DNA of 64,000 bases from Streptomyces sp. NBC_00289. GTDB lineage: Bacteria > Actinomycetota > Actinomycetes > Streptomycetales > Streptomycetaceae. The DNA lies in the NCBI RefSeq assembly GCF_041435115.1, contig NZ_CP108046.1:3720001-3784000 (forward strand). Reading direction: 5' to 3'. The notes beneath the pieces are model-generated. The model saw only the letters and a program-made list of their open reading frames with translations, ran no database searches and was not told where the DNA came from. Position 1 is the stretch's first letter. Each line of letters begins with the position of its first letter. Positions 1 to 64,000 of the stretch are shown here, in pieces. Both the position numbers and the translations under genes were made by a program.

Positions 1-2
1 GG

Positions 3-221
3 GAGTTCGCCCGGGTGTTCTCCGTGGCGTTCGTCAACCCCGAGGTCTACACGAACGTCGGCCTGGACCGGCGGGAGGCCGTGGCGCAGGTGCGGGCCAG
101 CGGACACCGGCGCGAGGTCATGCAGACGGGGGCGAGGAAACTGACCGACTTCCTGGACGACATCGGGGTGTTGCGGGGAGTGGGGCGGCGGCTCTGGAAG
201 TCGTCCGGGCTGCTGGCGTAG
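3..221 (+). CDS. Probable diiron oxygenase (AurF-like), C-terminal fragment
   Basis: The gene enters from outside the window; only its last 72 codons are visible, in the frame that ends at the TAG at 219-221. The fragment reads FVNPEVYTNVGLDRREA, then an Arg-rich stretch, then LTDFLDDIGVLRG and a tail RLWKSSGLLA. This order (NPEVY, GLD-REA, a helix, a GxxRxLW end) recalls the C-terminus of AurF/p-aminobenzoate N-oxygenase-like diiron proteins, but this is from memory. No metal ligands lie in the visible part, so the call is tentative. A TetR gene follows 35 bp downstream on the same strand. Confidence 0.4.
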   Translation, partial: EFARVFSVAFVNPEVYTNVGLDRREAVAQVRASGHRREVMQTGARKLTDFLDDIGVLRGVGRRLWKSSGLLA

Positions 222-256
222 GCCGGGCGCCGGGCGGGGCGGTTACGCTGCCCCAT

Positions 257-910
257 ATGACCCCCTCCGCCGCCACCCCCGCGTACCGCCGCCTGAGCGT
301 CGAGGAACGCCGGAGCCAGCTGCTCGACGCCGCGCTGTCCCTTTTCGCGCACCGGGTGCCGGAGGACGTGTCCCTGGACGACGTGGCGGAGGCGGCCGGG
401 GTGTCGCGGCCGCTCGTGTACCGCTACTTCCCGGGCGGGAAGCAGCAGCTGTACGAGGCGGCGCTGCGGTCCGCCGCGGAGGAGCTGCGGCACTGCTTCG
501 ACGAGCCGCGCGAGGGCCCGCTGCTCCCCCGGCTGACCCGCGCCCTGGACCGCTACCTCGCCTTCGTCGACCAGCACGACGCCGGTTTCAGCGCGCTGCT
601 CCAGGGCGGCAGCGTTGTGGAGACGTCCCGGACGACGGCCATCGTGGACGGCGTACGGCGGGCCGCGGCCGAGCACATCCTCAGCCATCTGCGGGTCACG
701 GAGCCCGGCCTGCTGCTGCGGATGACCGTACGGATGTGGATCACGGCGGTCGAGGCCGCCTCGCTGATCTGGCTCGACGAGGGCAAGCAGCCGCCGGTGG
801 CCGAGCTGCGGGACTGGCTGGTCGAGCAGTTCGTGGCCGTGCTGTCGGTGACCGCGGGGCGGGACCCGCAGACCGCGGCGCTGGTCGAGGCGCTCGCGGC
901 GGATGGCTGA
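257..910 (+). CDS. TetR/AcrR-family transcriptional regulator
   Basis: 217 aa, usual size for the family. Residues about 14-62 form the TetR_N domain: RRSQLLDAALSLFA, then DVSLDDVAEAAGVSRPLVYRYFPGGKQ, the classic helix-turn-helix with the YRYF end. The C-terminal two thirds are helical and would form the dimer and ligand pocket; the ligand is unknown. There is no clear ribosome binding site, but TACGCT at 244-249 ends 7 nt before the ATG, so the message may be leaderless. The stop overlaps the next gene by 8 bp, so the two are probably translationally coupled. The regulator probably controls itself or the neighbouring oxygenase. Confidence 0.9.
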   Translation: MTPSAATPAYRRLSVEERRSQLLDAALSLFAHRVPEDVSLDDVAEAAGVSRPLVYRYFPGGKQQLYEAALRSAAEELRHCFDEPREGPLLPRLTRALDRYLAFVDQHDAGFSALLQGGSVVETSRTTAIVDGVRRAAAEHILSHLRVTEPGLLLRMTVRMWITAVEAASLIWLDEGKQPPVAELRDWLVEQFVAVLSVTAGRDPQTAALVEALAADG

Positions 911-1220
911 CACTGGTGCCGTGAAGAGCGAAGACATCCCCTTCGAGGGCGGGCCGATGGACGGCCGGGTGCTGCCCGTGCTGCTGGGGCCCACCGGGCA
1001 GCCGCCCAAGATCTACCGCATCCCCGTCCCCGACGCCGCCGGCGGCCCGCCCACCGTGCTCGTCTACCGGCGGGAACCGCGCGGGCACAGCAGGCGGCTC
1101 GGGCTCCAGCGGGGATGGAAGTACGCCTACGACCCCGAGGGCGGCGACGGCAGGCTCAGATGGCCGTGGACCAGGCCAGACGCCACGCCGGGCGGCAAGC
1201 CGGAAGCCACCGACGGGTGA
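903..1220 (+). CDS. Small conserved hypothetical protein
   Basis: 105 aa, soluble, with no signal peptide or membrane segment. It is rich in Pro, Gly and Arg, with the recognisable stretches PFEGGPMDGRVLPVL and VLVYRREPRG followed by WKYAYDPEG. I cannot name a domain; the pattern looks like a compact beta protein. It overlaps the end of the TetR gene by 8 bp, which argues for co-expression. The coding frame shows normal Streptomyces third-position GC bias, which supports it as real. Function unknown. Confidence 0.65.
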   Translation: MADTGAVKSEDIPFEGGPMDGRVLPVLLGPTGQPPKIYRIPVPDAAGGPPTVLVYRREPRGHSRRLGLQRGWKYAYDPEGGDGRLRWPWTRPDATPGGKPEATDG

Positions 1221-1323
1221 CCTGGTTGCGCCGAACCGCGCACACCCGGCGCGCGGACTCGGCGCACGCGTCTGATGCTCGCGATGCGGAACGGAAGGAC
1301 CGTTGCGCATCGGAGGTGATGAC

Positions 1324-2586
1324 GTGTCAGGAAGGTTCCTGCGTCTGGTCTGTACGGCGGCGGTGGCGGCCGGCACCGTTCTCGCACCGCTGCCGGCGGC
1401 GGCCGCACCCGGGCCAGGGGAACCGTCCACGGCCGCACCCGAACCCGGGGAATCCCCCACGACCGCACCCGAACCCGGGGAACCCTCCACGGCCGCGCTG
1501 CTGACGGACCTCCAGCGCCTGTACCGGGAGGCCGAGCGGGCCACCGAGGCGTACAACGCCTCCGAGGAGAAGCTGACGAAGCAGCGCGCGGAGGCCGACC
1601 GGCTGGAGCGTGAGCTCTCCCGCGCTCGACTCTCCCTGCGCGACAGCCGCGGGGCTGCGGGCAGGCTGGTCCGGCAGCAGTACCAGACCAGCACCGCCCT
1701 CTCCCCGTACGTACGGCTGCTGCTCGCCCGCGATCCGCAGCACGCGCTCGACGAGGGCCATGTGATCGGGCAGCTCGCGCGGGAACGGGCCGACACGGTG
1801 GGCCGGCTGACCGGGAACGAGCGGAAGGCCGACGGCCTGGCGCGCCGGGCGCGCAAGGCCCTGGACGACCGGCTCACCCTCGCCGAACGGACGAAGAAGG
1901 AGCGCGACGCCGTACGCGCGCGGCTCGCGGACGTCGAGGAACTGCTCGCCTCGCTGAGCGCCGAACAGTTGGCGGCGCTGGCGGAGTTCGAGGAGAAGGG
2001 GATCGACCGGGCCCAGCAGGATCTCGTCGCCTCCGGCGCGCTGAGCGGCGCGACGGCTGACGACGGTGTCGGAGACGAGAGTGACGGCAAGGCGGGCGGG
2101 ACGCCGAAGCCGTCGCGGGAGGGCGACCGGGCCGTCCGGTACGCGATGCGGCAGCTCGGGAAGCCGTACCAGTGGGGTGCGGAGGGGCCGAAGTCGTACG
2201 ACTGCTCCGGGCTGACCTCGCAGGCCTGGGACCACGCGGGGAAATCCGTCCCGCGCACCAGCCAGGAGCAGTGGGCGCGGCTCAAGCGGATTCCGCTGAG
2301 CGAACTGCGCCCGGGCGACCTGGTCGTCTACTTCCCCGAGGCCACCCACGTCGCCCTCTACGTCGGCGGCGGGAAGGTCGTGCAGGCACCGCGTCCCGGT
2401 GCGCGGGTCAAGGTCTCCCCGATCGCCGCCAACCCGATCCTGGGCGCCGTCCGCCCGGACCCGCACGCGGCACCCCTACGGCACTACACACCGCCGAAGC
2501 TCCGGAACCGGAACCGGAACCTGAACCGGAACCTGGACCTGACCGGCACGGCCCACGCGCCCCACTCGGCCCGCCAGGCCCCCTGA
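1324..2586 (+). CDS. Secreted NlpC/P60 cell-wall endopeptidase
   Basis: About 420 aa from a GTG at 1324, chosen because GGAGG at 1312-1316 lies 7 nt upstream; an ATG at 1303 in the same frame has no such site. A signal peptide (LVCTAAVAAGTVLAPLPAAAA) is followed by three 10-residue repeats of the type PEPGEPSTAA, a long coiled-coil region (residues about 55-245) and a C-terminal NlpC/P60 domain. The catalytic Cys is in DCSGLTSQAW (about residue 294) and the His in THVALYVGGG (about 342). Such proteins cleave peptidoglycan stem peptides outside the cell; the coiled coil probably keeps the enzyme inactive or binds a partner, as in RipA-type proteins. The tail is low complexity (RNRNRNLNRNL), encoded by a hexanucleotide run. 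Confidence 0.88.
   Translation: MSGRFLRLVCTAAVAAGTVLAPLPAAAAPGPGEPSTAAPEPGESPTTAPEPGEPSTAALLTDLQRLYREAERATEAYNASEEKLTKQRAEADRLERELSRARLSLRDSRGAAGRLVRQQYQTSTALSPYVRLLLARDPQHALDEGHVIGQLARERADTVGRLTGNERKADGLARRARKALDDRLTLAERTKKERDAVRARLADVEELLASLSAEQLAALAEFEEKGIDRAQQDLVASGALSGATADDGVGDESDGKAGGTPKPSREGDRAVRYAMRQLGKPYQWGAEGPKSYDCSGLTSQAWDHAGKSVPRTSQEQWARLKRIPLSELRPGDLVVYFPEATHVALYVGGGKVVQAPRPGARVKVSPIAANPILGAVRPDPHAAPLRHYTPPKLRNRNRNLNRNLDLTGTAHAPHSARQAP
1411..1500 (+). repeat. Three 30-bp in-frame repeats in the NlpC/P60 gene
   Basis: Three consecutive 30-bp units (1411-1440, 1441-1470, 1471-1500) encode PGPGEPSTAA, PEPGESPTTA and PEPGEPSTAA just after the signal peptide. They form a proline-rich linker, and copy number could change without shifting the frame. 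Confidence 0.85.
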
Positions 2587-2659
2587 CGCGGGCCGCAGGG
2601 TCGTGTCGACGTGCGGTTCCCGCCGCGTGGGTGCGAGCGGACGCACCCGAGCCGCGGCG

Positions 2660-2864
2660 GGCACAACGGACCGGCGGTTGACACACCCCCGAGCCGCGAC
2701 CGGCACACCGGACCGGCGGTGGGCAGACGCGACCGCCGCAGGCACACCGGACCGGCCGGTCGACACACCCCCGCCCCGCGACCGGCACACCGGACCGGCG
2801 GTCGACACACCCCCGCGCCGCGGCCGGCACAACGGACCGGCGGTGGGCGGACGCGACCGCCGCA
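2660..2864. repeat. GC-rich tandem repeat, five units of 39-43 bp
   Basis: Five head-to-tail units start at 2660, 2702, 2741, 2784 and 2826, each opening with GGCACA(A/C)CGGACCGGC. Lengths are 42, 39, 43, 42 and 39 bp. Two unit types alternate as A-B-A-A-B: type A ends in a run of CACACCCCC, type B in ACGCGACCGCCGCA. The array fills most of the gap between the convergent NlpC/P60 gene (ends 2586) and the flavin monooxygenase gene (ends 2920). No convincing gene lies in this gap. Confidence 0.85.
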
Positions 2865-2919
2865 GGCGCAAGCGACCGTGGCGGACGATGCGACCGCGGC
2901 GCACTCCGTCCCGCGGCGA

Positions 2920-4173
2920 TCAGCCCGCGGCCACCGAGGCCAGGTAGGCGTCCGTCTTCTCGGGCTCGTAGAAGAAGTTCTCGAAGTCCGCGGGATCGTT
3001 GAACCCGTTGGCGAAACGATTAGCCACCGGCTGGAGCTGGCCGGCCGCGCCGATGAGGTTCAGGATGTGCTCCGGCGGCGGAGCGAGCATCGCGTTGGTC
3101 CACTTGGTGACGTGCTGGGCGGTGTCCCAGTAGCGGTCGAAGGTGGCCTGCATCCAGGTCCCGTCGAACTCCTTCTCGCCGTGCTCCAGGATCGAGGCGA
3201 GGTAGGCGGCCGCGCACTTGGCCGCGGAGTTGGAGCCCTGCCCGGTGATCGGGTCGTTCGCGACGACGACGTCCGCGACACCGAGCACCAGACCGCCGCC
3301 GGGCAGCCGGCCGATCGGGTTGCGGACCGTGGGCGCGTACCGTCCCGCCAACGTGCCGCCCGCGTCGGTCAGTTCGACCTTGGTGGCGCGCGCGTACTCC
3401 CAGGGGACGAACTTCTTCATGAGTTCCAGGGTCAGGGAGAGGTGCTCCGCCGGGTCCTTGACGCCCTTGAAGACGTCGAGCGGGCCGCCGGGTATGCCCT
3501 CCCAGAACAGGATGTCCGCGCGGCCGGAGGTGGTGAACGTCGGCATGACGAACAGCTCGCCGACGCCGGGCACCAGGTTGCAGCGGACCGCGTCGTACTC
3601 CGGGTGCTCGGGACGCGGGCCCAGACCGTGGACGTAGGAGACGGCCAGCGCGCGCTGCGGCTCGCCGTACGGCGAACGCGAGGCGTCCCGGCCGAACATC
3701 GACACCAGCTCGCCCTTGCCCGCCGACACCAGGACCAGGTCGTACGTACGGGAGAAGTAGTCGAGGTCGCCGACCGCCGCGCCGTGGATGACCAGTTGGC
3801 CGCCGCGCTGCGCGAAGGTCTCCATCCAGCCGGCCATCTTCACCCGCTGGTCGACCGACTGCGCGTACCCGTCGAGCCTGCCCACCCAGTCGATCGCGCG
3901 CTGCGTCGGACCCGGGTCGTGCGAACCGGGGGCGGCCACGGAGACGCCGAGCCCCTCGATCTTCGGGGCCTGGGACTCCCAGAAGTTCAGCGTGAGATCA
4001 CGTTCGTGCTGCAGCGCCGTGTGGAACATGCACTGCGTCGACATGACCCGGCCGGAGCGGATCTCGTCCGCCGTCCGGTTCGACATCAGGGTGACCTCGT
4101 AGCCGTGCGACTGGAGTCCGAGGGCGAGCTGGAGGCCGGACTGGCCGGCTCCGACGACGAGTATCTTCCGCAT
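2920..4173 (-). CDS. Styrene/indole monooxygenase-type FAD-dependent oxygenase
   Basis: 417 aa, matching the StyA (styrene monooxygenase A) length. Residues 1-30 hold the FAD-binding Rossmann motif (ILVVGAGQSGLQLALGL), and the middle shows the StyA-like stretch RSGRVMSTQCMFHTALQHERDL. Enzymes of this family take FADH2 from a separate reductase and epoxidise or hydroxylate aromatic or indole substrates. No StyB-like reductase is visible in the window, so the electron donor must be elsewhere. The gene starts 25 bp downstream of cvnD on the same strand and probably belongs to the conservon operon. The substrate is unknown. Confidence 0.82.
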   Translation of the reverse strand: MRKILVVGAGQSGLQLALGLQSHGYEVTLMSNRTADEIRSGRVMSTQCMFHTALQHERDLTLNFWESQAPKIEGLGVSVAAPGSHDPGPTQRAIDWVGRLDGYAQSVDQRVKMAGWMETFAQRGGQLVIHGAAVGDLDYFSRTYDLVLVSAGKGELVSMFGRDASRSPYGEPQRALAVSYVHGLGPRPEHPEYDAVRCNLVPGVGELFVMPTFTTSGRADILFWEGIPGGPLDVFKGVKDPAEHLSLTLELMKKFVPWEYARATKVELTDAGGTLAGRYAPTVRNPIGRLPGGGLVLGVADVVVANDPITGQGSNSAAKCAAAYLASILEHGEKEFDGTWMQATFDRYWDTAQHVTKWTNAMLAPPPEHILNLIGAAGQLQPVANRFANGFNDPADFENFFYEPEKTDAYLASVAAG

Positions 4174-4198
4174 GCGGCTGGTGACTCCTAAATCGCGA

Positions 4199-4840
4199 CT
4201 ACTCGGGGGTTGCGTCGAGCGCGTGGCCCACCAGGGCCAGGAGGGTCTCGATCACCGAGATCCGACGGCGCGCGTCCATGATCATTACAGGTATGTGCGC
4301 GGGGATCGTCAACGCCTCCCGCACATCCGCCGGCTCGAACCGCTCACTGCCGTCGAAGTGGTTGACCGCGACGACGTACGGCAGCCCGCAGCTCTCGAAG
4401 TAGTCGAGCGCGGGGAAACAGTCCTTGAGGCGGCGCGTGTCGGCCAGCACGACGGCGCCGATCGCGCCGCGTACCAGGTCGTCCCACATGAACCAGAACC
4501 GCTGCTGGCCCGGCGTGCCGAACAGGTAGAGCACCAGGTCGTCGTCGAGCGTGAGGCGGCCGAAGTCCATGGCCACCGTGGTGGTCAGCTTCTGCGGTGT
4601 GGCGGTGAGGTCGTCGGTGTCCTCGCTCGCCTCGGTCATCAGCGCCTCGGTCTGCAGGGGCGTGATCTCCGAGACGGCGGTGACGAGCGTGGTCTTGCCG
4701 ACCCCGAACCCGCCCGCGACCACGATCTTCGTGGCGACCGGCGCGCGGGTGCGGTCCGTCTGCCAGGACCTCGGGGGCTCCTCTTCGTCGAGGAGCGGGG
4801 AGACGCCGTAGGCGGCGGCGTCAGAGACGACGGAGTCCAC
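4199..4840 (-). CDS. cvnD: Conservon small Ras-like GTPase/ATPase (CvnD type)
   Basis: 213 aa. The P-loop GGFGVGKTT is at residues 43-51, followed by a switch-like stretch TTTVAMDFGRL, a G3-like motif FGTPGQQRFWFMWDDL, and VAVNHFDG near the guanine-specificity position. This matches the MglA/Ras-like proteins encoded last in actinobacterial conservons. They act at the membrane together with the sensor (A), roadblock (B) and DUF742 (C) proteins, in a signalling complex likened to eukaryotic G-protein modules. The start overlaps the end of cvnC by 20 bp, so translation is probably coupled. Confidence 0.93.
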   Translation of the reverse strand: MDSVVSDAAAYGVSPLLDEEEPPRSWQTDRTRAPVATKIVVAGGFGVGKTTLVTAVSEITPLQTEALMTEASEDTDDLTATPQKLTTTVAMDFGRLTLDDDLVLYLFGTPGQQRFWFMWDDLVRGAIGAVVLADTRRLKDCFPALDYFESCGLPYVVAVNHFDGSERFEPADVREALTIPAHIPVMIMDARRRISVIETLLALVGHALDATPE

Positions 4841-5249
4841 TCAGCACCCTTTCCAGCAGAGCGCGGTCCGGACGGCCCGTACCGTGACCGGTCCCGGTGC
4901 CGTACACACGAATCTTTCCCTGGTCCGCGAGGTCGCTCAGGAGCACGCGGACCACACCCAGCGGCATCTTCAGCAGCGCGGCGATCTCGGCCACCGTGCG
5001 CATACGGCGGCACAGCTCGACGATGGCCCGCATCTCCGGCATGACCCGGCTGGAGAGAGAACCGTTCATCAGTTCCCTGCGCTCCTCGCCGGCTTCGAGC
5101 GCGGCGGTGCTCGCGACGAACGTCTCGACGAGCAGGACGTGCCCGAAGCGGGTACGGCCGCCGGTCAGCGAGTAGGGGCGTACGCGGGCGGGCTTGCGGT
5201 CGCCGCCGCGTACGGGAAGCCTGGCCGGCATGCTGGCACTGGTGCTCAT
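4821..5249 (-). CDS. cvnC: Conservon DUF742 protein (CvnC type)
   Basis: 142 aa, the usual DUF742 size. It contains the typical VRPYSLTGGRTRFG stretch, then a winged-helix-like region (MPEMRAIVELCRRMRTVAEIAA, then LGVVRVLLSDLADQGKIRVY). DUF742 proteins sit third in conservons and are thought to bind the membrane complex; the winged-helix look hints at DNA or protein binding. It overlaps cvnB by 4 bp (ATGA) and cvnD by 20 bp, so the operon is tightly packed. Confidence 0.93.
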   Translation of the reverse strand: MSTSASMPARLPVRGGDRKPARVRPYSLTGGRTRFGHVLLVETFVASTAALEAGEERRELMNGSLSSRVMPEMRAIVELCRRMRTVAEIAALLKMPLGVVRVLLSDLADQGKIRVYGTGTGHGTGRPDRALLERVLSGLRRL

Positions 5250-5749
5250 CGGGCACTCCCCGTCGACTCGGCCTCGAGGGACTGTCGTAGCTCACTGCGG
5301 AGTTCGGGCGTCATGACGTGACCGGCGCGGCCCACGAAGAGCGCCATGTGGTAGGCCACCACGCTCATGTCGCAGTCCGCGGCGCCGTGCACGCCGAGCA
5401 GTGAGCCGTCGCTGATCGACATCACGAAGAGGCTGCCCTCGTCCATCGCGACCATCGTGTGCTTCACCGGGCCGGACTCCATCAGCCGGGCGGCGCCGAT
5501 GGTGAGGCTGCCGATGCCGGAGACGATGGTGGCGAGGTCGGCGGAGGAGCCGCGGGGGCCGGTGGGCCGCACCTCGAGCGCCTCCCGTGCCCCGGCGTTG
5601 CGGCCGGGGTCGGAGGAGAGCAGGAGCAGACCGTCGGAGGAGACCACCGCGACGGACTGGATGCCCGGCACCTCCTCGACGAGATTGGTCAGCAGCCAGT
5701 GCAGATTGCGGGCTTCACTGCTCAGTCCGAAGGTACTGGGCGCGGTCAA
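5246..5749 (-). CDS. cvnB: Conservon roadblock/LC7 protein (CvnB type)
   Basis: 167 aa with one roadblock/LC7 domain across about residues 12-110 (NLHWLLTNLVEEVPGIQSVAVVSSDGLLLLSS). Roadblock proteins in conservons act as regulators or exchange partners of the CvnD GTPase. The start overlaps the cvnA stop and its stop overlaps the cvnC start, each by a 4-bp ATGA, so all four cvn genes form one translationally coupled operon. Confidence 0.93.
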   Translation of the reverse strand: MTAPSTFGLSSEARNLHWLLTNLVEEVPGIQSVAVVSSDGLLLLSSDPGRNAGAREALEVRPTGPRGSSADLATIVSGIGSLTIGAARLMESGPVKHTMVAMDEGSLFVMSISDGSLLGVHGAADCDMSVVAYHMALFVGRAGHVMTPELRSELRQSLEAESTGSAR

Positions 5750-8745
5750 CTGCTTGCCTCCTCGGCTGTGCCCCCCGTGACTTCTGCGGATTGTGCGGGT
5801 CCTGCTGGTGCCGCGGGCCCTGCTGCTCCCGCGGCCGACGCCCCCGTGCGGTCCGGGTGTTCGGCGATCTCCGCCTGTACGTCGCGGTACCCGGCGTCCG
5901 CCCCCCGGCGGAAGCCGCCCAGGCGGCGGCGCAGCGCCTCGGCATCGACGGAACCGGTCCGCCTGCGCGGGGCCGTCGCCTGTTCGGTGATCTTCGGGGT
6001 GCGCTTGGGGAGTCCCTTGTCGGTGACGGGTTCCTCCGGCGCGTCGGGGACGCGCCGGTGCTCCACCGCCTCCGCGTCGGCCTCTTGCTCGTGCCGCCGT
6101 TCGTGCTCGTGCTCGCCCTCGTCCTCGGCGTCTTCGGCGAGGTCGGTGGGTCCGGTCGGGTCGGTCCTGTCCGGGCCGTCCGTGCCGTCCGGGCCTGCTG
6201 CCGTCTCCGGCGCCGGGAGCAGGAGTTCCATGGTGGTCTCGGCCGGGGATTCGGCCGGAGTCCTGGCCCGGGTCACGGCCGGGGTCTGGACCCGGGTCCC
6301 GACCGGGGTCTCGGCCGGCGTCGTGGCGGGTTCCGGGCTCTCCTCGGCGGGTTCCGGGGTCTGCTCGGCGGGTTCCGGGCTCTCCTCGGCGGGTTCCGGG
6401 GTCTGCTCGGCGGCCTGCGGGCTCTCCTCGGCGGCTTCCGCCGTGCGTACGGCCTTCTCCGCGAGCGCGACCAGCGTGTCGTCGCCCGCCGAACGGGCGC
6501 TGATCACATTGGAGTTGGCCTCCGCGTCGGCCCCCGGCAGGGAGAACGTGTGCGTGCCGCCCGTCGTGGGCGAGGCGGCCGGGACGGCGGCGGTGGGGGC
6601 GGCCGCCAGCAGCGACTTGGGCAGGACGACGACGGCGGCGATCCCGCCCTGCTTCTGCTCGCGCAACTGCACGCGGACGCCGTGCCGGTGGGCGAGCCGG
6701 GCCACCACGTACAGGCCGAGCCCGAGCCCTCCCTCGCCCTCCTGGTCGTAGGGCGCCTCCGGGTCGAACTCGCCGAGCCGGGAGTTGAGGGTGCTCATCC
6801 GCGCTTCGGCCATGCCGATGCCCTCGTCCTGGACGGAGAGCATGACCTCGCCGTTCTCCAGGAGCCAGCCGGAGACCTCGACGGGCAGGTCGGGTGGGGA
6901 GAACGAGGTGGCGTTCTCCAGGAGTTCGGCCAGCAGATGGCTCAGGTCGTCCGCGGCGAATCCGGCGAGGTGCGCGTGCGGTGGCAACGCGGCGATGCGG
7001 ACCCGCTCGTACCGCTCGATCTCGCTGACCGCGGCCCGTACGACGTCGACGAGCGGGACCGGACCGGCGTGCTGCTGGACGTGCTCGGTTCCGGACAGGA
7101 CGAGGAGGTTCTCGCTGTGCCGGCGCATGACGGTGGCGAAGTGGTCCAGCTTGAAGAGCGTGGCCAGCCGGTCCGGGTCCTGCTCGCGCTCCTCCAGTCC
7201 CTCGATGACGGCGAGCTGCCGCTCGACGAGACCCAGGGTGCGCAGCGCCAGGTTGACGAAGGTGCCGCCGATGCTGGTGCGCAGTCGCTCCAGCTGGGCG
7301 CCCGAGTCGGCGAGTTCCGCGCGCAGTTCCTCACGGGCGTCGGCCATCTTCTGCCGCTGGCCGACCAGGTGCTTGCGGTCGGCCTCCAGCGTGGCGACGC
7401 GGTCGTGCAGGGCGGCGGCGTGTGCGTGCAGGGCGTTGACGGACCGTACGACCTGGGCGAACTCGTCGTTGCGCCCAGTGAAGGCGACGGCTTCCTCGGC
7501 GGTCGGGTCCGGCGCCTGCGCGAGCCGGGCCGAGCCGCGGCGCAGGACGGACAGCGGGCGCGTGAGCGTGCGGGCCATGGCCGTGGCGATGCCGACGGCG
7601 AGCAGCACCAGGGCGCCGAGGACGGCGATCCGGATCTCCAGCGCCGTGACGTCGTCGTCGCGCAGCTGGGCGAGTTCCTTGGTGCGGCGGTCGAAGAGCG
7701 CGGACTCCGCACCGCGCATCAGGTCGACGCGGGCGGAGAGGGCGGCGTCGGCCTTCTTGGTGCTGGTGCCGAGTTCGCCGTCCGAGAGGGTCGGCTGGTC
7801 GGTGAACGAGGCCAGGTACTTCTCGGCGGAGTTGACCTCGGGTCCGGTGACCGCGGAGTCGTACGAGGTGCGGGCGGCCTGGGACGCGGTGTCGTGGAAG
7901 TCGGCGAGGGCCGCGTCGGAACGGAGGCGGGCCTGCTGGGCGGCGGCCGTGAGGGCGTCGCGCTGCTTGGCGTCGGCCTCCGAGGAGTCGGTCGTGGTGG
8001 TGGGCAGACCGGTCGCGGGGTCGATCACGGTCTGCGTGCGCCGCGGCACGTTGAGGGCCGCGAGGAGCAGCCCTCGGGCCGCGGCCGCCTGCTGGACGGC
8101 GGAGTCCAGCTCGGCCAGCGCGTAGGCGCCGGAGCCGGCCCGCGGCGGCGTCCGCTGGGCCAGTTGTTCGGCGAGCCCGTGCAGTTCGGTGATGGCGGCG
8201 GAGTAGGCCTGGTGTGCTTCGAGGGCGCTGCTCTTGCCGGTGAGCGCCGCCCGGCGCACGGTCGCGATGTTGTCGAGGTCGGAGCGCAGCGAGGCGGGTG
8301 TGTCGGTGTCGGTGCGCAGTTCCTCGACCTGCCGGTCGACACGGGCACCGCGCTGCTCCGAGGGCGCCTTGGACTTGGCGCGGCCGGCCGCGATGTACGA
8401 GGTGACCTCGTCGCGCTCGTCGGCCAGCGAGTGGGCGAGCGAGAGGGCGTCCTGGGTCTGCTCGGCGAGCGTCACCAGGTCCTGGGAGTCGTTCAGTTGC
8501 CCCGAGGCATCGATGAGGGACGGGGCGCCGGCGCCTGCGATGGCCGCGGCCACGACGGCCACGACGGCCACGGCGAGGATGAGCCGGGTGCGTACGTGGG
8601 TGGGGCGACCCTTGCCGACCGGCGCGCTCGGGCTGCCGGCGGCGCCGGGGGTGCTTGCGGCGCCGGGGGTGCGCTCAGCGCCGCCCTCGGAGGCCGTCTG
8701 CCTGCCTGTGCGACGAGGCCGCGTCTTCTGCACCGGTGCTCGCAT
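5746..8745 (-). CDS. cvnA: Conservon sensor histidine kinase-like protein (CvnA type)
   Basis: 999 aa. There is a cytoplasmic N-terminus, TM1 near residues 52-72, an extracellular nitrate/nitrite-sensing (NIT)-type helical domain to about residue 368, TM2 near 370-392 and then a HAMP segment. The ATPase domain has its N-box at LLAELLENATSFS, then DEGIGMAE and GLGLGLYVVARLAHRHG. There is no classic H-box of the HELRTP type; the helix before the ATPase domain has HFATVMRRHSENLL. About 300 C-terminal residues are disordered, with repeated PEPAEES/PEPAEQT. The protein is probably the membrane sensor that controls CvnBCD. The ligand is not evident from sequence, and the NIT label does not prove nitrate sensing. 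Confidence 0.9.
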   Translation of the reverse strand: MRAPVQKTRPRRTGRQTASEGGAERTPGAASTPGAAGSPSAPVGKGRPTHVRTRLILAVAVVAVVAAAIAGAGAPSLIDASGQLNDSQDLVTLAEQTQDALSLAHSLADERDEVTSYIAAGRAKSKAPSEQRGARVDRQVEELRTDTDTPASLRSDLDNIATVRRAALTGKSSALEAHQAYSAAITELHGLAEQLAQRTPPRAGSGAYALAELDSAVQQAAAARGLLLAALNVPRRTQTVIDPATGLPTTTTDSSEADAKQRDALTAAAQQARLRSDAALADFHDTASQAARTSYDSAVTGPEVNSAEKYLASFTDQPTLSDGELGTSTKKADAALSARVDLMRGAESALFDRRTKELAQLRDDDVTALEIRIAVLGALVLLAVGIATAMARTLTRPLSVLRRGSARLAQAPDPTAEEAVAFTGRNDEFAQVVRSVNALHAHAAALHDRVATLEADRKHLVGQRQKMADAREELRAELADSGAQLERLRTSIGGTFVNLALRTLGLVERQLAVIEGLEEREQDPDRLATLFKLDHFATVMRRHSENLLVLSGTEHVQQHAGPVPLVDVVRAAVSEIERYERVRIAALPPHAHLAGFAADDLSHLLAELLENATSFSPPDLPVEVSGWLLENGEVMLSVQDEGIGMAEARMSTLNSRLGEFDPEAPYDQEGEGGLGLGLYVVARLAHRHGVRVQLREQKQGGIAAVVVLPKSLLAAAPTAAVPAASPTTGGTHTFSLPGADAEANSNVISARSAGDDTLVALAEKAVRTAEAAEESPQAAEQTPEPAEESPEPAEQTPEPAEESPEPATTPAETPVGTRVQTPAVTRARTPAESPAETTMELLLPAPETAAGPDGTDGPDRTDPTGPTDLAEDAEDEGEHEHERRHEQEADAEAVEHRRVPDAPEEPVTDKGLPKRTPKITEQATAPRRRTGSVDAEALRRRLGGFRRGADAGYRDVQAEIAEHPDRTGASAAGAAGPAAPAGPAQSAEVTGGTAEEASS
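6326..6434 (-). repeat. About 30-bp repeats in cvnA encoding a Pro/Glu tail
   Basis: Consecutive units of about 30 bp (GGCGGGTTCCGGG followed by CTCTCCTC or GTCTGCTC, read on the plus strand) encode alternating PEPAEES and PEPAEQT blocks in the disordered C-terminal part of CvnA. They are in frame, so unit gain or loss would only change tail length. Confidence 0.8.
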
Positions 8746-9147
8746 TCCTGACTCGTCCTACTCATGGACCCGCGTGACGCTGCGTCAACTCCTGCCGACT
8801 GTGCGCACGCCCTCCCCCGCGCTCGAGGTCACTCGCACGGGGGGACCCGCATCGGTCCCCGACCCTCCCAGTGCCGGTGGGCGGCGGTCCTGCATCACCT
8901 GCCCCGCCACCCGAAGGAGTGAACCCCGGAGAAGAGCGGCCGGGCAAGTTTCCCGGGCGCGCGCGAGGGGCGTGCGCGCCGGGCCGGTTGGACGTCAGCG
9001 GCGGCCGGTGGCAGGATTCGCCGCCACGTCTCGGCGGAGCGAATCATTCCACCCCAAACCAGGCGCCTGACCTGCACGGGCACGTCAATTCCGTGACTGA
9101 TGGCAGCCTTTGATGGATGTCGTGAAGGGCTCGTGCAGACTGGCCGG
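8746..9147. other. 402-bp intergenic region between divergent cvnA and PP2C-like gene
   Basis: This gap should hold the conservon promoter (minus strand). I see a short hairpin (GGGGACC at 8841-8847 pairing with GGTCCCC at 8854-8860) and CAGACT at 9136-9141, which is a -10-like hexamer 6 nt before the ATG of the plus-strand gene. I see no small gene or clear operator. Confidence 0.5.
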
Positions 9148-9936
9148 ATGCGCACTGAACTTGTTTCGGAGCCCGGCGATCCGGCCCGCCCCAACGAGGA
9201 CTTCTCCGCCGTCGCGCTACCGGCCTCAGGACTGGGCGGCGCACTGGTGGTCGCGGACGGGGTGACGCCGCCGCGGACGGGGACGGGCTGCCTGCACTCC
9301 GTTCCCTGGTTCACCGGCCGCCTCGGCGGCGCCCTGACCGAACTGACCGTTTCCCGGCGAGATCTGACGCTGTCCGAGGTTCTCTCCCTGGCGATCCGTC
9401 GAACAGCCGAGGGCCACGAGGGGTCCTGTGACCTTTCTCACCCACGAACACCGCAGGCGACGGTGGTGGCGGCCCGCTGGTCACCGGAGACGGTCGAGTA
9501 CCTGATCCTGTCCGACTCGACCCTCCTGGTGGAGTCCCCCGAGGGAGCGGTCACGGCACTGCTGGACGACCGCCTGTCCCGTCTGCCGCGCGCCGCTCTC
9601 GCCACGGACGCCCTGGTGGACGCCACGCTCCGCAACAAGGAGGGCGGCTTCTACACGGCGGCGGCGGATCCGGCGGTGGCGGAGCACGCCGTGACGGGGT
9701 CGCTGCCGCGCGCGGAGGTGCGGTCGCTGACCGCGCTGACGGACGGGGCGACGCGATGGGTGGAGAAGTTCCGCGAGGGCGACTGGGCGGACTGCTTCAC
9801 CCTCGTACGGAAGAAGGGTCCGCAGGAGCTGGTGGACCGGGTACGGGCGCTGGAGCGGGCGGACGCCAAGGCGCGGACACATCTGGGGCGGAGCAAGACG
9901 CACGACGACGCGACGGTCGTGTACGCCGAGCTGTGA
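9148..9936 (+). CDS. PP2C-like protein phosphatase domain protein
   Basis: 262 aa from the ATG at 9148; an in-frame ATG at 9100 adds 16 unlikely residues. The start RTELVSEPGDPARPNEDFSAV resembles the first PP2C motif (an RxxNEDF-like block), followed by LGGALVVADGVTPP in place of the usual DGMGG. Later acidic positions are SLTALTDGATRW and KTHDDATVVYAEL; the latter is the conserved C-terminal DDAT motif. It belongs to the bacterial PP2C_2 group and may dephosphorylate a Ser/Thr-phosphorylated protein, though the altered metal motif leaves activity open. No ribosome binding site is visible; a -10-like CAGACT is 6 nt upstream, so it may be leaderless. Confidence 0.75.
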   Translation: MRTELVSEPGDPARPNEDFSAVALPASGLGGALVVADGVTPPRTGTGCLHSVPWFTGRLGGALTELTVSRRDLTLSEVLSLAIRRTAEGHEGSCDLSHPRTPQATVVAARWSPETVEYLILSDSTLLVESPEGAVTALLDDRLSRLPRAALATDALVDATLRNKEGGFYTAAADPAVAEHAVTGSLPRAEVRSLTALTDGATRWVEKFREGDWADCFTLVRKKGPQELVDRVRALERADAKARTHLGRSKTHDDATVVYAEL

Positions 9937-9990
9937 GGCGGCCTGCGGGTGGGGCCGGGGATGAGGTGCGGGGGCGCTCTGCCGCGACGC

Positions 9991-10135
9991 GCGGGGCGCG
10001 GGGCGCGGGGCGCGGGGCGCGGCCGTGGAGCGGCGCGCGACTGGGCGGTGTGGGGCGGTGTGGGGCGGCGCAGGGCGACGCGCGGGTGGGCGCCGCAGGG
10101 CGACGCGCGGCTTGGCGCCGCAGGGCGACGCGCGG
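9991..10135. repeat. Short GC-rich tandem repeats between convergent genes
   Basis: Three nested arrays follow each other: several copies of the 7-mer GCGGGGC (from about 9991), two copies of GGGCGGTGT (about 10044-10061), and three copies of CAGGGCGACGCGCGG spaced exactly 25 bp, the last ending at 10135. The array ends at the stop codon of the MarR gene. No coding function is evident. Confidence 0.75.
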
Positions 10136-10666
10136 CTATTTCTCCATTCCCTGGTTCAACTGCTGCAGCAGTCGCGCCAGTTCAGCGACCTCCTGCCGGT
10201 CCCAGTGGGACAGCTGGCTGACGTAGCGTGCCCGGCGGGCCTCGCGGACCTTGCCGACGCGGGTGCGGCCCTCCTGGGTGAGGTGGACGAGCCAGGCGCG
10301 GCCGTCCGCCGGGTCCGGTTCGCGGGCGACCAGGCCGAGGTCCTCCAGGGCGCGCAGCTGGCGGGACATGGTGGCCTTGCCGACGCCGATGTACGCGGCG
10401 AGTTCGGTGGCGCGCTGGCGGCCGCACTCGTCCAGGCGGACGAGGAGTCCGTAGGCCGCCGACTCCAGATCCGGGTGGACCTCGCGGGCCATCTCGCCCT
10501 GGTTGGCGCGGGCGCGCCGCAGCAGCACCGTCAACTCACGTTCCAGGGAGAGGTACTCGGGGTCCACCGGGGGCATGGCGATCCGGTTGACGTCCAGCTG
10601 GTCCACACCATTCGGTGACTCACCGGGTTCGACCCGGCGTCCGTCACCGTTCGCGTCTTCGTGCAC
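10136..10666 (-). CDS. MarR-family transcriptional regulator
   Basis: About 176 aa from a GTG at 10666 preceded by an AGGGA-type ribosome binding site; an upstream TTG at 10711 in frame would add 15 residues. The winged helix-turn-helix is clear: RQRATELAAYIGVGKATMSRQLRALEDLGLVAREPDPADGRA, ending in the MarR wing with D-x-R-G-like DGRAWLVHLTQEG. The C-terminal dimer helices end in LARLLQQLNQGMEK. The target is unknown. It lies alone between the repeat array and the end of lon, with 310 bp between it and the lon stop. Confidence 0.9.
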   Translation of the reverse strand: MHEDANGDGRRVEPGESPNGVDQLDVNRIAMPPVDPEYLSLERELTVLLRRARANQGEMAREVHPDLESAAYGLLVRLDECGRQRATELAAYIGVGKATMSRQLRALEDLGLVAREPDPADGRAWLVHLTQEGRTRVGKVREARRARYVSQLSHWDRQEVAELARLLQQLNQGMEK

Positions 10667-10924
10667 GTCAGTCCCTGCCTCGGTTGTCCCCGTGGTGAAC
10701 GTTTCCGCCAAGAGCCGTCATCGGGCGCGGCTCGGCAAGTATTTCGCAGGCTTGGACCATTGGCAGCCTCCGGGGCCTGTTCCCACCTGGTGTTTCCCGT
10801 GCGTGGCCGCCCCAACGGCCCCGGTAATGGCATGACCATGATGAACCAGGTGACGGTTCACCCGGCAGAGGCCCGCCCCGTACCGCACCGCACACGACCG
10901 CCGACCGCTCACCAGGCACGGCGA

Positions 10925-10956
10925 AGGCCCGGGCCTCCCTCACGGGACCCGGGCCT
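10925..10956 (-). terminator. Hairpin downstream of lon
   Basis: AGGCCCGGG at 10925-10933 pairs with CCCGGGCCT at 10948-10956 with a 14-nt loop. It begins 20 bp after the lon stop on the minus strand. No T-run follows, as is common for Streptomyces terminators. Confidence 0.65.
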
Positions 10957-10976
10957 CCACTGTCCGGCCGCGTCCG

Positions 10977-13391
10977 TCACGCCGCTACCGGAACCTCCGA
11001 CTCCGCGCCGTTCACAGCCGGCGACAGAGCCAGTTCCAGGACCTGGCGGACATCCGTGACGGCGTGGACGTCGAGCTTGTCCAGCACCTCCGCCGGGACG
11101 TCGTCCAGGTCGGGCTCGTTGCGCTTGGGGATGATCACCGTGGTGACACCCGCCCGGTGCGCGGCGAGCAGCTTCTGCTTCACACCGCCGATCGGCAGCA
11201 CCCGGCCGGTCAGCGAGACCTCGCCGGTCATGGCGACGTCCGTGCGGACCAGGCGGCCGGAGAGGAGCGACGCCAGCGCCGTCGTCATCGTGACGCCCGC
11301 GCTCGGGCCGTCCTTGGGGACCGCGCCGGCCGGGAAGTGGATGTGCACACCCCGGTCCTTCAGGTCGCCGACGGGCAGCTCCAGCTCGGCGCCGTGGGAG
11401 CGCAGGAAGCTCAGCGCGATCTGCGCCGACTCCTTCATGACGTCGCCCAGCTGGCCGGTCAGGGTCAGTCCGGCCGCGCCCGTCTCCGGGTCGGCCAGGG
11501 AGGCCTCGACGAACAGCACGTCACCGCCCGCGCCCGTGACCGCGAGACCCGTCGCCACGCCCGGCACGGCCGTCCGGCGCTCGGCCGGGTCCTGAGCGGA
11601 CTCGGGCACGTGGTGCGGCCGGCCGATCAGCTCGCGCAGGTCGCCGTCCCGGATGGTGAACGGCAGCTCCCGCGCGCCCAGTTCGTGCTGGGCCGCGACC
11701 TTGCGAAGCAGCCGGGCGATCGACCGCTCCAGGGTGCGGACACCCGCCTCGCGCGTGTACTCGCCGGCGAGCTTGCGCAGGGCGCTCTCGTCGAGCACCA
11801 CCTCGTCCGTGTTCAGACCGGCCCGCTCCAGCTGGCGCGGGAGCAGGTGATCCCGGGCGATGACGACCTTCTCGTCCTCGGTGTAGCCGTCCAGGCGGAC
11901 CAGCTCCATACGGTCGAGCAGGGCCTCGGGGATGGCTTCGAGCACGTTGGCGGTGGCCAGGAAGACGACGTCCGACAGGTCCAGCTCGACCTCCAGGTAG
12001 TGATCCCGGAAGGTGTGGTTCTGGGCCGGGTCCAGGACCTCCAGGAGCGCGGCCGCGGGGTCGCCGCGGAAGTCCGAGCCCACCTTGTCGATCTCGTCCA
12101 GCAGGACCACCGGGTTCATGGACCCGGCCTCCTTGATCGCCCGGACGATCCGGCCGGGCAGCGCTCCGACGTACGTACGGCGGTGGCCGCGGATCTCCGC
12201 CTCGTCGCGGACGCCGCCGAGGGCGACCCGGACGAACTTGCGGCCCATGGCGTGCGCCACGGACTCGCCGAGGCTGGTCTTGCCGACGCCGGGCGGTCCG
12301 ACGAGCGCGAGCACGGCACCGCCGCGCCGCCCGCCGATCACACCCAGGCCCCGGTCGCTGCGGCGCTTGCGCACGGCCAGGTACTCGGTGATGCGCTCCT
12401 TCACGTCCTCCAGGCCCGCGTGCTCGGCGTCCAGGACCGCCTTGGCACCCTGGATGTCGTACGCGTCCTCGGTGCGGTCGTTCCACGGGAGTTCGAGCAC
12501 GGTGTCGAGCCAGGTACGGATCCAGGAGCCCTCGGGCGACTGGTCGCTGGACCGCTCCAGCTTGTCGACCTCCTTGAGGGCGGCCTCCCGGACCTTCTCG
12601 GGCAGGTCGGCGGCCTCGACACGGGCGCGGTAGTCGTCCGACTCCTCGCCCTCCTGCTCGCCGTTGATCTCGCGCAGTTCCTTGCGTACGGCCTCGAGCT
12701 GGCGGCGCAGCAGGAACTCGCGCTGCTGCTTGTCGACGCCCTCCTGGACGTCCTTGGCGATGGTCTCGGCGACGTCCTGTTCGGCGAGGTGGTCGCGGAG
12801 TTGCTGGGTGGCGAGCTTGAGGCGGGCGACCGGGTCGGCGGTCTCCAGCAGCTCCACCTTCTGTTCGGTGGTCAGGAACGGCGAGTACCCGGAGTTGTCG
12901 GCGAGCGTGGAGATGTCGTCGATGGCCTGCACCCGGTCGACCACCTGCCAGGCGCCACGCTTGCGCAGCCAGGCGGTGGCCAGGGCCTTGTACTCCTTCA
13001 CGAGGTCGGCGACGTGACCGGGCAGCGGCTCGGGCGCGCTCTCCTCGATCCTCGTTCCCTCGACCCACAGTGCCTTGCCCGGGCCGGTCGTACCGGCACC
13101 GATCTTCACGCGGCCGCGGCCACGGATGAGCGCGCCGGGGTCACCGTCGGCCAGCCGGCCGACCTGCTCGACGGTGCCGAGCACACCGGTGCCCGGGTAC
13201 GACCCGTCGATGCGCGGCACCAGCAGGACCCTGGGCTTGCCGGGCTCCGAGCGGGCGGCGACCTGTGCGGCCTCCACCGCGGCGCGCACGTCGGCGTCGT
13301 TCAGATCGAGCGGTACGACCATTCCGGGCAGCACGACCTCGTCGTCGAGCGGCAGCACAGGCAGAGTGAGCGGTGTGGACGTCGAAGCCAT
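10977..13391 (-). CDS. lon: ATP-dependent protease Lon
   Basis: 804 aa from the ATG at 13391, chosen because AAGGGGAG lies just upstream. Order: N-terminal LON substrate-binding domain (residues about 8-205), helical linker, AAA+ module with Walker A GPPGVGKTS (about 364) and Walker B VVLLDEID, then the protease domain with the catalytic Ser in KDGPSAGVTM (about 696) and Lys in GGVKQKLLAA (about 739). Lon is a cytoplasmic protease that degrades misfolded and some regulatory proteins. An HspR-type inverted repeat (HAIR) at 13413-13433 lies 22 bp before the start, so heat-shock control by HspR is expected, as is known for lon in Streptomyces. Confidence 0.97.
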   Translation of the reverse strand: MASTSTPLTLPVLPLDDEVVLPGMVVPLDLNDADVRAAVEAAQVAARSEPGKPRVLLVPRIDGSYPGTGVLGTVEQVGRLADGDPGALIRGRGRVKIGAGTTGPGKALWVEGTRIEESAPEPLPGHVADLVKEYKALATAWLRKRGAWQVVDRVQAIDDISTLADNSGYSPFLTTEQKVELLETADPVARLKLATQQLRDHLAEQDVAETIAKDVQEGVDKQQREFLLRRQLEAVRKELREINGEQEGEESDDYRARVEAADLPEKVREAALKEVDKLERSSDQSPEGSWIRTWLDTVLELPWNDRTEDAYDIQGAKAVLDAEHAGLEDVKERITEYLAVRKRRSDRGLGVIGGRRGGAVLALVGPPGVGKTSLGESVAHAMGRKFVRVALGGVRDEAEIRGHRRTYVGALPGRIVRAIKEAGSMNPVVLLDEIDKVGSDFRGDPAAALLEVLDPAQNHTFRDHYLEVELDLSDVVFLATANVLEAIPEALLDRMELVRLDGYTEDEKVVIARDHLLPRQLERAGLNTDEVVLDESALRKLAGEYTREAGVRTLERSIARLLRKVAAQHELGARELPFTIRDGDLRELIGRPHHVPESAQDPAERRTAVPGVATGLAVTGAGGDVLFVEASLADPETGAAGLTLTGQLGDVMKESAQIALSFLRSHGAELELPVGDLKDRGVHIHFPAGAVPKDGPSAGVTMTTALASLLSGRLVRTDVAMTGEVSLTGRVLPIGGVKQKLLAAHRAGVTTVIIPKRNEPDLDDVPAEVLDKLDVHAVTDVRQVLELALSPAVNGAESEVPVAA

Positions 13392-13412
13392 GATCTCCCC
13401 TTCGGCATTCAA

Positions 13413-13433
13413 GTTGAGCTATGCCGACTCAAT
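13413..13433. promoter_or_regulatory. HAIR operator for HspR upstream of lon
   Basis: Two 7-bp arms, GTTGAGC (13413-13419) and ACTCAAT (13427-13433), are separated by exactly 7 bp. The HAIR consensus is CTTGAGT-N7-ACTCAAG; the arms match 5/7 and 6/7. The site is 22 bp upstream of the lon start. Confidence 0.85.
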
Positions 13434-13509
13434 GCACACGCATCGACGAATGTTCCCCGGGAGGCCACGCGTTCGCTGTGGGCGATCAAGCCGCTCACAG
13501 CCGGTCCCC

Positions 13510-14475
13510 CTACCTGCGGTCCGCCGCAGGGGCCGCGGTCCGCGTCCGGTGGTGCCGTCGGATCACCGGCCAGGTGGCGATGCCGGTCACCAGCGAGATC
13601 AGATGGCCCCAGTTCGTCATCGGGTCCGTGAACGCGAGCAGGTCCAGGACCAGCGCCCCGCCGAAGACCGCCAGGAGCGGCCAGCGCAGCCAGGGCGTGA
13701 GGAGTCCGGCCAGGGCGCCGGTGGCGGCGGCCACGCCGAAGCTGACGCCGTAGTCGAGACGGTGCAGCGAACTCTCGGGGAGGTGGCCGGCCAGGACGGC
13801 GAGGCCCACGGGCACCTCGGTCGCGAGGGTGGCCAGGACATGGCCGAGAAGGAACACGCCGGCCGTGCGCGGGCCGCCGACGCGCCGCTCCAGCGCGGTG
13901 AGGACCAGGACGAGACCGAGCGCGTACGGCGAGGTGATCCCGCCCGCGACCCACAGGGCGCTGGCGAACAGCACCAGCACGGGCGTCCGCACGAGGTGCG
14001 CCACGTCGGTGCTGGACCCCTGGTGGAGGGCGTGCACGAGCGCCGGGTCGGCGTGGGCGGTGACGGCCGAGGTGACGACGAGGACGAGCACGAAGGCGAA
14101 GGTGACCGGCGTCGAGGCGGGCGTGGGCAGCAGGCGCCACGGGCGGGGGAAGCGGCGGGGAACCGCCGGGGCGGTGGCCCTCCCGGCGTTCGCCGTCGCG
14201 GGCGGCGTGGGCAGCAGGCGCCATCGGCGGGGGAAGCGGCGGGGAACCGCCCGGGCGGTGGCCGTCCCGGCGTTCGCCGTCGCGGGCGGGGTGGTGACAA
14301 CCGCCCGGGCGGACTCGACGGACCCCTCGGACTCGGCGCAGCCGGCGGACCCGGTGCCCTGTGCGGCGGCACCACGCTGGCGTGGCACCCCGTCCAGGAG
14401 CCCGGACTCCGTCGGCGGGCACGCGCCGGACGGCGGGAAGGGCGCCGCCGCGTCGGCGGTCTCGGTCGATTCCAC
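13510..14475 (-). CDS. Rhomboid-like integral membrane protein
   Basis: 321 aa from a GTG. The first 115 residues are hydrophilic and disordered; they contain two near-identical 28-residue copies of a Pro/Arg-rich block. From about residue 120 there are six hydrophobic segments, starting VTFAFVLVLVVTSAVTAHA. The rhomboid-like points are YGVSFG (position of the active-site Ser region) and NWGHLISLVTG (position of the His). The serine motif is not the canonical GxSG, so proteolytic activity is uncertain; such proteins are often annotated rhomboid-like in Streptomyces. It lies upstream of lon on the same strand but is separated from it by the HAIR region. Confidence 0.75.
   Translation of the reverse strand: MESTETADAAAPFPPSGACPPTESGLLDGVPRQRGAAAQGTGSAGCAESEGSVESARAVVTTPPATANAGTATARAVPRRFPRRWRLLPTPPATANAGRATAPAVPRRFPRPWRLLPTPASTPVTFAFVLVLVVTSAVTAHADPALVHALHQGSSTDVAHLVRTPVLVLFASALWVAGGITSPYALGLVLVLTALERRVGGPRTAGVFLLGHVLATLATEVPVGLAVLAGHLPESSLHRLDYGVSFGVAAATGALAGLLTPWLRWPLLAVFGGALVLDLLAFTDPMTNWGHLISLVTGIATWPVIRRHHRTRTAAPAADRR
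14121..14288 (-). repeat. 84-bp tandem duplication inside the rhomboid-like gene
   Basis: Copy one is 14121-14204 and copy two 14205-14288, with only a few mismatches. It encodes the 28-residue unit beginning PPATANAG and ending WRLLPT twice in the cytoplasmic N-terminal region. The unit is a multiple of three, so the frame is kept. Confidence 0.9.
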
Positions 14476-14699
14476 GGTGAGGAGCCCCTTCCGTCACACC
14501 CCACCCTTCGCGCCCCGCACCGGCACTGTCTATGACCGGCGCCACGCACCGGGCGATTCACAGGAACTTCCCAAGCGCCTGAACATCCGCGGGCGGGCAG
14601 CCCGCGCGTGAGCAGCCCCGCGCGCACGCGTCACCCCGGGCAGGCCGCCCTCCGGATAATTCGCCCGCCCCTCCCCCGCCCGACTGCCAGGATGGGCCG

Positions 14700-15395
14700 A
14701 TGCCCCTCTCGTACTCGTACGACACCCCCGAAGTCCTGGACCGTCGCGAGGGCCCGTACGGCGAGGTCGTGTTGCGGCGCCACGGCGAGCTGCTGCAGAT
14801 CATCGCCAACGGGTGCTTCCTGATGGACACCTCCGACGGACGGTCGGAGCGGCTGCTGATGGACGCGGCGCTCGACGCCCTGGACGGGCGGCCGGCGCCC
14901 CCGGCCCGTCCGAGTGTGCTGATCGGCGGACTGGGCGTCGGATTCTCGCTCGCACACGCGGCGGCGAACCCGCGGTGGGGCCGGATCACGGTCGTCGAGC
15001 GCGAGCCCGCCATCGTCGACTGGCATCGCGGCGGTCCGCTGTCCGCGCTCTCGGCGCCCGCCCTCGCCGACCCGCGCACCGGGATTCTGGAAACGGACCT
15101 TGTCGCATTCGTCAATGAGACATGCGCCACGTACGACGCGCTGTGCCTGGACATCGACAACGGGCCCGGCTGGACGGTCACCGAGGGCAACGACAGCCTC
15201 TACTCCGTCGACGGACTGGCCAGCTGCGCAAGGGTGTTGAACCCGGGTGGCGTGTTGGCGGTGTGGTCGGCGCGGCCATCTCCGGAATTTGAAGGATCCC
15301 TACGGAATGCCGGGTTCCAACAGGTGCGTACCGAAGAGATCCCGGTTGCCCGGGGCGTTCCCGACGTCGTACATCTCGCCGTCCGACCTGGATAG
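14700..15395 (+). CDS. Spermidine synthase-like methyltransferase-fold protein
   Basis: 231 aa. The Rossmann nucleotide motif is VLIGGLGVGFSLAHAA, with the acidic residue of the next strand in ITVVEREPAIVDW. LCLDIDNGPGWTV corresponds to the aminopropyl-transfer region of polyamine synthases. The protein is shorter than classical SpeE (about 285 aa) and lacks its full N-terminal beta domain, so an actual polyamine reaction is not certain. No ribosome binding site is seen; CAGGAT at 14688-14693 lies 6 nt before the ATG, consistent with a leaderless transcript. Confidence 0.75.
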   Translation: MPLSYSYDTPEVLDRREGPYGEVVLRRHGELLQIIANGCFLMDTSDGRSERLLMDAALDALDGRPAPPARPSVLIGGLGVGFSLAHAAANPRWGRITVVEREPAIVDWHRGGPLSALSAPALADPRTGILETDLVAFVNETCATYDALCLDIDNGPGWTVTEGNDSLYSVDGLASCARVLNPGGVLAVWSARPSPEFEGSLRNAGFQQVRTEEIPVARGVPDVVHLAVRPG

Positions 15396-15516
15396 CAAAG
15401 GCGCGGTCACTCCCCGTACGCTGCCTACCTGACGCCGATCATTCAAGCGTCAATCGCAGTCATGCGCAGACAAGGGGTCACCCCACTGATCCCGGAAAGC
15501 AACTCAGGGGCGGGCG

Positions 15517-16254
15517 ATGGAGCAGACACACACCTCCCACAACGGTACGGCGGCGGCCCCCGGCGCTCAGCGCCGGGTTCTGGTCGTGGAGGACGATCCG
15601 ACGATCGTGGACGCCATCGCGACCCGCCTGCGCGCCGAGGGATTCCTCGTGCAAACGGCGGGCGACGGTCCGTCAGCGGTCGACACGGCCGAGGCCTGGC
15701 AGCCCGATCTGCTGATCCTCGACATCATGCTGCCCGGCTTCGACGGCCTGGAGGTCTGCCGCCGTGTGCAGGCCGCGCGTCCGGTGCCGGTGCTGATGCT
15801 GACCGCCCGCGACGACGAGACCGACATGCTGGTCGGACTCGGCGTGGGCGCCGACGACTACATGACCAAGCCGTTCTCGATGCGTGAGCTGGCCGCACGG
15901 GTGCACGTGCTGCTGCGCCGCGTGGAGCGGGCCGCGATCGCGGCCTCGACCCCGCGCAGCGGAATCCTGCGGCTGGGCGAGCTGGAGATCGACCACGCGC
16001 AGCGCCGGGTGCGGGTGCGCAGCGACGACGTGCATCTGACGCCCACCGAGTTCGACCTCCTGGTGTGCCTCGCCAACACCCCCCGCGCGGTGCTCTCCCG
16101 TGAGCAGCTGCTCGCCGAGGTGTGGGACTGGGCGGACGCCTCGGGTACCCGGACCGTCGACAGCCACATCAAGGCGCTGCGGCGGAAGATCGGCGCCGAG
16201 CGGATCCGCACGGTGCACGGTGTCGGTTACGCGCTGGAGACGCCGACGCCATGA
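15517..16254 (+). CDS. OmpR/PhoB-type response regulator
   Basis: 245 aa. The receiver domain (residues 20-135) has the acidic pair EDD, phospho-acceptor Asp69 in LLILDIMLPG and Lys in DDYMTKPF. The C-terminal winged helix carries LTPTEFDLLVCLANTPRAV and the recognition region GTRTVDSHIKALRRKIG. Its stop overlaps the kinase start by 4 bp, so the two form a cognate pair. The pair sits directly before kgd; whether it controls that gene cannot be told from sequence. Confidence 0.95.
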   Translation: MEQTHTSHNGTAAAPGAQRRVLVVEDDPTIVDAIATRLRAEGFLVQTAGDGPSAVDTAEAWQPDLLILDIMLPGFDGLEVCRRVQAARPVPVLMLTARDDETDMLVGLGVGADDYMTKPFSMRELAARVHVLLRRVERAAIAASTPRSGILRLGELEIDHAQRRVRVRSDDVHLTPTEFDLLVCLANTPRAVLSREQLLAEVWDWADASGTRTVDSHIKALRRKIGAERIRTVHGVGYALETPTP

Positions 16255-17357
16255 GCGACGGGCCGGCCCCACGGAGAAGCCCCGGGGAGCCCTGGGGGGG
16301 CGTACGCCCGTTCTCGATCAAGACCAAGCTGGGCGCGCTGGTCGTCGTCTCGGTGCTGATCACCACGGGGCTGTCGGTGATCGCGGTGCACACCAAGACG
16401 GAGCTGCGCTTCATCACGGTCTTCTCGATGATCGCCACACTGCTGATCACGCAGTTCGTGGCGCATTCGCTCACCGCGCCGCTGGACGAGATGAACACGG
16501 TGGCCCGGTCCATCTCGCACGGCGACTACACCCGCCGGGTACGTGAGAGCCGGCGCGACGAGCTGGGCGACCTGGCCCAGACGATCAACGTGATGGCCGA
16601 CGAGCTGGAGGCGCAGGAGCTCCAGCGCAAGGAGCTGGTGGCCAACGTCTCGCACGAGCTGCGGACGCCCATCGCGGGCCTGCGCGCGGTGCTGGAGAAC
16701 ATCGTCGACGGGGTCCAGCAGGCCGACCCCGAGACGATGCGTACGGCCCTGAAGCAGACCGAGCGGCTGGGCCGGCTGGTGGAGACGCTGCTCGACCTGT
16801 CCAGGCTGGACAACGGCGTCGTACCACTGAAGAAACGTCGCTTCGAGGTGTGGCCGTACCTGTCGGGCGTCCTGAAGGAGGCCAACATGGTCGCCTCCGC
16901 GCGCGCGGGCATCGCCTCCGGCTCCGGCAACCACACCCGTACGGACGTCCATCTGCACCTCGACGTGTCCCCGCCGGAGCTGACCGCGCACGCGGACCCG
17001 GAGCGGATCCACCAGGTCGTGGCCAACCTCATCGACAACGCGGTCAAGCACAGTCCGGCGCACGGCCGGGTGACGGTCAGGGCGCGGCGCGGGCCGCTGC
17101 CCGAGTCGCTGGACCTCGAGGTGCTGGACGAGGGCCCCGGCATCCCGAGGTCGGAGTGGCGCCGTGTGTTCGAGCGGTTCAACCGCGGCAACGTCAGCCG
17201 GCCGCACGGGCCCGGCAGCGACGGCGGCACGGGCCTCGGCCTGGCGATCGCCCGCTGGGCGGTGGATCTGCACGGCGGCCGGATCGGTGTGGCCGAATCC
17301 GACCGGGGCTGCAGGATTATCGTCACTCTCCCGGGAGAGTCTTCCGTCCCAAGTTGA
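16251..17357 (+). CDS. Sensor histidine kinase
   Basis: 368 aa from the ATG at 16251, which overlaps the regulator stop (ATGA). TM1 (LGALVVVSVLITTGLSVIAV) and TM2 (FITVFSMIATLLITQFVAHS) are joined by only a few residues, so there is almost no extracellular sensor and the signal is probably sensed in the membrane. A HAMP domain follows, then HisKA with the phospho-His in NVSHELRTPIAGLR, and HATPase_c with the N-box NLIDNAVKHS, DEGPGI and GTGLGLAIARWAV. It should phosphorylate the upstream response regulator. Confidence 0.95.
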   Translation: MSDGPAPRRSPGEPWGGVRPFSIKTKLGALVVVSVLITTGLSVIAVHTKTELRFITVFSMIATLLITQFVAHSLTAPLDEMNTVARSISHGDYTRRVRESRRDELGDLAQTINVMADELEAQELQRKELVANVSHELRTPIAGLRAVLENIVDGVQQADPETMRTALKQTERLGRLVETLLDLSRLDNGVVPLKKRRFEVWPYLSGVLKEANMVASARAGIASGSGNHTRTDVHLHLDVSPPELTAHADPERIHQVVANLIDNAVKHSPAHGRVTVRARRGPLPESLDLEVLDEGPGIPRSEWRRVFERFNRGNVSRPHGPGSDGGTGLGLAIARWAVDLHGGRIGVAESDRGCRIIVTLPGESSVPS

Positions 17358-17568
17358 CGTAAAGTTCGAACCGGAGCCACAAGATCCACGCGCTTCCGCG
17401 CTGACGGACACGTGTGATCAGGCAGAGGCCTGCGCCTGGTGGGCGCCGGACCGGGGCCGACGCACCCTCCCGCGTCCCCTCTGTTGCACAACCGCGCTTG
17501 TTTCCCGCCATTTCAAGCCCCGAAACCCGCTCTTTGATGTGACTTACGCGACGATGGACCAGCCCGGC

Positions 17569-17598
17569 CTGACCTCCACCCTCTGGGGGGCGTAGCCT
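17569..17598 (+). promoter_or_regulatory. Candidate promoter for kgd
   Basis: CTGACC (17569-17574) and TAGCCT (17593-17598) are separated by 18 bp and lie 50 bp before the chosen GTG start. The hexamers are imperfect, so this is a weak call. Nothing else notable is seen in the 290-bp gap after the kinase gene. Confidence 0.35.
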
Positions 17599-17648
17599 TT
17601 ATTCCCGCTGTCCATCACCTTGTGAAGCGGAAGAGGGCGGTTGCCGCC

Positions 17649-20600
17649 GTGTCGCCACAGTCCCCCAGTAACTCGAGCATCTCGACCGACGACCAAGCCG
17701 GGAAGAACCCCGCCGCGGCCTTCGGCCCCAACGAGTGGCTCGTCGACGAGATCTATCAGCAGTACCTCCAGGACCCGAATTCCGTAGACCGAGCCTGGTG
17801 GGACTTCTTCGCCGACTACAAGCCGGGCGCTCCTGCCGCCTCGGCCCCGGCGGGTACTGCGGCCGCGGGGGCCGCAGGGACCACCACCTCGGCCCCGGCC
17901 GCTCCCGCGCCCGCTGCTCCGGCCCCCGCGGCCGCCGCTCCGGCACCCGTGGTCCCGAAGCCCGCCGCCGCGGCTCCGGCTCCCGCCAAGGCCGCCGCTC
18001 CGGCGCCGGCCCCCGCGAAGCCGGCCGCCGCCGCCAAGCCGAAGGCCGCACCCGCCGCCGAGGGCCCGGAGCTGGTCCCGCTGCGCGGCCCCGCCGCCGC
18101 GGTGGCGAAGAACATGAACGCCTCGATCGAGGTGCCCACGGCCACGTCCGTGCGCGCGGTCCCGGTGAAGCTGCTCTTCGACAACCGCATCGTCATCAAC
18201 AACCACCTGAAGCGCGCCCGGGGCGGGAAGATCTCCTTCACCCACCTCATCGGCTACGCGATGGTGCAGGCCATCAAGGCCATGCCGTCGATGAACCACT
18301 CCTTCGCGGAGAAGGACGGCAAGCCGACCCTGGTCAAGCCGGCCCACGTCAACTTCGGTCTCGCCATCGACCTGGTGAAGCCGAACGGGGACCGCCAGCT
18401 CGTCGTCGCCGGCATCAAGAAGGCCGAGACGCTGAACTTCTTCGAGTTCTGGCAGGCCTACGAGGACATCGTCCGCCGTGCCCGTGACGGCAAGCTGACG
18501 ATGGACGACTTCACCGGTGTCACGGTCTCCCTGACCAACCCCGGCGGCCTCGGCACCGTGCACTCGGTCCCGCGTCTGATGCCCGGCCAGTCGGTCATCA
18601 TGGGCGTCGGCTCGATGGACTACCCGGCGGAGTTCCAGGGCACGTCCCAGGACACCCTGAACAAGCTCGGCATCTCGAAGGTCATGACGCTCACGTCGAC
18701 CTACGACCACCGGGTCATCCAGGGCGCCGCCTCCGGCGAGTTCCTGCGCATCGTCGCGAACCTCCTGCTCGGTGAGGGCGGTTTCTACGACGAGATCTTC
18801 GAGGCGCTGCGCATCCCCTACGAGCCGGTCCGCTGGCTCAAGGACATCGACGCCAGCCACGACGACGACGTCACCAAGGCCGCCCGCGTCTTCGAGCTGA
18901 TCCACTCCTACCGGGTCCGCGGCCACGTCATGGCCGACACCGACCCGCTGGAGTACCGCCAGCGCAAGCACCCCGACCTGGACATCACCGAGCACGGGCT
19001 CACCCTGTGGGACCTGGAGCGGGAGTTCGCGGTCGGCGGCTTCGCCGGCAAGTCCCTGATGAAGCTGCGCGACATCCTCGGCGTGCTGCGCGACTCGTAC
19101 TGCCGCACCACCGGCGTCGAGTTCATGCACATCCAGGACCCGAAGCAGCGCAAGTGGATCCAGGACCGGATCGAGCGCTCGCACTCCAAGCCGGAGCGCG
19201 AGGAGCAGCTGCGCATCCTGCGCCGTCTGAACGCGGCGGAGGCGTTCGAGACCTTCCTGCAGACGAAGTACGTCGGCCAGAAGCGCTTCAGCCTGGAGGG
19301 CGGCGAGTCCGTCATCCCGCTGCTCGACGCGGTCCTGGACTCGGCGGCGGAGTCCCGTCTGGACGAGGTCGTCATCGGCATGGCCCACCGCGGCCGCCTG
19401 AACGTGCTCGCCAACATCGTCGGCAAGTCGTACGCGCAGATCTTCCGCGAGTTCGAGGGCAACCTCGACCCGAAGTCGATGCACGGCTCCGGCGACGTGA
19501 AGTACCACCTGGGCGCCGAGGGAACCTTCACCGGACTGGACGGCGAGCAGATCAAGGTCTCGCTGGCCGCCAACCCCTCGCACCTGGAGGCGGTCGACCC
19601 GATCCTCGAGGGCATCGCCCGCGCCAAGCAGGACATCATCAACAAGGGCGGCACGGACTTCACGGTCCTGCCGGTCGCCCTGCACGGTGACGCGGCCTTC
19701 GCGGGCCAGGGCGTGGTGGCCGAGACCCTCAACATGTCGCAGCTGCGCGGTTACCGCACCGGCGGCACGGTCCACGTGGTCATCAACAACCAGGTCGGCT
19801 TCACCGCCGCCCCGGAGTCCTCCCGCTCGTCCATGTACGCCACCGACGTGGCCCGCATGATCGAGGCCCCGATCTTCCACGTGAACGGCGACGACCCCGA
19901 GGCCGTCGTGCGCGTCGCACGCCTGGCCTTCGAGTTCCGCCAGGCGTTCAACAAGGACGTGGTGATCGACCTCATCTGCTACCGCCGCCGCGGTCACAAC
20001 GAGTCGGACAACCCGGCCTTCACCCAGCCGCTGATGTACGACCTGATCGACAAGAAGCGCTCGGTGCGCAAGCTCTACACCGAGTCCCTGATCGGTCGCG
20101 GCGACATCACCCTGGAAGAGGCCGAGCAGGCCCTGCAGGACTACCAGGGCCAGCTGGAGAAGGTCTTCACGGAGGTCCGCGAGGCCACCTCGCAGCCGCT
20201 GTCGCCGGCGCCCTCCGACCCGCAGGCCGAGTTCCCGGTCGCCGTGAACACCGCGGTGTCCACGGAGGTCGTGAAGCGGATCGCCGAGTCCCAGGTCAAC
20301 ATCCCCGACCACGTCACCGTCCACCCGCGGCTGCTGCCCCAGCTCCAGCGCCGGGCGTCGATGGTCGAGGACGGCACGATCGACTGGGGCATGGGCGAGA
20401 CCCTCGCCATCGGCTCCCTCCTCCTGGAGGGCGTCCCGGTCCGGCTCGCGGGCCAGGACTCGCAGCGTGGCACGTTCGGCCAGCGTCACGCGGTGCTGAT
20501 CGACCGTGCGACGGGCGAGGACTTCACCCCGCTGCTGTACCTGTCCGAGGACCAGGCGCGCCTGAACGTCTACAACTCCCTGCTGTCGGAGTACGCGGCG

Positions 20601-21443
20601 ATGGGCTTCGAGTACGGCTACTCGCTGGCCCGCCCCGACGCGCTCGTCATGTGGGAGGCGCAGTTCGGCGACTTCGTCAACGGCGCGCAGACGGTCGTGG
20701 ACGAGTTCATCTCCTCGGCGGAGCAGAAGTGGGGCCAGACGTCCGGCGTCACCCTGCTGCTCCCGCACGGCTACGAGGGCCAGGGCCCGGACCACTCCTC
20801 GGCCCGCCCGGAGCGGTTCCTCCAGCTCTGCGCCCAGAACAACATGACGGTCGCGACGCCGACGCTCCCGTCGAACTACTTCCACCTTCTGCGGTGGCAG
20901 GTGCACAACCCGCACCACAAGCCGCTGATCGTCTTCACCCCGAAGTCGATGCTGCGCCTCAAGGCGGCCGCGTCGAAGGCGGAGGAGTTCACCGACCAGC
21001 AGTTCCGCCCGGTCATCGGCGACGCGTCGGCCGACCCGGCCGCCGTCCGCAAGGTCGTCTTCTGCGCCGGCAAGGTCTACTACGACCTCGAGGCCGAGCG
21101 TCAGAAGCGCGGCGCCTCGGACCCCGCGGCCGCCGAGACGGCGATCATCCGCCTCGAGCGCCTGTACCCGCTGCCGGGTGCCGAGCTCCAGGCCGAGATC
21201 GCCAAGTACCCGAACGCCGAGAAGTACCTGTGGGCCCAGGAGGAGCCGGCGAACCAGGGTGCGTGGCCGTTCATCGCGCTCAACCTGATCGACCACCTCG
21301 ACCTGGCGGTCGGCGCGGACGTGCCGCACGGGGAGCGGCTGCGCCGCATCTCGCGCCCGCACGGCTCCTCGCCGGCGGTGGGTTCGGCCAAGCGTCACCA
21401 GGCCGAGCAGGAGCAGCTGGTGCGTGAGGTGTTCGAGGCGTAG
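17649..21443 (+). CDS. kgd: Multifunctional 2-oxoglutarate dehydrogenase/decarboxylase (Kgd, fused E2-E1)
   Basis: 1264 aa from GTG 17649 (GAGGG 11 nt upstream); a GTG at 17622 has no ribosome binding site. Order: OGDH N-terminal helix ([16 protein letters not shown]), an Ala/Pro-rich linker (about residues 60-135), an E2 succinyltransferase-like core with [14 protein letters not shown] (His about 354), then a full E1 part with the ThDP region [16 protein letters not shown] to INNQVGF. There is no lipoyl domain, as in mycobacterial Kgd/SucA; lipoyl groups come from the shared E2. It converts 2-oxoglutarate to succinyl-CoA within a mixed PDH/ODH complex, with possible decarboxylase or carboligase activity. 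In actinobacteria the enzyme is controlled by the FHA protein GarA/OdhI. Confidence 0.96.
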
Positions 21444-21571
21444 GCGCTGCCGCTGCGGGGTGCGTCGGCTGCGGTGCGCCCGCTGCGGCGGTGGTTGTCG
21501 GCTGCGGGTGCGTTGTGGCTGTCGCCAGTTCCCCGCGCCCCTTCGGGGCACGGTCGGCGGCGCATGATCGA

Positions 21572-21608
21572 GGGTCCGGCCCGAGTCGTGGTGACTCGGA
21601 CCGGGCCC
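21572..21608 (+). terminator. Terminator hairpin after kgd
   Basis: Arms 21572-21587 and 21593-21608 (16 bp, two G-T type mismatches) enclose a 5-nt loop and are followed by TTT. It lies between kgd and the next small gene. Confidence 0.8.
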
Positions 21609-21695
21609 TTTGGCGTTCGTACGGCCTTACCCTGGAGGGCAGGGCGTGTTCACGGGAGCGAGCAGGGCTCGTCCCGTCCGTATCAGGAGCGAGAG

Positions 21696-21875
21696 TTGTA
21701 CTTCACCGACCGAGGCATCGAAGAACTGGCGAAGCGGCGCGGCGAGGAGGAGGTCACCTTCGAGTGGCTCGCCGAGCAGCTGCGGACGTTCGTCGACCTG
21801 AACCCTGACTTCGAGGTGCCGGTGGAGCGGCTGGCGACGTGGCTGGCCCGGCTGGACGACGAGGACGAGGAGTAG
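21696..21875 (+). CDS. DUF6104-type small protein
   Basis: 59 aa from a TTG at 21696, chosen because AGGAG (21685-21689) is 6 nt upstream and the protein then begins YFTDRGIEELAKRRGEEEV. It is highly charged and acidic, has no membrane segment and ends in DDEDEE. This short family is found in Streptomyces next to kgd; its function is unknown. A strong hairpin separates it from kgd, so it is likely transcribed on its own. Confidence 0.8.
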   Translation: MYFTDRGIEELAKRRGEEEVTFEWLAEQLRTFVDLNPDFEVPVERLATWLARLDDEDEE

Positions 21876-22124
21876 GTCCTCGGCGGGGGCGCCGCGACCC
21901 CGGGCTTCCCGGTCCGCGTCGCCGTCCCCGCTCCCGTACGTTCCCGCGCGTGCCGCCTCGCCGCGATACGTGCCGCTGTGCGAGCCGCTCCGTACGAGCC
22001 GCCGTACATGCCGCAGGTCCCGGGGTCATCCGGGAGACCTGCCGCCCGTGTGATCCCGCTCCGGGGCGCCGTGCCGCCCCGTTCGAGCCCTCTTTCCGGC
22101 TTCGCCGTCCCCTGAACGGGTGTC

Positions 22125-22152
22125 TTGACTTTCGCGTGCCGCGATATATCGT
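22125..22152 (+). promoter_or_regulatory. Promoter of the DUF4097/PadR operon with overlapping palindromic operator
   Basis: -35 TTGACT (22125-22130) and -10 TATCGT (22147-22152) are spaced 16 bp. The perfect 10-bp palindrome CGATATATCG (22142-22151) covers the -10, and a related half GCGATAT lies at 22167-22173. Because the operon encodes a PadR repressor, autoregulation through this site is the simplest reading. The 324-bp gap before the gene holds nothing else I can name. Confidence 0.7.
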
Positions 22153-22199
22153 GAATAGCGGAAGACGCGATATGGCGCGTTGCTACGGGAGGTCGCATC

Positions 22200-23189
22200 A
22201 TGTCCGAGTGGTCCGTCGCAGAGCCCCGGAAGCTCACGTTCGACGAGCCCGTGAGGGAACTCCACGTACGCATCGTCAATGGCACGGTGAACGTCGTGGG
22301 CACCGACGAAGGTTCCGCCCGCCTCGAGATCTCCGAGATCGAGGGGCCGCCGCTGACGGTCAGCCAGGAGGGCGGCACGCTCACCGTGGCGTACGACGAC
22401 CTGCCATGGCGGGGCTTTCTCAAGTGGCTCGACCGGAAGGGCTGGCGGCGCAGCGCGGTCGTCTCCCTGGCCGTGCCGGCCGACACCCGCGTCGAAGTGG
22501 GCGTCGTCGGCGCCGCGGCGGTCGTCTCCGGGCTGCGCGGGCCCTCCGTGGTGAAGGGGGTCACCGGCGACACGACCCTCGTCGCCCTGTCCGGCCCGGT
22601 CCGCGCGGACACGGTGTCGGGGAACCTGGAGGCCCAGGCCGTCACCGGCGACCTGCGGTTCAACTCCGTCTCCGGCGACCTCACCGTCGTCGAGGGCTCG
22701 GGCTCCTCCGTGCGGGCCGACTCGGTCAGCGGCTCCATGATCGTCGACCTCGACCCGGGCGGCCCCACCGACATCGGGCTGACCAGCGTCTCGGGCGAGA
22801 TCGCCATCCGGCTGCCCGCGCCGGCGGACGCCGAGGTCGAGGCGAACACCGCGAGCGGCACGATCTCCAACGCCTTCGAGGGTCTCCGCGTGCACGGTCA
22901 GTGGGGCGCCCACAAGATCACCGGGCGGCTCGGCGCCGGCACCGGCAAACTCCGCGCGACGACCGTCTCCGGCTCCATCGCCCTGCTGCGCCGGCCGCCG
23001 GCGGAGGACGAGGAGACGGAACCGTGGGACACCGGCGATTCCGGTACGCGGACCGAGGGCGCCAAGTCGGCTGCCGACGACCCGGTGGGCGGGCCGCACG
23101 GCGATTCGGGGGACAATTCCGCTTCCGGCCCGGGCGAGGGTTCGACCAGCGCCCCGGCCGACGGCACGACCGACAAGAAGGTGCTCTGA
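22200..23189 (+). CDS. DUF4097-family beta-strand repeat protein
   Basis: 329 aa with a GGGAGG ribosome binding site 6 nt upstream. The middle consists of many short beta repeats with the recurring pattern SG-S-V-V (VKGVTGDTTLVALSG, VTGDLRFNSVSGDL, ADSVSGSMIVDL, TSVSGEIAIRL), typical of DUF4097 beta-helix or adhesin-like proteins. The C-terminal 80 residues are acidic and disordered. There is no signal peptide or membrane segment, so it appears cytoplasmic. It is followed by a PadR gene one base after its stop; the two are co-transcribed. Molecular role unknown. Confidence 0.85.
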   Translation: MSEWSVAEPRKLTFDEPVRELHVRIVNGTVNVVGTDEGSARLEISEIEGPPLTVSQEGGTLTVAYDDLPWRGFLKWLDRKGWRRSAVVSLAVPADTRVEVGVVGAAAVVSGLRGPSVVKGVTGDTTLVALSGPVRADTVSGNLEAQAVTGDLRFNSVSGDLTVVEGSGSSVRADSVSGSMIVDLDPGGPTDIGLTSVSGEIAIRLPAPADAEVEANTASGTISNAFEGLRVHGQWGAHKITGRLGAGTGKLRATTVSGSIALLRRPPAEDEETEPWDTGDSGTRTEGAKSAADDPVGGPHGDSGDNSASGPGEGSTSAPADGTTDKKVL

Positions 23190-23190
23190 C

Positions 23191-24252
23191 ATGCCCCCCG
23201 TCTTCGCCCACGGCCGCCTGCGCCTCTACCTGCTGAAGCTGCTCGACGAAGCCCCGCGCCACGGCTACGAGGTGATCCGACTCCTCGAGGAGCGCTTCCA
23301 GGGGTTGTACGCACCGTCGGCGGGCACCGTCTACCCGCGACTGGCCAAGCTGCAGGCCGAGGGTCTGGTCACCCACACCACCGAAGGCGGACGCAAGGTG
23401 TACGCCATCACGGACGCGGGCCGCGCCGAACTCGCCGACCGCAGCGGCGAACTGGCCGACCTGGAACTGGAGATCCGCGAGTCGGTCGCCGAACTGGCCG
23501 CGGAGATCCGTGCCGACGTGCGCGGCGCGGCGGGTGACCTGCGGCGCGAGATGCGGGCGGCGGCGACCGAGGCCCGACGCGGCGGCACCAAGGCCGGTCG
23601 CGGGCAGGACCTTCCCTTCGGGGACCTGGGCGAGCTCGGCGACAAGGAGGCCTGGCGCGCCGCGAAGGAGGAGATGCGCCGCGTCAAGCAGGAGTGGAAG
23701 GAACAGGCCCGGCGCGCCAAGGACGAGAGCCGGCGGGCCCGCGAGGAGGCCCAGCGGGCCCGCAACCAGGCCAAGGATGCGCAGGACCGGGCGCGGGCCC
23801 AGGCGCAGGAGGAGATGCAGCGCATCGCCCGGCGGGTCCAGGACCAGGTGCAGGACCACTTCGCACGGGGCGACTGGCCGACGGGGGTGCGGGAAGGACT
23901 GACCGAACTGGCCAAGGAGTTCGGAGAGTTCGGGAAGGACTACGGCAAGGAGTTCGGGAAGGACTTCGGCTTCGGACGCGGCAGCGCGGACAAGGCGGCA
24001 CCGCGACCCGAGTACACGGACACCCCGGAGGACTTCCCGGCCGGGTTCGAACCCGCCTGGGCGCACGAGGACGCGGACTCCTCCGGCGACCCGGCCCGCG
24101 ACCTGGACCGCCTGCTCGACCGCTTCCGGGACGACATCCGTGACGCGGCCCGGGACCACGGCGTCACCGCCGACCAGCTCCGCGACGCCCGCCGCCATCT
24201 CTCCTCGGCGGCGGCGCACATCGGGGCGCTGCTGCGCACGCCGAAGGTCTGA
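23191..24252 (+). CDS. PadR-family regulator with long helical C-terminal region
   Basis: 353 aa, longer than typical PadR proteins (110-200 aa). Residues 1-90 are the PadR winged helix (RLYLLKLLDEAPRHGYEVIRLLEERF, then APSAGTVYPRLAKLQAEGLV). Residues about 95-235 are a highly charged Arg/Glu/Ala helix, probably a coiled coil (RRAREEAQRARNQAKDAQDR). The C-terminus again is helical (LLDRFRDDIRDAARDHGVTA). It probably represses its own operon by binding the CGATATATCG palindrome over the promoter. The partner DUF4097 protein may be the effector or sensor. Confidence 0.88.
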   Translation: MPPVFAHGRLRLYLLKLLDEAPRHGYEVIRLLEERFQGLYAPSAGTVYPRLAKLQAEGLVTHTTEGGRKVYAITDAGRAELADRSGELADLELEIRESVAELAAEIRADVRGAAGDLRREMRAAATEARRGGTKAGRGQDLPFGDLGELGDKEAWRAAKEEMRRVKQEWKEQARRAKDESRRAREEAQRARNQAKDAQDRARAQAQEEMQRIARRVQDQVQDHFARGDWPTGVREGLTELAKEFGEFGKDYGKEFGKDFGFGRGSADKAAPRPEYTDTPEDFPAGFEPAWAHEDADSSGDPARDLDRLLDRFRDDIRDAARDHGVTADQLRDARRHLSSAAAHIGALLRTPKV

Positions 24253-24332
24253 GCTCGGCCGCCTCCGGCAGCCGGCGGCACGTGGCCGCCGCGCCGGAGG
24301 TGCCGCACCCCCCGCTCTCCGGGGAGACCTGC

Positions 24333-24905
24333 TCAGCCCGCCTTCGCCTGCCCCTCGCCGTACAGGACCCGGGTGAGCGAGTCATACGTCACTCCGTGGT
24401 CGGCGAGGGCCTCGGCGGGGACGCCGGGGCGGGCGACCAGCGCCAGGAGAATGTGTTCGTCGCCGATGCTCCGTTCCCGGCGGGCGACGGCGACGCGCAG
24501 GGTCCCGACGAGCAGGTCCTTGGCGCTGCGGCCGAACGGCCGCCGTCCGGACCACCCGCCGAGCGCACCGCTCCTGACGCCGGCCGCCAGCGCCCCTTCG
24601 CCGTGGACCTCCTCCACCCTCGACACGATGTCCGACAGGTCGATGCCCAGCCCGGACAGCGCGTCCGCGTCGGCCCGCGAGAGGCCGCCTCGGCGGCGGG
24701 CCTCGGCCAGCTCCCCCACCAGCCCGTCACGCCCGCCGGGCGGCAGACCGAGCGAGGCCAGCGCGAACGAGCCGCGGCTGCCCTCCCGGTCGAGCAGCGC
24801 GAGCAACATGTGTGTCTCCTCGACCCGTTCCGCACCCTCCCGCTCGGCATGCCCCACCGCGCCCTCGACCACGGCGCGGGCATCCTTCGTGAACCGCTCG
24901 AACAT
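24333..24905 (-). CDS. Stand-alone Clp N-terminal (Clp_N) domain protein without ATPase
   Basis: 190 aa from ATG 24905. It begins MFERFTKDARAVVEGAVGHA and contains two Clp_N repeats: the first with ERVEETHMLLALLDREGS, the second with RSIGDEHILLALVARPG after the joining segment FGRSAKDLLVGTLRVAVARRE. There is no Walker motif, so it is not an unfoldase; it resembles the N-domain of ClpC/ClpA that binds adaptors and substrates. Possible roles are an adaptor, a decoy or a phosphoarginine-type reader. The start overlaps the stop of the upstream HTH gene (TGATG), so the two are co-translated. Confidence 0.88.
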   Translation of the reverse strand: MFERFTKDARAVVEGAVGHAEREGAERVEETHMLLALLDREGSRGSFALASLGLPPGGRDGLVGELAEARRRGGLSRADADALSGLGIDLSDIVSRVEEVHGEGALAAGVRSGALGGWSGRRPFGRSAKDLLVGTLRVAVARRERSIGDEHILLALVARPGVPAEALADHGVTYDSLTRVLYGEGQAKAG

Positions 24906-25114
24906 CAATGCCTCCCGTACTTCTTGTGCACGGCCTGCCTGCTCACTCCGAGTTCCGCGGCGATCTCCTGCCACGACCAGCCCTGATGGCGCGCACTGCG
25001 CACCTGCACCGCCTCCAGCTGTTCCAGCAGCCTGCGCAGCGCCGCGACAGCGCGCAGCCCCACCCGGGGGTCGCGGTCGCCGGCCCGCTCGGCGAGATCC
25101 GTTGCTTCCGTCAT
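24905..25114 (-). CDS. Mini helix-turn-helix regulator (69 aa)
   Basis: 69 aa. The N-terminal half is helical (VGLRAVAALRRLLEQLEAVQVRSAR); the C-terminal half is a single HTH, WSWQEIAAELGVSRQAVHKKYG, like the region 4 fold of sigma factors. With no other domain it is a minimal DNA-binding protein, probably a dimer. It is the first gene of an operon with the Clp_N protein. Its own promoter is overlapped by two GTCAA-type palindromes, so it is most simply an autorepressor; the effect of the Clp_N partner on it is an open question. Confidence 0.85.
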   Translation of the reverse strand: MTEATDLAERAGDRDPRVGLRAVAALRRLLEQLEAVQVRSARHQGWSWQEIAAELGVSRQAVHKKYGRH

Positions 25115-25117
25115 GCT

Positions 25118-25133
25118 GTCAATCTAGGTTGAC
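25118..25133. promoter_or_regulatory. Palindromic operator 1 over the -10 of the HTH/Clp_N operon
   Basis: GTCAATCTAGGTTGAC is an imperfect 16-bp palindrome with perfect GTCAA/TTGAC arms. On the minus strand it contains the -10 hexamer TAGATT. Its centre is 27 bp from that of operator 2. Confidence 0.75.
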
Positions 25134-25149
25134 AGCACGGGGTTGTCAA
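25121..25149 (-). promoter_or_regulatory. Strong vegetative-type promoter, probably leaderless
   Basis: Minus strand: -35 TTGACA (25149-25144), 17-bp spacer, -10 TAGATT (25126-25121). Six bases later comes the ATG of the HTH gene at 25114, so the transcript should start on or next to the start codon. No ribosome binding site is present. Confidence 0.8.
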
Positions 25150-25160
25150 CCATGGTTGAC
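25145..25160. promoter_or_regulatory. Palindromic operator 2 over the -35 of the HTH/Clp_N operon
   Basis: GTCAACCATGGTTGAC is a perfect 16-bp palindrome. Its last bases form the start of the minus-strand -35 (TTGACA). Confidence 0.8.
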
Positions 25161-25246
25161 GTGCGCCACACGCCGACGGCCGGCCCGGAAGACCGGACCG
25201 GCCGTGAGCCGAGACGAAGGCGCGGAGCGGAGGAACCGCTGCACCG

Positions 25247-26212
25247 CTAGGCGTTCGTGAGGACGATCTTGCCGAAGTGGTCCCCGCTCTCCATCCGCTG
25301 AAAGCCCTCGCGGGCGCGGTCGAGCGGGAGCACCTCGTCGATGACGGGGCGCACACCGGTGGCGGCACAGAAGGAGAGCAGGTCCTCCAGCTCGTCCTTG
25401 GTACCCATCGTCGAGCCGACCACCTTGAGCTCGAGGAAGAAGATCCGGGTCAGTTCGGCGTGCGCGGGCCGGTCGCCGCTCGTGGCGCCGGAGATGACGA
25501 GCGTCCCGCCGGGCCGCAGGGACTTCACCGAGTGCGACCAGGTGGCGGCACCGACGGTCTCGATGACGGCGTCCACGCGCTGCGGCAGCCGCGCGCCCGG
25601 CTCCACCGCCTCCACCGCGCCGAGCTCCAGGGCCCGCTTCCGCTTGGCCTCGTCCCGGCTGGTCGCGAAGACCCGCAGCCCGGCCGCCTTCCCCAGCACG
25701 ATGGCCGCCGTGGCGACACCACCGCCGGCGCCCTGGACGAGGACGGAGTCACCGGGTCGTACACCGGCGTTCGTGAAGAGCATCCGGTACGCCGTCAGCC
25801 AGGCCGTGGGCAGACAGGCGGCCTCCGCGAAGGAGAGTTCCCTGGGCTTGGGAAGGAGGTTCCACGTCGGTACGGCGACCCGCTCGGCGAAGGTGCCCTG
25901 GTAGTGCTCGGTAAGGATGGAGCGGGGTTCCCGGGGGCCGACGCCGTGGCCGGTCTGGCCGATGACCGAGTGCAGGACGACCTCGTTGCCGTCCTCGTCG
26001 ACACCGGCGGCGTCGCAGCCGAGGATCATCGGCAGTTTGTCCTCCGCGAGGCCCACGCCGCGCAGGGACCAGAGGTCGTGATGGTTGAGGGAGGCGGCCC
26101 TGACGTCGACGACACTCCAGCCGGCCCGGGCCTCGGGAGCCGGACGCTCTCCCAACTCGAGGCCGGCGAGCGGCTGGTCACGGTCGATCCGGGCGGCGTA
26201 GGCAGCGAACAT
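25247..26212 (-). CDS. Zinc-type MDR alcohol dehydrogenase/quinone oxidoreductase-like protein
   Basis: 321 aa from ATG 26212; TATCGT ends 6 nt upstream, which supports this start as leaderless over an in-frame ATG at 26269. The GroES-like N-terminus (LNHHDLWSLRGVG, LGCDAAGV) is followed by the NAD(P)-binding segment SVLVQGAGGGVATAAIVLGKAAG. It lacks the Cys cluster of zinc alcohol dehydrogenases, so it belongs to the zinc-free quinone-reductase-like part of the MDR superfamily and probably uses NADPH. The substrate is unknown. It ends just before the HTH operon promoter region. Confidence 0.88.
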   Translation of the reverse strand: MFAAYAARIDRDQPLAGLELGERPAPEARAGWSVVDVRAASLNHHDLWSLRGVGLAEDKLPMILGCDAAGVDEDGNEVVLHSVIGQTGHGVGPREPRSILTEHYQGTFAERVAVPTWNLLPKPRELSFAEAACLPTAWLTAYRMLFTNAGVRPGDSVLVQGAGGGVATAAIVLGKAAGLRVFATSRDEAKRKRALELGAVEAVEPGARLPQRVDAVIETVGAATWSHSVKSLRPGGTLVISGATSGDRPAHAELTRIFFLELKVVGSTMGTKDELEDLLSFCAATGVRPVIDEVLPLDRAREGFQRMESGDHFGKIVLTNA

Positions 26213-26321
26213 GGCTCGACGATAGGCGCCGGGCACGGTGTTTTTGAACCGGGACGCCCTGTGACACATGCCCTCTTGCCTCCGGCCCGGACCACTCGAT
26301 CAGCCGGACGGGCAGGTAAAA

Positions 26322-26353
26322 AAACGGCCCCGCCCAGAAGGACGGGGCCGTTT
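26322..26353. terminator. Terminator after malic enzyme gene
   Basis: AAACGGCCCCG (26322-26332) pairs perfectly with CGGGGCCGTTT (26343-26353), 10-nt loop; on the minus strand it is followed by a T-run (plus-strand AAAA). It lies 10 bp after the malic enzyme stop. Confidence 0.92.
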
Positions 26354-26362
26354 CGGTGAGCG

Positions 26363-27586
26363 TCAGCGGCGGGCGACACCCTCCGCGCGGGCGGCCGCGG
26401 CCACGGCCGCCGTCACCACGGGAGCGACCCGCTCGTCGAAGGGGGACGGGATGACGTAGTCCGCGGCGAGGTCGTCGCCCACGACGGAGGCCAGCGCCTC
26501 GGCCGCCGCGAGCTTCATGCCCTCGGTGATCCGGGAGGCCCGCACCTGCAGCGCGCCCGCGAAGATGCCCGGGAAAGCCAGCACGTTGTTGATCTGGTTC
26601 GGGAAGTCCGAGCGCCCGGTGGCGACGACGGCCGCGTACTTGTGGGCCACGTCCGGGTGCACCTCGGGGTTCGGGTTGGCCATGGCGAAGACGAAGGCCC
26701 CCTCCGCCATCGAGGCCACCGCCGGCTCCGGGACCGTACCGCCGGAGACGCCGATGAAGACGTCGGCGCCCTCCAGCGCCGCTTCCAGCGGGCCGGTGAT
26801 CCCGGCCTTGTTGGTGAAGCCGGCGAGTTCGCGCTTGACCGAGGTCAGGTCGTCCCGGTCGGCGGACACGATGCCCTTGCGGTCCGCGACGGCGACATCT
26901 CCGATGCCGGCCTCGACCAGCATCTTCGCGATGGCGACACCGGCCGCGCCGGCGCCCGAGATCACCGCCCGCAGATCACCGAGACCCCGCCCGGTCAACC
27001 GCGCGGCGTTCCGCAGCGCGGCCAGTGTGACGACGGCCGTACCGTGCTGGTCGTCGTGGAAGACGGGGATGTCCAGCCGCTCCTGGAGCTTGCGCTCGAT
27101 CTCGAAGCACCGCGGCGCCGAGATGTCCTCGAGGTTGATGCCGCCGAAGGAGGGGGCGAGGCGCACCACGGTCTCGACGATCTCATCGACTCCGGTGCAG
27201 GCCAGCGCGATGGGCACCGCGTCCACGCCGCCGAACTGCTTGAAGAGGATCGCCTTGCCCTCCATCACCGGAAGGGAGGCCTCGGGGCCGATGTCTCCGA
27301 GTCCGAGCACAGCCGTACCGTCCGTCACGACGGCGACGACGGAGGACTTCCACGTGTAGTCGTGGACGAGGTCCGGCTGCTCGGCGATCGCGCTGCACAC
27401 CTTCGCGACGCCGGGCGTGTACGCCAGGGACAGGTCGTCCTTGTCGCGGATGGGCACGGTGGCCTGCACTGCCATCTTGCCGCCGCGGTGCAGCGCGAAC
27501 GCGGGGTCGAAGGAATCGAGGGGCTCCGCCCCGCTGTCCTGGCCCGTATCGCTGTCGCTGCGAGGATTGACGATCTCCGCTGCCAC
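26363..27586 (-). CDS. NAD(P)-dependent malic enzyme
   Basis: 407 aa from a GTG at 27586. Key segments: [28 protein letters not shown] (catalytic Tyr region), [29 protein letters not shown] (metal and substrate site), [10 protein letters not shown] and the Rossmann motif [19 protein letters not shown]. The length fits the short bacterial malic enzyme without the phosphotransacetylase domain. It decarboxylates malate to pyruvate with NAD+ or NADP+ reduction, supplying pyruvate and NADPH; sequence alone does not settle the cofactor. It is a single gene, with a strong terminator behind it and a long divergent promoter region ahead. Confidence 0.95.
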
Positions 27587-28217
27587 TTTGTCTTACCCCT
27601 TAGGTCTTCATGGTTTGAGGGTGGCCACTCCTGGTTGAGAAGTGGGCGGGCACCGCGCACGGCCCGTGTCGTGTTGCGTGAGGGCTGTACGCGACGGGCG
27701 CGCCGCACACGCGCCCTGAGCCCCGGATGAGGGGTGTAAAGAACCTTCTTACCGGACGGACCGCGCGGCGACGAGTCCAATACGTGCAAGGTCACATCCC
27801 GGAGGTGACATTCCGGAAGGCGTCGGATGCTGACGGTGACACGAATCATGAGGAGATATCTGGACAAGTCCTCGAGAAGCGCTCGATGAGCGTCCGGAGC
27901 GTACGGTGAAGATCACAGGCTTTGCGCAAGTGAAGGTCGCATCCTGAGATGTACCGAAGATCTTCCGGCCGGAAGGACAGATTCCCGCAGAAGGTGCGGC
28001 CGTGATGTACCGACCTGGTGTGGTTCGGGGGTCACCCGTTATCCGATTTTGACATGCCGAGTCCCCTGAATGGTTCAGTCCGAATGGCAAGATGCCGTCA
28101 TCACACGAGGTCGCGACACTCGAAGACGTGTGTTCTCGTCGACCCACGGCAACTGTCGACCCCGTCGGCAACCGCCGGCCCCATCGGCACTCCACCCATC
28201 CGCCGGAGGAACCCACC
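27587..28217. other. 631-bp intergenic region between malic enzyme and amino-acid transporter
   Basis: The longest non-coding stretch in the window. It holds a perfect 14-bp palindrome CTTCCGGCCGGAAG (27962-27975) flanked by two copies of GATGTACCGA (27948-27957 and 28004-28013), and TTGACA near 28048 that could be a -35 for the transporter, although no good -10 is found at the right distance. No small gene with a convincing start is seen. The region probably controls both divergent units. Confidence 0.5.
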
Positions 28218-29183
28218 ATGACCGCAAGCTCCACCCGTCGTACGACCGTCGCGCACTCCCGGACAGCCGCGGTCGGTGCGATCGCGGTCGCAGGCGCCCT
28301 GCTGCTCACCGCCTGTGGTGACCAGACGGACAAGAGCAGCAGCGACAGCACGTCGGAGTCGTCCGCGTCCGCCGCTCCGCTCGCCGGCAAGCTCCCCGCG
28401 GACATCAAGAGCGCCGGTGTCATCAAGGTGGGCTCCGACATCGCCTACCCGCCGGTCGAGTACATGGAGAGCGGCAAGGCCGTCGGTATCGACCCCGACA
28501 TCGCCGACGCCCTCGGCAAGCAGCTCGGCGTGAAGTTCGACTTCCAGAACGGCAAGTTCGACCAGCTCATCGTCGGTCTGCAGTCCAAGCGGTTCAACGT
28601 GATCATGTCCGCGATGAACGACACCAAGGACCGCCAGGAGGGCGTCGACTCCGACACCGGCAAGAAGGTCGGCGACGGTATCGACTTCGTCGACTACTTC
28701 ACCGCGGGCACCTCGATCCTGGTCCAGAAGGGCAACCCGAAGAACATCAAGTCCCTGGACGACCTGTGCGGCAAGGTCGTGGCCCTGCAGAAGGGCACCA
28801 CGTCCGAGGGCATCGCCAAGGCCCAGAGCACGAAGTGCAAGGAGGACGGCAAGAAGGCGATCACGCTGCAGACCTTCGACACCGACCCCGAGGCGCTGCT
28901 CCGCCTGAAGCAGGGCGCGTCCGTCGCCGACCTGAACGACTTCCCGGTCGCCGCGTACAACGCGAAGACCTCGGGCGGCGGCAACGACTTCGAGGTCGTC
29001 GGCGAGCAGATCGAGGCCGGCCCCTACGGCATCGGCGTCAGCAAGTCGAACACCCAGCTGCGCGACGCCCTGCAGGCGGCGATGAGCGCGATCATCGAGA
29101 ACGGCGAGTACAAGAAGATCCTGGAGAAGTGGAACGTCACGGACGGCGCGGTGACCGAGGCCAAGATCAACGGCGGCTCCTGA
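28218..29183 (+). CDS. Polar amino-acid ABC transporter, substrate-binding lipoprotein
   Basis: 321 aa from ATG 28218 with GGAGGA 7 nt upstream. A signal peptide ends in the lipobox LLLTACGD (lipid Cys33), followed by a Ser-rich linker and an SBP_bac_3 domain (VIKVGSDIAYPPVEYMES, IDPDIADALGKQLGVKFDFQN). The protein is anchored outside the membrane and hands an amino acid, probably a polar or acidic one, to the permease encoded next. This family's lobe sequence does not fix the ligand. Confidence 0.93.
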   Translation: MTASSTRRTTVAHSRTAAVGAIAVAGALLLTACGDQTDKSSSDSTSESSASAAPLAGKLPADIKSAGVIKVGSDIAYPPVEYMESGKAVGIDPDIADALGKQLGVKFDFQNGKFDQLIVGLQSKRFNVIMSAMNDTKDRQEGVDSDTGKKVGDGIDFVDYFTAGTSILVQKGNPKNIKSLDDLCGKVVALQKGTTSEGIAKAQSTKCKEDGKKAITLQTFDTDPEALLRLKQGASVADLNDFPVAAYNAKTSGGGNDFEVVGEQIEAGPYGIGVSKSNTQLRDALQAAMSAIIENGEYKKILEKWNVTDGAVTEAKINGGS

Positions 29184-29216
29184 CCCTGCCTGACGTACCA
29201 CTGAAGGGCAGTCACT

Positions 29217-30146
29217 GTGACTGACATTGTCGACAAGGTTCCGGCGCCGTCGGTGCCGCCGGAGCAGATCAAGGCCATCCCGGTGCGCCACTACGGCCGC
29301 TGGGTGGCCGGTGCGGCGGTCATCGCCGTCCTGGTGCTGATCGGGATCGCGTTCTCCAACGCGAACATCAACTACGACATCATCCCGGACTACCTGACGG
29401 ACGACCTGATCCTGTCCGGCGTCTGGCACACGCTGTACATCTCCGTGCTCGCCATGGTGCTGGGTCTCGTCCTGGGCGTGATCCTCGCGGTGATGCGGAT
29501 GTCGTCCAACCCGGTCACCAGCACGGTGTCCTGGTTGTACATCTGGTTCTTCCGCGGGACCCCGGTGCTGGTGCAGCTGCTGCTCTGGTACAACATCGCC
29601 CTCGTGTTCCCCATGCTCAACCTGGGGTTCTACAAGGACGAGATGAACGACGTGATGACGCCGTTCCTCGCGGCGCTGCTCGGCCTGGGCCTCAACGAGG
29701 CCGCGTACATGTCCGAGATCGTCCGGGCCGGCATCCAGTCGGTCGACGAGGGGCAGACGGAGGCCTCGCACGCGCTGGGCATGACGCAGGCCAAGACGCT
29801 GCGACGGGTGATCCTTCCGCAGGCCATGCGCGTGATCGTGCCGCCGACCGGCAACGAGTTCATCAACATGCTGAAGACCTCGTCGCTCGCCTACGCGGTC
29901 CAGTTCAACGAACTGATCAAACGGTCCACGGACGTCTCCAGCACCTCGTTGGCCGTCGTCGAGCTGTATTTCGTGGCGTCGATCTGGTACCTGATCCTGA
30001 CCAGCGTCTTCAGCGTCTTCCAGTACTACCTGGAGCGCCGTTACGCCCGCGGTTCGATGCGCACCCTGCCGCCGACCCCGTTGCAGCGCCTGCGGAAGAA
30101 CCTCCGTCTGTTCGCTTCCTTCCGCCGCCCGGAGGTGACCCGATGA
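29217..30146 (+). CDS. Polar amino-acid ABC transporter, permease
   Basis: 309 aa from a GTG. TM1 is near residues 27-47; then the HisM-type segment [45 protein letters not shown] and the EAA-like loop [28 protein letters not shown], the contact for the ATPase. One permease gene is present, so a homodimer is expected. It overlaps the ATPase gene by 4 bp. Confidence 0.94.
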
Positions 30147-30943
30147 GCGGTCTCAGCAAGGACCTCACCCCGAGCCCGAGTGGCCACCCCATGGTCAAGG
30201 CCGAGGGGGTGCACAAGTCCTTCGGGCTCGCGCACATCCTCAAGGGCATCGACCTGGAGGTGAACGCGCGTGAGGTGTTCTGCCTGATCGGCCCGTCCGG
30301 CTCCGGCAAGTCCACCTTCCTGCGGTGCATCAACCACCTGGAGAAGATCAGCGCCGGCCGGCTGTCGGTCGACGGCGACCTGGTCGGCTACCGGCAGAGG
30401 GGCGACAAGCTCTACGAGCTCAAGGAGAAGGAAGTGGCCGCGCAGCGGCGGGACATCGGCATGGTGTTCCAGCGCTTCAACCTCTTCCCCCACATGACGG
30501 CGCTCGAGAACGTCATGGAGGCGCCGCTCCAGGTCAAGGGCGAGACGAAGGCCGTCGCCCGGGAGCGGGCGCAGCGGCTGCTGGACCGGGTGGGCCTCGG
30601 CGAGCACAAGGACCACTACCCCTCACGGCTCTCCGGCGGTCAGCAGCAGCGGGTCGCCATCGCCCGCGCGCTGGCGATGGAGCCGAAGCTGATGCTCTTC
30701 GACGAGCCGACCTCGGCGCTCGACCCGGAGCTGGTCGGCGAGGTCCTCGACGTCATGCGGGACCTCGCGGAGGACGGCATGACGATGATCGTCGTCACGC
30801 ACGAGATGGGCTTCGCCCGTGAGGTCGGCGACTCGCTGGTCTTCATGGACGACGGTGTGGTGGTCGAGTCCGGCCATCCGCGCGACGTCCTGACGGACCC
30901 GCAGCACGACCGGACGAAGTCGTTCCTGTCCAAGGTGCTCTAG
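30143..30943 (+). CDS. Polar amino-acid ABC transporter, ATP-binding protein
   Basis: 266 aa. Walker [11 protein letters not shown]-loop [10 protein letters not shown], signature LSGGQQQR, Walker [13 protein letters not shown] and H-loop VTHEMGF are all intact, of the GlnQ/HisP type. An insertion [20 protein letters not shown] sits before the Q-loop. It energises amino-acid uptake with the two preceding genes; the ATGA overlap shows coupling. A strong terminator follows. Confidence 0.96.
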
Positions 30944-30956
30944 CGCCACCTGCGAG

Positions 30957-30987
30957 AGGGGCGGTACGAGATCCTCGTACCGCCCCT
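30957..30987 (+). terminator. Terminator after amino-acid transporter operon
   Basis: A perfect 14-bp stem (30957-30970 with 30974-30987) with an ATC loop, followed by TTC. It lies 13 bp after the ATPase stop, between convergent genes, and probably serves both. Confidence 0.93.
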
Positions 30988-31015
30988 TTCGCATGTGCCG
31001 GGTGCCGCGTCGGTC

Positions 31016-31774
31016 CTACTTGAGCGCCAGCAGCAGCGTGTCCGACGGCGAGCACCACACGGGCCGGGCCTCGGCGAAGCCCCGCTCGCGCAGTACGCGC
31101 GCGTGCCAGGCGGCGGAGGGCGTGTCGCCTTCGGCGTGCTCGCCGTAGATCTCGAAGCGGCGCGCGGTCGGTTCGGCGAGAACGGGGTCCTGGGCGGCGA
31201 GCTGCCACCATTGGGCCCAGTCGAGGGCGCCCTCGCCTCGGGCCTGGTCCATGAGGGCGTGGCGCCGGGCCCGTTCGGCCGCGTTGATCCGGGGCGTCGT
31301 GTCGTCGGTCATGTGGTCGGCGTTCATGAAGACACCGCCGTCGCGGACGAGTCCGGCGACCTGACCGTAGAGGGCCGTGAGGGGTTCGCTGTGCAGCCAG
31401 TGCAGGGCCGTGGCGGTCAGGACGGCGTCGTACGAGTCGTACGGCAGTCTCGCCGGCCAGTCCGGGTCCTGGAGGTCGGCGGTGACGAGGGAAACCCGCC
31501 CGTCGCCCGCGAAGGTGCCCTCGGCGATGGCGAGGAGCGCCGGGTCGAGGTCGACACCGGTGCTGGTGGCGTCCGGGAGGCGGGCGAGCAGCCGGGCCGT
31601 GATGCTGCCGGTGCCGCAGGCGAGGTCCAGGACGCGCGGCGCGGGGCCGGCGAGGGCCTCGACCATGTCGAGCATGATGCGGAACCGCTCCTCGCGGTCG
31701 GGCATGTACGACTCCTGCTGGCGGTCCCAGCTCTCCTGCCAGGCGTGCCAGTCGGTTCCGGTACCGGTGGTCAT
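31016..31774 (-). CDS. SAM-dependent class I methyltransferase
   Basis: 252 aa. Motif I VLDLACGTGSITARL (from residue 48), the acidic end of strand two in GVDLDPALLAIAE, and TALHWLHSEP after motif IV are typical of the methyltransferase 25/11 group. Its target molecule is unknown. It is divergent from the CGNR regulator with 99 bp between them. Confidence 0.88.
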   Translation of the reverse strand: MTTGTGTDWHAWQESWDRQQESYMPDREERFRIMLDMVEALAGPAPRVLDLACGTGSITARLLARLPDATSTGVDLDPALLAIAEGTFAGDGRVSLVTADLQDPDWPARLPYDSYDAVLTATALHWLHSEPLTALYGQVAGLVRDGGVFMNADHMTDDTTPRINAAERARRHALMDQARGEGALDWAQWWQLAAQDPVLAEPTARRFEIYGEHAEGDTPSAAWHARVLRERGFAEARPVWCSPSDTLLLALK

Positions 31775-31873
31775 GGAAGCCCTCGTTTCGGTCGCCCACG
31801 TAATACCCTGAAAGCACGATCAGCTGTTACCCGACCGCACCACGACGATAGAACGCCTCCGTAAGGACTACAA

Positions 31874-32503
31874 GTGGAACTGGCCTATTACTCGGACTAC
31901 GCCGTCCGTCTCGTCAACAGCGAGGACCCGGCCCGGGGCAAGGACTCGCTGACCTCGGTCGAGGCCGTCCGCGACCTGTTCGGCGGCAACTCGTCGGCGG
32001 CCCGCCGCGCCACCGACGCGGACGTGACGCGGTTCCGCTCGGTCCGGGGCCGGCTGCGCTCCGTCTTCGAGGCGGCGGACCAGGGCGACGAGACGCTCGC
32101 GGTGGATCTGCTGAACTCCCTGCTGCTGGAGTTCCCGGTGAGCCCGCAGATCTCCGGCCACGACTTCCGGGACGACGAGGGCCGTCCGCTGTGGCACATG
32201 CACCTGGCCGACCACCCGTCGAACGCGACCGCCGGCTTCGCGGCGATCGCCGCGATGGGCCTGGCCTTCCATCTGACCGAGCACGGCGTGGACCGCCTCG
32301 GCCTGTGCGAGGCGGCCCCGTGCCGCAACGCCTACCTGGACACCTCGACCAACCGCTCCCGGCGCTACTGCTCCGACCGCTGCGCGACCCGCGCGAACGT
32401 CGCGGCCTACCGCGCCCGCAAGCGCCTGGAGACGGACCGCTCCCAGAAGACGGGCCTGGCGGCCGACAGCGCCCAGCGCAGCACCGCGAGCGGCGAGCGC
32501 TGA
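31874..32503 (+). CDS. CGNR zinc-finger (ABATE-domain) regulator
   Basis: 209 aa from a GTG with AAGGA 8 nt upstream. Residues about 1-135 are the ABATE-type stress-related domain (AVRLVNSEDPARG, LRSVFEAADQGDE). The C-terminal zinc finger reads LCEAAPCRNAYLD then RRYCSDRCATRANVAAYRAR (four Cys, about residues 146-171), the CGNR variant lacking the exact CGNR letters but with the same spacing. Such proteins are probable DNA-binding regulators. Its 3' end overlaps the 3' end of sodX on the other strand by 97 bp. Confidence 0.88.
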   Translation: MELAYYSDYAVRLVNSEDPARGKDSLTSVEAVRDLFGGNSSAARRATDADVTRFRSVRGRLRSVFEAADQGDETLAVDLLNSLLLEFPVSPQISGHDFRDDEGRPLWHMHLADHPSNATAGFAAIAAMGLAFHLTEHGVDRLGLCEAAPCRNAYLDTSTNRSRRYCSDRCATRANVAAYRARKRLETDRSQKTGLAADSAQRSTASGER

Positions 32504-32841
32504 TCGGCACCGAGCGGCCGGTAGCGGAAACGGACCTTCCCGAGGATCAGGTCGTCGGGCACGACGCCGTAGTCGTTGCTGTCGCTCCCGGCGAACGAGT
32601 TGTCCGCGAGCACCCACCAGCCGCCCTCGCGCCGCTCCACGGCCCGCTTGACGATGAGCAGGTCCTGCTGGAAGGGATGGCGCAGGACGACGACGTCACC
32701 GGGCCTGATCCGGCCCCCGTGCCGCACCAGGAGCCAGTCGCCCTGGTACAGCGTGGGCACCATCGACGGCCCGGTCACCTCGAACCGTCCGAAGGGCTGC
32801 ACCGCCCTCCCCCGCTCGGTCTCCTGCGACAGCTCCGGCAT
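32407..32841 (-). CDS. sodX: Nickel superoxide dismutase maturation protease SodX
   Basis: 144 aa from ATG 32841, supported by GGAGG 8 nt upstream; in-frame upstream starts lack one. It is an S26 signal-peptidase-like protease: catalytic Ser26 in VTGPSMVPTL and Lys65 in LLIVKRAVER, with no clear membrane anchor. It removes the N-terminal propeptide of SodN so that the new N-terminal His can bind nickel. It is divergent from sodN across 145 bp, the usual arrangement. Its 3' end overlaps the CGNR gene antisense. Confidence 0.93.
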   Translation of the reverse strand: MPELSQETERGRAVQPFGRFEVTGPSMVPTLYQGDWLLVRHGGRIRPGDVVVLRHPFQQDLLIVKRAVERREGGWWVLADNSFAGSDSNDYGVVPDDLILGKVRFRYRPLGADQRSPLAVLRWALSAARPVFWERSVSRRLRAR

Positions 32842-32986
32842 CCCCGGCACCTCCCCGGTCCGTTCCTCCACCAGTCTCAGTCTGACCCTGGACTTTTGTC
32901 CTAAGCCCATGGGGGCACTCGCGAAATCCACTCCCCCAGGGAGTAATGTCCCACCTGAGAAGACGATCACGAGGAAGGAACGCTCC

Positions 32987-33382
32987 ATGCTTTCCCGCCT
33001 GTTTGCCCCCAAGGTCAAGGTCAGCGCGCACTGCGACCTGCCCTGCGGTGTGTACGACCCGGCCCAGGCCCGCATCGAGGCGGAGTCGGTGAAGGCCGTG
33101 CAGGAGAAGATGGCCGCCAACGACGACCCGCACTTCCAGGCGCGCGCCACGGTCATCAAGGAGCAGCGCGCCGAGCTCGCGAAGCACCACGTCTCGGTGC
33201 TCTGGAGCGACTACTTCAAGCCCCCGCACTTCGAGAAGTACCCGGAGCTGCACCAGCTGGTCAACGACGCCCTGAAGGCCCTCTCGGCCGCCAAGGCGTC
33301 CACCGACCCGGCCACGGGCCAGAAGGCTCTGGACTACATCGCCCAGATCGACAAGATCTTCTGGGAGACGAAGAAGGCCTGA
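32987..33382 (+). CDS. sodN: Nickel-containing superoxide dismutase precursor
   Basis: 131 aa, with GAGGAAGGAA before the ATG. Processing after Ala14 would expose the nickel hook HCDLPCGVY (His15, Cys16, Cys20), leaving a 117-residue four-helix protein, the known mature size. It converts superoxide to oxygen and hydrogen peroxide as a homohexamer in the cytoplasm. Expression of sodN depends on nickel in Streptomyces; the Fe-SOD gene repressed by Nur is not in this window. A perfect 18-bp hairpin follows. Confidence 0.98.
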   Translation: MLSRLFAPKVKVSAHCDLPCGVYDPAQARIEAESVKAVQEKMAANDDPHFQARATVIKEQRAELAKHHVSVLWSDYFKPPHFEKYPELHQLVNDALKALSAAKASTDPATGQKALDYIAQIDKIFWETKKA

Positions 33383-33439
33383 CGTCTGTCAGCCTCCGCG
33401 GACCCGCGACCGGTGCACCGTCGCAGGCCCACGGGCATC

Positions 33440-33479
33440 CCGAAGGGGCCCGGCCGATCCGTCGGCCGGGCCCCTTCGG
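33440..33479. terminator. Very stable terminator hairpin after sodN
   Basis: An 18-bp perfect stem (33440-33457 with 33462-33479) closed by the tetraloop TCCG (UNCG class). No T-run follows. It would stop transcription from sodN before the AraC gene. Confidence 0.92.
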
Positions 33480-33532
33480 CGTTCGGGCACGAACACGCGT
33501 CCGCGTGGCGGGGATCGTGCGATGCTGTCGTG

Positions 33533-33949
33533 ATGGTGACCACGGAGGACCTGGTCCGCCTGCGGCGGGCGCGTGACCGGATGAACCGCGAGTACGCGCA
33601 GCCTCTCGACGTGGCCGCGCTCGCCGGTACCGCGCTGATGTCGCCGGGCCACTTCCAGCGCAGCTTCCGCGCGGCGTTCGGCGAGACGCCCTACAGCTAC
33701 CTCATGACCCGCCGTGTCGAACGGGCCAAGGCCCTGCTGCGCCGCGGTGACCTGACCGTCACGGAGGTGTGCATGGAGGTCGGCTGTACCTCCCTGGGCT
33801 CCTTCAGCTCCCGCTTCACCGAACTGGTCGGCGAGACCCCGAGCGCCTACCGGGCCCGCTCGCACGAGGCGGGGGCGTCGATCCCGGCCTGCGTGGCGCG
33901 CACGTTCACCCGGCCCAGGCGGACGGCGAAGCCGGCTCCGTGGGCCTAG
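33533..33949 (+). CDS. AraC-family transcriptional regulator (DNA-binding domain only)
   Basis: 138 aa from ATG 33533, which has a -10-like GATGCT 6 nt upstream and no ribosome binding site. It holds just the AraC double HTH: VAALAGTALMSPGHFQRSFRAAFGETPYSYL and LTVTEVCMEVGCTSLGSFSSRFTELVGETPSAYR. There is no effector domain, so it may respond through the VOC protein encoded next, a frequent pairing in actinobacteria. Confidence 0.88.
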   Translation: MVTTEDLVRLRRARDRMNREYAQPLDVAALAGTALMSPGHFQRSFRAAFGETPYSYLMTRRVERAKALLRRGDLTVTEVCMEVGCTSLGSFSSRFTELVGETPSAYRARSHEAGASIPACVARTFTRPRRTAKPAPWA

Positions 33950-34029
33950 GGCCAGGAAGCCGGCTCTGTGGCCCCAGTGCCTGTCGGCCGGGCGACGCGA
34001 AATGCCGGACGCGGCCTTAGCCTGCGGTC

Positions 34030-34446
34030 ATGGACATCAAACTCAGGCAGTGCTTCATCGCCGTCGACGACCACGACAAGGCGATCACCTTCTACCGTGA
34101 CGTCCTGGGCATGGAGGTGCGCAACGACGTCGGGTTCGAGGGCATGCGGTGGGTGACCGTCGGGTCGCCCTTGCAGCCCGACGTGGAGATCGTGCTGGAG
34201 CCGCCGGCGGCGAACCCCGACGCCTCCCCCGCGGACCGGGAGGCGATGGCCCAGCTGCTGGCCAAGGGGATGCTGCGCGGGGTCAACTTCACCACCGCCG
34301 ACTGCGACGCCCTCTACGCGCGCGTGCAGGAGTCCGGCGCCGACGTCCTCCAGGAGCCGATGGACCAGCCGTACGGGGTCCGCGACTGCGCGTTCCGCGA
34401 TCCCGCCGGGAACATGCTGCGCTTCATGGAGCGGGACGGCGACTGA
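34030..34446 (+). CDS. VOC/glyoxalase-fold protein paired with AraC regulator
   Basis: 138 aa, one VOC unit pair: DIKLRQCFIAVDDHDKAITFYRDVLGMEVRND and the second module YGVRDCAFRDPAGNMLRFMERDG. The metal-ligand pattern of glyoxalase I is only partly present (final Glu kept), so it could be a dioxygenase-like enzyme or a ligand-binding protein. TAGCCT at 34018-34023 precedes the ATG by 6 nt, suggesting its own leaderless promoter. Confidence 0.85.
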   Translation: MDIKLRQCFIAVDDHDKAITFYRDVLGMEVRNDVGFEGMRWVTVGSPLQPDVEIVLEPPAANPDASPADREAMAQLLAKGMLRGVNFTTADCDALYARVQESGADVLQEPMDQPYGVRDCAFRDPAGNMLRFMERDGD

Positions 34447-34489
34447 CACCGGGACCGGCCGCGGCAGGTCACCCACCTACGATCACGGC

Positions 34490-35233
34490 ATGAGCATCCG
34501 CTGGACGTACGCCTTCGTCGACCGGCCGGCCGGCCTCCTCGACCGGGCCGGTGAGTTCTGGACGGCCGTCACGGACACGCGGCTGTCCGCGCCCCGGGGT
34601 GAGCGGGGCGAGTTCGCCACTCTCGTGCCGGACGCGGCCGACGCCTGCGTGAAGATCCAGGGCGTCGACGACAAGGACGGCGGCGCCCACCTCGACCTCG
34701 CCGTCGACGACGTACCCGGGTTCGTGGGGACGGCGCTCGAACTCGGGGCGTCGCTCGCCGGGGAACACGACGGGTGGGCCGTACTGCGGTCTCCCGCCGG
34801 GCAGTTGTTCTGTGCCGTGCCCTGGCACGGGGAGTCGGCCCGCCCGCCCGTGACGCACGGCAGCCGGCTCGACCAGGTCTGCCTCGACACGCCGCCCTCC
34901 GCCTACGAGGCCGAAGTCGCCTTCTGGAGCCGGCTGACGGCCGGCTGGGAGTCGCTGCCGGGCTCGCTCGCCGAGTTCCACGTGGTCAAGCCGCCGCCCG
35001 GGCTGCCGATCCGTATCCTCCTCCAGCGCCTCGGCGAGGAGCGGCCCGCCACCGCCCACCTCGACCTGGCCTGCGCGGACATCGAGGCGACCCGCGCCGA
35101 CCACGAGCGACTCGGCGCACAGCTCGTCGCCCGGGGCCGCCACTGGACGGTGATGCGCGACCCGGCGGGCGGTACGTACTGCCTGACCGGCCGCGACCCG
35201 GAGACGGGCGGGCTCCCCCGCGCAGCCCGCTAA
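34490..35233 (+). CDS. Two-module VOC family protein
   Basis: 247 aa with two VOC halves: residues 1-117 (RWTYAFVDRPAGLLDRAGEFWTAVTDT, PAGQLFCAVPW) and 125-240 (RLDQVCLDTPPSAYEAEVAFWSRLTAG, DPAGGTYCLTGRDPETG). It resembles the glyoxalase_6 group; substrate unknown. TACGAT at 34478-34483 is exactly 6 nt before the ATG, and no ribosome binding site is present, so it is probably leaderless. It ends tail to tail with the next minus-strand gene, overlapping 4 bp. Confidence 0.83.
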   Translation: MSIRWTYAFVDRPAGLLDRAGEFWTAVTDTRLSAPRGERGEFATLVPDAADACVKIQGVDDKDGGAHLDLAVDDVPGFVGTALELGASLAGEHDGWAVLRSPAGQLFCAVPWHGESARPPVTHGSRLDQVCLDTPPSAYEAEVAFWSRLTAGWESLPGSLAEFHVVKPPPGLPIRILLQRLGEERPATAHLDLACADIEATRADHERLGAQLVARGRHWTVMRDPAGGTYCLTGRDPETGGLPRAAR

Positions 35234-35511
35234 CGGAGCGTCGCGTACGCGCAGAGGACGGCGTTCGGCTCTTCCCGGGGCTCCGGGGAAACGCCGGGGC
35301 CCGGGCACTCGCTGTCGTCCACGTCCAGCCGGAGCAGCGGCGCCGCCGGATCCGCGGTCTCCTGTCGGCCGTGCCTGCCGGTGGCCGGCGGCGGCTCGGT
35401 CGAGTCCTGGAGCCACAGGGTGAGTCCGCCGCCGACGGCCACCGTCACCGCCCACACCACCAGCGCCCACCGCCACATCCGCCGACGGCGCTCTCCCCCG
35501 TCCGGCGTCAC
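35230..35511 (-). CDS. Small single-pass membrane protein of unknown function
   Basis: 93 aa from a GTG at 35511 that overlaps the stop of the DUF952 gene (GTGA). A short Arg-rich start (GERRRRMWRW) precedes one membrane helix (ALVVWAVTVAVGGGLTLWL), and an acidic soluble tail with two Cys (DDSECPGPG and AVLCAYATL) follows, so the tail is likely outside the cell and perhaps disulfide-bonded. It is too short for many gene callers; normal codon bias and the coupling overlap support it. Confidence 0.6.
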   Translation of the reverse strand: MTPDGGERRRRMWRWALVVWAVTVAVGGGLTLWLQDSTEPPPATGRHGRQETADPAAPLLRLDVDDSECPGPGVSPEPREEPNAVLCAYATLR

Positions 35512-35840
35512 ACCCAGTCCTCCACGTCGACCACGGCGTCCACCGCGATCGGCCCGTACACGTGCGGGAACCGCTCGCCGCCGGGCTCGGGTGCCTCGTA
35601 GCGCACCTCGGCGTCGAGCCGCGCGGGGTCCACGACCAGCACCACCAGGTCCTCGGGCCCGTCGGGGGAGCCGTACAGGAAAGCGGCCACGCGCGGGAGC
35701 TGGTCTCGGGTCGAGCAGTGGATGAAGCCCTCCTCCCGGAGGGTGCGACCGCGGGTCGACATCTCGTACGCGCCCCGGGTGCGCGCCGCGTCCCACAGGG
35801 AGCGTTCGGTGATGTGCAGGATGTGTTCCGGTTCGGACAT
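35508..35840 (-). CDS. DUF952 domain protein
   Basis: 110 aa, the full DUF952 length: ILHITERSLWDAARTRGAYEMSTRGRTLREEGFIHCSTRDQL, DLVVLVVDPARLDAEVRYE and FPHVYGPIAVDAVV. The family has an ADP-ribosyltransferase-like fold look and contains conserved His/Glu positions, but no established reaction. TAGCGT lies 6 nt before the ATG without a ribosome binding site, so it is probably leaderless. Confidence 0.88.
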   Translation of the reverse strand: MSEPEHILHITERSLWDAARTRGAYEMSTRGRTLREEGFIHCSTRDQLPRVAAFLYGSPDGPEDLVVLVVDPARLDAEVRYEAPEPGGERFPHVYGPIAVDAVVDVEDWV

Positions 35841-35849
35841 GCGTTCACG

Positions 35850-37079
35850 CTACGGCCTCGAGCGGGCAGCCCGCGCCTGCAAATAGCGCCGTTCCGGCAG
35901 GCTCAGGGTCCTGGCGGCCGCCGACTCGTAGGCGGCGCGGGCCTCTTCGTACGCACCGGCCCGCTCCAGCAGATGACCGCGGACCGCGTCCAGCCGGTGC
36001 CCGCCGCTCAACTCTGTCTCCAGTTCTCCCAGTTCGGCGAGGCCTGCCTGCGGGCCGTGGACCATGGCGACGGCGACGGCGCGGCCGAGGCGTTCCACGG
36101 GACCGGGCACGAGGCCCACCAGCACGTCGTACAGGCCGAGGATCTCGCGCCAGTCGGTGGCCTCCGCGGACGCGGCCTCGTCGTGCACGGCCGCGATGGC
36201 GGCACGGATCTGGTAGGGGCCCGCGCGGCCTTCGCCGAGCGCGCCGGTGACCAGCGCGACGCCCTCCTCGATCGCGGCCCTGTCCCAGCGGTCGCGGTCC
36301 TGTTCGTCGAGCGGCACGAGTTCGCCGTGCGGTCCGGTGCGCGCGTCGCGGCGGGCGTCGGTGAGCACCATCAGCGCGAGCAGACCGGTCACCTCGCAGT
36401 CGTCGGGGAGCAGCCGGTGGACCGTGCGGGTCAGCCGGATCGCCTCGCGTGCGAGGTCACGGCGCTGAAGGCTGGGTCCGGAGGTCGCCGTGTAGCCCTC
36501 GTTGAACATCAGGTAGAGGATGTGCAGGACCGCGGGCAGCCGCTGCTCCCAGTGGTCCGGCCGGCCGAAGCGCACGCCTCGCACCTTCTGCTTGGCCCGG
36601 CTGATGCGCTGCGCCATGGTCGCCTCGGGGACCAGGTGCGCGCGGGCGATCTCCGCCGTCGTCAGGCCGCCGACCGCGCGCAGCGTGAGCGCGATCCGCG
36701 CGGGCGGGGTCAGGTCCGGGTGGCAGCAGAGGAAGAGCAGCGAGAGCGTGTCGTCCTCGCGAGGAGCCCGGTCGGCACCCGGCGGCGGGGCCGTGAACGC
36801 GTCGCGCGGTGTGAGCGCCGCCGCCCTCTCCTCCCGCGCCCGCCGCGCGGCCTCCGCGCGCAGGCTGTCCGTCAGCCGCCGCGAGGCGACCCTGATGAGC
36901 CAGCCGCGCGGATTGTCCGGCACGCCGGCCGCGGGCCACTGCCGGGCCGCCGCGAGCAGCGCCTCCTGTACGGCGTCCTCGGCGGCGTCGAAGTGCCCGT
37001 ACCGCCTGACCAGCGCACCGAGGACCTGGGGCGCGTTGCGGCGCAGCAGGTCCTCGGTGTCGGCGGGACCGTGGCTCAT
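35850..37079 (-). CDS. ECF sigma factor of the ECF42 type (DUF6596)
   Basis: 409 aa, about twice a normal ECF sigma factor. Sigma region 2 covers residues about 10-75 (APQVLGALVRRYGHFDAAEDAVQEALLAA), region 4 about 110-165 (RIALTLRAVGGLTTAEIARAHLVPEATMAQRISRAKQKVR), followed by the DUF6596 extension of about 230 residues (ILYLMFNEGYTATSG). The extension is typical of ECF42, whose activity does not rely on an anti-sigma factor. Its start overlaps the stop of the DGPF gene (ATGA), the standard ECF42 partner. Confidence 0.92.
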   Translation of the reverse strand: MSHGPADTEDLLRRNAPQVLGALVRRYGHFDAAEDAVQEALLAAARQWPAAGVPDNPRGWLIRVASRRLTDSLRAEAARRAREERAAALTPRDAFTAPPPGADRAPREDDTLSLLFLCCHPDLTPPARIALTLRAVGGLTTAEIARAHLVPEATMAQRISRAKQKVRGVRFGRPDHWEQRLPAVLHILYLMFNEGYTATSGPSLQRRDLAREAIRLTRTVHRLLPDDCEVTGLLALMVLTDARRDARTGPHGELVPLDEQDRDRWDRAAIEEGVALVTGALGEGRAGPYQIRAAIAAVHDEAASAEATDWREILGLYDVLVGLVPGPVERLGRAVAVAMVHGPQAGLAELGELETELSGGHRLDAVRGHLLERAGAYEEARAAYESAAARTLSLPERRYLQARAARSRP

Positions 37080-37489
37080 ATGTCCCCGGCACCGTCCATG
37101 ATCGGACGGATCACGACCGGGTAGTTGGTGAGCCCCTCGGGACCGGGGCACCGGGTGACCCGCTCGGCGATCTCGGTGACCCGCTCGAGGCTCTCGCACT
37201 CCACGACCCAGTAGCCCGCCATCAGCTCCTTGGTCTCGCTGTACGGCCCGTCGGTGATCACGGCCCTGCCGTCCTCGCCGAGGGTGACCTGGCGGGTCTG
37301 CGCGGGCTCCGCGAGGCCCTGCGCGTCGACCAGCTCGCCCTTCTCGGACAGGTCGTCGCTGATCGCGCCCATGTAGGCGTACATGGCCTGCAGTTCCTGC
37401 TCGCTCCAGGCCGGGGCGCCCGGGGACGCCTTGCCGCGCATCGACTCGTAGTCCGCCTGTGTGCCCTGCACCATGACCAGATACTTCAT
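37076..37489 (-). CDS. YCII/DGPF domain protein, ECF42 partner
   Basis: 137 aa with an AAGGAG ribosome binding site. It starts MKYLVMVQGTQADYESM and carries the signature ITDGPYSETKELMAGYWVVE, the DGPF-type motif (here DGPYSETK). DGPF genes are found next to ECF42 sigma factors and are often their regulatory targets. The role may be in oxidative or antibiotic stress, but this is not proven. Confidence 0.93.
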   Translation of the reverse strand: MKYLVMVQGTQADYESMRGKASPGAPAWSEQELQAMYAYMGAISDDLSEKGELVDAQGLAEPAQTRQVTLGEDGRAVITDGPYSETKELMAGYWVVECESLERVTEIAERVTRCPGPEGLTNYPVVIRPIMDGAGDI

Positions 37490-37574
37490 GACTCCGCTCC
37501 TTCGGCATCCGGCCGCCCGCGCTGGGCGGCTCTCACGGGGGACGTCGGAGCCGGGCCGGGGTTCTCGACACGGG

Positions 37575-37835
37575 TCAGGATTCTTTCTCGGCGGGTTCTC
37601 CGGGCTCCTCGTCGGACGCGGCACCCTCTCGTACGGAGCCCTCTCGTACGGAGCCCTCCCGTACGGAGCCCTCCCGTACGGCCGCCGCGCCCTTCGCCGC
37701 GTAGGCGTCGCACCGGGGGTTGCGGCACGGGCCGGCCACCCACACCGGGACCCACGCGCCCAGCGTCTTGTGGCGCCGGACGACCGTGTCGACGGGCTGC
37801 CCGCAGGCGGGACAGTGGTGCTCTTCGCCGTCCAT
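37575..37835 (-). CDS. Small zinc-ribbon protein with VREGS repeats
   Basis: 86 aa. The N-terminal zinc ribbon has Cys pairs CPACGQ and CRNPRC with VVRRHKTLGAWVPVWVAG between them. The C-terminal third has four VREGS/VREGA units encoded by 15-bp repeats, then an acidic end. TACCCT ends 6 nt before the ATG with no ribosome binding site, so it is probably leaderless. The function is unknown; the ribbon may bind nucleic acid or protein. Confidence 0.72.
   Translation of the reverse strand: MDGEEHHCPACGQPVDTVVRRHKTLGAWVPVWVAGPCRNPRCDAYAAKGAAAVREGSVREGSVREGSVREGAASDEEPGEPAEKES
37625..37680 (-). repeat. 15-bp tandem repeat, about 3.7 copies
   Basis: Unit CCTCTCGTACGGAGC (with T/C variation) encodes the VREGS pentapeptide repeats of the zinc-ribbon protein. 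In frame, so copy number can vary. Confidence 0.88.
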
Positions 37836-37963
37836 GTCTTCAGGGTAGGACGCAGGGGCCCCCGGCGCTTCCCGCTCGACGCGACCGCGTGCACGGCCGG
37901 TGAGGGCGCGCACCCGGGCACGTCGGACACGGCCCGATGCCCGGGGTGAGCGTCCCGGGCGGG

Positions 37964-38581
37964 CTACGCGGACTGCGGGTCCCGCCACATCGGCCACATC
38001 CGGGGGCCGTCGGGCAGGTCGAGGGGACGGCCCACGAGCGTGAAGCCGAGACGCTCGTACAGCGTGCGGCTGCGGGCACTGCTCGCCTCCAGGTAGGCGG
38101 GCAGCGCCTCACGGTCGCAGCGGTCGAGGACCGTCTCGATGAGTGCGCTGCCGAGCCCCTCGCCCTGGCGCTGCGGCGCCACGGCGATCATCCACAGATA
38201 CTCGTGGGCCCGGCCGGCGGGGTGGATGTCCGCGGTCAGCCGGCCGATCAGCTCGACGCGCTCGTTGTCCGGGTCGACGGCCGCGCGCAGCTGGGCCGGC
38301 CCCTCGTCCTCGGCGTGCCCGTCCGCATGCTCGCCGGCGCCGTCCGGCGCGGGCACGGACAGCCACAGCGCGCAGGCCGCGCCGTCCTCGGTGACGTCGA
38401 TACGGCCCTCGGCGAGCACGATGTCGGTGAAGGCGGCCATCAGCCTGTGGTGGGTCGTGCGGCGGTACGCGTCGCCCGGGAAGACCCATCTGCTGACCGG
38501 ATCGTCCTGGAAGGCCTCGTCCAGCAGCCGGACGACCGGCTCGCGGTCGCCCTCGCCGGCCACCCGGATCGCCACACCCAT
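37964..38581 (-). CDS. GNAT-family N-acetyltransferase
   Basis: 205 aa from ATG 38581, chosen for the AAGGGG site upstream; a TTG 18 bp earlier is less likely. Acetyl-CoA motif A reads YLWMIAVAPQRQGEGLGSALIETVL (the QRQGEGLG loop) and motif B LPAYLEASSARSRTLYERLGF. It transfers an acetyl group to an unknown amine; the MarR/AAC-like layout is common in Streptomyces. A hairpin (38645-38683) separates it from the encapsulin operon upstream. Confidence 0.9.
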   Translation of the reverse strand: MGVAIRVAGEGDREPVVRLLDEAFQDDPVSRWVFPGDAYRRTTHHRLMAAFTDIVLAEGRIDVTEDGAACALWLSVPAPDGAGEHADGHAEDEGPAQLRAAVDPDNERVELIGRLTADIHPAGRAHEYLWMIAVAPQRQGEGLGSALIETVLDRCDREALPAYLEASSARSRTLYERLGFTLVGRPLDLPDGPRMWPMWRDPQSA

Positions 38582-38644
38582 GTCCGCCCCTTCGTCCAAC
38601 CGACATTGATCGTACGGGCGTTGAGCCTATCCGGTGGCAGAAAG

Positions 38645-38683
38645 GGCGGGCCCCGCACACCGTGGGGATGTGCGGGACCCGCC
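38645..38683 (-). terminator. Terminator of the encapsulin operon
   Basis: 15-bp arms (38645-38659 and 38669-38683) pair with one mismatch. It lies between the cargo gene stop (38771) and the GNAT start on the same strand. Confidence 0.78.
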
Positions 38684-38770
38684 GACCGGAGCCCTCGGAC
38701 ACCGCGCGGGGTCAGGTCCGCACGGTTCCGGTGGCTCCGGGGTATCGGGGCCCCTCGGTCACCGCGACCG

Positions 38771-39847
38771 TCAGTTGCTGCGCCGGGTGACGAACTCGGC
38801 CAGCGCGAGCAGCCCACCCGCCGCCTCCGGCTCGGGCACCGCGCGGGCCAGTTCCTGCATGGCGCGGGCCATCCGGTCGGCCGCCTGGACCTGCGCCCAG
38901 TCGCGTCCGCCCGCCCGCTCCACCGCCAGCGCGGTCCGCTCCAGGTCCCCCTCGCGGTACGGGACGCGGTACAGCTCGGCCAGTTCGGCGGCCGCCGGTG
39001 TGCCGGAGGCGAGGGCGGCCACCACGGGCAGTGACTTCTTGCGGGCGACGAGGTCCGCACCGGCCGGCTTGCCGGTGCGCACCGGGTCGCCCCATATGCC
39101 GATCACGTCGTCGATGAGCTGGAAGGCGAGCCCGGCCTGCCGGCCGAACGCGTCCATGGCCTCGACGTCCTCCTCCGCGACGCCCGCGTACAGGGCGCCC
39201 ATCGCGCAGGCGCACCCCAGCAGCGCGCCCGTCTTCGCCTCGGCCATGGTGAGCACCTCGCCGAGGGTGACCTCGCCGGGTGCGCGTCGCTCCATGTCCG
39301 TGTCCGTGTGCTGGCCCGCGCACAGTTCCATGACGCAGGCCGCGAGCCGGGCGGCGGCGGCCGCGGACGCCGGGTGCGGGTCCTCGGCGAGCAGTCCGAG
39401 GGCCAGTGCCTGCAGAGCGTCCCCGGCGAGGATGGCGTCGGCGTCGCCGAAGACGGTCCAGGCGGTGGGCCGGTGGCGGCGGGTGGTGTCCCGGTCCATC
39501 ACGTCGTCGTGCAGCAGCGTGAAGTTGTGGACCAGTTCCACCGCCGCGGCCGCCCGCAGGGACGCCGAGCGGGCGGGCTGCCCGCCGAGCGCGGCCGCCG
39601 CGGTGAGGACGAGCGCCGGGCGGATCGCCTTGCCCGGGTTGCCCGCCGCCGGAGTGCCGTCGGCGTGTTCCCAGCCGAAGTGGTAGAGCGCGATCCGGCG
39701 CATCGAGCCGGGCAGCGACTCGAGAGCCGCACGCAGTCCGGGATCGACACAGGCCCGGGCGCTCTCCAGGATCGCCACGGCCTCCTGCCCGTCGGGCGGA
39801 CAGGGCTCGGTGGGCCGCTGCTTCGGCTCCGTCATGAACTCGGTCAC
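38771..39847 (-). CDS. Polyprenyl diphosphate synthase-type encapsulin cargo
   Basis: 358 aa from GTG 39847 (GGGAG 5 nt upstream); an ATG 12 bp inside has no ribosome binding site. The first aspartate-rich motif is intact (LLHDDVMDRDTTRR); the second is DDVIGIWGD instead of DDxxD. It shows the KAIRPAL and QLIDDV blocks of trans-isoprenyl diphosphate synthases. The N-terminal stretch of about 20 disordered residues plus LPGSMRRIALYHFGW is typical of cargo of family 2 encapsulins. It lies 109 bp after the shell gene on the same strand. It probably makes a prenyl diphosphate, such as geranyl or farnesyl, inside the shell; product length unknown. Confidence 0.9.
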   Translation of the reverse strand: MTEFMTEPKQRPTEPCPPDGQEAVAILESARACVDPGLRAALESLPGSMRRIALYHFGWEHADGTPAAGNPGKAIRPALVLTAAAALGGQPARSASLRAAAAVELVHNFTLLHDDVMDRDTTRRHRPTAWTVFGDADAILAGDALQALALGLLAEDPHPASAAAAARLAACVMELCAGQHTDTDMERRAPGEVTLGEVLTMAEAKTGALLGCACAMGALYAGVAEEDVEAMDAFGRQAGLAFQLIDDVIGIWGDPVRTGKPAGADLVARKKSLPVVAALASGTPAAAELAELYRVPYREGDLERTALAVERAGGRDWAQVQAADRMARAMQELARAVPEPEAAGGLLALAEFVTRRSN

Positions 39848-39865
39848 GGGGTCTCCCTCGGAGAG

Positions 39866-39886
39866 TCCGCGGACGGTGTCCGCGGA
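39866..39886 (-). promoter_or_regulatory. Intercistronic hairpin between shell and cargo genes
   Basis: TCCGCGGAC (39866-39874) pairs with GTCCGCGGA (39878-39886), a perfect 9-bp stem with a 3-nt loop, 19 bp before the cargo start. It could act as a partial terminator or a processing and stability element lowering cargo relative to shell. Confidence 0.55.
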
Positions 39887-39956
39887 GCGGCCGGCCGCGT
39901 GCGACCGGGTGCCCCCGCCCCGGCGGGCGGGGACACGGCTTCCCGGTGCGGGAACG

Positions 39957-41363
39957 TCACCTCCAGCGGCCGATCTCGACGTTCTCCAGGACACCGAGCG
40001 CGTCCGGCACGAGAACCGCGGCCGAGTAGTAGGCCGTCACCAGGTACTTGATGATCGCCTGCTCGTTGATGCCCATGAAGCGCACGGACAGGCTCGGCTC
40101 GATCTCGTCCGGGATGCCGGCCTGCTGCAGGCCGATGACGCCCTGCTCGGCCTCGCCGGTACGCATGGCGATGATCGAGGTCGTACGGGCCTCGGTGACC
40201 GGGATCTTGGCGCACGGGTAGATCGGCACGCCGCGCCAGGTGGGGATGCGGTGGCCGGCCACGTCGATGGTCTCGGGCACGAGTCCGCGCTTGTTGAGCT
40301 CACGGCCGATCGCGGCGATGGCGCGCGGGTGGGCGAGCAGCAGCTTGGTGCCGCGCCGCCTGCTGAGCAGTTCGTCCAGGTCGTCGGGGCTGGGCACGCC
40401 GTCGTGCGGCTGGAGCCGCTGGTCGTACTCACAGTTGTTCAGCAGCCCGAACTCGCGGTTGTTGACGAGTTCGTGTTCCTGGCGTTCCTTCAGCGCCTCG
40501 ACGGTCAGCCGGAGCTGGTGCTCGGTCTGGTTCATCGGCTGGTTGTAGAGGTCGGCCACGCGTGAGTGGATGCGCAGCACGGTCTGGGCGACGCTCAGTT
40601 CGTACTCGCGGGGGCTGGACTCGTAGTCGACGAAGGTGTGCGGGATGTCCGGCTCGCCGGAGTGGCCGGCCGCGAGGTCGATCTCCTTCTCGCCGAACTT
40701 GTTGGTGCGCTGCTCCGGAATGCTGCGCAGCTGCTGGAGGTGTTCGCGCAGGGACTCGGAGCGCTCGGCGACCTGCTCGACGTCCTGACGGGGCAGTACG
40801 AGCATGGTGCACCCGGTGACCGCGCGGGCGGTGTACTCCCAGATGGCGTCCGGGTCCAGCAGTGACTGGTCGCCGAAGTAGGCGCCGTCGGCGAGGACTC
40901 CGAGGACCGCGTCGTCGCCGTACGGGCCGGTGCCGACCTTCTCCACCCTGCCGTGCGCCAGCAGGAAGACCTCGTCGGCCGCGCTGCCGAAGGAGGCGAT
41001 CACGTCGCCCGGCCCGAACTCGCGCTGCTGGCAGCGCCGGGCGAGCTCGGTGAGCACGTCCTCGTCCTCGTAGGACCGCAGCGCGGGCAGTTCGCCCAGC
41101 TCGGCGGGGATCACCTCGACGCGGTCGCCGGTCTTCACGAACGTCACCCGGCCGTCGCCCACGGAGTAGGTCAACCGCCGGTTCACCCGGTAGGTGCCGC
41201 CCTGGACGTTCACCCACGGCAGCATGCGCAGCAGCCAGCGAGAGCTGATCTCCTGCATCTGCGGCGCGGACTTGGTGGTGGTGGCCAGGTTCCGCGCGGC
41301 CGCCGTGCCGAGACTCTGCTGCGGCTTGCCCTGATCCGTGCGGACCTCTTCGCCTACCGACAT
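39957..41363 (-). CDS. Family 2B encapsulin shell protein with cyclic-nucleotide-binding-like domain
   Basis: 468 aa. The N-terminal arm and first HK97-type part (to about residue 90: [23 protein letters not shown]) is followed by an inserted cNMP-binding-like domain at about 95-225 ([32 protein letters not shown]), then the rest of the HK97 shell fold ([49 protein letters not shown]). This is the EshA/EshB type, now known as family 2B encapsulins, which form icosahedral nanocompartments. The phosphate-binding cassette is atypical (FGDQSLL, with Trp where Arg is usual), so cyclic nucleotide binding is doubtful. GGAGGG lies about 9 nt before the start. A polyprenyl-synthase cargo gene follows. 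Confidence 0.93.
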
Positions 41364-41698
41364 AAGGAATTGCCCTCCCGGTCATGCCCCGGCACCGATC
41401 TGCGCCTGGGCATCGATCTGCCTGACCAAGCCTTCCTCACGGAGCGTGTCGGTGCTATTACACGAAAGAGCGGGAATGGATCACGGGGCGATTGGGCACG
41501 GATGGGTCTTCTGTCCACACGCGTCGTGCCGTCGCGCCTCCCGAACGGCGACACGCGCCTCCGCCCCCGTCATCCGGCCTGTCCGAATCGGATCGCTCGC
41601 CGTGCGAACGATGTGTCCGGGCCATCCCGTTTTCGGTAGAAGCATCGGTAGCAGCGGGCAGCGTACGGCGGCCGGCGCACAGCACGAAGGAGGCGGCC
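41364..41698. other. 335-bp divergent region between encapsulin and amidase genes
   Basis: It must contain the promoters of the encapsulin operon (minus) and probably of the amidase (plus). I see no recognisable operator or small gene; the GTTTTCGGTAGAAG stretch near 41630 is AT-richer than its surroundings and may be part of the amidase promoter. Confidence 0.45.
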
Positions 41699-42289
41699 AT
41701 GGCCTCACCCATGCCCGCGGGCGGCTTCCTGGCCGCACTCAGGGCCGAAGGCCTCACCGTCGTCGAGGTCGGCGACTGGAAGCACCACAACCGCAACCAC
41801 AAGGGCCCCTGGGGGCCCGTCCACGGCGTGATGATCCACCACACCGTGACCCATGGCAGTGCGCTGACGGTGGCGCTGTGCCGGGACGGCCGCCCGGACC
41901 TGTCGGGGCCGCTGTGCCACGGCGTCATCACCAAGGACGGCACCGTCCACCTCGTCGGATACGGCCGGGCCAACCACGCCGGACTCGGCGACGACGACGT
42001 CCTGCGCGCGGTGATCGCGGAGAAGGCGCTGCCGCACGACAACGAGGCGAACACCGACGGCAACCGCCACTTCTACGGCTTCGAGTGCGAGAACCTCGGC
42101 GACGGCGAGGACCCCTGGCCCCAGGCCCAGCTCACGGCGATCGAGAAGGCCGCCGCGGCCGTCTGCCGGCATCACGGCTGGACGGAGCGGTCGGTCATCG
42201 GCCACCTGGAGTGGCAGCCGGGGAAGGTGGATCCGCGGGGGTTCACCATGGCGTGGCTGCGGGCGCGGGTGCGTGACCGCCTGAAGTAG
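41699..42289 (+). CDS. N-acetylmuramoyl-L-alanine amidase (amidase_2/PGRP type)
   Basis: 196 aa with GAAGGAGG before ATG 41699. Zinc-ligand regions: HGVMIHHTVTHG, NHAGLGD and the late VIGHLEWQPGKVDPRG, in the usual order. There is no signal peptide and no anchor, so export would need a phage-like or other route, or the enzyme acts on internalised muropeptides. It is a single gene divergent from the encapsulin operon. Confidence 0.88.
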   Translation: MASPMPAGGFLAALRAEGLTVVEVGDWKHHNRNHKGPWGPVHGVMIHHTVTHGSALTVALCRDGRPDLSGPLCHGVITKDGTVHLVGYGRANHAGLGDDDVLRAVIAEKALPHDNEANTDGNRHFYGFECENLGDGEDPWPQAQLTAIEKAAAAVCRHHGWTERSVIGHLEWQPGKVDPRGFTMAWLRARVRDRLK

Positions 42290-42322
42290 GCCGCGGCCGG
42301 TCGGGGCGGCGACAATGGTGCC

Positions 42323-43231
42323 GTGACCAGCCCCGACACCGCCGCCCTGCGTCCCCGCCTGCCGTCGCCCCTGCAGGAGCTGTCGGATCCCCGCTGCGCC
42401 CGTCACGGCGTCCGTCTGCTGCTCAAGCGCGACGATCTGGTCCACCCGGAGCTCATCGGCAACAAGTGGCGCAAACTCGCGCCCAACCTCACGGCCGCGG
42501 CGGGCCGTACGGTCCTCACCTTCGGCGGCGCCTACTCCGGCCACCTGCGCGCCACGGCCGCCGCCGGCCGCCTCCTCGGTCTGCCGACCGTCGGCGTGGT
42601 CCGCGGCCAGGAACTCGCCGACCGCCCCCTCAACCCCTCGCTGGCCCGGTGTGCGGCGGACGGCATGCGTCTGCACTTCGTCGACAGGTCGACGTATCGC
42701 CGCAAGAGCGAGCCGGAGATCCTCGGGGCGCTGCTGCGTGCGGTGGGCACCGAGGACGCCTACGTCGTCCCGGAGGGCGGCAGCAACGCCCTGGCCGTGC
42801 GGGGCTGCCGCGAACTCGGCGCGGAGCTGCGCGGTCGGAGTGACGTCGTCGCGGTCGCCTGCGGCACCGGCGGCACCCTCGCGGGGCTGGCCGCCGGGCT
42901 CGCTCCCGGCCAGCGGGCCCTGGGCGTGCCCGTCCTCAGGGGCGGCTTCCTGACCGCCGGCATACAGGCCCTGCAGGGCGAGGCGTTCGGCGGCCCGCGC
43001 GGCTCCTGGCACCTCGACGACCGCTTCCACTTCGGCGGCTACGCCCGCACCACGACGGAACTCGACGCCTTCGCGAGCGACTTCGAGGACCGCCACGGCC
43101 TGCCCGTCGAACGTCTCTATGTGGCCAAGTTGCTGTACGGCCTCGTCGCGCTCGTGGCGGAGGGCGCCTTCCGGCGCGGGACGACGGTGACGGCCGTCGT
43201 CACGGGCCGGCCGTTCCTCACGGGGCCCTGA
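42323..43231 (+). CDS. PLP-dependent ACC deaminase/D-cysteine desulfhydrase-family enzyme
   Basis: 302 aa from a GTG with GACAAT exactly 6 nt upstream (leaderless candidate). The PLP lysine region is LIGNKWRKLAPNL; later VVPEGGSNALAVRG and VAVACGTGGTLAGLA form the phosphate loop. The family breaks C-N or C-S bonds of small amino acids such as 1-aminocyclopropane-1-carboxylate or D-cysteine; substrate cannot be assigned. Confidence 0.87.
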   Translation: MTSPDTAALRPRLPSPLQELSDPRCARHGVRLLLKRDDLVHPELIGNKWRKLAPNLTAAAGRTVLTFGGAYSGHLRATAAAGRLLGLPTVGVVRGQELADRPLNPSLARCAADGMRLHFVDRSTYRRKSEPEILGALLRAVGTEDAYVVPEGGSNALAVRGCRELGAELRGRSDVVAVACGTGGTLAGLAAGLAPGQRALGVPVLRGGFLTAGIQALQGEAFGGPRGSWHLDDRFHFGGYARTTTELDAFASDFEDRHGLPVERLYVAKLLYGLVALVAEGAFRRGTTVTAVVTGRPFLTGP

Positions 43232-43261
43232 CCACGGTCACCGGCTCCGACCCCGGCGTGC

Positions 43262-44860
43262 TCAGCTCGCCGCCTCCCGGAAGGCCGCCGCCTCCTCCAG
43301 GTCCAGCCTGCGCAGCAGCGTCCGCAGCATCTCGTCGTCGATGTGGCGGGCGTCCCGCAGCCGCACGAACACCTTGCGTTCCGTGCTGATCATCTCCCGG
43401 GACAGGCGCCGGTAGGTGTCGTCGACGGTCTCGCCGGTGAGGGGGTTGACCTGGCCGAGGCGTTCCCAGACGGCGTTGCGGCGGCGTTCCAGGACGGCGC
43501 GCAGCCGGTCGGCGAGGGGCGGCGGAAGGGCGTTGCGCTCGTCGGCGAGGAGTTCCTCCAGACGCCGCTCGGCGGCCAGGGAGGCCTGCGCCTGGGCGTT
43601 GGCCTCCGCGAGCGTCTCGGCCTGCTGGTCGCGGCCGGGCAGCTTCAGCAGGCGGATCAGCGGGGGCAGCGTCACGCCCTGCACGACGAGCGTGCCGATG
43701 ACCGTCGTGAAGGTCAGGAAGAGGATGAGGTTGCGCCCGGGGAACTTGTCGCCGCCGTGCACCGTGAGCGGGATCGAGAAGGCGATGGCCAGCGACACCA
43801 CGCCCCGCATGCCGGCCCAGCCGATGACGAACGCGCCCTTCCAGGTGGGATCGGGCTCCCGCTCCCTGATCCGCGCCGACAGCATGCGCGGCAGGAAGGT
43901 CGCCGGATAGACCCACACGAAGCGGGTGGCGACCACGACCAGGAAGACGGCCACCGCGTACCAGGCGGCGGTGCCTCCCTCGTACTCCCCGAGGCCCTTG
44001 AGGACGACCGGGAGCTGCAGTCCGATCAGGGCGAACACCGACGACTCCAGGACGAACGCGACCATCTTCCACACCGCCTCCTCCTGCAGGCGCGTCGCGA
44101 AGTCCACCTCCCACGCGCGGTGACCGAGATAGAGCGCCACGACCACGACCGCGAGGACCCCGGAGGCGTGCACCTGCTCGGCGACGGCGTACGCGACGAA
44201 CGGGATCAGCAGGGAGAGCGTGTTCTGCAGCAGCGCCTCCTTGAGGTGGGTGCGCAGCCAGTGGATCGGCACCATCAGGAGCAGCCCGATGCCGACGCCG
44301 CCGACCGCCGCGAGCAGGAACTCGCCGATCCCCTCGGCCCAGGTGGCGCCCTCGCCGATGGCCGCGGCGAGGGCGACCCGGTAGGCGGTGATCGCGGTGG
44401 CGTCGTTCACCAGCGACTCGCCCTGGAGAATCGTGGTGATCCGGGACGGCAGCCCCACCCGGCGCGCCACGGCGGTGGCCGCGACGGCGTCCGGCGGCGC
44501 CACCACCGCGCCCAGCACCAGGGCCGCGGCCAGCGGCAGCCCCGGGACGATCCTGTAGACGGCCCAGCCGACCACCACGGTCGCGAACAGCACGTACCCC
44601 ACCGACAGCAGCGCGACGGGCCGCAGCTGGGCACGCAGGTCGAGGTACGAGCTGTCGGTGGCCGAGGTGTAGAGCAGCGGGGGCAGGATGAGCGGCAGGA
44701 CGATGTGGGGGTCGAGGGTGTATTCGGGGATTCCGGGGACGTACGAGATCACCAGACCGGCCGCGACCAGCAGCAGCGGTGCGGGCACCGGTGTCCGCCG
44801 GGCGGCCGCGGCGATCGCCGCGCTCCCCGCCACCAGCAACAGCAGTGGCATCACGTCCAT
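43262..44860 (-). CDS. Na+/H+ antiporter of the CPA1 family
   Basis: 532 aa from ATG 44860. About twelve membrane helices, beginning MPLLLLVAGSAAIAAAA; the transport core carries GAVVAPPDAVAATAVARRVG and ILQGESLVNDATAITAYRVAL (the Asn-Asp pair of CPA1 exchangers), later GWAGMRGVVSLAIAF. The C-terminal 110 residues are a hydrophilic cytoplasmic helix region. It exchanges Na+ (or K+/Li+) for protons to keep pH and salt balance. A UBP-type zinc-finger gene is divergent 62 bp away. Confidence 0.94.
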   Translation of the reverse strand: MDVMPLLLLVAGSAAIAAAARRTPVPAPLLLVAAGLVISYVPGIPEYTLDPHIVLPLILPPLLYTSATDSSYLDLRAQLRPVALLSVGYVLFATVVVGWAVYRIVPGLPLAAALVLGAVVAPPDAVAATAVARRVGLPSRITTILQGESLVNDATAITAYRVALAAAIGEGATWAEGIGEFLLAAVGGVGIGLLLMVPIHWLRTHLKEALLQNTLSLLIPFVAYAVAEQVHASGVLAVVVVALYLGHRAWEVDFATRLQEEAVWKMVAFVLESSVFALIGLQLPVVLKGLGEYEGGTAAWYAVAVFLVVVATRFVWVYPATFLPRMLSARIREREPDPTWKGAFVIGWAGMRGVVSLAIAFSIPLTVHGGDKFPGRNLILFLTFTTVIGTLVVQGVTLPPLIRLLKLPGRDQQAETLAEANAQAQASLAAERRLEELLADERNALPPPLADRLRAVLERRRNAVWERLGQVNPLTGETVDDTYRRLSREMISTERKVFVRLRDARHIDDEMLRTLLRRLDLEEAAAFREAAS

Positions 44861-44922
44861 CGTTCTCGCCCGCCCTCGTTTTTGCGCGCGGCCACCCGCA
44901 CACCCGTCGTAATCTGGCAATC

Positions 44923-45183
44923 ATGAAACAGTGCACGCACGCCGACGCGCTGCCGCACCCGGAGCCGGAGCCGCTGAGCGAGACCTGTCCGGAGTGTCTA
45001 CGGGACGGTACGCACCCGGTACAGCTTCGGCTCTGCCTCACCTGCGGTCACGTCGGCTGCTGCGACTCCTCTCCGGCACGGCACGCCAACGAGCACCACA
45101 AGGAGTCCGGTCATCCCGTGATGCGAACCTTCGAACCCGGCGAGAACTGGCGTTGGTGCTTCGTGGACCACGTCCTCGTGTGA
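44923..45183 (+). CDS. UBP-type zinc-finger protein
   Basis: 86 aa from ATG 44923 (TAATCT 7 nt upstream). The zf-UBP pattern is complete: TCPECLRDGTHPVQLRLCLTCGHVGCCDSSPARHANEHHKESGHPVMRTF with the His pairs, then ENWRWCFVDH. In eukaryotes this fold binds the ubiquitin C-terminus; in bacteria the ligand is unknown. It commonly neighbours Na+/H+ antiporters in actinobacteria, so it may sense or regulate that transporter. Confidence 0.9.
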   Translation: MKQCTHADALPHPEPEPLSETCPECLRDGTHPVQLRLCLTCGHVGCCDSSPARHANEHHKESGHPVMRTFEPGENWRWCFVDHVLV

Positions 45184-45217
45184 CTCTGGACGGCCTGGGG
45201 AGACTCCGGATCCGGAC

Positions 45218-45243
45218 GGTTCGACCGTCTGACGTCTGGGTAC
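45218..45243 (+). promoter_or_regulatory. Candidate sigma-B/sigma-H promoter upstream of the anti-sigma/sigH operon
   Basis: GGTT (45218-45221), 16 bp, GGGTAC (45238-45243) fits the stress sigma pattern GNNT-N14-16-GGGTA(C/T). It is 209 bp before the first gene, which suggests autoregulation by SigH or a related stress factor. Confidence 0.65.
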
Positions 45244-45301
45244 GTCAACCCGACGCGCCCTGTTCCCAATTGGGCCCGCGAACCCTCTAGCCACGGAGCG
45301 T

Positions 45302-45322
45302 ACTCATAGGTTTACTATGAGT
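45302..45322. promoter_or_regulatory. Perfect inverted repeat in the anti-sigma/sigH leader
   Basis: ACTCATAG (45302-45309) and CTATGAGT (45315-45322) around a 5-nt AT-rich centre. Its base composition stands out. It could be an operator or an RNA hairpin; the known BldD control of sigH in S. coelicolor makes an operator possible, though it does not match the BldD box. Confidence 0.5.
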
Positions 45323-45452
45323 GACAGCAGGGGGTCGGGGTCCCGGGGACAGGAAAGTCGAGAGCGCGGTAGCGTCACCGCTGCACCACGTATCGCGTTA
45401 CCCCGGGGGGCGACCCTCGGCCCGAAAAGCTTGTACCACCTTGGAGGTGAGG

Positions 45453-45866
45453 GTGTCCCAGATCGCAGGCGAACCCGCGACCCAGGACTTCGTGGAAGTC
45501 CGGCTGCCGGCTGCGGGTGCCTACCTGTCGGTGCTGCGGACGGCCACGGCCGGCCTCGCGGCCCGTTTGGACTTCACCCTCGACGAGATCGAGGACCTTC
45601 GCATCGCGGTCGACGAGGCCTGCGCGATCCTGCTCCAGCAGGCCGTGCCCGGCTCGGTGCTCAGCTGTGTCTTCCGGCTCGTCGACGACTCGCTCGAGGT
45701 CACCGTCTCGGCGCCGACCACGGACGGTCACGCCCCCGCGCGCGACACGTTCGCCTGGACCGTCCTGTCGGCCCTGGCGGGCAAGGTCTCCTCCGCCGTG
45801 GACGAGGACAAAACCGTTTCGATCAGCCTCTACAAACAGCGCGGCGCGGGACCCGGGCCGGCGTGA
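45453..45866 (+). CDS. prsH: Anti-sigma factor of the RsbW/UshX (PrsH) type
   Basis: 137 aa from GTG 45453 with GGAGG 5 nt upstream. It is a GHKL-type Ser kinase/anti-sigma fold: LPAAGAYLSVLRTATAGLAARLDFTLDEIEDLRIAVDEACAILLQ, with the N-box DEACAILL, then AWTVLSALAGKVSSAVDEDKTVSISLYKQ. It is expected to bind and hold SigH, encoded next with a 4-bp GTGA overlap, and to be released by an anti-anti-sigma partner under osmotic or developmental signals. Confidence 0.93.
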   Translation: MSQIAGEPATQDFVEVRLPAAGAYLSVLRTATAGLAARLDFTLDEIEDLRIAVDEACAILLQQAVPGSVLSCVFRLVDDSLEVTVSAPTTDGHAPARDTFAWTVLSALAGKVSSAVDEDKTVSISLYKQRGAGPGPA

Positions 45867-47008
45867 GGAACGGGGACGGGCCGGTGCGTGACGAAGAGCG
45901 CGGCACACGGGAGCTGCCGGCCGAGGAGGGGGGTCCCCCCGGCTCGAGCACGGTCGAGGGCTCGGGAGAAGACGGCCCGAGCGCATTCCGACGCAAGGCG
46001 GACGCCATCGACGGCATCCCCGAGCAGGCCCGGCCGCACCCGGAGGACGACTCCTCGGAGGCCGTCGTCCCGGGCGACGGGCAGCGTGATCGGGAAGGTG
46101 CCGTGCGGAGCGCGCCTCTGGACGGACGGATCGGGGTCACCCCTGTCCGAGCGGAGGCAGAGGCTCGGGGAAGGGCAACGGGCGGGACGATGAGCGAGCA
46201 CGAGCGAGAAGACGACAAGGCCGCGCAGCGCGTGCAGCACACTTCGCACCGGCCCCAGGACCGCAGCGGGGCACGCGCCCTGTTCATCGAACTGCGCAAA
46301 CTGCAGGACGGCAGCCCGGAGTACGCGGAGCTGCGCAACCGGCTGGTCCGCATGCACCTGCCGCTCGTCGAGCACCTCGCCCGCCGCTTCCGCAACCGCG
46401 GCGAGCCGCTGGACGACCTGACCCAGGTCGCCACCATCGGCCTGATCAAGTCCGTCGACCGCTTCGATCCGGAGCGCGGCGTCGAGTTCTCGACGTACGC
46501 GACGCCCACGGTCGTCGGCGAGATCAAGCGCCACTTCCGCGACAAGGGCTGGGCGGTGCGCGTCCCGCGCCGGCTGCAGGAACTGCGTCTCGCGCTCACC
46601 ACCGCGACGGCGGAACTCTCGCAGCAGCACGGCCGCTCCCCCACCGTCCACGAGCTGGCCGAGAAACTGGCCATCTCGGAGGAGGAGGTCCTGGAGGGCC
46701 TGGAGTCCGCCAACGCGTACTCCACGCTGTCCCTGGACGTCCCCGACACGGACGACGAGTCCCCGGCGGTCGCGGACACCCTGGGCGCGGAGGACGAGGC
46801 GCTGGAGGGCGTCGAGTACCGCGAGTCGCTCAAGCCGCTCCTGGAGGACCTCCCGCCGCGCGAGAAGCGGATCCTGCTGCTGCGCTTCTTCGGCAACATG
46901 ACCCAGTCGCAGATCGCGCAGGAGGTCGGGATCTCGCAGATGCACGTGTCCCGGCTGCTGGCTCGAACGCTGGCCCAGCTGCGGGAGAAGCTGCTGGTGG
47001 AGGAGTAG
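45863..47008 (+). CDS. sigH: Stress and development RNA polymerase sigma factor SigH
   Basis: 381 aa from GTG 45863, which overlaps the anti-sigma stop; an internal ATG at 46190 gives a 272-aa form. The first about 110 residues are acidic and disordered. Then sigma regions 2 (RNRLVRMHLPLVEHLARRF, LDDLTQVATIGLIKSVDRFD), 3 (RSPTVHELAEKLAIS) and 4 (RILLLRFFGNMTQSQIAQEVGISQMHVSRLLART) of the SigB/SigF group. In S. coelicolor SigH is made as several forms from different starts or by processing; the two starts seen here fit that. It controls osmotic stress and sporulation genes. Confidence 0.94.
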   Translation: MRNGDGPVRDEERGTRELPAEEGGPPGSSTVEGSGEDGPSAFRRKADAIDGIPEQARPHPEDDSSEAVVPGDGQRDREGAVRSAPLDGRIGVTPVRAEAEARGRATGGTMSEHEREDDKAAQRVQHTSHRPQDRSGARALFIELRKLQDGSPEYAELRNRLVRMHLPLVEHLARRFRNRGEPLDDLTQVATIGLIKSVDRFDPERGVEFSTYATPTVVGEIKRHFRDKGWAVRVPRRLQELRLALTTATAELSQQHGRSPTVHELAEKLAISEEEVLEGLESANAYSTLSLDVPDTDDESPAVADTLGAEDEALEGVEYRESLKPLLEDLPPREKRILLLRFFGNMTQSQIAQEVGISQMHVSRLLARTLAQLREKLLVEE

Positions 47009-47025
47009 GAGTCCCCGCACCGCAC

Positions 47026-47053
47026 GACTGTCGCCGGATGTACGGCGACCGTC
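47026..47053 (+). terminator. Hairpin after sigH
   Basis: GACTGTCGCCG (47026-47036) pairs with CGGCGACCGTC (47043-47053) with one mismatch. It sits between the convergent sigH and membrane-protein genes. Confidence 0.65.
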
Positions 47054-47064
47054 TGGGTCCGCGG

Positions 47065-47523
47065 CTACCGCTTCCCGTCCTGTGCGCGGCCCGGCCCCTT
47101 GACCCCGAGGGCCTGGGTCGTCGCCGGGTTGACCAGCAGCACCAGTGCCGTGACCGCGACGACCGCGAGGGCGATGCCCGCCGGAATCGCCACGCTGTCC
47201 GCCTGGAGCAGGTTGTAGGCCACCGGCAGGGCCATGATCTGGGTGATGACGGCCGGGCCCCGGCTCCAGCCGCGCCGTTTGAGCAGCCCGCGCGCGGCGA
47301 GCAGCGGCAGCAGCGCGAGGACGATCAGTGTGATGCCGCCGGTGACGGCCGAGCCGCGGTCGTCCGGCTCCCCCGCGAGGCCCTCCACCAGGATCCAGGC
47401 ACCCCCGACGGCCAGCGCGAGCCCCTCCAGCGCGGCGAGCGCCGCAGCGGCGGTCAGCCGGGCGGGGCGGGGCCCCGTGTCCCGGGCGGTTTCGGCTGCG
47501 GGGGCGGGATTCTGAGACGTCAC
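47065..47523 (-). CDS. Hypothetical four-helix membrane protein
   Basis: 152 aa from a GTG at 47523, supported by TACCCT exactly 6 nt upstream (leaderless). Four hydrophobic segments: LTAAAALAALEGLALAVGGAW, GGITLIVLALLPLLAA, AVITQIMALPVAYNLL and IPAGIALAVVAVTALVLLV. The N-terminal 25 residues are polar. No known domain; it occurs next to the lipid kinase gene, which is divergent from it. Confidence 0.8.
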   Translation of the reverse strand: MTSQNPAPAAETARDTGPRPARLTAAAALAALEGLALAVGGAWILVEGLAGEPDDRGSAVTGGITLIVLALLPLLAARGLLKRRGWSRGPAVITQIMALPVAYNLLQADSVAIPAGIALAVVAVTALVLLVNPATTQALGVKGPGRAQDGKR

Positions 47524-47639
47524 CCTTGCAGGGTAGCCGCGCCGGCGCGGTCACTCGTGGTGAGGTTCACGCACCGATCTCTTACTCGATCCTTGACTCG
47601 GCCTGGGATCGGTACCGCCGAGTAGGTACGCTGCAATCC

Positions 47640-48608
47640 ATGCGTGCACTCCTCGTGGTCAATCCGGCGGCAACCACCACAAGCGCACGTACGCGCGATG
47701 TCCTGATCCACGCGCTCGCGAGCGAGATGAAACTCGAGGCGGTCACCACCGAGTACCGCGGCCACGCGCGCGACCTGGGCCGGCAGGCGGCGGAGAGCGG
47801 GAACGTCGACCTGGTGGTGGCCCTCGGCGGCGACGGCACGGTCAACGAGGTCGTCAACGGTCTGCTGCACGCCGGTCCCGAGCCGGATCGCCTGCCCGGC
47901 CTCGCGGTGGTTCCCGGTGGTTCCACCAACGTCTTCGCCCGGGCGCTGGGCCTGCCGAACGACGCCGTGGAGGCCACGGGCGCCCTGTTGGACGCTCTGC
48001 GTGAGGGACGGGAACGCACCGTCGGGCTGGGCCTGACGTCCGGCACCCCGGGCACCGAGGACGAGTCGGTGCCGTCCCGCTGGTTCACCTTCAACGCCGG
48101 ACTCGGCTTCGACGCCGGGGTGGTGGGCCGCGTCGAGCAGCAGCGTGAGCGGGGCCGGAAATCGACGCACGCGCTGTATGTGCGCCAGGTGGTGCGCCAG
48201 TTCCTCGGGGAGACCAACCGCCGGCACGGCACGATCTCGGTCGAGCGGCCCGGCGAGGAGACGGTCGACGATCTGGTGGTGGCGATAGTTTCGAACACCT
48301 CGCCCTGGACGTATCTCGGCAATCGCCCGATGTACACGTCGCCTAAGGCCTCGTTCGATAAAGGCCTCGACATACTCGGTCTCAGCCGCCTTTCCACGCC
48401 CGCGGTCGCCCGGTATGGCACCCAGTTGCTCAGTTCGTCCCCGGAGCGCGGACCCCATGGCAAGCATGCCGTGTCCCTGCACGACCTGACCGAGTTCACC
48501 TTGCATTCGAAGGCCCCGCTACCCCTTCAGATGGACGGCGACCACCTCGGGCTGCGTACGAGCGTGACGTTCACAGGCGTACGCCGTGCACTGCGTGTGA
48601 TTGTGTGA
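47640..48608 (+). CDS. Diacylglycerol kinase-family lipid kinase
   Basis: 322 aa from ATG 47640; TACGCT ends 7 nt before it and no ribosome binding site is seen. The DAGK catalytic N-terminus is intact: RALLVVNPAATTTSARTR, VVALGGDGTVNEVVNGLL (the ATP-binding GGDGT) and VVPGGSTNVFARALG. It phosphorylates diacylglycerol or a related lipid (ceramide or sphingosine-like or a bacterial lipid) at the membrane. The C-terminal half is the beta domain (ISVERPGEETVDDLVVAIV). Confidence 0.92.
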   Translation: MRALLVVNPAATTTSARTRDVLIHALASEMKLEAVTTEYRGHARDLGRQAAESGNVDLVVALGGDGTVNEVVNGLLHAGPEPDRLPGLAVVPGGSTNVFARALGLPNDAVEATGALLDALREGRERTVGLGLTSGTPGTEDESVPSRWFTFNAGLGFDAGVVGRVEQQRERGRKSTHALYVRQVVRQFLGETNRRHGTISVERPGEETVDDLVVAIVSNTSPWTYLGNRPMYTSPKASFDKGLDILGLSRLSTPAVARYGTQLLSSSPERGPHGKHAVSLHDLTEFTLHSKAPLPLQMDGDHLGLRTSVTFTGVRRALRVIV

Positions 48609-48923
48609 GCAGAAGACGCGAAAGTCCTTTCACTCGAACGTTTAGACCAGGGTCCACCCCATGGAAGTACGGCTGTGACCTAGTCGACACCGAGGAATCA
48701 AAAAAAACTTTCCGGTAGGGGTTGTATCCGCCGCTGAGGTTTGCGAGTCTCTACGTGGCGATCGAGACGGCCCGCAACACCGGCCTCCACTGATCACCAG
48801 AACCCCTCATCACAAGGACCACACCAGGGAACCTGGCAGTCGGCCCTTCACTTGTTGAGGGATTCGTGAAAGCGTTCACATTCACAAGCAACCTGCATGT
48901 AATACCAAGGAGAGGTAGCAGCC
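48609..48923 (+). other. 315-bp upstream region of wblE
   Basis: It contains an A-run followed by TTTCCGG near 48700 and a CRP-type palindrome at 48865-48880. TAATAC at 48900-48905 looks like a -10 but is too close to the ribosome binding site (48907-48914) to be useful, so the true promoter is probably farther upstream. No small gene is seen. Confidence 0.5.
48865..48880. promoter_or_regulatory. CRP-type palindrome upstream of wblE
   Basis: GTGA (48866-48869), 6 bp, TCAC (48876-48879) matches the CRP core GTGA-N6-TCAC. It lies 44 bp before the wblE ATG. In Mycobacterium tuberculosis the orthologous whiB1 is controlled by CRP and cAMP. Confidence 0.7.
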
Positions 48924-49181
48924 ATGGACTGGCGTCACAACGCCGTTTGCCGCGAGGAAGACCCCGAGCTCTTCTTCCCCATCGGCAACACCGGTCCTGC
49001 GCTGCTGCAGATCGAGGAAGCCAAGGCCGTCTGCCGCCGCTGCCCCGTCATGGAGCAGTGCCTGCAGTGGGCGCTCGAGTCCGGCCAGGACTCCGGCGTC
49101 TGGGGTGGTCTCAGCGAGGACGAGCGCCGCGCGATGAAGCGCCGCGCCGCCCGCAACCGGGCCCGTCAGGCCACCGCCTGA
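48924..49181 (+). CDS. wblE: WhiB-family iron-sulfur regulator WblE (WhiB1-like)
   Basis: 85 aa with AGGAGAGG before the ATG. The four Fe-S Cys are C9, C37, C40 and C46 (NAVC, CRRC, EQC), followed by the turn GVWGG (58-62) and a basic C-terminus (RRAMKRRAARNRARQ). This is the WhiB1/WblE type, which binds a 4Fe-4S cluster, reacts with nitric oxide and acts together with the main sigma factor. A CRP-type site lies upstream and a perfect terminator downstream. Confidence 0.96.
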   Translation: MDWRHNAVCREEDPELFFPIGNTGPALLQIEEAKAVCRRCPVMEQCLQWALESGQDSGVWGGLSEDERRAMKRRAARNRARQATA

Positions 49182-49297
49182 CACACCCGCCCCGCGACAG
49201 CCTGGCTTGGCGGCGCGTACAGCGAGTACGCAACTCCCGCCCCCGAGCCGCAGCGCGCAGTACCCCCGATGCGCAGCAAACGCTGGCAACGAGCATG

Positions 49298-49334
49298 AAG
49301 AAGCCCCGGACCGCTCAACGGTCCGGGGCTTCTT
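49298..49334. terminator. Bidirectional terminator after wblE
   Basis: A perfect 16-bp stem (49298-49313 with 49319-49334), 5-nt loop; A and T residues flank it on both sides. It lies between the convergent wblE and kinase genes. Confidence 0.92.
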
Positions 49335-49359
49335 GCTGTGCCTTTCGCCGACGGGCGCG

Positions 49360-50835
49360 CTACTTGGGGGCCCGCACCGGAATGTCGAGGATCACCCGGG
49401 TCCCCCGCTCCGGGGCGCGGACCATGTCGAACGTGCCGCCCAACTCGCCTTCCACCAGGGTCCGTACGATCTGCAGGCCGAGGTTGCCCCCGGTGTGCGG
49501 GTCGAAGCCCTCGGGCAGTCCGACGCCGTCGTCCTGGACGGTCACCAGCAGGCGGGTCTCCTTCGTGGAGCCGCCGCGGACCGCCGAGACCTCGACGGTG
49601 CCGGTGTCGCCCTCGCGGAAGCCGTGCTCCAGGGCGTTCTGCAGGATCTCGGTCAGCACCATCGACAGGGGCGTGGCGACCTCGGCGTCCAGGATGCCGA
49701 AGCGGCCGGTGCGCCGGCCGGCCACCTTGCCCGGGGAGATCTCGGCGACCATCGCGAGGACACGGTCGGCGATCTCGTCGAACTCCACCCGCTCGTCGAG
49801 GTTCTGGGAGAGGGTCTCGTGCACGATCGCGATCGAACCGACCCGCCGTACCGCCTCCTCCAGGGCCTCGCGGCCGCGGTCGGACTCGATACGCCGGGCC
49901 TGGAGGCGCAACAGGGCGGCCACCGTCTGCAGGTTGTTCTTCACCCGGTGGTGGATCTCCCGGATGGTCGCGTCCTTGGTGATCAACTCTCGCTCGCGCC
50001 GCCGTAGTTCGGTCACGTCCCGGAGCAGGACCAGCGAACCGATCCGGGTGCCCTTGGGCTTGAGCGGAATCGCCCGGAACTGGATCACCCCGTCGTGGGA
50101 CTCGATCTCGAACTCGCGCGGCGCCCAGCCGCTGGCGACCTTGGCCAGCGCCTCGTCCACCGGCCCGAGTGTCGGGGCGAGTTCGGCCGTGGTCTCGCCC
50201 AGGTGCTGGCCGACGAGGTCGGTCGCGAGGCCGAGGCGGTGGTACGCGGACAGGGCGTTCGGCGAGGCGTACTGGACGATGCCGTCCGCGTCCAGCCGGA
50301 TGAGACCGTCGCCCACCCGGGGCGAGGCGTCCATGTCCACCTGCTGGTTCGCGAACGGGAAGGAGCCGGCCGCGATCATCTGCGCGAGGTCCGAGGCGCT
50401 CTGGAGGTACGTCAGCTCCAGGCGGCTCGGGGTACGCACGGTGAGCAGGTTGGTGTTGCGCGCGATGACCCCGAGCACGCGCCCCTCACGCCGTACGGGG
50501 ATCGACTCGACCCGGACCGGGACCTCCTCACGCCACTCGGGGTCGCCCTCGCGGACGATCCGGCCCTCGTCGTGCGCGGCGTCCAGCATGGGCCGGCGGC
50601 CGCGGGGCACGAGGTGGCCGACCATGTCGTCCTGGTACGAGGTGGGGCCGGTGTTGGGCCGCATCTGGGCGACGGAGACGTAGCGGGTGCCGTCGCGGGT
50701 GGGGACCCACAGGACGAGGTCGGCGAAGGAGAGGTCGGAGAGCAGCTGCCACTCCGAGACCAGCAGGTGAAGCCACTCGAGGTCGGAGTCGTCGAGGGCG
50801 GTGTGCTGGCGTACGAGTTCGTTCATGGAGGGCAC
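49360..50835 (-). CDS. PdtaS-like cytoplasmic sensor histidine kinase
   Basis: 491 aa from GTG 50835, giving an N-terminus that lines up with mycobacterial PdtaS as I recall it; an ATG 9 bp later is also possible. A GAF-type domain (residues about 10-150), a PAS domain (about 170-285, VGDGLIRLDADGIVQYASPNALS), then HisKA_2 with the phospho-His in IREIHHRVKNNLQTVAALLRLQ and HATPase (LTEILQNALEHGF, GGNLGLQIVRTLVEGELGG). No membrane helix. In mycobacteria PdtaS works with the antiterminator PdtaR; no ANTAR gene is in this window. Confidence 0.9.
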   Translation of the reverse strand: MPSMNELVRQHTALDDSDLEWLHLLVSEWQLLSDLSFADLVLWVPTRDGTRYVSVAQMRPNTGPTSYQDDMVGHLVPRGRRPMLDAAHDEGRIVREGDPEWREEVPVRVESIPVRREGRVLGVIARNTNLLTVRTPSRLELTYLQSASDLAQMIAAGSFPFANQQVDMDASPRVGDGLIRLDADGIVQYASPNALSAYHRLGLATDLVGQHLGETTAELAPTLGPVDEALAKVASGWAPREFEIESHDGVIQFRAIPLKPKGTRIGSLVLLRDVTELRRRERELITKDATIREIHHRVKNNLQTVAALLRLQARRIESDRGREALEEAVRRVGSIAIVHETLSQNLDERVEFDEIADRVLAMVAEISPGKVAGRRTGRFGILDAEVATPLSMVLTEILQNALEHGFREGDTGTVEVSAVRGGSTKETRLLVTVQDDGVGLPEGFDPHTGGNLGLQIVRTLVEGELGGTFDMVRAPERGTRVILDIPVRAPK

Positions 50836-51070
50836 GTCACCGAGCGTACCCGGAGGGCGCACAGGCCCCGGAGACACCCGCGGGCCGCGGCGCCTGGGAG
50901 GGACCCTCAACCCTCCCGGCACCGCAGCCCGGAGCAACATCGGCCGTGGGGTGTGCGGTCCCGGTCGGCCGAAGGATGAGGAGCCGGGGCAGTCAGGGCA
51001 GAGAGCTCCGGATCCTCGGTCCGTCTTCCTGTGCGGGGAAGACGGAAGCGTGGCGCTTCCTCCATCGCAT

Positions 51071-51086
51071 TCTGGACTAGACCACT
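51071..51086. promoter_or_regulatory. dre-like DasR site, mid-intergenic
   Basis: TCTGGACTAGACCACT matches the dre consensus (ACTGGTCTAGACCAGT) at most positions. It is 236 bp from the kinase start and 228 bp from nagB. Confidence 0.7.
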
Positions 51087-51246
51087 GTGTGTGTCCATGC
51101 GTTGGAGGCTGTTTGTTGTTGTCACTTCCCGAAGTGGTAGGACGTCCTGGCATCCACCACGCAGCCTAACCCGTGTGGGTTCGTGTGCGGGGGGAGATTC
51201 CGATGACATTTCCCGCCGACGCCTCCGGCTCTTCGCGCTCTGTTAG

Positions 51247-51262
51247 ATTGGTCTAAACCACA
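51247..51262. promoter_or_regulatory. dre DasR site upstream of nagB
   Basis: ATTGGTCTAAACCACA, a close dre match, centred about 59 bp before the nagB start. DasR control of nagB is known in S. coelicolor. Confidence 0.85.
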
Positions 51263-51313
51263 TATCGTCATTCTCACCGTGTTCGGATCGCTCTTCAGAT
51301 CGGCAGGCCCAGC

Positions 51314-52099
51314 GTGGAAGTTGTCATCGTTCCGGACGCCCGGTCGGGCGGCGAGCTCATCGCCGATGCCATCGCCCGGCTCCTGCGGCGCAAGCCCGAC
51401 GCCCTGCTCGGCGTGGCCACCGGCTCGACTCCGCTGCCCGTCTACGAGGCGCTGGCGTCCGAGGTGAAGTCCGCCGCCGTGGACGCCTCGCGGGCCCGGA
51501 TCGCACAGCTCGACGAATACGTGGGGCTGCCCGCCGAGCACCCCGAGTCCTACCGCTCGGTACTGCGGCGCGAGGTGCTGGAGCCGCTCGGGATCGGTAT
51601 GGACGCGTTCATCGGACCCGACGGCACGGCCCAGGACGTGCTCGGGGCCTGCGAGGCGTACGACAGGGCGCTGGCCGAGGCCGGCGGGGTGGATCTCCAG
51701 CTGCTCGGGATCGGCACCGACGGACACATCGGGTTCAACGAGCCCTGCTCCTCCCTCGCCTCGCGGACCAGGATCAAGACGCTCACCGAGCAGACCCGGA
51801 TCGACAACGCGCGCTTCTTCGACGGTGACATCGAGCAGGTCCCGCACCACGTCATCACGCAGGGCATCGGCACCATCCTCGAGGCCCGCCACCTGGTGCT
51901 CCTCGCCACCGGTGAGGGCAAGGCGGACGCGGTCGCCGCGACGGTGGAGGGACCGGTCGCCGCGGTCTGCCCGGCCTCCGCGCTCCAGCTCCACCCGCAC
52001 GCCACCGTGGTCGTCGACGAGGCCGCCGCGTCCAAGCTGAAGCTCGCCGACTACTTCCGGCACACCTTCGCCAACAAGCCGGACTGGCAGGGGATCTAG
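51314..52099 (+). CDS. nagB: Glucosamine-6-phosphate deaminase
   Basis: 261 aa from a GTG. Full NagB motifs: LGVATGSTPLPVYEAL (phosphate loop), IAQLDEYVGLP (catalytic Asp), LGIGTDGHIGFNEP (His and Glu for ring opening) and LLATGEGKADAV. It turns glucosamine-6-phosphate into fructose-6-phosphate and ammonium, the final step of N-acetylglucosamine use. A dre site lies upstream and a perfect hairpin downstream. Confidence 0.97.
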   Translation: MEVVIVPDARSGGELIADAIARLLRRKPDALLGVATGSTPLPVYEALASEVKSAAVDASRARIAQLDEYVGLPAEHPESYRSVLRREVLEPLGIGMDAFIGPDGTAQDVLGACEAYDRALAEAGGVDLQLLGIGTDGHIGFNEPCSSLASRTRIKTLTEQTRIDNARFFDGDIEQVPHHVITQGIGTILEARHLVLLATGEGKADAVAATVEGPVAAVCPASALQLHPHATVVVDEAAASKLKLADYFRHTFANKPDWQGI

Positions 52100-52147
52100 T
52101 TCTCCGCCTGTCCCCCACGGCCTGTCGTCGCCCGGCGCGGGCACGCG

Positions 52148-52182
52148 GAAGGCGCCGGTCCCCAGCGGGGGCCGGCGCCTTC
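52148..52182. terminator. Bidirectional terminator between nagB and nagZ
   Basis: 16-bp arms 52148-52163 and 52167-52182 (one G-T pair), AGC loop, flanked by GAA and TTC. It sits between the convergent genes. Confidence 0.92.
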
Positions 52183-52193
52183 GTCGTACGGGT

Positions 52194-53699
52194 TCACGCC
52201 CCCGCGACGACCTCCGCGGCCGCCCGGCCGCACACCCGGGCCGCGCCGTGGGTGGCGATGTGCAGGGCTCCTCGCGGGGTGGCCTGCGGCAGGCCCATCT
52301 CGACGACGACCGTGTCGGGGCGGGCCGCCAGCAGGGTGTCGAGGGCGGCCGCCATCCAGGGGTGGCGGTGTTCGTCGCGCACGACGGCCACGACCCGACG
52401 GCCACCGGCGGCGGCCAGGGCGTGCTGCCCGGCGTCCTCGCCCGAGAAGCTGCCCGTCTCCGTGCCGGGAAGCAGGCGGGAGAGCTCAGCGGCCACTCCC
52501 CAGGGCGTCTCGGCGCCGACCGCGATGTTCGCGACCGGGGTGAGCGCGGCGACGTAGGGCGCTTCGGTGAGCGGGGTGAAGTCCGGCGCTCCGGTGATCC
52601 GCAGGGCACGCCGGGCCGCGCGCAGGCCGACCTCGCTGTCACCGGCGTCCTGGCCGGCGCTGCCCGCCGCCGCCGTCCAGCGTGCCAGGGCGCGCACCCG
52701 CTCCGCCGCGTCCGCGAGGCGTTCCTCGGGCAGCTCGCCGGAGCGCACGGCCGCGACCAGGGCGTCGCGCAGGCGCCGTACCGTCTCGTCGTCGCACAGT
52801 CCGCCGCCCACGCAGATCGCGTCGGCTCCGGCGGCGACGGCGAGGACGCTGCCGCGTTCGATGCCGTAGGTGCCGGCGATGGCCCGCATCTCCATGCCGT
52901 CGGTGACGATCAGGCCGTCGTAGCCGAGTTCGCCGCGCAGCAGGTCGGTCAGGATGCGGCGGGACAACGTCGCCGGGCGGTCCGGGTCCAGGGCCGGGAC
53001 CAGGATGTGGGCGCTCATGACCGCGCGGGTGCCCGCGGCGATCGCGGCGCGGAACGGCACGAGTTCGCGTTCCCCGAGCACCTCGCCCTGCGCGTCGATG
53101 CGGGGCAGCGCGTGGTGGGAGTCCACCGCCGTGTCGCCGTGGCCGGGGAAGTGCTTGGTGCAGGCGGCGACTCCGGCGGACTGCAGGCCGGTGACATAGG
53201 CGGCCGTGTGCCGGGCGGCGAGGCGGGTGTCGGCGCCGAAGGAGCGGACACCGATGACCGGGTTGGCGGGGTTGGAGTTCACGTCCGCCGACGGAGCCCA
53301 GTTGAGGTTGACCCCGCAGGCGGCCAGGCGGCGGCCGAGTTCGGCGGCGACGTCCCTGGTCAGCTCGACGTCGTCGACCGCGCCCAGCGCGTTGTTGCCC
53401 GGGAAGGAGGAACCGGTCCGCACCTCGAGCCGGGTGACGTCGCCGCCCTCCTCGTCGATCGCGACGAGCACGTCCTCGCGTTCGGCGCGCAGCTGGGCGG
53501 TCAGGGCGGACAGTTGCTCGGCGGAGGCGATGTTGCGGCCGAACAGGCCGACGGAGGCGAGGCCCTCGCCGAGCCGGCGCAGCAGCCAGTCGGGGGCCGT
53601 GGTGCCGGGGAAGCCGGGCTGGAGGACGGTAAGCGCGTCACGCGACAGGCCGTCTCCACCTGAACTGGACGCAGTGGTGCCACTGGCGAATGTCGTCAT
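52194..53699 (-). CDS. nagZ: Family 3 beta-N-acetylhexosaminidase (NagZ-type)
   Basis: 501 aa, longer than the Escherichia NagZ because of a C-terminal domain (residues about 360-501). The catalytic domain has the NagZ signature KHFPGHGDTAVDSHHALP (general-acid His/Asp dyad) and LIVTDGMEMRAIAGTYG with the nucleophile Asp. It has no signal peptide and therefore should hydrolyse imported chitobiose or muropeptides in the cytoplasm. It follows dasC by 9 bp and is in the dasABC operon. Confidence 0.93.
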   Translation of the reverse strand: MTTFASGTTASSSGGDGLSRDALTVLQPGFPGTTAPDWLLRRLGEGLASVGLFGRNIASAEQLSALTAQLRAEREDVLVAIDEEGGDVTRLEVRTGSSFPGNNALGAVDDVELTRDVAAELGRRLAACGVNLNWAPSADVNSNPANPVIGVRSFGADTRLAARHTAAYVTGLQSAGVAACTKHFPGHGDTAVDSHHALPRIDAQGEVLGERELVPFRAAIAAGTRAVMSAHILVPALDPDRPATLSRRILTDLLRGELGYDGLIVTDGMEMRAIAGTYGIERGSVLAVAAGADAICVGGGLCDDETVRRLRDALVAAVRSGELPEERLADAAERVRALARWTAAAGSAGQDAGDSEVGLRAARRALRITGAPDFTPLTEAPYVAALTPVANIAVGAETPWGVAAELSRLLPGTETGSFSGEDAGQHALAAAGGRRVVAVVRDEHRHPWMAAALDTLLAARPDTVVVEMGLPQATPRGALHIATHGAARVCGRAAAEVVAGA

Positions 53700-53708
53700 C
53701 GGGCTGCG

Positions 53709-54608
53709 TTATCCCTTCACGGCGCCCGCGGTCAGGCCCGCGGCCATCTTGCGCTGGACGAGGAGGAACAGGACGACGATCGGCACGGCCATCATCGTGG
53801 AGCCGGCCATCATCGGGGCGTACTCGGTGCCGTGCTTGGTGGTGAAGTTGCCGAGCCAGACGGTCGCGGTCTGGTTCTTCTGGCTGAGCAGCATGAGGGC
53901 GTACAGGTACTCGTTCCAGGCCTGGATGAAGCCGTAGACCGAGGTGGCGACCATGCCGGGGGCCAGCAGCGGGAACACGACCCGGATGAAGGCGCCGGTG
54001 CGGGAGCAGCCGTCGACCATGGCCGCCTCCTCCAGTTCCTTCGGGATGTTGACGATGAAGCCGCGCAGCGTCCACACCGTGAAGGGGAGGATGAAGGTCA
54101 GATAGGTGAGGATCAGGCCGGTGAGCTTGTCGTACTGCTCCAGGTCGTTGAGGAGCAGGAAGACCGGGATGATCATGGCGACCAGCGGGACCATCTGGAC
54201 CGCCAGGATGCCGACGATCACGACCTTGCGGCCGCGGAAGGCGAAGCGCGAGATGGCGAGCGCGGCCAGCATGCCGACGACGATGCCGATGGCCACGACC
54301 GACAGGGACACGATCAGGCTGCGGCCGACCGGGCCCCAGAAGTCGGCGATGTCCAGCGCCCGGCTGAAGTTGGAGAGGGTGAATCCGGTCGGCAGCAGGC
54401 TCGGGTCCGGGTCGATGGCGTCCTTCGCCGGTTTGATGGCCGTGTTGACCATCCAGTAGACGGGGAAGCCCGCGGCGAGGAAGACGAGGAGACCGAGGAG
54501 GTTCCAGCCGGCCTTGGACCTGCGGGGCCGCGAGGTGCTCCCCGCGCCGGTTCCCGAGGTGGTTCCCGAGCCGGTTCCCGTGGTGGCGACGGCGTTCACG
54601 GCGGTCAT
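53709..54608 (-). CDS. dasC: Chitobiose ABC transporter permease DasC
   Basis: 299 aa, six membrane helices (first NLLGLLVFLAAGFPVYWMV). The EAA loop reads ELEEAAMVDGCSRTGAFIRVVFPLLAPG. It is the MalG-type subunit of the sugar transporter. Its start overlaps the dasB stop by 4 bp (ATGA). The ATPase (MsiK) is encoded elsewhere, as is usual for Streptomyces sugar importers. Confidence 0.95.
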   Translation of the reverse strand: MTAVNAVATTGTGSGTTSGTGAGSTSRPRRSKAGWNLLGLLVFLAAGFPVYWMVNTAIKPAKDAIDPDPSLLPTGFTLSNFSRALDIADFWGPVGRSLIVSLSVVAIGIVVGMLAALAISRFAFRGRKVVIVGILAVQMVPLVAMIIPVFLLLNDLEQYDKLTGLILTYLTFILPFTVWTLRGFIVNIPKELEEAAMVDGCSRTGAFIRVVFPLLAPGMVATSVYGFIQAWNEYLYALMLLSQKNQTATVWLGNFTTKHGTEYAPMMAGSTMMAVPIVVLFLLVQRKMAAGLTAGAVKG

Positions 54609-55588
54609 TCGACGTCTCCGATCTGCAGCATCTGGCGCATGTAGACGGCGACCACTCCGAGCAGCAACAGCACGGTGAGGAGGGCGATCGCGGAGCCCTG
54701 CGCGTAGTCGTTGACCACGAAGGCACGGTCGTACGAGTACGTGGTGAGGAGCTGGAACTCGGCCTCGGGATGCTCGTTGCGCATCACGAAGACCTGCGGG
54801 AAGACGCCCATGTCCCAGATGACCGAGAGGGTCGTCAGCATCACGATGATCGGCTTGAGGATGGGGAGGGTGACGTGCCGGAACACGCCCCAGGCTCCGG
54901 CGCCGTCCAGCCGGGCCGCCTCCTCCAGTTCGGCGGGCACCTGGGTGAGGCCCGCGCTGAGGGTGATGACGACGAACGGCACCGCGCCCCACACCACCAG
55001 GAGCATGATCACGGCCAGGCCCTGCGGTCCGCTGGCGAACCAGTTGTGGCCGATCAGGTCGACGCCGGGCAGCTTGCTGGCCAGCGCGTTGAGGATGCCG
55101 TAGTCGGCGTCGAACAACCACTTGAAGACCGTGGTGGCGACGATGATGGGCATGCCCCAGCTGGCCACCAGCGCGATGTTGACGAGTGTCTTCACCCAGC
55201 CGGAGACGCGTTGCAGCAGCAGTGCCACCGCCATGCCGATGACCATCGTGAAGATCACCGAACCGGCCGCGAAGACGATCGTGCGGACCACGACCTGCCA
55301 GAACTCGTCGTCGCTCAGCACCTTGGTGAAGTTGTCGAACCCGACCGACTCGGCCGGCTGGAAGCCCCACAGCTGGGACTGCCCGAACTTTTGGAAGGAG
55401 AGGGTGACCAGGCGGACCAGCGGATAGCCGAGGACGAGCACCAGGATCAGAAGACAGGGGGCGAGCAGCAGCCATGGCGTGCCGGCGCCCGAACTCCGCT
55501 TGCCGGGTGGCTTCTTCGCGACGGCCGGTGGTGGTGGCGACTGCCGCGTGGGCGGCACTTTGGCAGTGGTCGTGTCTGCGGCACTCAT
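54605..55588 (-). CDS. dasB: Chitobiose ABC transporter permease DasB
   Basis: 327 aa. A polar, proline-rich N-terminus (about 36 residues) is followed by six helices (first WLLLAPCLLILVLVLGYPLV). The EAA loop is ELEEAARLDGAGAWGVFRHVTLPILKP, the MalF-type pattern. With DasC it forms the membrane channel for N,N'-diacetylchitobiose. It lies 73 bp after dasA with a hairpin in between. Confidence 0.95.
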   Translation of the reverse strand: MSAADTTTAKVPPTRQSPPPPAVAKKPPGKRSSGAGTPWLLLAPCLLILVLVLGYPLVRLVTLSFQKFGQSQLWGFQPAESVGFDNFTKVLSDDEFWQVVVRTIVFAAGSVIFTMVIGMAVALLLQRVSGWVKTLVNIALVASWGMPIIVATTVFKWLFDADYGILNALASKLPGVDLIGHNWFASGPQGLAVIMLLVVWGAVPFVVITLSAGLTQVPAELEEAARLDGAGAWGVFRHVTLPILKPIIVMLTTLSVIWDMGVFPQVFVMRNEHPEAEFQLLTTYSYDRAFVVNDYAQGSAIALLTVLLLLGVVAVYMRQMLQIGDVE

Positions 55589-55629
55589 CCGCGCGCTCCT
55601 CAGCGGTCCCTCAGGTCGTACGGAAAGCA

Positions 55630-55652
55630 GGGCCCCGCCGACAACGGGGCCC
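55630..55652 (-). promoter_or_regulatory. Hairpin between dasA and dasB
   Basis: GGGCCCCG (55630-55637) pairs with CGGGGCCC (55645-55652), 7-nt loop. It lies 9 bp after the dasA stop and probably reduces read-through or protects the dasA message, giving more binding protein than permease. Confidence 0.7.
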
Positions 55653-55661
55653 CGCCTCAGG

Positions 55662-56945
55662 TCACTTGGTGTTGATGACCTTGTCGATCGCGGCGTCCGC
55701 GTCCTTCGCGGCCGCCTCCACCGACTTCTTGCCGGTACCGATCTGCTGCAGCATGGTCTGCAGGACCTGGGCCTTCTCGACCTGGCCCCAGCCCGGCGCC
55801 ATCGGGACGAACCAGTTGGACTCGGCCGCGGTGGCCGGGACCGCGGTCGCGGGGTCGTTCTTGAGGGTCGCGAGGTCGGTCTTGTTGTTGGGCAGGTTGC
55901 CCTTGCCGATCAGGCCCTTCTGGCCGGCCGGACCGGTGAACGCGTTGATCCACTCGGCGGCGAGGGCCTGCGCCTTCGACTTCACCGGTACGGCGAGGTC
56001 GCTGCCGCCGAGGAAGACGGGGAGGTTCTTGCCGGACGGGCCGGGCATCACGAAGTTCTCGAGGTTGCCCTTGAGCTTGCCGGTCTTGTCGTTCTTCGGG
56101 TCCTCGGAGGTCGCGCCCTCCCAGGCCGCGCCGAAGATCATGCCGGACTTGCCCTGGCCGTAGACGATGTACCGGTCCGACTCGTCCTTGGTCTTGTCGC
56201 CGTGCATGTACTTGTCGACGACGTTCTTGAACGCGGTGAGGCCCTTGACGGACTCCGGCGAGGACAGGGTGCCCTTCCACTGGCCGCCCGACTCGGCGGC
56301 GATCGAGCCGCCGGCGTCGTAGACGAAGGACATGGCCGCGTACCAGTCGCGGGTGGGCTGGTACCAGGCGCTGAACTTGTCGCCCTCCTTCTTCTGCACC
56401 TTGTTCAGGGCGGAGGTCAGCTCGGCGTACGTCTTCGGGGTGGACTTGACGCCGACCGAGGCGAACAGGTCCTTGCGCCAGTTGGCGACGCGGCCACCGG
56501 CGTAGTAGGGGACGCCGTAGGTCTTGCCGTCGTAGGTCACCGAGGCCTTGAGGCCGTCCAGCCAGGCGGAGGAGTTGTCGAACTTGGCCGCGTCGAGGGG
56601 GGCGAAGGCGCCCTTGACCATGTAGCCGAGCATCTCGGTGTTGCCCATCTCGACCACGTCGGGGGCCTTATCGGTGGCGAGCACCGCGTCGAGCTTGGTG
56701 TTCTTGTCCGGCCAGCCGTAGTACTCGTGGTTGATCTTGACGCCGGGGTGCTTCTTCTGCACGGCGGCGTCGGCGGCCTTCACCAGTTCCGGCCAGTTGT
56801 TCTGAGCGTCGACGGTGAGCCAGACGGTCAGCTCCTTGGCGTCAGCGCCGCTCTTGTCCGAACCCCCGCTGTTGTCGTCCCCGCACGCCGCGATGGAGAC
56901 CATCATGCCCGCGATACCGATCGCGACTATCAGCTTGCGCTTCAC
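55662..56945 (-). CDS. dasA: Chitobiose-binding lipoprotein DasA
   Basis: 427 aa from GTG 56945 with GAGGAGGG just upstream. A signal peptide ends in SIAACGDD (lipid Cys21). The SBP_bac_1 fold follows (ELTVWLTVDAQNNWPELVKAADAAVQKKHPGVKINHEYYGW, VFLGGSDLAVPVKSKAQ). It binds N,N'-diacetylchitobiose from chitin outside the cell and passes it to DasBC. Two dre-like sites lie upstream of its start. Confidence 0.95.
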   Translation of the reverse strand: MKRKLIVAIGIAGMMVSIAACGDDNSGGSDKSGADAKELTVWLTVDAQNNWPELVKAADAAVQKKHPGVKINHEYYGWPDKNTKLDAVLATDKAPDVVEMGNTEMLGYMVKGAFAPLDAAKFDNSSAWLDGLKASVTYDGKTYGVPYYAGGRVANWRKDLFASVGVKSTPKTYAELTSALNKVQKKEGDKFSAWYQPTRDWYAAMSFVYDAGGSIAAESGGQWKGTLSSPESVKGLTAFKNVVDKYMHGDKTKDESDRYIVYGQGKSGMIFGAAWEGATSEDPKNDKTGKLKGNLENFVMPGPSGKNLPVFLGGSDLAVPVKSKAQALAAEWINAFTGPAGQKGLIGKGNLPNNKTDLATLKNDPATAVPATAAESNWFVPMAPGWGQVEKAQVLQTMLQQIGTGKKSVEAAAKDADAAIDKVINTK

Positions 56946-57035
56946 GCCACCCTCCTCAGGGATGCCCTCAAACCCCCCACGCTCCCTGCGGTGACCGTTG
57001 TCGTGGATACCGCCCAGCGGGGCCGGGACTGGACC

Positions 57036-57051
57036 AATGGTGTAGACCAGT
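57036..57051. promoter_or_regulatory. dre DasR site upstream of dasA
   Basis: AATGGTGTAGACCAGT, close to the dre consensus, centred about 98 bp before the dasA start. Confidence 0.85.
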
Positions 57052-57059
57052 AGGGGGAG

Positions 57060-57075
57060 CTTGGCCCAGACCAAT
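57060..57075. promoter_or_regulatory. Second, weaker dre-like site at dasA
   Basis: CTTGGCCCAGACCAAT, which keeps both TTGG and CCAA arms of the dre palindrome. Spaced 24 bp from the first site, so paired DasR binding is possible. Confidence 0.55.
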
Positions 57076-57205
57076 AGGCGTGTCAAGGGTGTTCAGGCGG
57101 GCTCCGGGCGTCCGTGATGCGACCGAGATATGCAGGGACCTTTCATTGCGCAAGCGACAGATCGGACGGACCAGTGCCGCTGTACCACAGCGTGAGGAAC
57201 GGCGC

Positions 57206-57221
57206 GGTGGACTAGACCAAC
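57206..57221. promoter_or_regulatory. dre DasR site upstream of dasR
   Basis: GGTGGACTAGACCAAC, centred about 137 bp before the dasR ATG, consistent with autoregulation of dasR. Confidence 0.8.
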
Positions 57222-57296
57222 ACCGGCGCCGACGGTATACAGAGGGGATCACGGAGCGTGTGGGGCCAACCCGCCCGGAGCCGTGCCACGATGTGA

Positions 57297-58115
<819 letters not shown>

Positions 58116-58271
58116 GCTCCGCCGCCCTCCGACCAGGGCAGGTCCCCGGTTCGGTGCGGCCGAGTGAGGATGTGGAGTCGATATTCGGACGGGGTCTTCC
58201 GCTGTCCTGACACCGTCGCCTACATTGCCTGCGCATTGCCCAGGTGATCAGCGAGGGGACGGAGCCGCGAC

Positions 58272-58535
58272 ATGTCAGATGTGCCCGAAGTGCAACCACC
58301 GGTGGTGACACCGGTCCGCGTGGTCATCGCGCTCTGTCTCATAGCGCCGTTCGTCGCGATGCTGTGGATCGGCTCCTACGCGAAGACGGACCCGGCGTTC
58401 ATCGGGATCCCGTTCTTCTACTGGTACCAGATGCTGTGGGTGCTCATCTCCACGGTCCTGACGATGACCGCGTACGCGTTGTGGCGCCGTGACCAGCGCG
58501 CCCGCGCCGCACGGACCGGGGGTGCGTCGACGTGA
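58272..58535 (+). CDS. DUF3311 small membrane protein
   Basis: 87 aa with two membrane helices (VVIALCLIAPFVAMLWIG and FYWYQMLWVLISTVLTMTAYALW), the DUF3311 layout. DUF3311 proteins accompany sodium:solute symporters of the MctP type and probably help their folding or function. Its stop overlaps the transporter start by 4 bp (GTGA). Confidence 0.93.
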   Translation: MSDVPEVQPPVVTPVRVVIALCLIAPFVAMLWIGSYAKTDPAFIGIPFFYWYQMLWVLISTVLTMTAYALWRRDQRARAARTGGAST

Positions 58536-60160
58536 ACGACGGAGTCAACGGCGTCGCGCTCGCCGTCTTCATCTTCTTCTTCGTGGCCGTCACGGCCATG
58601 GGCTTCCTCGCCGCACGCTGGCGCAAGGCCGAGAACGAGCACAGCCTCGACGAATGGGGCCTGGGCGGCCGGTCGTTCGGCACCTGGGTCACCTGGTTCC
58701 TGCTCGGCGGCGACCTGTACACGGCGTACACCTTCGTCGCCGTGCCCGCGGCGATCTACGCGGCCGGCGCGGCCGGCTTCTTCGCGGTGCCGTACACGAT
58801 CCTGGTGTACCCGCTGATCTTCACCTTCCTGCCGCGTCTGTGGTCGGTCTCGCACAAGCACGGATACGTCACCACCTCGGACTTCGTGCGCGGCCGGTTC
58901 GGCTCCAAGGGCCTGTCGCTGGCGGTCGCCGTCACCGGCATCCTCGCGACGATGCCGTACATCGCGCTCCAACTGGTCGGCATCCAGGCCGTGCTGGACG
59001 TGATGGGGGTGGGCGGCGGCGAGAACACCAACTGGTTCGTGAAGGACCTGCCCCTGCTGATCGCGTTCGGTGTGCTGGCGGCGTACACCTACTCGTCGGG
59101 GCTGCGCGCGCCCGCGCTGATCGCGTTCGTGAAGGACACGCTGATCTACATCGTCATCGCGGTGGCGATCATCTACATTCCGATCAAGCTGGGCGGCTTC
59201 GACGACATCTTCGCCAAGGCGGCCGATGCCTTCAGCCAGACGAACCCGGCGACGGGCAAGCCGCGCGGGGCGCTCGTCCCGGCCGAGGCGGGGCAGTGGA
59301 CGTACGCCACCCTGGCGTTGGGCTCCGCCCTCGCGCTCTTCATGTACCCGCACTCGATCACGGCGACGCTGTCCTCACGCAGCCGTGAGGTGATCCGTCG
59401 CAACACCACGATCCTGCCGCTGTACTCGCTGATGCTCGGCCTGCTGGCGCTGCTCGGCTTCATGGCGATCGCGGCCGGGGTGAAGGTCACCAACGGGCAG
59501 TTGGCGATTCCGCAGCTGTTCGAGGACATGTTCCCGGACTGGTTCGCGGGTGTCGCCTTCGCGGCGATCGGCATCGGCGCGCTCGTCCCGGCGGCGATCA
59601 TGTCGATCGCGGCCGCGAACCTCTTCACCCGCAACATCTACAAGGACTTCATCAAGCCCGACGCGACGCCGGCCCAGGAGACCAAGGTCTCCAAGCTGGT
59701 CTCCCTCCTGGTGAAGGTGGGCGCGCTGGTCTTCGTCCTGACCATGGACAAGACGGTGGCGATCAACTTCCAGCTGCTGGGCGGAATCTGGATCCTGCAG
59801 ACCTTCCCGGCCCTGGTCGGCGGCCTGTTCACCCGCTGGTTCCACCGCTGGGCACTGCTGGCAGGCTGGGCGGTCGGCATGGTCTACGGCACCTTCGCCG
59901 CGTACGGCGTCGCCTCCCCCACCCAGAAGCACTTCGGCGGCTCGGCGAAGGAGATCCCCGGCATCGGCGAGATCGGCTACATCGGCCTGACGGCGTTCGT
60001 GCTGAACCTGGTCGTCACGGTGGTCCTCACCTTCGTCCTGAAGGCCGCGAAGGCCCCCGAGGGCATCGACGAGACCAGCCCGGTGGACTACACGGCGGAC
60101 GCCGGCGATCCGGGCGTGGAGGTGGAGCTGCCGCCGGCCACGGCGGGCACCTCGCACTGA
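58532..60160 (+). CDS. mctP: Sodium:solute symporter, monocarboxylate permease MctP-type
   Basis: 542 aa, about 13 membrane helices. Typical SSS pattern: DEWGLGGRSFGTWVTWFLLGGDLYTAYTFVAVPAAIYAAGAAGFFAVPYTILVYPLIF, ATMPYIALQLVGIQAVL, LFMYPHSITATLSSRSREVIRRNT and GIGALVPAAIMSIAAANLFTRNI. It resembles rhizobial MctP, which imports lactate, pyruvate, acetate and some amino acids. The partner DUF3311 gene overlaps it. Confidence 0.9.
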   Translation: MNDGVNGVALAVFIFFFVAVTAMGFLAARWRKAENEHSLDEWGLGGRSFGTWVTWFLLGGDLYTAYTFVAVPAAIYAAGAAGFFAVPYTILVYPLIFTFLPRLWSVSHKHGYVTTSDFVRGRFGSKGLSLAVAVTGILATMPYIALQLVGIQAVLDVMGVGGGENTNWFVKDLPLLIAFGVLAAYTYSSGLRAPALIAFVKDTLIYIVIAVAIIYIPIKLGGFDDIFAKAADAFSQTNPATGKPRGALVPAEAGQWTYATLALGSALALFMYPHSITATLSSRSREVIRRNTTILPLYSLMLGLLALLGFMAIAAGVKVTNGQLAIPQLFEDMFPDWFAGVAFAAIGIGALVPAAIMSIAAANLFTRNIYKDFIKPDATPAQETKVSKLVSLLVKVGALVFVLTMDKTVAINFQLLGGIWILQTFPALVGGLFTRWFHRWALLAGWAVGMVYGTFAAYGVASPTQKHFGGSAKEIPGIGEIGYIGLTAFVLNLVVTVVLTFVLKAAKAPEGIDETSPVDYTADAGDPGVEVELPPATAGTSH

Positions 60161-60180
60161 CCCGACGCACGCACCCGCCA

Positions 60181-60211
60181 GCGGGCCGCCGGAGCACGTC
60201 CGGCGGCCCGC
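60181..60211 (+). terminator. Terminator after mctP
   Basis: A perfect 13-bp stem (60181-60193 with 60199-60211), 5-nt loop. It lies 21 bp after the mctP stop and separates it from the nrd promoter. Confidence 0.88.
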
Positions 60212-60291
60212 CGGCGTCTCCGCGAGCTCGTCTCCGCCCCCGCCGTCGCCCTCCCCGCGTTGCCGCTCAGACACGCTCCGAAGCCGACGTG

Positions 60292-60307
60292 ACACAACAT
60301 CTGGGGG
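60292..60307. promoter_or_regulatory. NrdR-box-like site 1
   Basis: ACACAACATCTGGGGG matches the NrdR box (acaCwAtATaTwGtgt) at 11 of 16 positions. It is exactly 31 bp from site 2, the spacing (three helical turns) of NrdR box pairs. Confidence 0.65.
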
Positions 60308-60322
60308 TGCAACCGCGGCCCG

Positions 60323-60338
60323 GCACAAGATGTATGCT
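60323..60338. promoter_or_regulatory. NrdR-box-like site 2 with probable -10
   Basis: GCACAAGATGTATGCT matches the NrdR box at about 10 of 16 positions. Its end TATGCT (60333-60338) is a good -10 hexamer, so NrdR binding would block RNA polymerase. Confidence 0.65.
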
Positions 60339-60339
60339 C

Positions 60340-60445
60340 ATGCTCGCTGTCGCCGCAGGGGAATCCGGTGCGAATCCGGAACTGTCCCGCAACGGTGTAC
60401 TCATGCGCGCATATCCGCGTACGAGCGTCAGTCCGAGGACCTGCC
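60340..60445 (+). ncRNA. Cobalamin (B12) riboswitch
   Basis: The core elements are clear: GCCGCAGGGGAATCCGGTG, the B12 box region GTGCGAATCCGGAACTGTCC then CGCAACGGTG, and the closing AGTCCGAGGACCTGCCGACA (ending about 60449). Bases 60453-60475 form a CCCGGCC/GGCCGGG hairpin that could be the expression platform. It precedes nrdA by about 135 nt. In S. coelicolor, B12 switches off this oxygen-dependent enzyme in favour of the B12-dependent class II enzyme. Confidence 0.96.
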
Positions 60446-60580
60446 GACAGCGCGCCCGGCCATCCGGCCGGGCTGCCAGGACGTCCGGGCCTCGTGGAAT
60501 GGGCCGGTGGACGCGACGCCGCGTGCGCTCGTGAACCGCCCCCTCCGCAAGGCCCCGTGCCGAGCGAGGGAGAGCCCCAC

Positions 60581-62956
60581 GTGACCATCGCGCCAGCCGA
60601 ACCGGCTTCAGCGGCAGCCAACCCCGTGGCCGACGACGGTCCCGGAGCCGCGCTGCTGCGGATCCTGACCGGGCTGACCGCCGACCTCCCCGACGCCGAC
60701 CCCGGCCGGGTCGCCGCCGCCGCGCTGCGCGGCCGGTCCGCGCGGGCGGACGCGACGGAGCTGCGGGAGCTGGCCACCGAGGCGGCGGCGGGCCTCATCT
60801 CCGAGGACCCGGCCTACTCGCGGCTGGCCGCGCGGCTGCTGACGCTGAGCATCGCCGCCGAGGCCGCCTCGCAGGGCGTGACGACCTTCACCGACTCCGT
60901 CGCCGTCGGACACCGCGAGGGGCTCGTCGCCGACCGCACGGCCGAGTTCGTGCGCGTGCACGCCGACCGGCTCGACGCGCTGGTCGACCTCGAAGCCGAC
61001 GACCGCTTCGGCTACTTCGGCCTGCGCACCCTGCACAGCCGCTATCTGCTCCGGCACCCGATCACCCGTCAGGTGATCGAGACGCCTCAGCACTTCATGC
61101 TGCGGGTGGCGAGCGGCCTCGCGGAGGACGACACGGCGCGCTCACTGGAGGAGGTCGCCGCGCTCTACGGACTCATGAGCCGCCTCGAATACCTCCCGTC
61201 CTCGCCCACCCTCTTCAACTCCGGTACCCGGCACCCCCAGATGTCGTCCTGCTACCTCCTCGACTCCCCGCTGGACGAGCTGGACTCCATCTACGACCGC
61301 TACCACCAGGTCGCCCGCCTCTCCAAGCACGCCGGCGGCATCGGCCTGTCCTACTCCCGCATCCGGGCGCGGGGTTCGCTGATCCGGGGCACGAACGGGC
61401 ACTCCAACGGCATCGTCCCGTTCCTCAAGACGCTGGACGCCTCGGTGGCCGCCGTGAACCAGGGCGGCCGGCGCAAGGGCGCCGCCGCGGTCTACCTGGA
61501 GACCTGGCACTCCGACATCGAGGAGTTCCTGGAGCTGCGCGACAACACCGGTGAGGACGCCCGCCGTACGCACAATCTCAACCTCGCGCACTGGGTCCCG
61601 GACGAGTTCATGCGCCGGGTCGAGGCGGACGCCGAGTGGTCGCTGTTCTCCCCCGCCGACGTGCCGGAGCTCGTCGACCTGTGGGGCGCGGAGTTCGACG
61701 CCGCGTACCGCCGGGCGGAGGCCGAGGGGCTCGCGCGCCGAACCCTGCCCGCCCGCGACCTGTACGGCCGGATGATGCGGACCCTCGCGCAGACCGGCAA
61801 CGGCTGGATGACCTTCAAGGACGCGGCCAACCGCACCGCCAACCAGACGGCCGAGCCGGGTCACGTGGTCCACTCCTCCAACCTGTGCACCGAGATCCTG
61901 GAGGTCACGGACGACGGGGAGACGGCGGTCTGCAACCTGGGGTCGGTCAACCTGGGTGCCTTCGTCCGGGACGGCGACATCGACTGGGAGCGGCTGGACG
62001 CGACGGTCCGTACCGCGGTCACCTTCCTCGACCGGGTCGTCGACATCAACTTCTACCCGACCGAGCAGGCGGGCCGCTCCAACGCCAGGTGGCGTCCGGT
62101 GGGCCTCGGGGTGATGGGCCTGCAGGACGTCTTCTTCGCGCTGCGGCTGCCCTTCGACTCGCCGGCGGCGAAGGCGCTCTCGACCCGCATCGCCGAGCGC
62201 GTGATGCTCGCCGCGTACGAGACCTCCACCGATCTCGCCGAGCGCAACGGCCCGTTGCCGGCCTGGGAGAAGACCCGTACCGCCCGGGGTGTACTGCACC
62301 CCGACCACTTCGACGTGGAGCTCACCTGGCCGGAGCGCTGGGCCGCCCTGCGGGAGCGGGTCGCGGCGGTCGGCATGCGCAACGCGCTGCTGCTCGCGAT
62401 CGCCCCCACCGCCACCATCGCGTCGATCGCGGGCGTGTACGAGTGCATCGAGCCGCAGGTGTCCAACCTGTTCAAGCGCGAGACCCTGTCCGGGGAGTTC
62501 CTCCAGGTCAACTCGTATCTGGTGCGGGACCTGAAGGAGCTGGGCGTCTGGGACGCGCGCACCCGTGAGGCGCTGCGCGACGCGAACGGCTCGGTGAGCG
62601 GATTCGCCTGGATCCCGGAGGAGGTCCGGGCCCTGTACCGCACGGCCTGGGAACTCCCGCAGCGCGGCCTGATCGACATGGCCGCCGCCCGTACCCCGTT
62701 CCTGGACCAGGCGCAGTCGCTGAACCTCTTCCTGGAGACGCCGACGATCGGCAAGCTCTCCTCGATGTACGCGTACGCCTGGAAGCAGGGCCTGAAGACG
62801 ACGTACTACCTGCGTTCGCGCCCGGCGACCCGCATCGCCCGCGCCGCCCGGGCCCAGGCGCTGCCCGAGCAGACCCTTCCCGTCCAGCAGGTCGCCGACC
62901 CCGACGCGGTCGCCTGCTCCCTTGAGAACCCCGAGTCCTGCGAGGCCTGCCAGTAA
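60581..62956 (+). CDS. nrdA: Class I ribonucleotide reductase, large subunit
   Basis: 791 aa from GTG 60581 (GGGAGAG 6 nt upstream). Residues about 20-100 look like a remnant ATP cone: helices are there (GLISEDPAYSRLAARLL) but the strand motif KRDG is absent, so dATP inhibition may be lost. The catalytic barrel shows SSCYLLDSPLDEL, SSNLCTEILE (thiyl Cys and Glu, about 435), radical-path tyrosines in LKTTYYLRSRPAT, and the redox pair C787/C790 at the C-terminus. It makes dNDPs from NDPs with NrdB. The stop overlaps nrdB (TAATG). Confidence 0.96.
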   Translation: MTIAPAEPASAAANPVADDGPGAALLRILTGLTADLPDADPGRVAAAALRGRSARADATELRELATEAAAGLISEDPAYSRLAARLLTLSIAAEAASQGVTTFTDSVAVGHREGLVADRTAEFVRVHADRLDALVDLEADDRFGYFGLRTLHSRYLLRHPITRQVIETPQHFMLRVASGLAEDDTARSLEEVAALYGLMSRLEYLPSSPTLFNSGTRHPQMSSCYLLDSPLDELDSIYDRYHQVARLSKHAGGIGLSYSRIRARGSLIRGTNGHSNGIVPFLKTLDASVAAVNQGGRRKGAAAVYLETWHSDIEEFLELRDNTGEDARRTHNLNLAHWVPDEFMRRVEADAEWSLFSPADVPELVDLWGAEFDAAYRRAEAEGLARRTLPARDLYGRMMRTLAQTGNGWMTFKDAANRTANQTAEPGHVVHSSNLCTEILEVTDDGETAVCNLGSVNLGAFVRDGDIDWERLDATVRTAVTFLDRVVDINFYPTEQAGRSNARWRPVGLGVMGLQDVFFALRLPFDSPAAKALSTRIAERVMLAAYETSTDLAERNGPLPAWEKTRTARGVLHPDHFDVELTWPERWAALRERVAAVGMRNALLLAIAPTATIASIAGVYECIEPQVSNLFKRETLSGEFLQVNSYLVRDLKELGVWDARTREALRDANGSVSGFAWIPEEVRALYRTAWELPQRGLIDMAAARTPFLDQAQSLNLFLETPTIGKLSSMYAYAWKQGLKTTYYLRSRPATRIARAARAQALPEQTLPVQQVADPDAVACSLENPESCEACQ

Positions 62957-63972
62957 TGACCGCCGACATCACCAAGAACCTGCTCGACCCGGGCTTCGAA
63001 CTCACCCTCCGCCCCATGCGCTACCCGGACTTCTACGAGCGCTACCGGGACGCCATCAAGAACACGTGGACGGTGGAGGAGGTCGACCTCGCCTCCGACG
63101 TGTCGGACCTCGCGAAGCTGTCGCAGGGCGAACAGCACATGATCGGCCGGCTGGTCGCGTTCTTCGCGACGGGCGACTCGATCGTGGCGAACAACCTGGT
63201 GCTGACCCTCTACAAGCACATCAACTCCCCCGAGGCGCGCCTGTATCTGAGCAGGCAGCTCTTCGAGGAAGCGGTCCACGTCCAGTTCTATCTGACCCTC
63301 CTGGACACCTACCTCCCCGACCCGGAGGACCGCACGGCGGCGTTCGCGGCGGTGGAGAACATCCCCTCCATCCGCGAGAAGGCGGAGTTCTGCTTCCGGT
63401 GGATGGACTCGGTCGAGAAGCTGGACCGCCTGGAGACGAAGGCCGACCGCCGCCGCTTCCTGCTCAACCTGATCTGCTTCGCCGCCTGCATCGAGGGCCT
63501 CTTCTTCTACGGCGCCTTCGCGTACGTCTACTGGTTCCGCAGCCGGGGTCTGCTGCACGGCCTGGCGACCGGCACCAACTGGGTGTTCCGCGACGAGACG
63601 ATGCACATGTCCTTCGCCTTCGAGGTGGTGGACACCGTCCGCAAGGAGGAGCCGGAGCTCTTCGACGAGCAACTGCGCGAGCAGGTCACCGACATGATCC
63701 GGGAGGCCGTGGAGGCGGAGCTTCAGTTCGGCCGCGACCTGTGCGGTGACGGGCTGCCCGGCATGAACACCGAGTCGATGCGCCAGTACCTGGAGTGCGT
63801 CGCCGACCAGCGCCTGCAGCGGCTCGGGTTCGCGCCCGTGTACGGCTCCGAAAACCCCTTCTCCTTCATGGAGTTGCAGGGAGTCCAGGAGCTGACGAAC
63901 TTCTTCGAGCGGCGCCCGTCGGCGTACCAGGTCGCGGTGGAGGGCACGGTCGACCTCGACGAGGACTTCTGA
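62956..63972 (+). CDS. nrdB: Class I ribonucleotide reductase, radical-bearing small subunit
   Basis: 338 aa. Ligands line up with Escherichia NrdB: D74 (GDSIV), E105 and H108 (FEEAVH), radical Tyr112, then E180 (CIEGLFF), E214 and H217 (DETMH). All are kept, so a tyrosyl-radical diferric or dimanganese enzyme is expected. The start overlaps the nrdA stop by one base. The window ends 28 bp after its stop, so the following gene (an AraC-like nrdS in S. coelicolor) cannot be seen. Confidence 0.97.
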   Translation: MTADITKNLLDPGFELTLRPMRYPDFYERYRDAIKNTWTVEEVDLASDVSDLAKLSQGEQHMIGRLVAFFATGDSIVANNLVLTLYKHINSPEARLYLSRQLFEEAVHVQFYLTLLDTYLPDPEDRTAAFAAVENIPSIREKAEFCFRWMDSVEKLDRLETKADRRRFLLNLICFAACIEGLFFYGAFAYVYWFRSRGLLHGLATGTNWVFRDETMHMSFAFEVVDTVRKEEPELFDEQLREQVTDMIREAVEAELQFGRDLCGDGLPGMNTESMRQYLECVADQRLQRLGFAPVYGSENPFSFMELQGVQELTNFFERRPSAYQVAVEGTVDLDEDF

Positions 63973-64000
63973 CGGTCCGCAAGCCGCCAGGCTGCTGACG

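Follow-up and report, generated by a model that had tools for sequence, protein, structure and literature searches.

A one-shell Family 2B encapsulin gene pair with a polyprenyl diphosphate synthase and a recurrent hairpin in Streptomyces

The window analysed here, a stretch of 64,000 nucleotides from Streptomyces sp. NBC_00289, contains a gene for an encapsulin, a protein shell of viral origin, followed by a prenyl diphosphate synthase gene, and it raises the question of whether the two form one system and how the enzyme would be loaded and its amount set. The pair with its hairpins, as described in the initial annotation, is present in the sequence (Table 1). Both proteins score above the cut-offs of the curated NCBIfam models made for precisely such proteins (NF041163 and NF041169), in agreement with the earlier calls of an EshA/EshB-type Family 2B shell and a trans-isoprenyl/polyprenyl synthase, and the gap between the genes (39848–39956) measures exactly the 109 bp given before. 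The shell protein shows the Family 2B architecture, an HK97/SrpI-like domain with an inserted cNMP-binding-like domain, and its residue W175 is the same in all 29 shells aligned; its AlphaFold model has a mean pLDDT of 54.8 and is poor outside the inserted domain. A two-component Family 2B system was rejected because the whole genome contains one shell above the cut-off, and among the matches listed (150 shells) none of 88 relatives carries a second shell gene within 10 kb. As judged from sequence, the locus is a Streptomyces Family 2B encapsulin operon of the eshB type with a single shell gene.

Table 1. Features of the operon and its neighbourhood (positions in the window).
Feature	Position	Strand	Basis
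Family 2B encapsulin shell gene, eshB type, 468 aa, ATG start	39957..41363	-	NF041163 encap_f2b 769 bits, cut-off 400; PF19307 + PF00027; PDB 9bhu_A 659 bits
cNMP-binding-like domain in shell, residues 114-201	40761..41024	-	PF00027 61.7 bits
HK97/SrpI-like part of shell, residues 216-466	39966..40718	-	PF19307 450 bits
Polyprenyl (probably geranylgeranyl-type) diphosphate synthase, putative cargo	38771..39847	-	NF041169 f2_encap_cargo4 482.8 bits, cut-off 450; PF00348
Cargo residues 1-18, predicted disordered, unconserved	39794..39847	-	pLDDT < 50
Cargo ribosome-binding site GAGGGAG	39853..39859	-	Direct sequence reading
First aspartate motif DDVMD, cargo residues 114-118	39494..39508	-	Cargo-locus motif search and paralogue comparison
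Second aspartate motif DDVIG, cargo residues 246-250	39098..39112	-	Cargo-locus motif search and paralogue comparison
Hairpin 20 nt after shell stop, 12-nt arms, 92% complementary; relatives have a SigB-family promoter-like motif at this site, whose -10 half is degenerate in the window copy (GGGGGC)	39909..39936	-	Fold and inverted-repeat analysis
Second intercistronic hairpin, 9 bp, perfect, loop 3	39866..39886	-	Inverted-repeat analysis
Hairpin after cargo, 15-nt arms, 93%; probable terminator without T-run	38645..38683	-	Fold and inverted-repeat analysis
Gene for a sigma factor of the SigB/F/G family, orthologous to sigH by gene order; neighbour outside operon	46172..47008	+	TIGR02980 321.8 bits, cut-off 234
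RsbW-like anti-sigma gene (ushX-like) beside sigma gene	45321..45866	+	NF003144 57 bits, below its cut-off

The gene pair is of an already known kind, catalogued and widespread in Streptomyces. The available passages of the 2021 survey (Andreas and Giessen, PMC8346489) count 900 Family 2B operons with a polyprenyl transferase (PT), 888 of them in Actinobacteria, and these passages and those of PMC8049743 place polyprenyl-synthase encapsulins among the commonest Family 2B systems; in the parts of the literature searched, no biochemical study of any polyprenyl-synthase encapsulin was found. The surveyed operons resemble the present one in the shell with an inserted cNMP-like domain, the adjoining PT and the actinobacterial host. 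The pair is most likely the eshB (SCO5249)–SCO5250 locus of S. coelicolor near sigH (SCO5243) and ushX (SCO5244), orthology being read from gene order and locus numbers in the available passages of PMC3878966 and PMC7494193. The former describes eshB as a paralogue of eshA (SCO7699) with a promoter up-regulated in development. The two-component shell Sl-Enc1/Sl-Enc2 of S. lydicus, as far as the accessible text of PMC12407261 describes it, is likewise Family 2B, and motif 1 here (RRRG) resembles the RRRK of the self-assembling Sl-Enc2; however, a single shell gene is found here, with a motif 2 region unlike both. Terpene-cyclase systems such as that at locus L252, read as 2-methylisoborneol type, share the shell family (66% identity to the window shell), but the cargo there is a terpene cyclase (NF041167, 492.5 bits, cut-off 400) with a GPSGLGT-type tail, which the window synthase lacks.

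Across a sample of 121 genomes of the genus, the cargo family (NF041169) was detected above its cut-off in 91. Among the matches listed, the cargo lies directly downstream of a same-strand shell gene in at least 88 of these 91, with 50–471 nt between the matches, so that adjacency to the shell is conserved. Certain relatives, among them L120, L132 and L134, have a gap of −4, the predicted start of the cargo overlapping the shell stop in the manner of translational coupling within an operon. Among the matches listed, no shell lies upstream of any of 40 paralogue hits below the cut-off. As for the remaining three genomes, G013 has a shell, in G112 the cargo is found at the end of a contig, and G076 has kept an intact orthologue of the cargo at the syntenic position, where no shell gene adjoins it; the sole over-cut-off shell of G076 accompanies a terpene-cyclase cargo.

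The cargo displays the features of an E-type trans-prenyl synthase with intact catalytic motifs (DDVMD, GKAIRP, and RR after the motif), and its AlphaFold model has a mean pLDDT of 91. The second aspartate motif reads DDVIG and departs from DDxxD, which had been taken as an unusual feature that may change chain length. This view was abandoned: DDVIG or DDLIG is found in 89 of 90 cargo loci (the window's own counted; the remaining one falls outside the search pattern), so the motif is a family variant, and a similar DD(L/M)LG followed by IWG occurs in three of the seven same-genome paralogues. Position −5 relative to the first motif is occupied by an aromatic residue (FTLLH, shared by 88 of 90 loci). 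An aromatic residue at this position is typical of C20 synthases without a FARM insertion. The best structural match, with the same fold (TM 0.87), is the S. coelicolor polyprenyl synthetase PDB 3nf2; archaeal GGPP synthases are among the next best, though enzymes of other chain lengths are also good matches. The 3nf2 structure was rejected as that of the cargo's own orthologue, being far nearer to the own-genome paralogue L008 (461 bits, against 241 for the cargo).

The N-terminus of the cargo bears on loading. For PT cargos of Family 2B, 50–100 disordered N-terminal residues are described in the available passages of PMC8346489, but the 'extra N-terminal segment' of the initial annotation comes to about 20 residues here, of which 1–18 alone are predicted to be disordered when the GTG start is used. 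This start lies five bases from GAGGGAG. A hypothetical start further upstream would allow no more than 73 residues ahead of residue 25, and the strength of the ribosome-binding site in front of the GTG speaks against reading the gap as coding sequence for a longer N-terminus. Conservation continues past the cargo start codon, and conservation alone does not exclude a coding gap. N-terminal statistics were taken at fixed positions, since start prediction by Shine–Dalgarno sequence only gave implausible picks at some loci. Among 37 orthologues, residues 1–20 show a mean identity of 28%, compared with 79% for the core; the segment is thus unconserved, an outcome that the initial annotation had named as refuting its reading. 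The terpene-cyclase type motif GLGT was discarded as a tail signal of the synthase (1 of 160 N-terminal regions). The motif ER[RQHK]x[PSA][IV][AG] recurs in 19 of 112 close-lineage loci, against 0.1 expected and none when the other two frames are read. These sequences, together with the cargo that G076 keeps apart from any shell, give no support for a conserved loading signal at the N-terminus. Loading does not rest on any N-terminal peptide shared across the orthologue group and would need either a disordered tail that is not conserved or the folded part of the enzyme.

Regarding the amount of cargo, the 9-bp hairpin noted earlier between the genes exists, and a stronger one, closer to the shell stop, had been missed. 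The fold of the whole gap gives z = −3.0 (2 of 200 shuffles as good) and that of the region 38600–38770 gives z = −5.4 (0 of 200). The 'clean terminator' stands only in part: a genuine hairpin follows the cargo, but it lacks a T-run and was not reported by the terminator scan. Stems of at least 11 pairs follow the shell stop more often than expected in both lineages: one has them at 45 of 110 loci against 7.8 expected, the other at 20 of 35 against 2.5. Controls in shell coding sequence fell below expectation; a control inside the cargo gene reached 10 of 112 (4.7 expected) and 12 of 48 (2.6 expected), exceeding shuffles, and therefore GC-rich coding sequence can also give a stem excess and the count is not perfectly specific. 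Pairing in the gap stem (0.785) exceeds both permutations (maximum 0.773) and slid versions (maximum 0.643); double changes (38) exceed permutations (maximum 28) but lie within the slid versions (26–57).

In the lineage of the window's strain, the hairpin after the shell stop overlaps a SigB-family promoter-like motif, and the gap element could be primarily an internal promoter read by a sigma factor of the SigB/SigH family, by which the cargo would be expressed apart from the shell under osmotic stress or sporulation. The pattern G..TN15-17GGGTA[CTG] occurs on the sense strand of the gap in 74 of 112 loci and on the antisense strand in none (1.5 expected), although these 74 loci share descent and are not independent cases. 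It fits, in slightly relaxed form, the consensus GNNTN-N14-16-GGGTAY given in the accessible part of PMC5402319 and the −10 GGGTAC/G in that of PMC3184153. A sigma gene has a conserved place near the operon, in 72 of the 74 named loci (3.4–7.8 kb away) and in 17 of 20 others. Nevertheless, the motif appears in just 2 of 48 loci of the other lineage, and the window copy (GTGT...GGGGGC) departs from the strict consensus, having lost its −10 half with the hairpin kept. The stem also persists in relatives in which both arms have changed (e.g. L075, L138 and L173), its pairing exceeds that of permutations, and neither SCO5249 nor SCO5250 is named in the main text of PMC8346170, a promoter study of SigB homologues. 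The internal promoter is consequently a tentative reading that is more doubtful than probable. An unlikely elaboration is dual control, in which a read-through-limiting hairpin would overlap a SigB/SigH-family promoter that adds cargo under osmotic stress or sporulation and so tunes the shell load; in the window's strain, the promoter half would have decayed and the hairpin would have become perfect, which would fix a low cargo dose.

The destination of the product was considered through terpene cyclases (PF19086). The whole-genome profile search gave eight domain hits and none within the window, in keeping with the earlier statement that none adjoins the operon. The nearest such gene, encoding epi-isozizaene synthase, starts 28.2 kb from the shell gene, and its orthologue (PDB 3kb9, 722 bits) is present in 49 of 121 genomes. 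The cargo might make FPP for this enzyme, with the shell serving an albaflavenone-type pathway: it is found in 46 of the 49 cyclase-bearing genomes against 45 of the 72 without (Fisher p = 7e-5), and in 43 of the 46 both genes share a contig, 22–39 kb apart. However, the cyclase follows lineage among the 90 cargo loci (41 of 43 in the close lineage, 5 of 47 in the rest), so the association is explained by descent and the cyclase was dismissed as a partner. Since the cyclase is missing from 45 genomes that have the operon, the two genes lie too far apart to share one and the cargo sequence points to C20, this reading is highly improbable. Alternatively, the genes could be co-inherited and co-expressed with the synthase cytosolic and unpackaged, and the shell would hold other or no cargo. 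The short, unconserved N-terminus, the 50 of 160 loci that leave room for fewer than 30 residues ahead of residue 25 under any start codon, the near-absence of GLGT and the orphan cargo of G076 favour it, but the adjacency in at least 88 of 91 genomes, among the matches listed, and the ER[RQHK]x[PSA][IV][AG] motif, which is suggestive of a binding peptide in some members of the family, make it rather unlikely. The explanation considered probable as a whole is that an eshB-type shell encloses a GGPP-type synthase whose dose is set by the hairpin. We infer that the shell protein would assemble into a small icosahedral container, that the neighbouring E-type synthase would be loaded as its enzyme, and that the latter most likely makes a GGPP-length chain for general cell use rather than for a neighbouring cyclase; the shell-stop hairpin probably sets the amount of cargo mRNA relative to shell. 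Counting against this explanation are the short unconserved tail, the shell-less cargo of G076, the stem excess in the control inside the cargo gene and the literature passages on the pair, in which no particle or assay was found.

The new element is the recurrent hairpin after the shell stop, present in both lineages of the operon. The comparison narrows the question of cargo loading, as no N-terminal peptide is conserved across the genus, and that of shell and cargo amounts, as a recurrent gap element lies near the sigH stress and sporulation locus.

As a system, the operon in the window is ordinary and already known: it is a member of a very common type, because its genes recur throughout the genus and published surveys report the same arrangement at high frequency. 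In a sample of 121 genomes (the strain's own and 120 others of Streptomyces), a Family 2B encapsulin shell exceeded the model cut-off in 118 and a polyprenyl transferase (PT) cargo in 91. In 88 of these 91, the cargo gene directly follows a listed shell gene in the same orientation, with 50–471 nt separating the matches, and no second shell was found within 10 kb of these 88 cargo loci among the 150 shells listed. The three remaining genomes are G013, with a shell, G112, where the cargo is at a contig end, and G076, without a shell there. In an order-wide draw, the cargo was over the cut-off in 177 of 245 genomes, 227 of which belong to the same genus. A published survey counted 900 PT operons (PMC8346489), and a polyprenyl diphosphate synthase was reported as the commonest neighbour of Family 2b shells (PMC8049743). 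The initial annotation had described the operon accurately, with the putative cargo gene 109 bp 3´ of the shell ORF. Both proteins score above curated cut-offs. The solved shells nearest to that of the window are 9bhu, 9bix and 9bje.

Features of the operon, its surroundings and related loci (window coordinates unless another source is named)
Feature	Position	Strand	Remarks
Shell ORF	39957-41363	minus	468 aa; NCBIfam Family 2B shell model, 769 bits (cut-off 400)
Inserted cNMP-like domain of shell	40761-41024		shell residues 114-201
Stronger gap hairpin	39909-39936		absent from the initial annotation
Cargo gene	38771-39847	minus	GTG start; NCBIfam PT-cargo model, 482.8 bits (cut-off 450)
Stress-type cluster	43262-47008		genes for a Na+/H+ antiporter, an RsbW-like protein and a SigB-family sigma factor; this neighbourhood of the shell operon is conserved
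Epi-isozizaene synthase orthologue	own genome C1:3789563-3790729		outside the window, some 30 kb away from the operon
Cargo orthologue of G076	L140:1507-2556	minus	intact between its usual neighbours, no shell beside it
Terpene-cyclase cargo of G076	L252:197-1432	minus	NF041167, 492.5 bits (cut-off 400); downstream of its shell

The loci were divided by identity to the window cargo into a first lineage (112 loci, >75.5%) and a second lineage (48 loci), a cut based on identity; a few intermediate loci group close to the first in the tree. It had been argued that an extra N-terminal segment of the cargo serves in loading, and the comparison across strains with the operon gives this no support. 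Mean identity to the window cargo over 37 aligned orthologues is 0.28 for residues 1–20, 0.69 for residues 21–60 and 0.79 for residues 61–300. The AlphaFold model (39 sequences; mean pLDDT 91) falls below 50 only at residues 1–18. Among the 160 distinct loci, fewer than 30 residues are possible before residue 25 in 50, whichever start codon is used, and at least 50 residues in 73. Tails are mostly long and variable in the first lineage, and mostly short in the second, where many begin like MTSTDAATEGHEAA. With such low identity and variable tails, the N-terminus is thus not a conserved signal among strains with the operon.

Part of the cargo family may still use a short N-terminal motif. The pattern ER[RQHK]x[PSA][IV][AG] occurs in 19 of 112 first-lineage N-terminal regions (0.1 expected from residue shuffles; none in the other two frames), in none of the 48 of the second lineage, and not in the window cargo. 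The ERRxPI(A/G)-like tails, as in loci L060, L079 and L121, are candidate shell-binding peptides; the published survey states that no such motif could be identified for PT cargos (PMC8346489). The only over-cut-off shell of G076, 66% identical to the window shell, adjoins a terpene-cyclase cargo, whose tail GPSGLGTSS resembles SLGTAAARN, a stretch of the window shell's N-arm. For this cargo it is conceivable that the tail mimics the arm of the shell and so brings about loading. The PT locus of the same genome is a natural case of a cargo without its shell.

The second aspartate motif, DDVIG, had been proposed as a possible cause of altered chain length, an argument that finds no support, since DDVIG or DDLIG is present in 89 of 90 loci (the window's own included; from 90 of the 91 cargo genomes). 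The first motif is DDVMD, preceded by FTLLH in 88 of the 90. Among same-genome paralogues, three of seven carry DD(L/M)LG followed by IWG, and a fourth DDLLGLFG. The first structural neighbour of the cargo is 3nf2, which scores 461 bits against an own-genome paralogue vs. 241 bits against the cargo; archaeal GGPP synthases are among the next best, and enzymes of other chain lengths rank after these. From the motifs, these neighbours and chain-length rules, we infer a product of GGPP length.

By comparison of coordinates, a squalene/phytoene-type synthase or a terpene cyclase is encoded no more than about 4 kb from four of the seven paralogues; neither was found within that distance of the cargo, and no UbiA-family gene was found near it. 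The nearest cyclase, epi-isozizaene synthase, starts 28.2 kb from the shell gene. It is present in 49 of the 121 genomes, and the cargo accompanies it in 46 of these 49 vs. 45 of the 72 without it; in 43 of the 46 it shares a contig with the operon, at a distance of 22–39 kb. Its presence splits by lineage among the 90 cargo loci (41/43 in the first, 5/47 in the second), so the association is explained by descent. In-frame stops occur in 10 of the 50 synthase matches listed, perhaps because the query begins a few residues ahead of the true start.

In the shell, W175 is found in all 29 aligned sequences, within the inserted domain, at the probable position of the phosphate-binding arginine of CRP. 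It fits the report that the inserted domain of such shells binds no cyclic nucleotides (PMC12407261), and an invariant tryptophan in a cNMP-like pocket hints at a different ligand. Diagnostic motif 1 of the window shell, RRRG, resembles the RRRK of Sl-Enc2, which assembles alone (PMC12407261).

Of 74 named loci, 72 have a SigB/F/G-family sigma gene 3.4–7.8 kb upstream of the shell, as do 17 of a further 20 (19 of the second lineage, and G093 of the first), and an RsbW-like gene shares this neighbourhood in 74/74 and 17/20; six of the 80 named loci, with short flanks or a missing match, are left out of these counts. In S. coelicolor, SigH is SCO5243, its anti-sigma factor UshX is SCO5244 (PMC8346170) and eshB is SCO5249 (PMC3878966). 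Judged from gene order and locus numbers, the operon of the window thus most probably consists of eshB and its neighbour. SCO5250 was up 4.4-fold with glucose (PMC7494193), SCO5249 has values of 2.9, 3.2 and 2.4 in a table of first vs. second mycelium (PMC3610822), and SCO5249 also figures as a possible new AtrA target, under negative control (PMC13170358).

The hairpins noted initially were found in the sequence, together with the stronger one in the gap; the proposed clean terminator after the cargo exists as a hairpin, but one without a T-run, and it is not among the hits of a terminator scan. Stems of at least 11 pairs were counted against shuffles in the 70 nt 3´ of the shell stop, omitting loci with too short a gap (2/112 and 13/48). 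They occur in 45/110 first-lineage (7.8 expected) and 20/35 second-lineage loci (2.5 expected). The controls gave 2/112 and 2/48 at the end of the shell gene and 0/112 and 0/48 in its middle, at or below expectation, 10/112 (4.7 expected) and 12/48 (2.6 expected) inside the cargo, and 20/111 (6.4 expected) and 17/48 (3.3 expected) after it, where a terminator is expected. When at most one of 50 shuffles was allowed to be as good, 15/110 and 16/35 gaps remained (roughly 3 and 1 expected), with 6/112 and 2/48 in the cargo and 0, 1, 0 and 0 in the shell controls. Folding z over 82 loci averages -1.6, below -2 in 35 and above 0 in 17, so a strong gap fold is frequent, not universal. Stem sequences differ between the lineages. 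First-lineage pairing is 0.785 (permutations ≤0.773, slid versions ≤0.643); double changes number 38 (permutations ≤28), a weak measure since slid versions reach 26–57.

The same gap carries a promoter-like motif. The SigB-family consensus is found in 74/112 first-lineage gaps in sense and none in antisense (1.5 expected), and in 2/48 of the second lineage (0.2 expected); a narrower SigB-type pattern gives 48/112 sense and 1 antisense (1.1 expected) in the first-lineage gap, and upstream of the shell gene 10/111 (2.4 expected) and 1/48 (1.7 expected), the loci being related by descent, so that counts overstate independence. At one stem position, 29 loci lack a pair, by eye mostly with GGGTAG opposite an unaltered GTGT; this points to a sequence constraint in addition to pairing. 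In the window copy, GGGGGC replaces GGGTAC and the stem has 12 pairs: the hairpin is retained and the promoter half lost. No mention of the element was met in the literature consulted on encapsulins and SigB homologues. It is the operon's one lead that merits a bench test.
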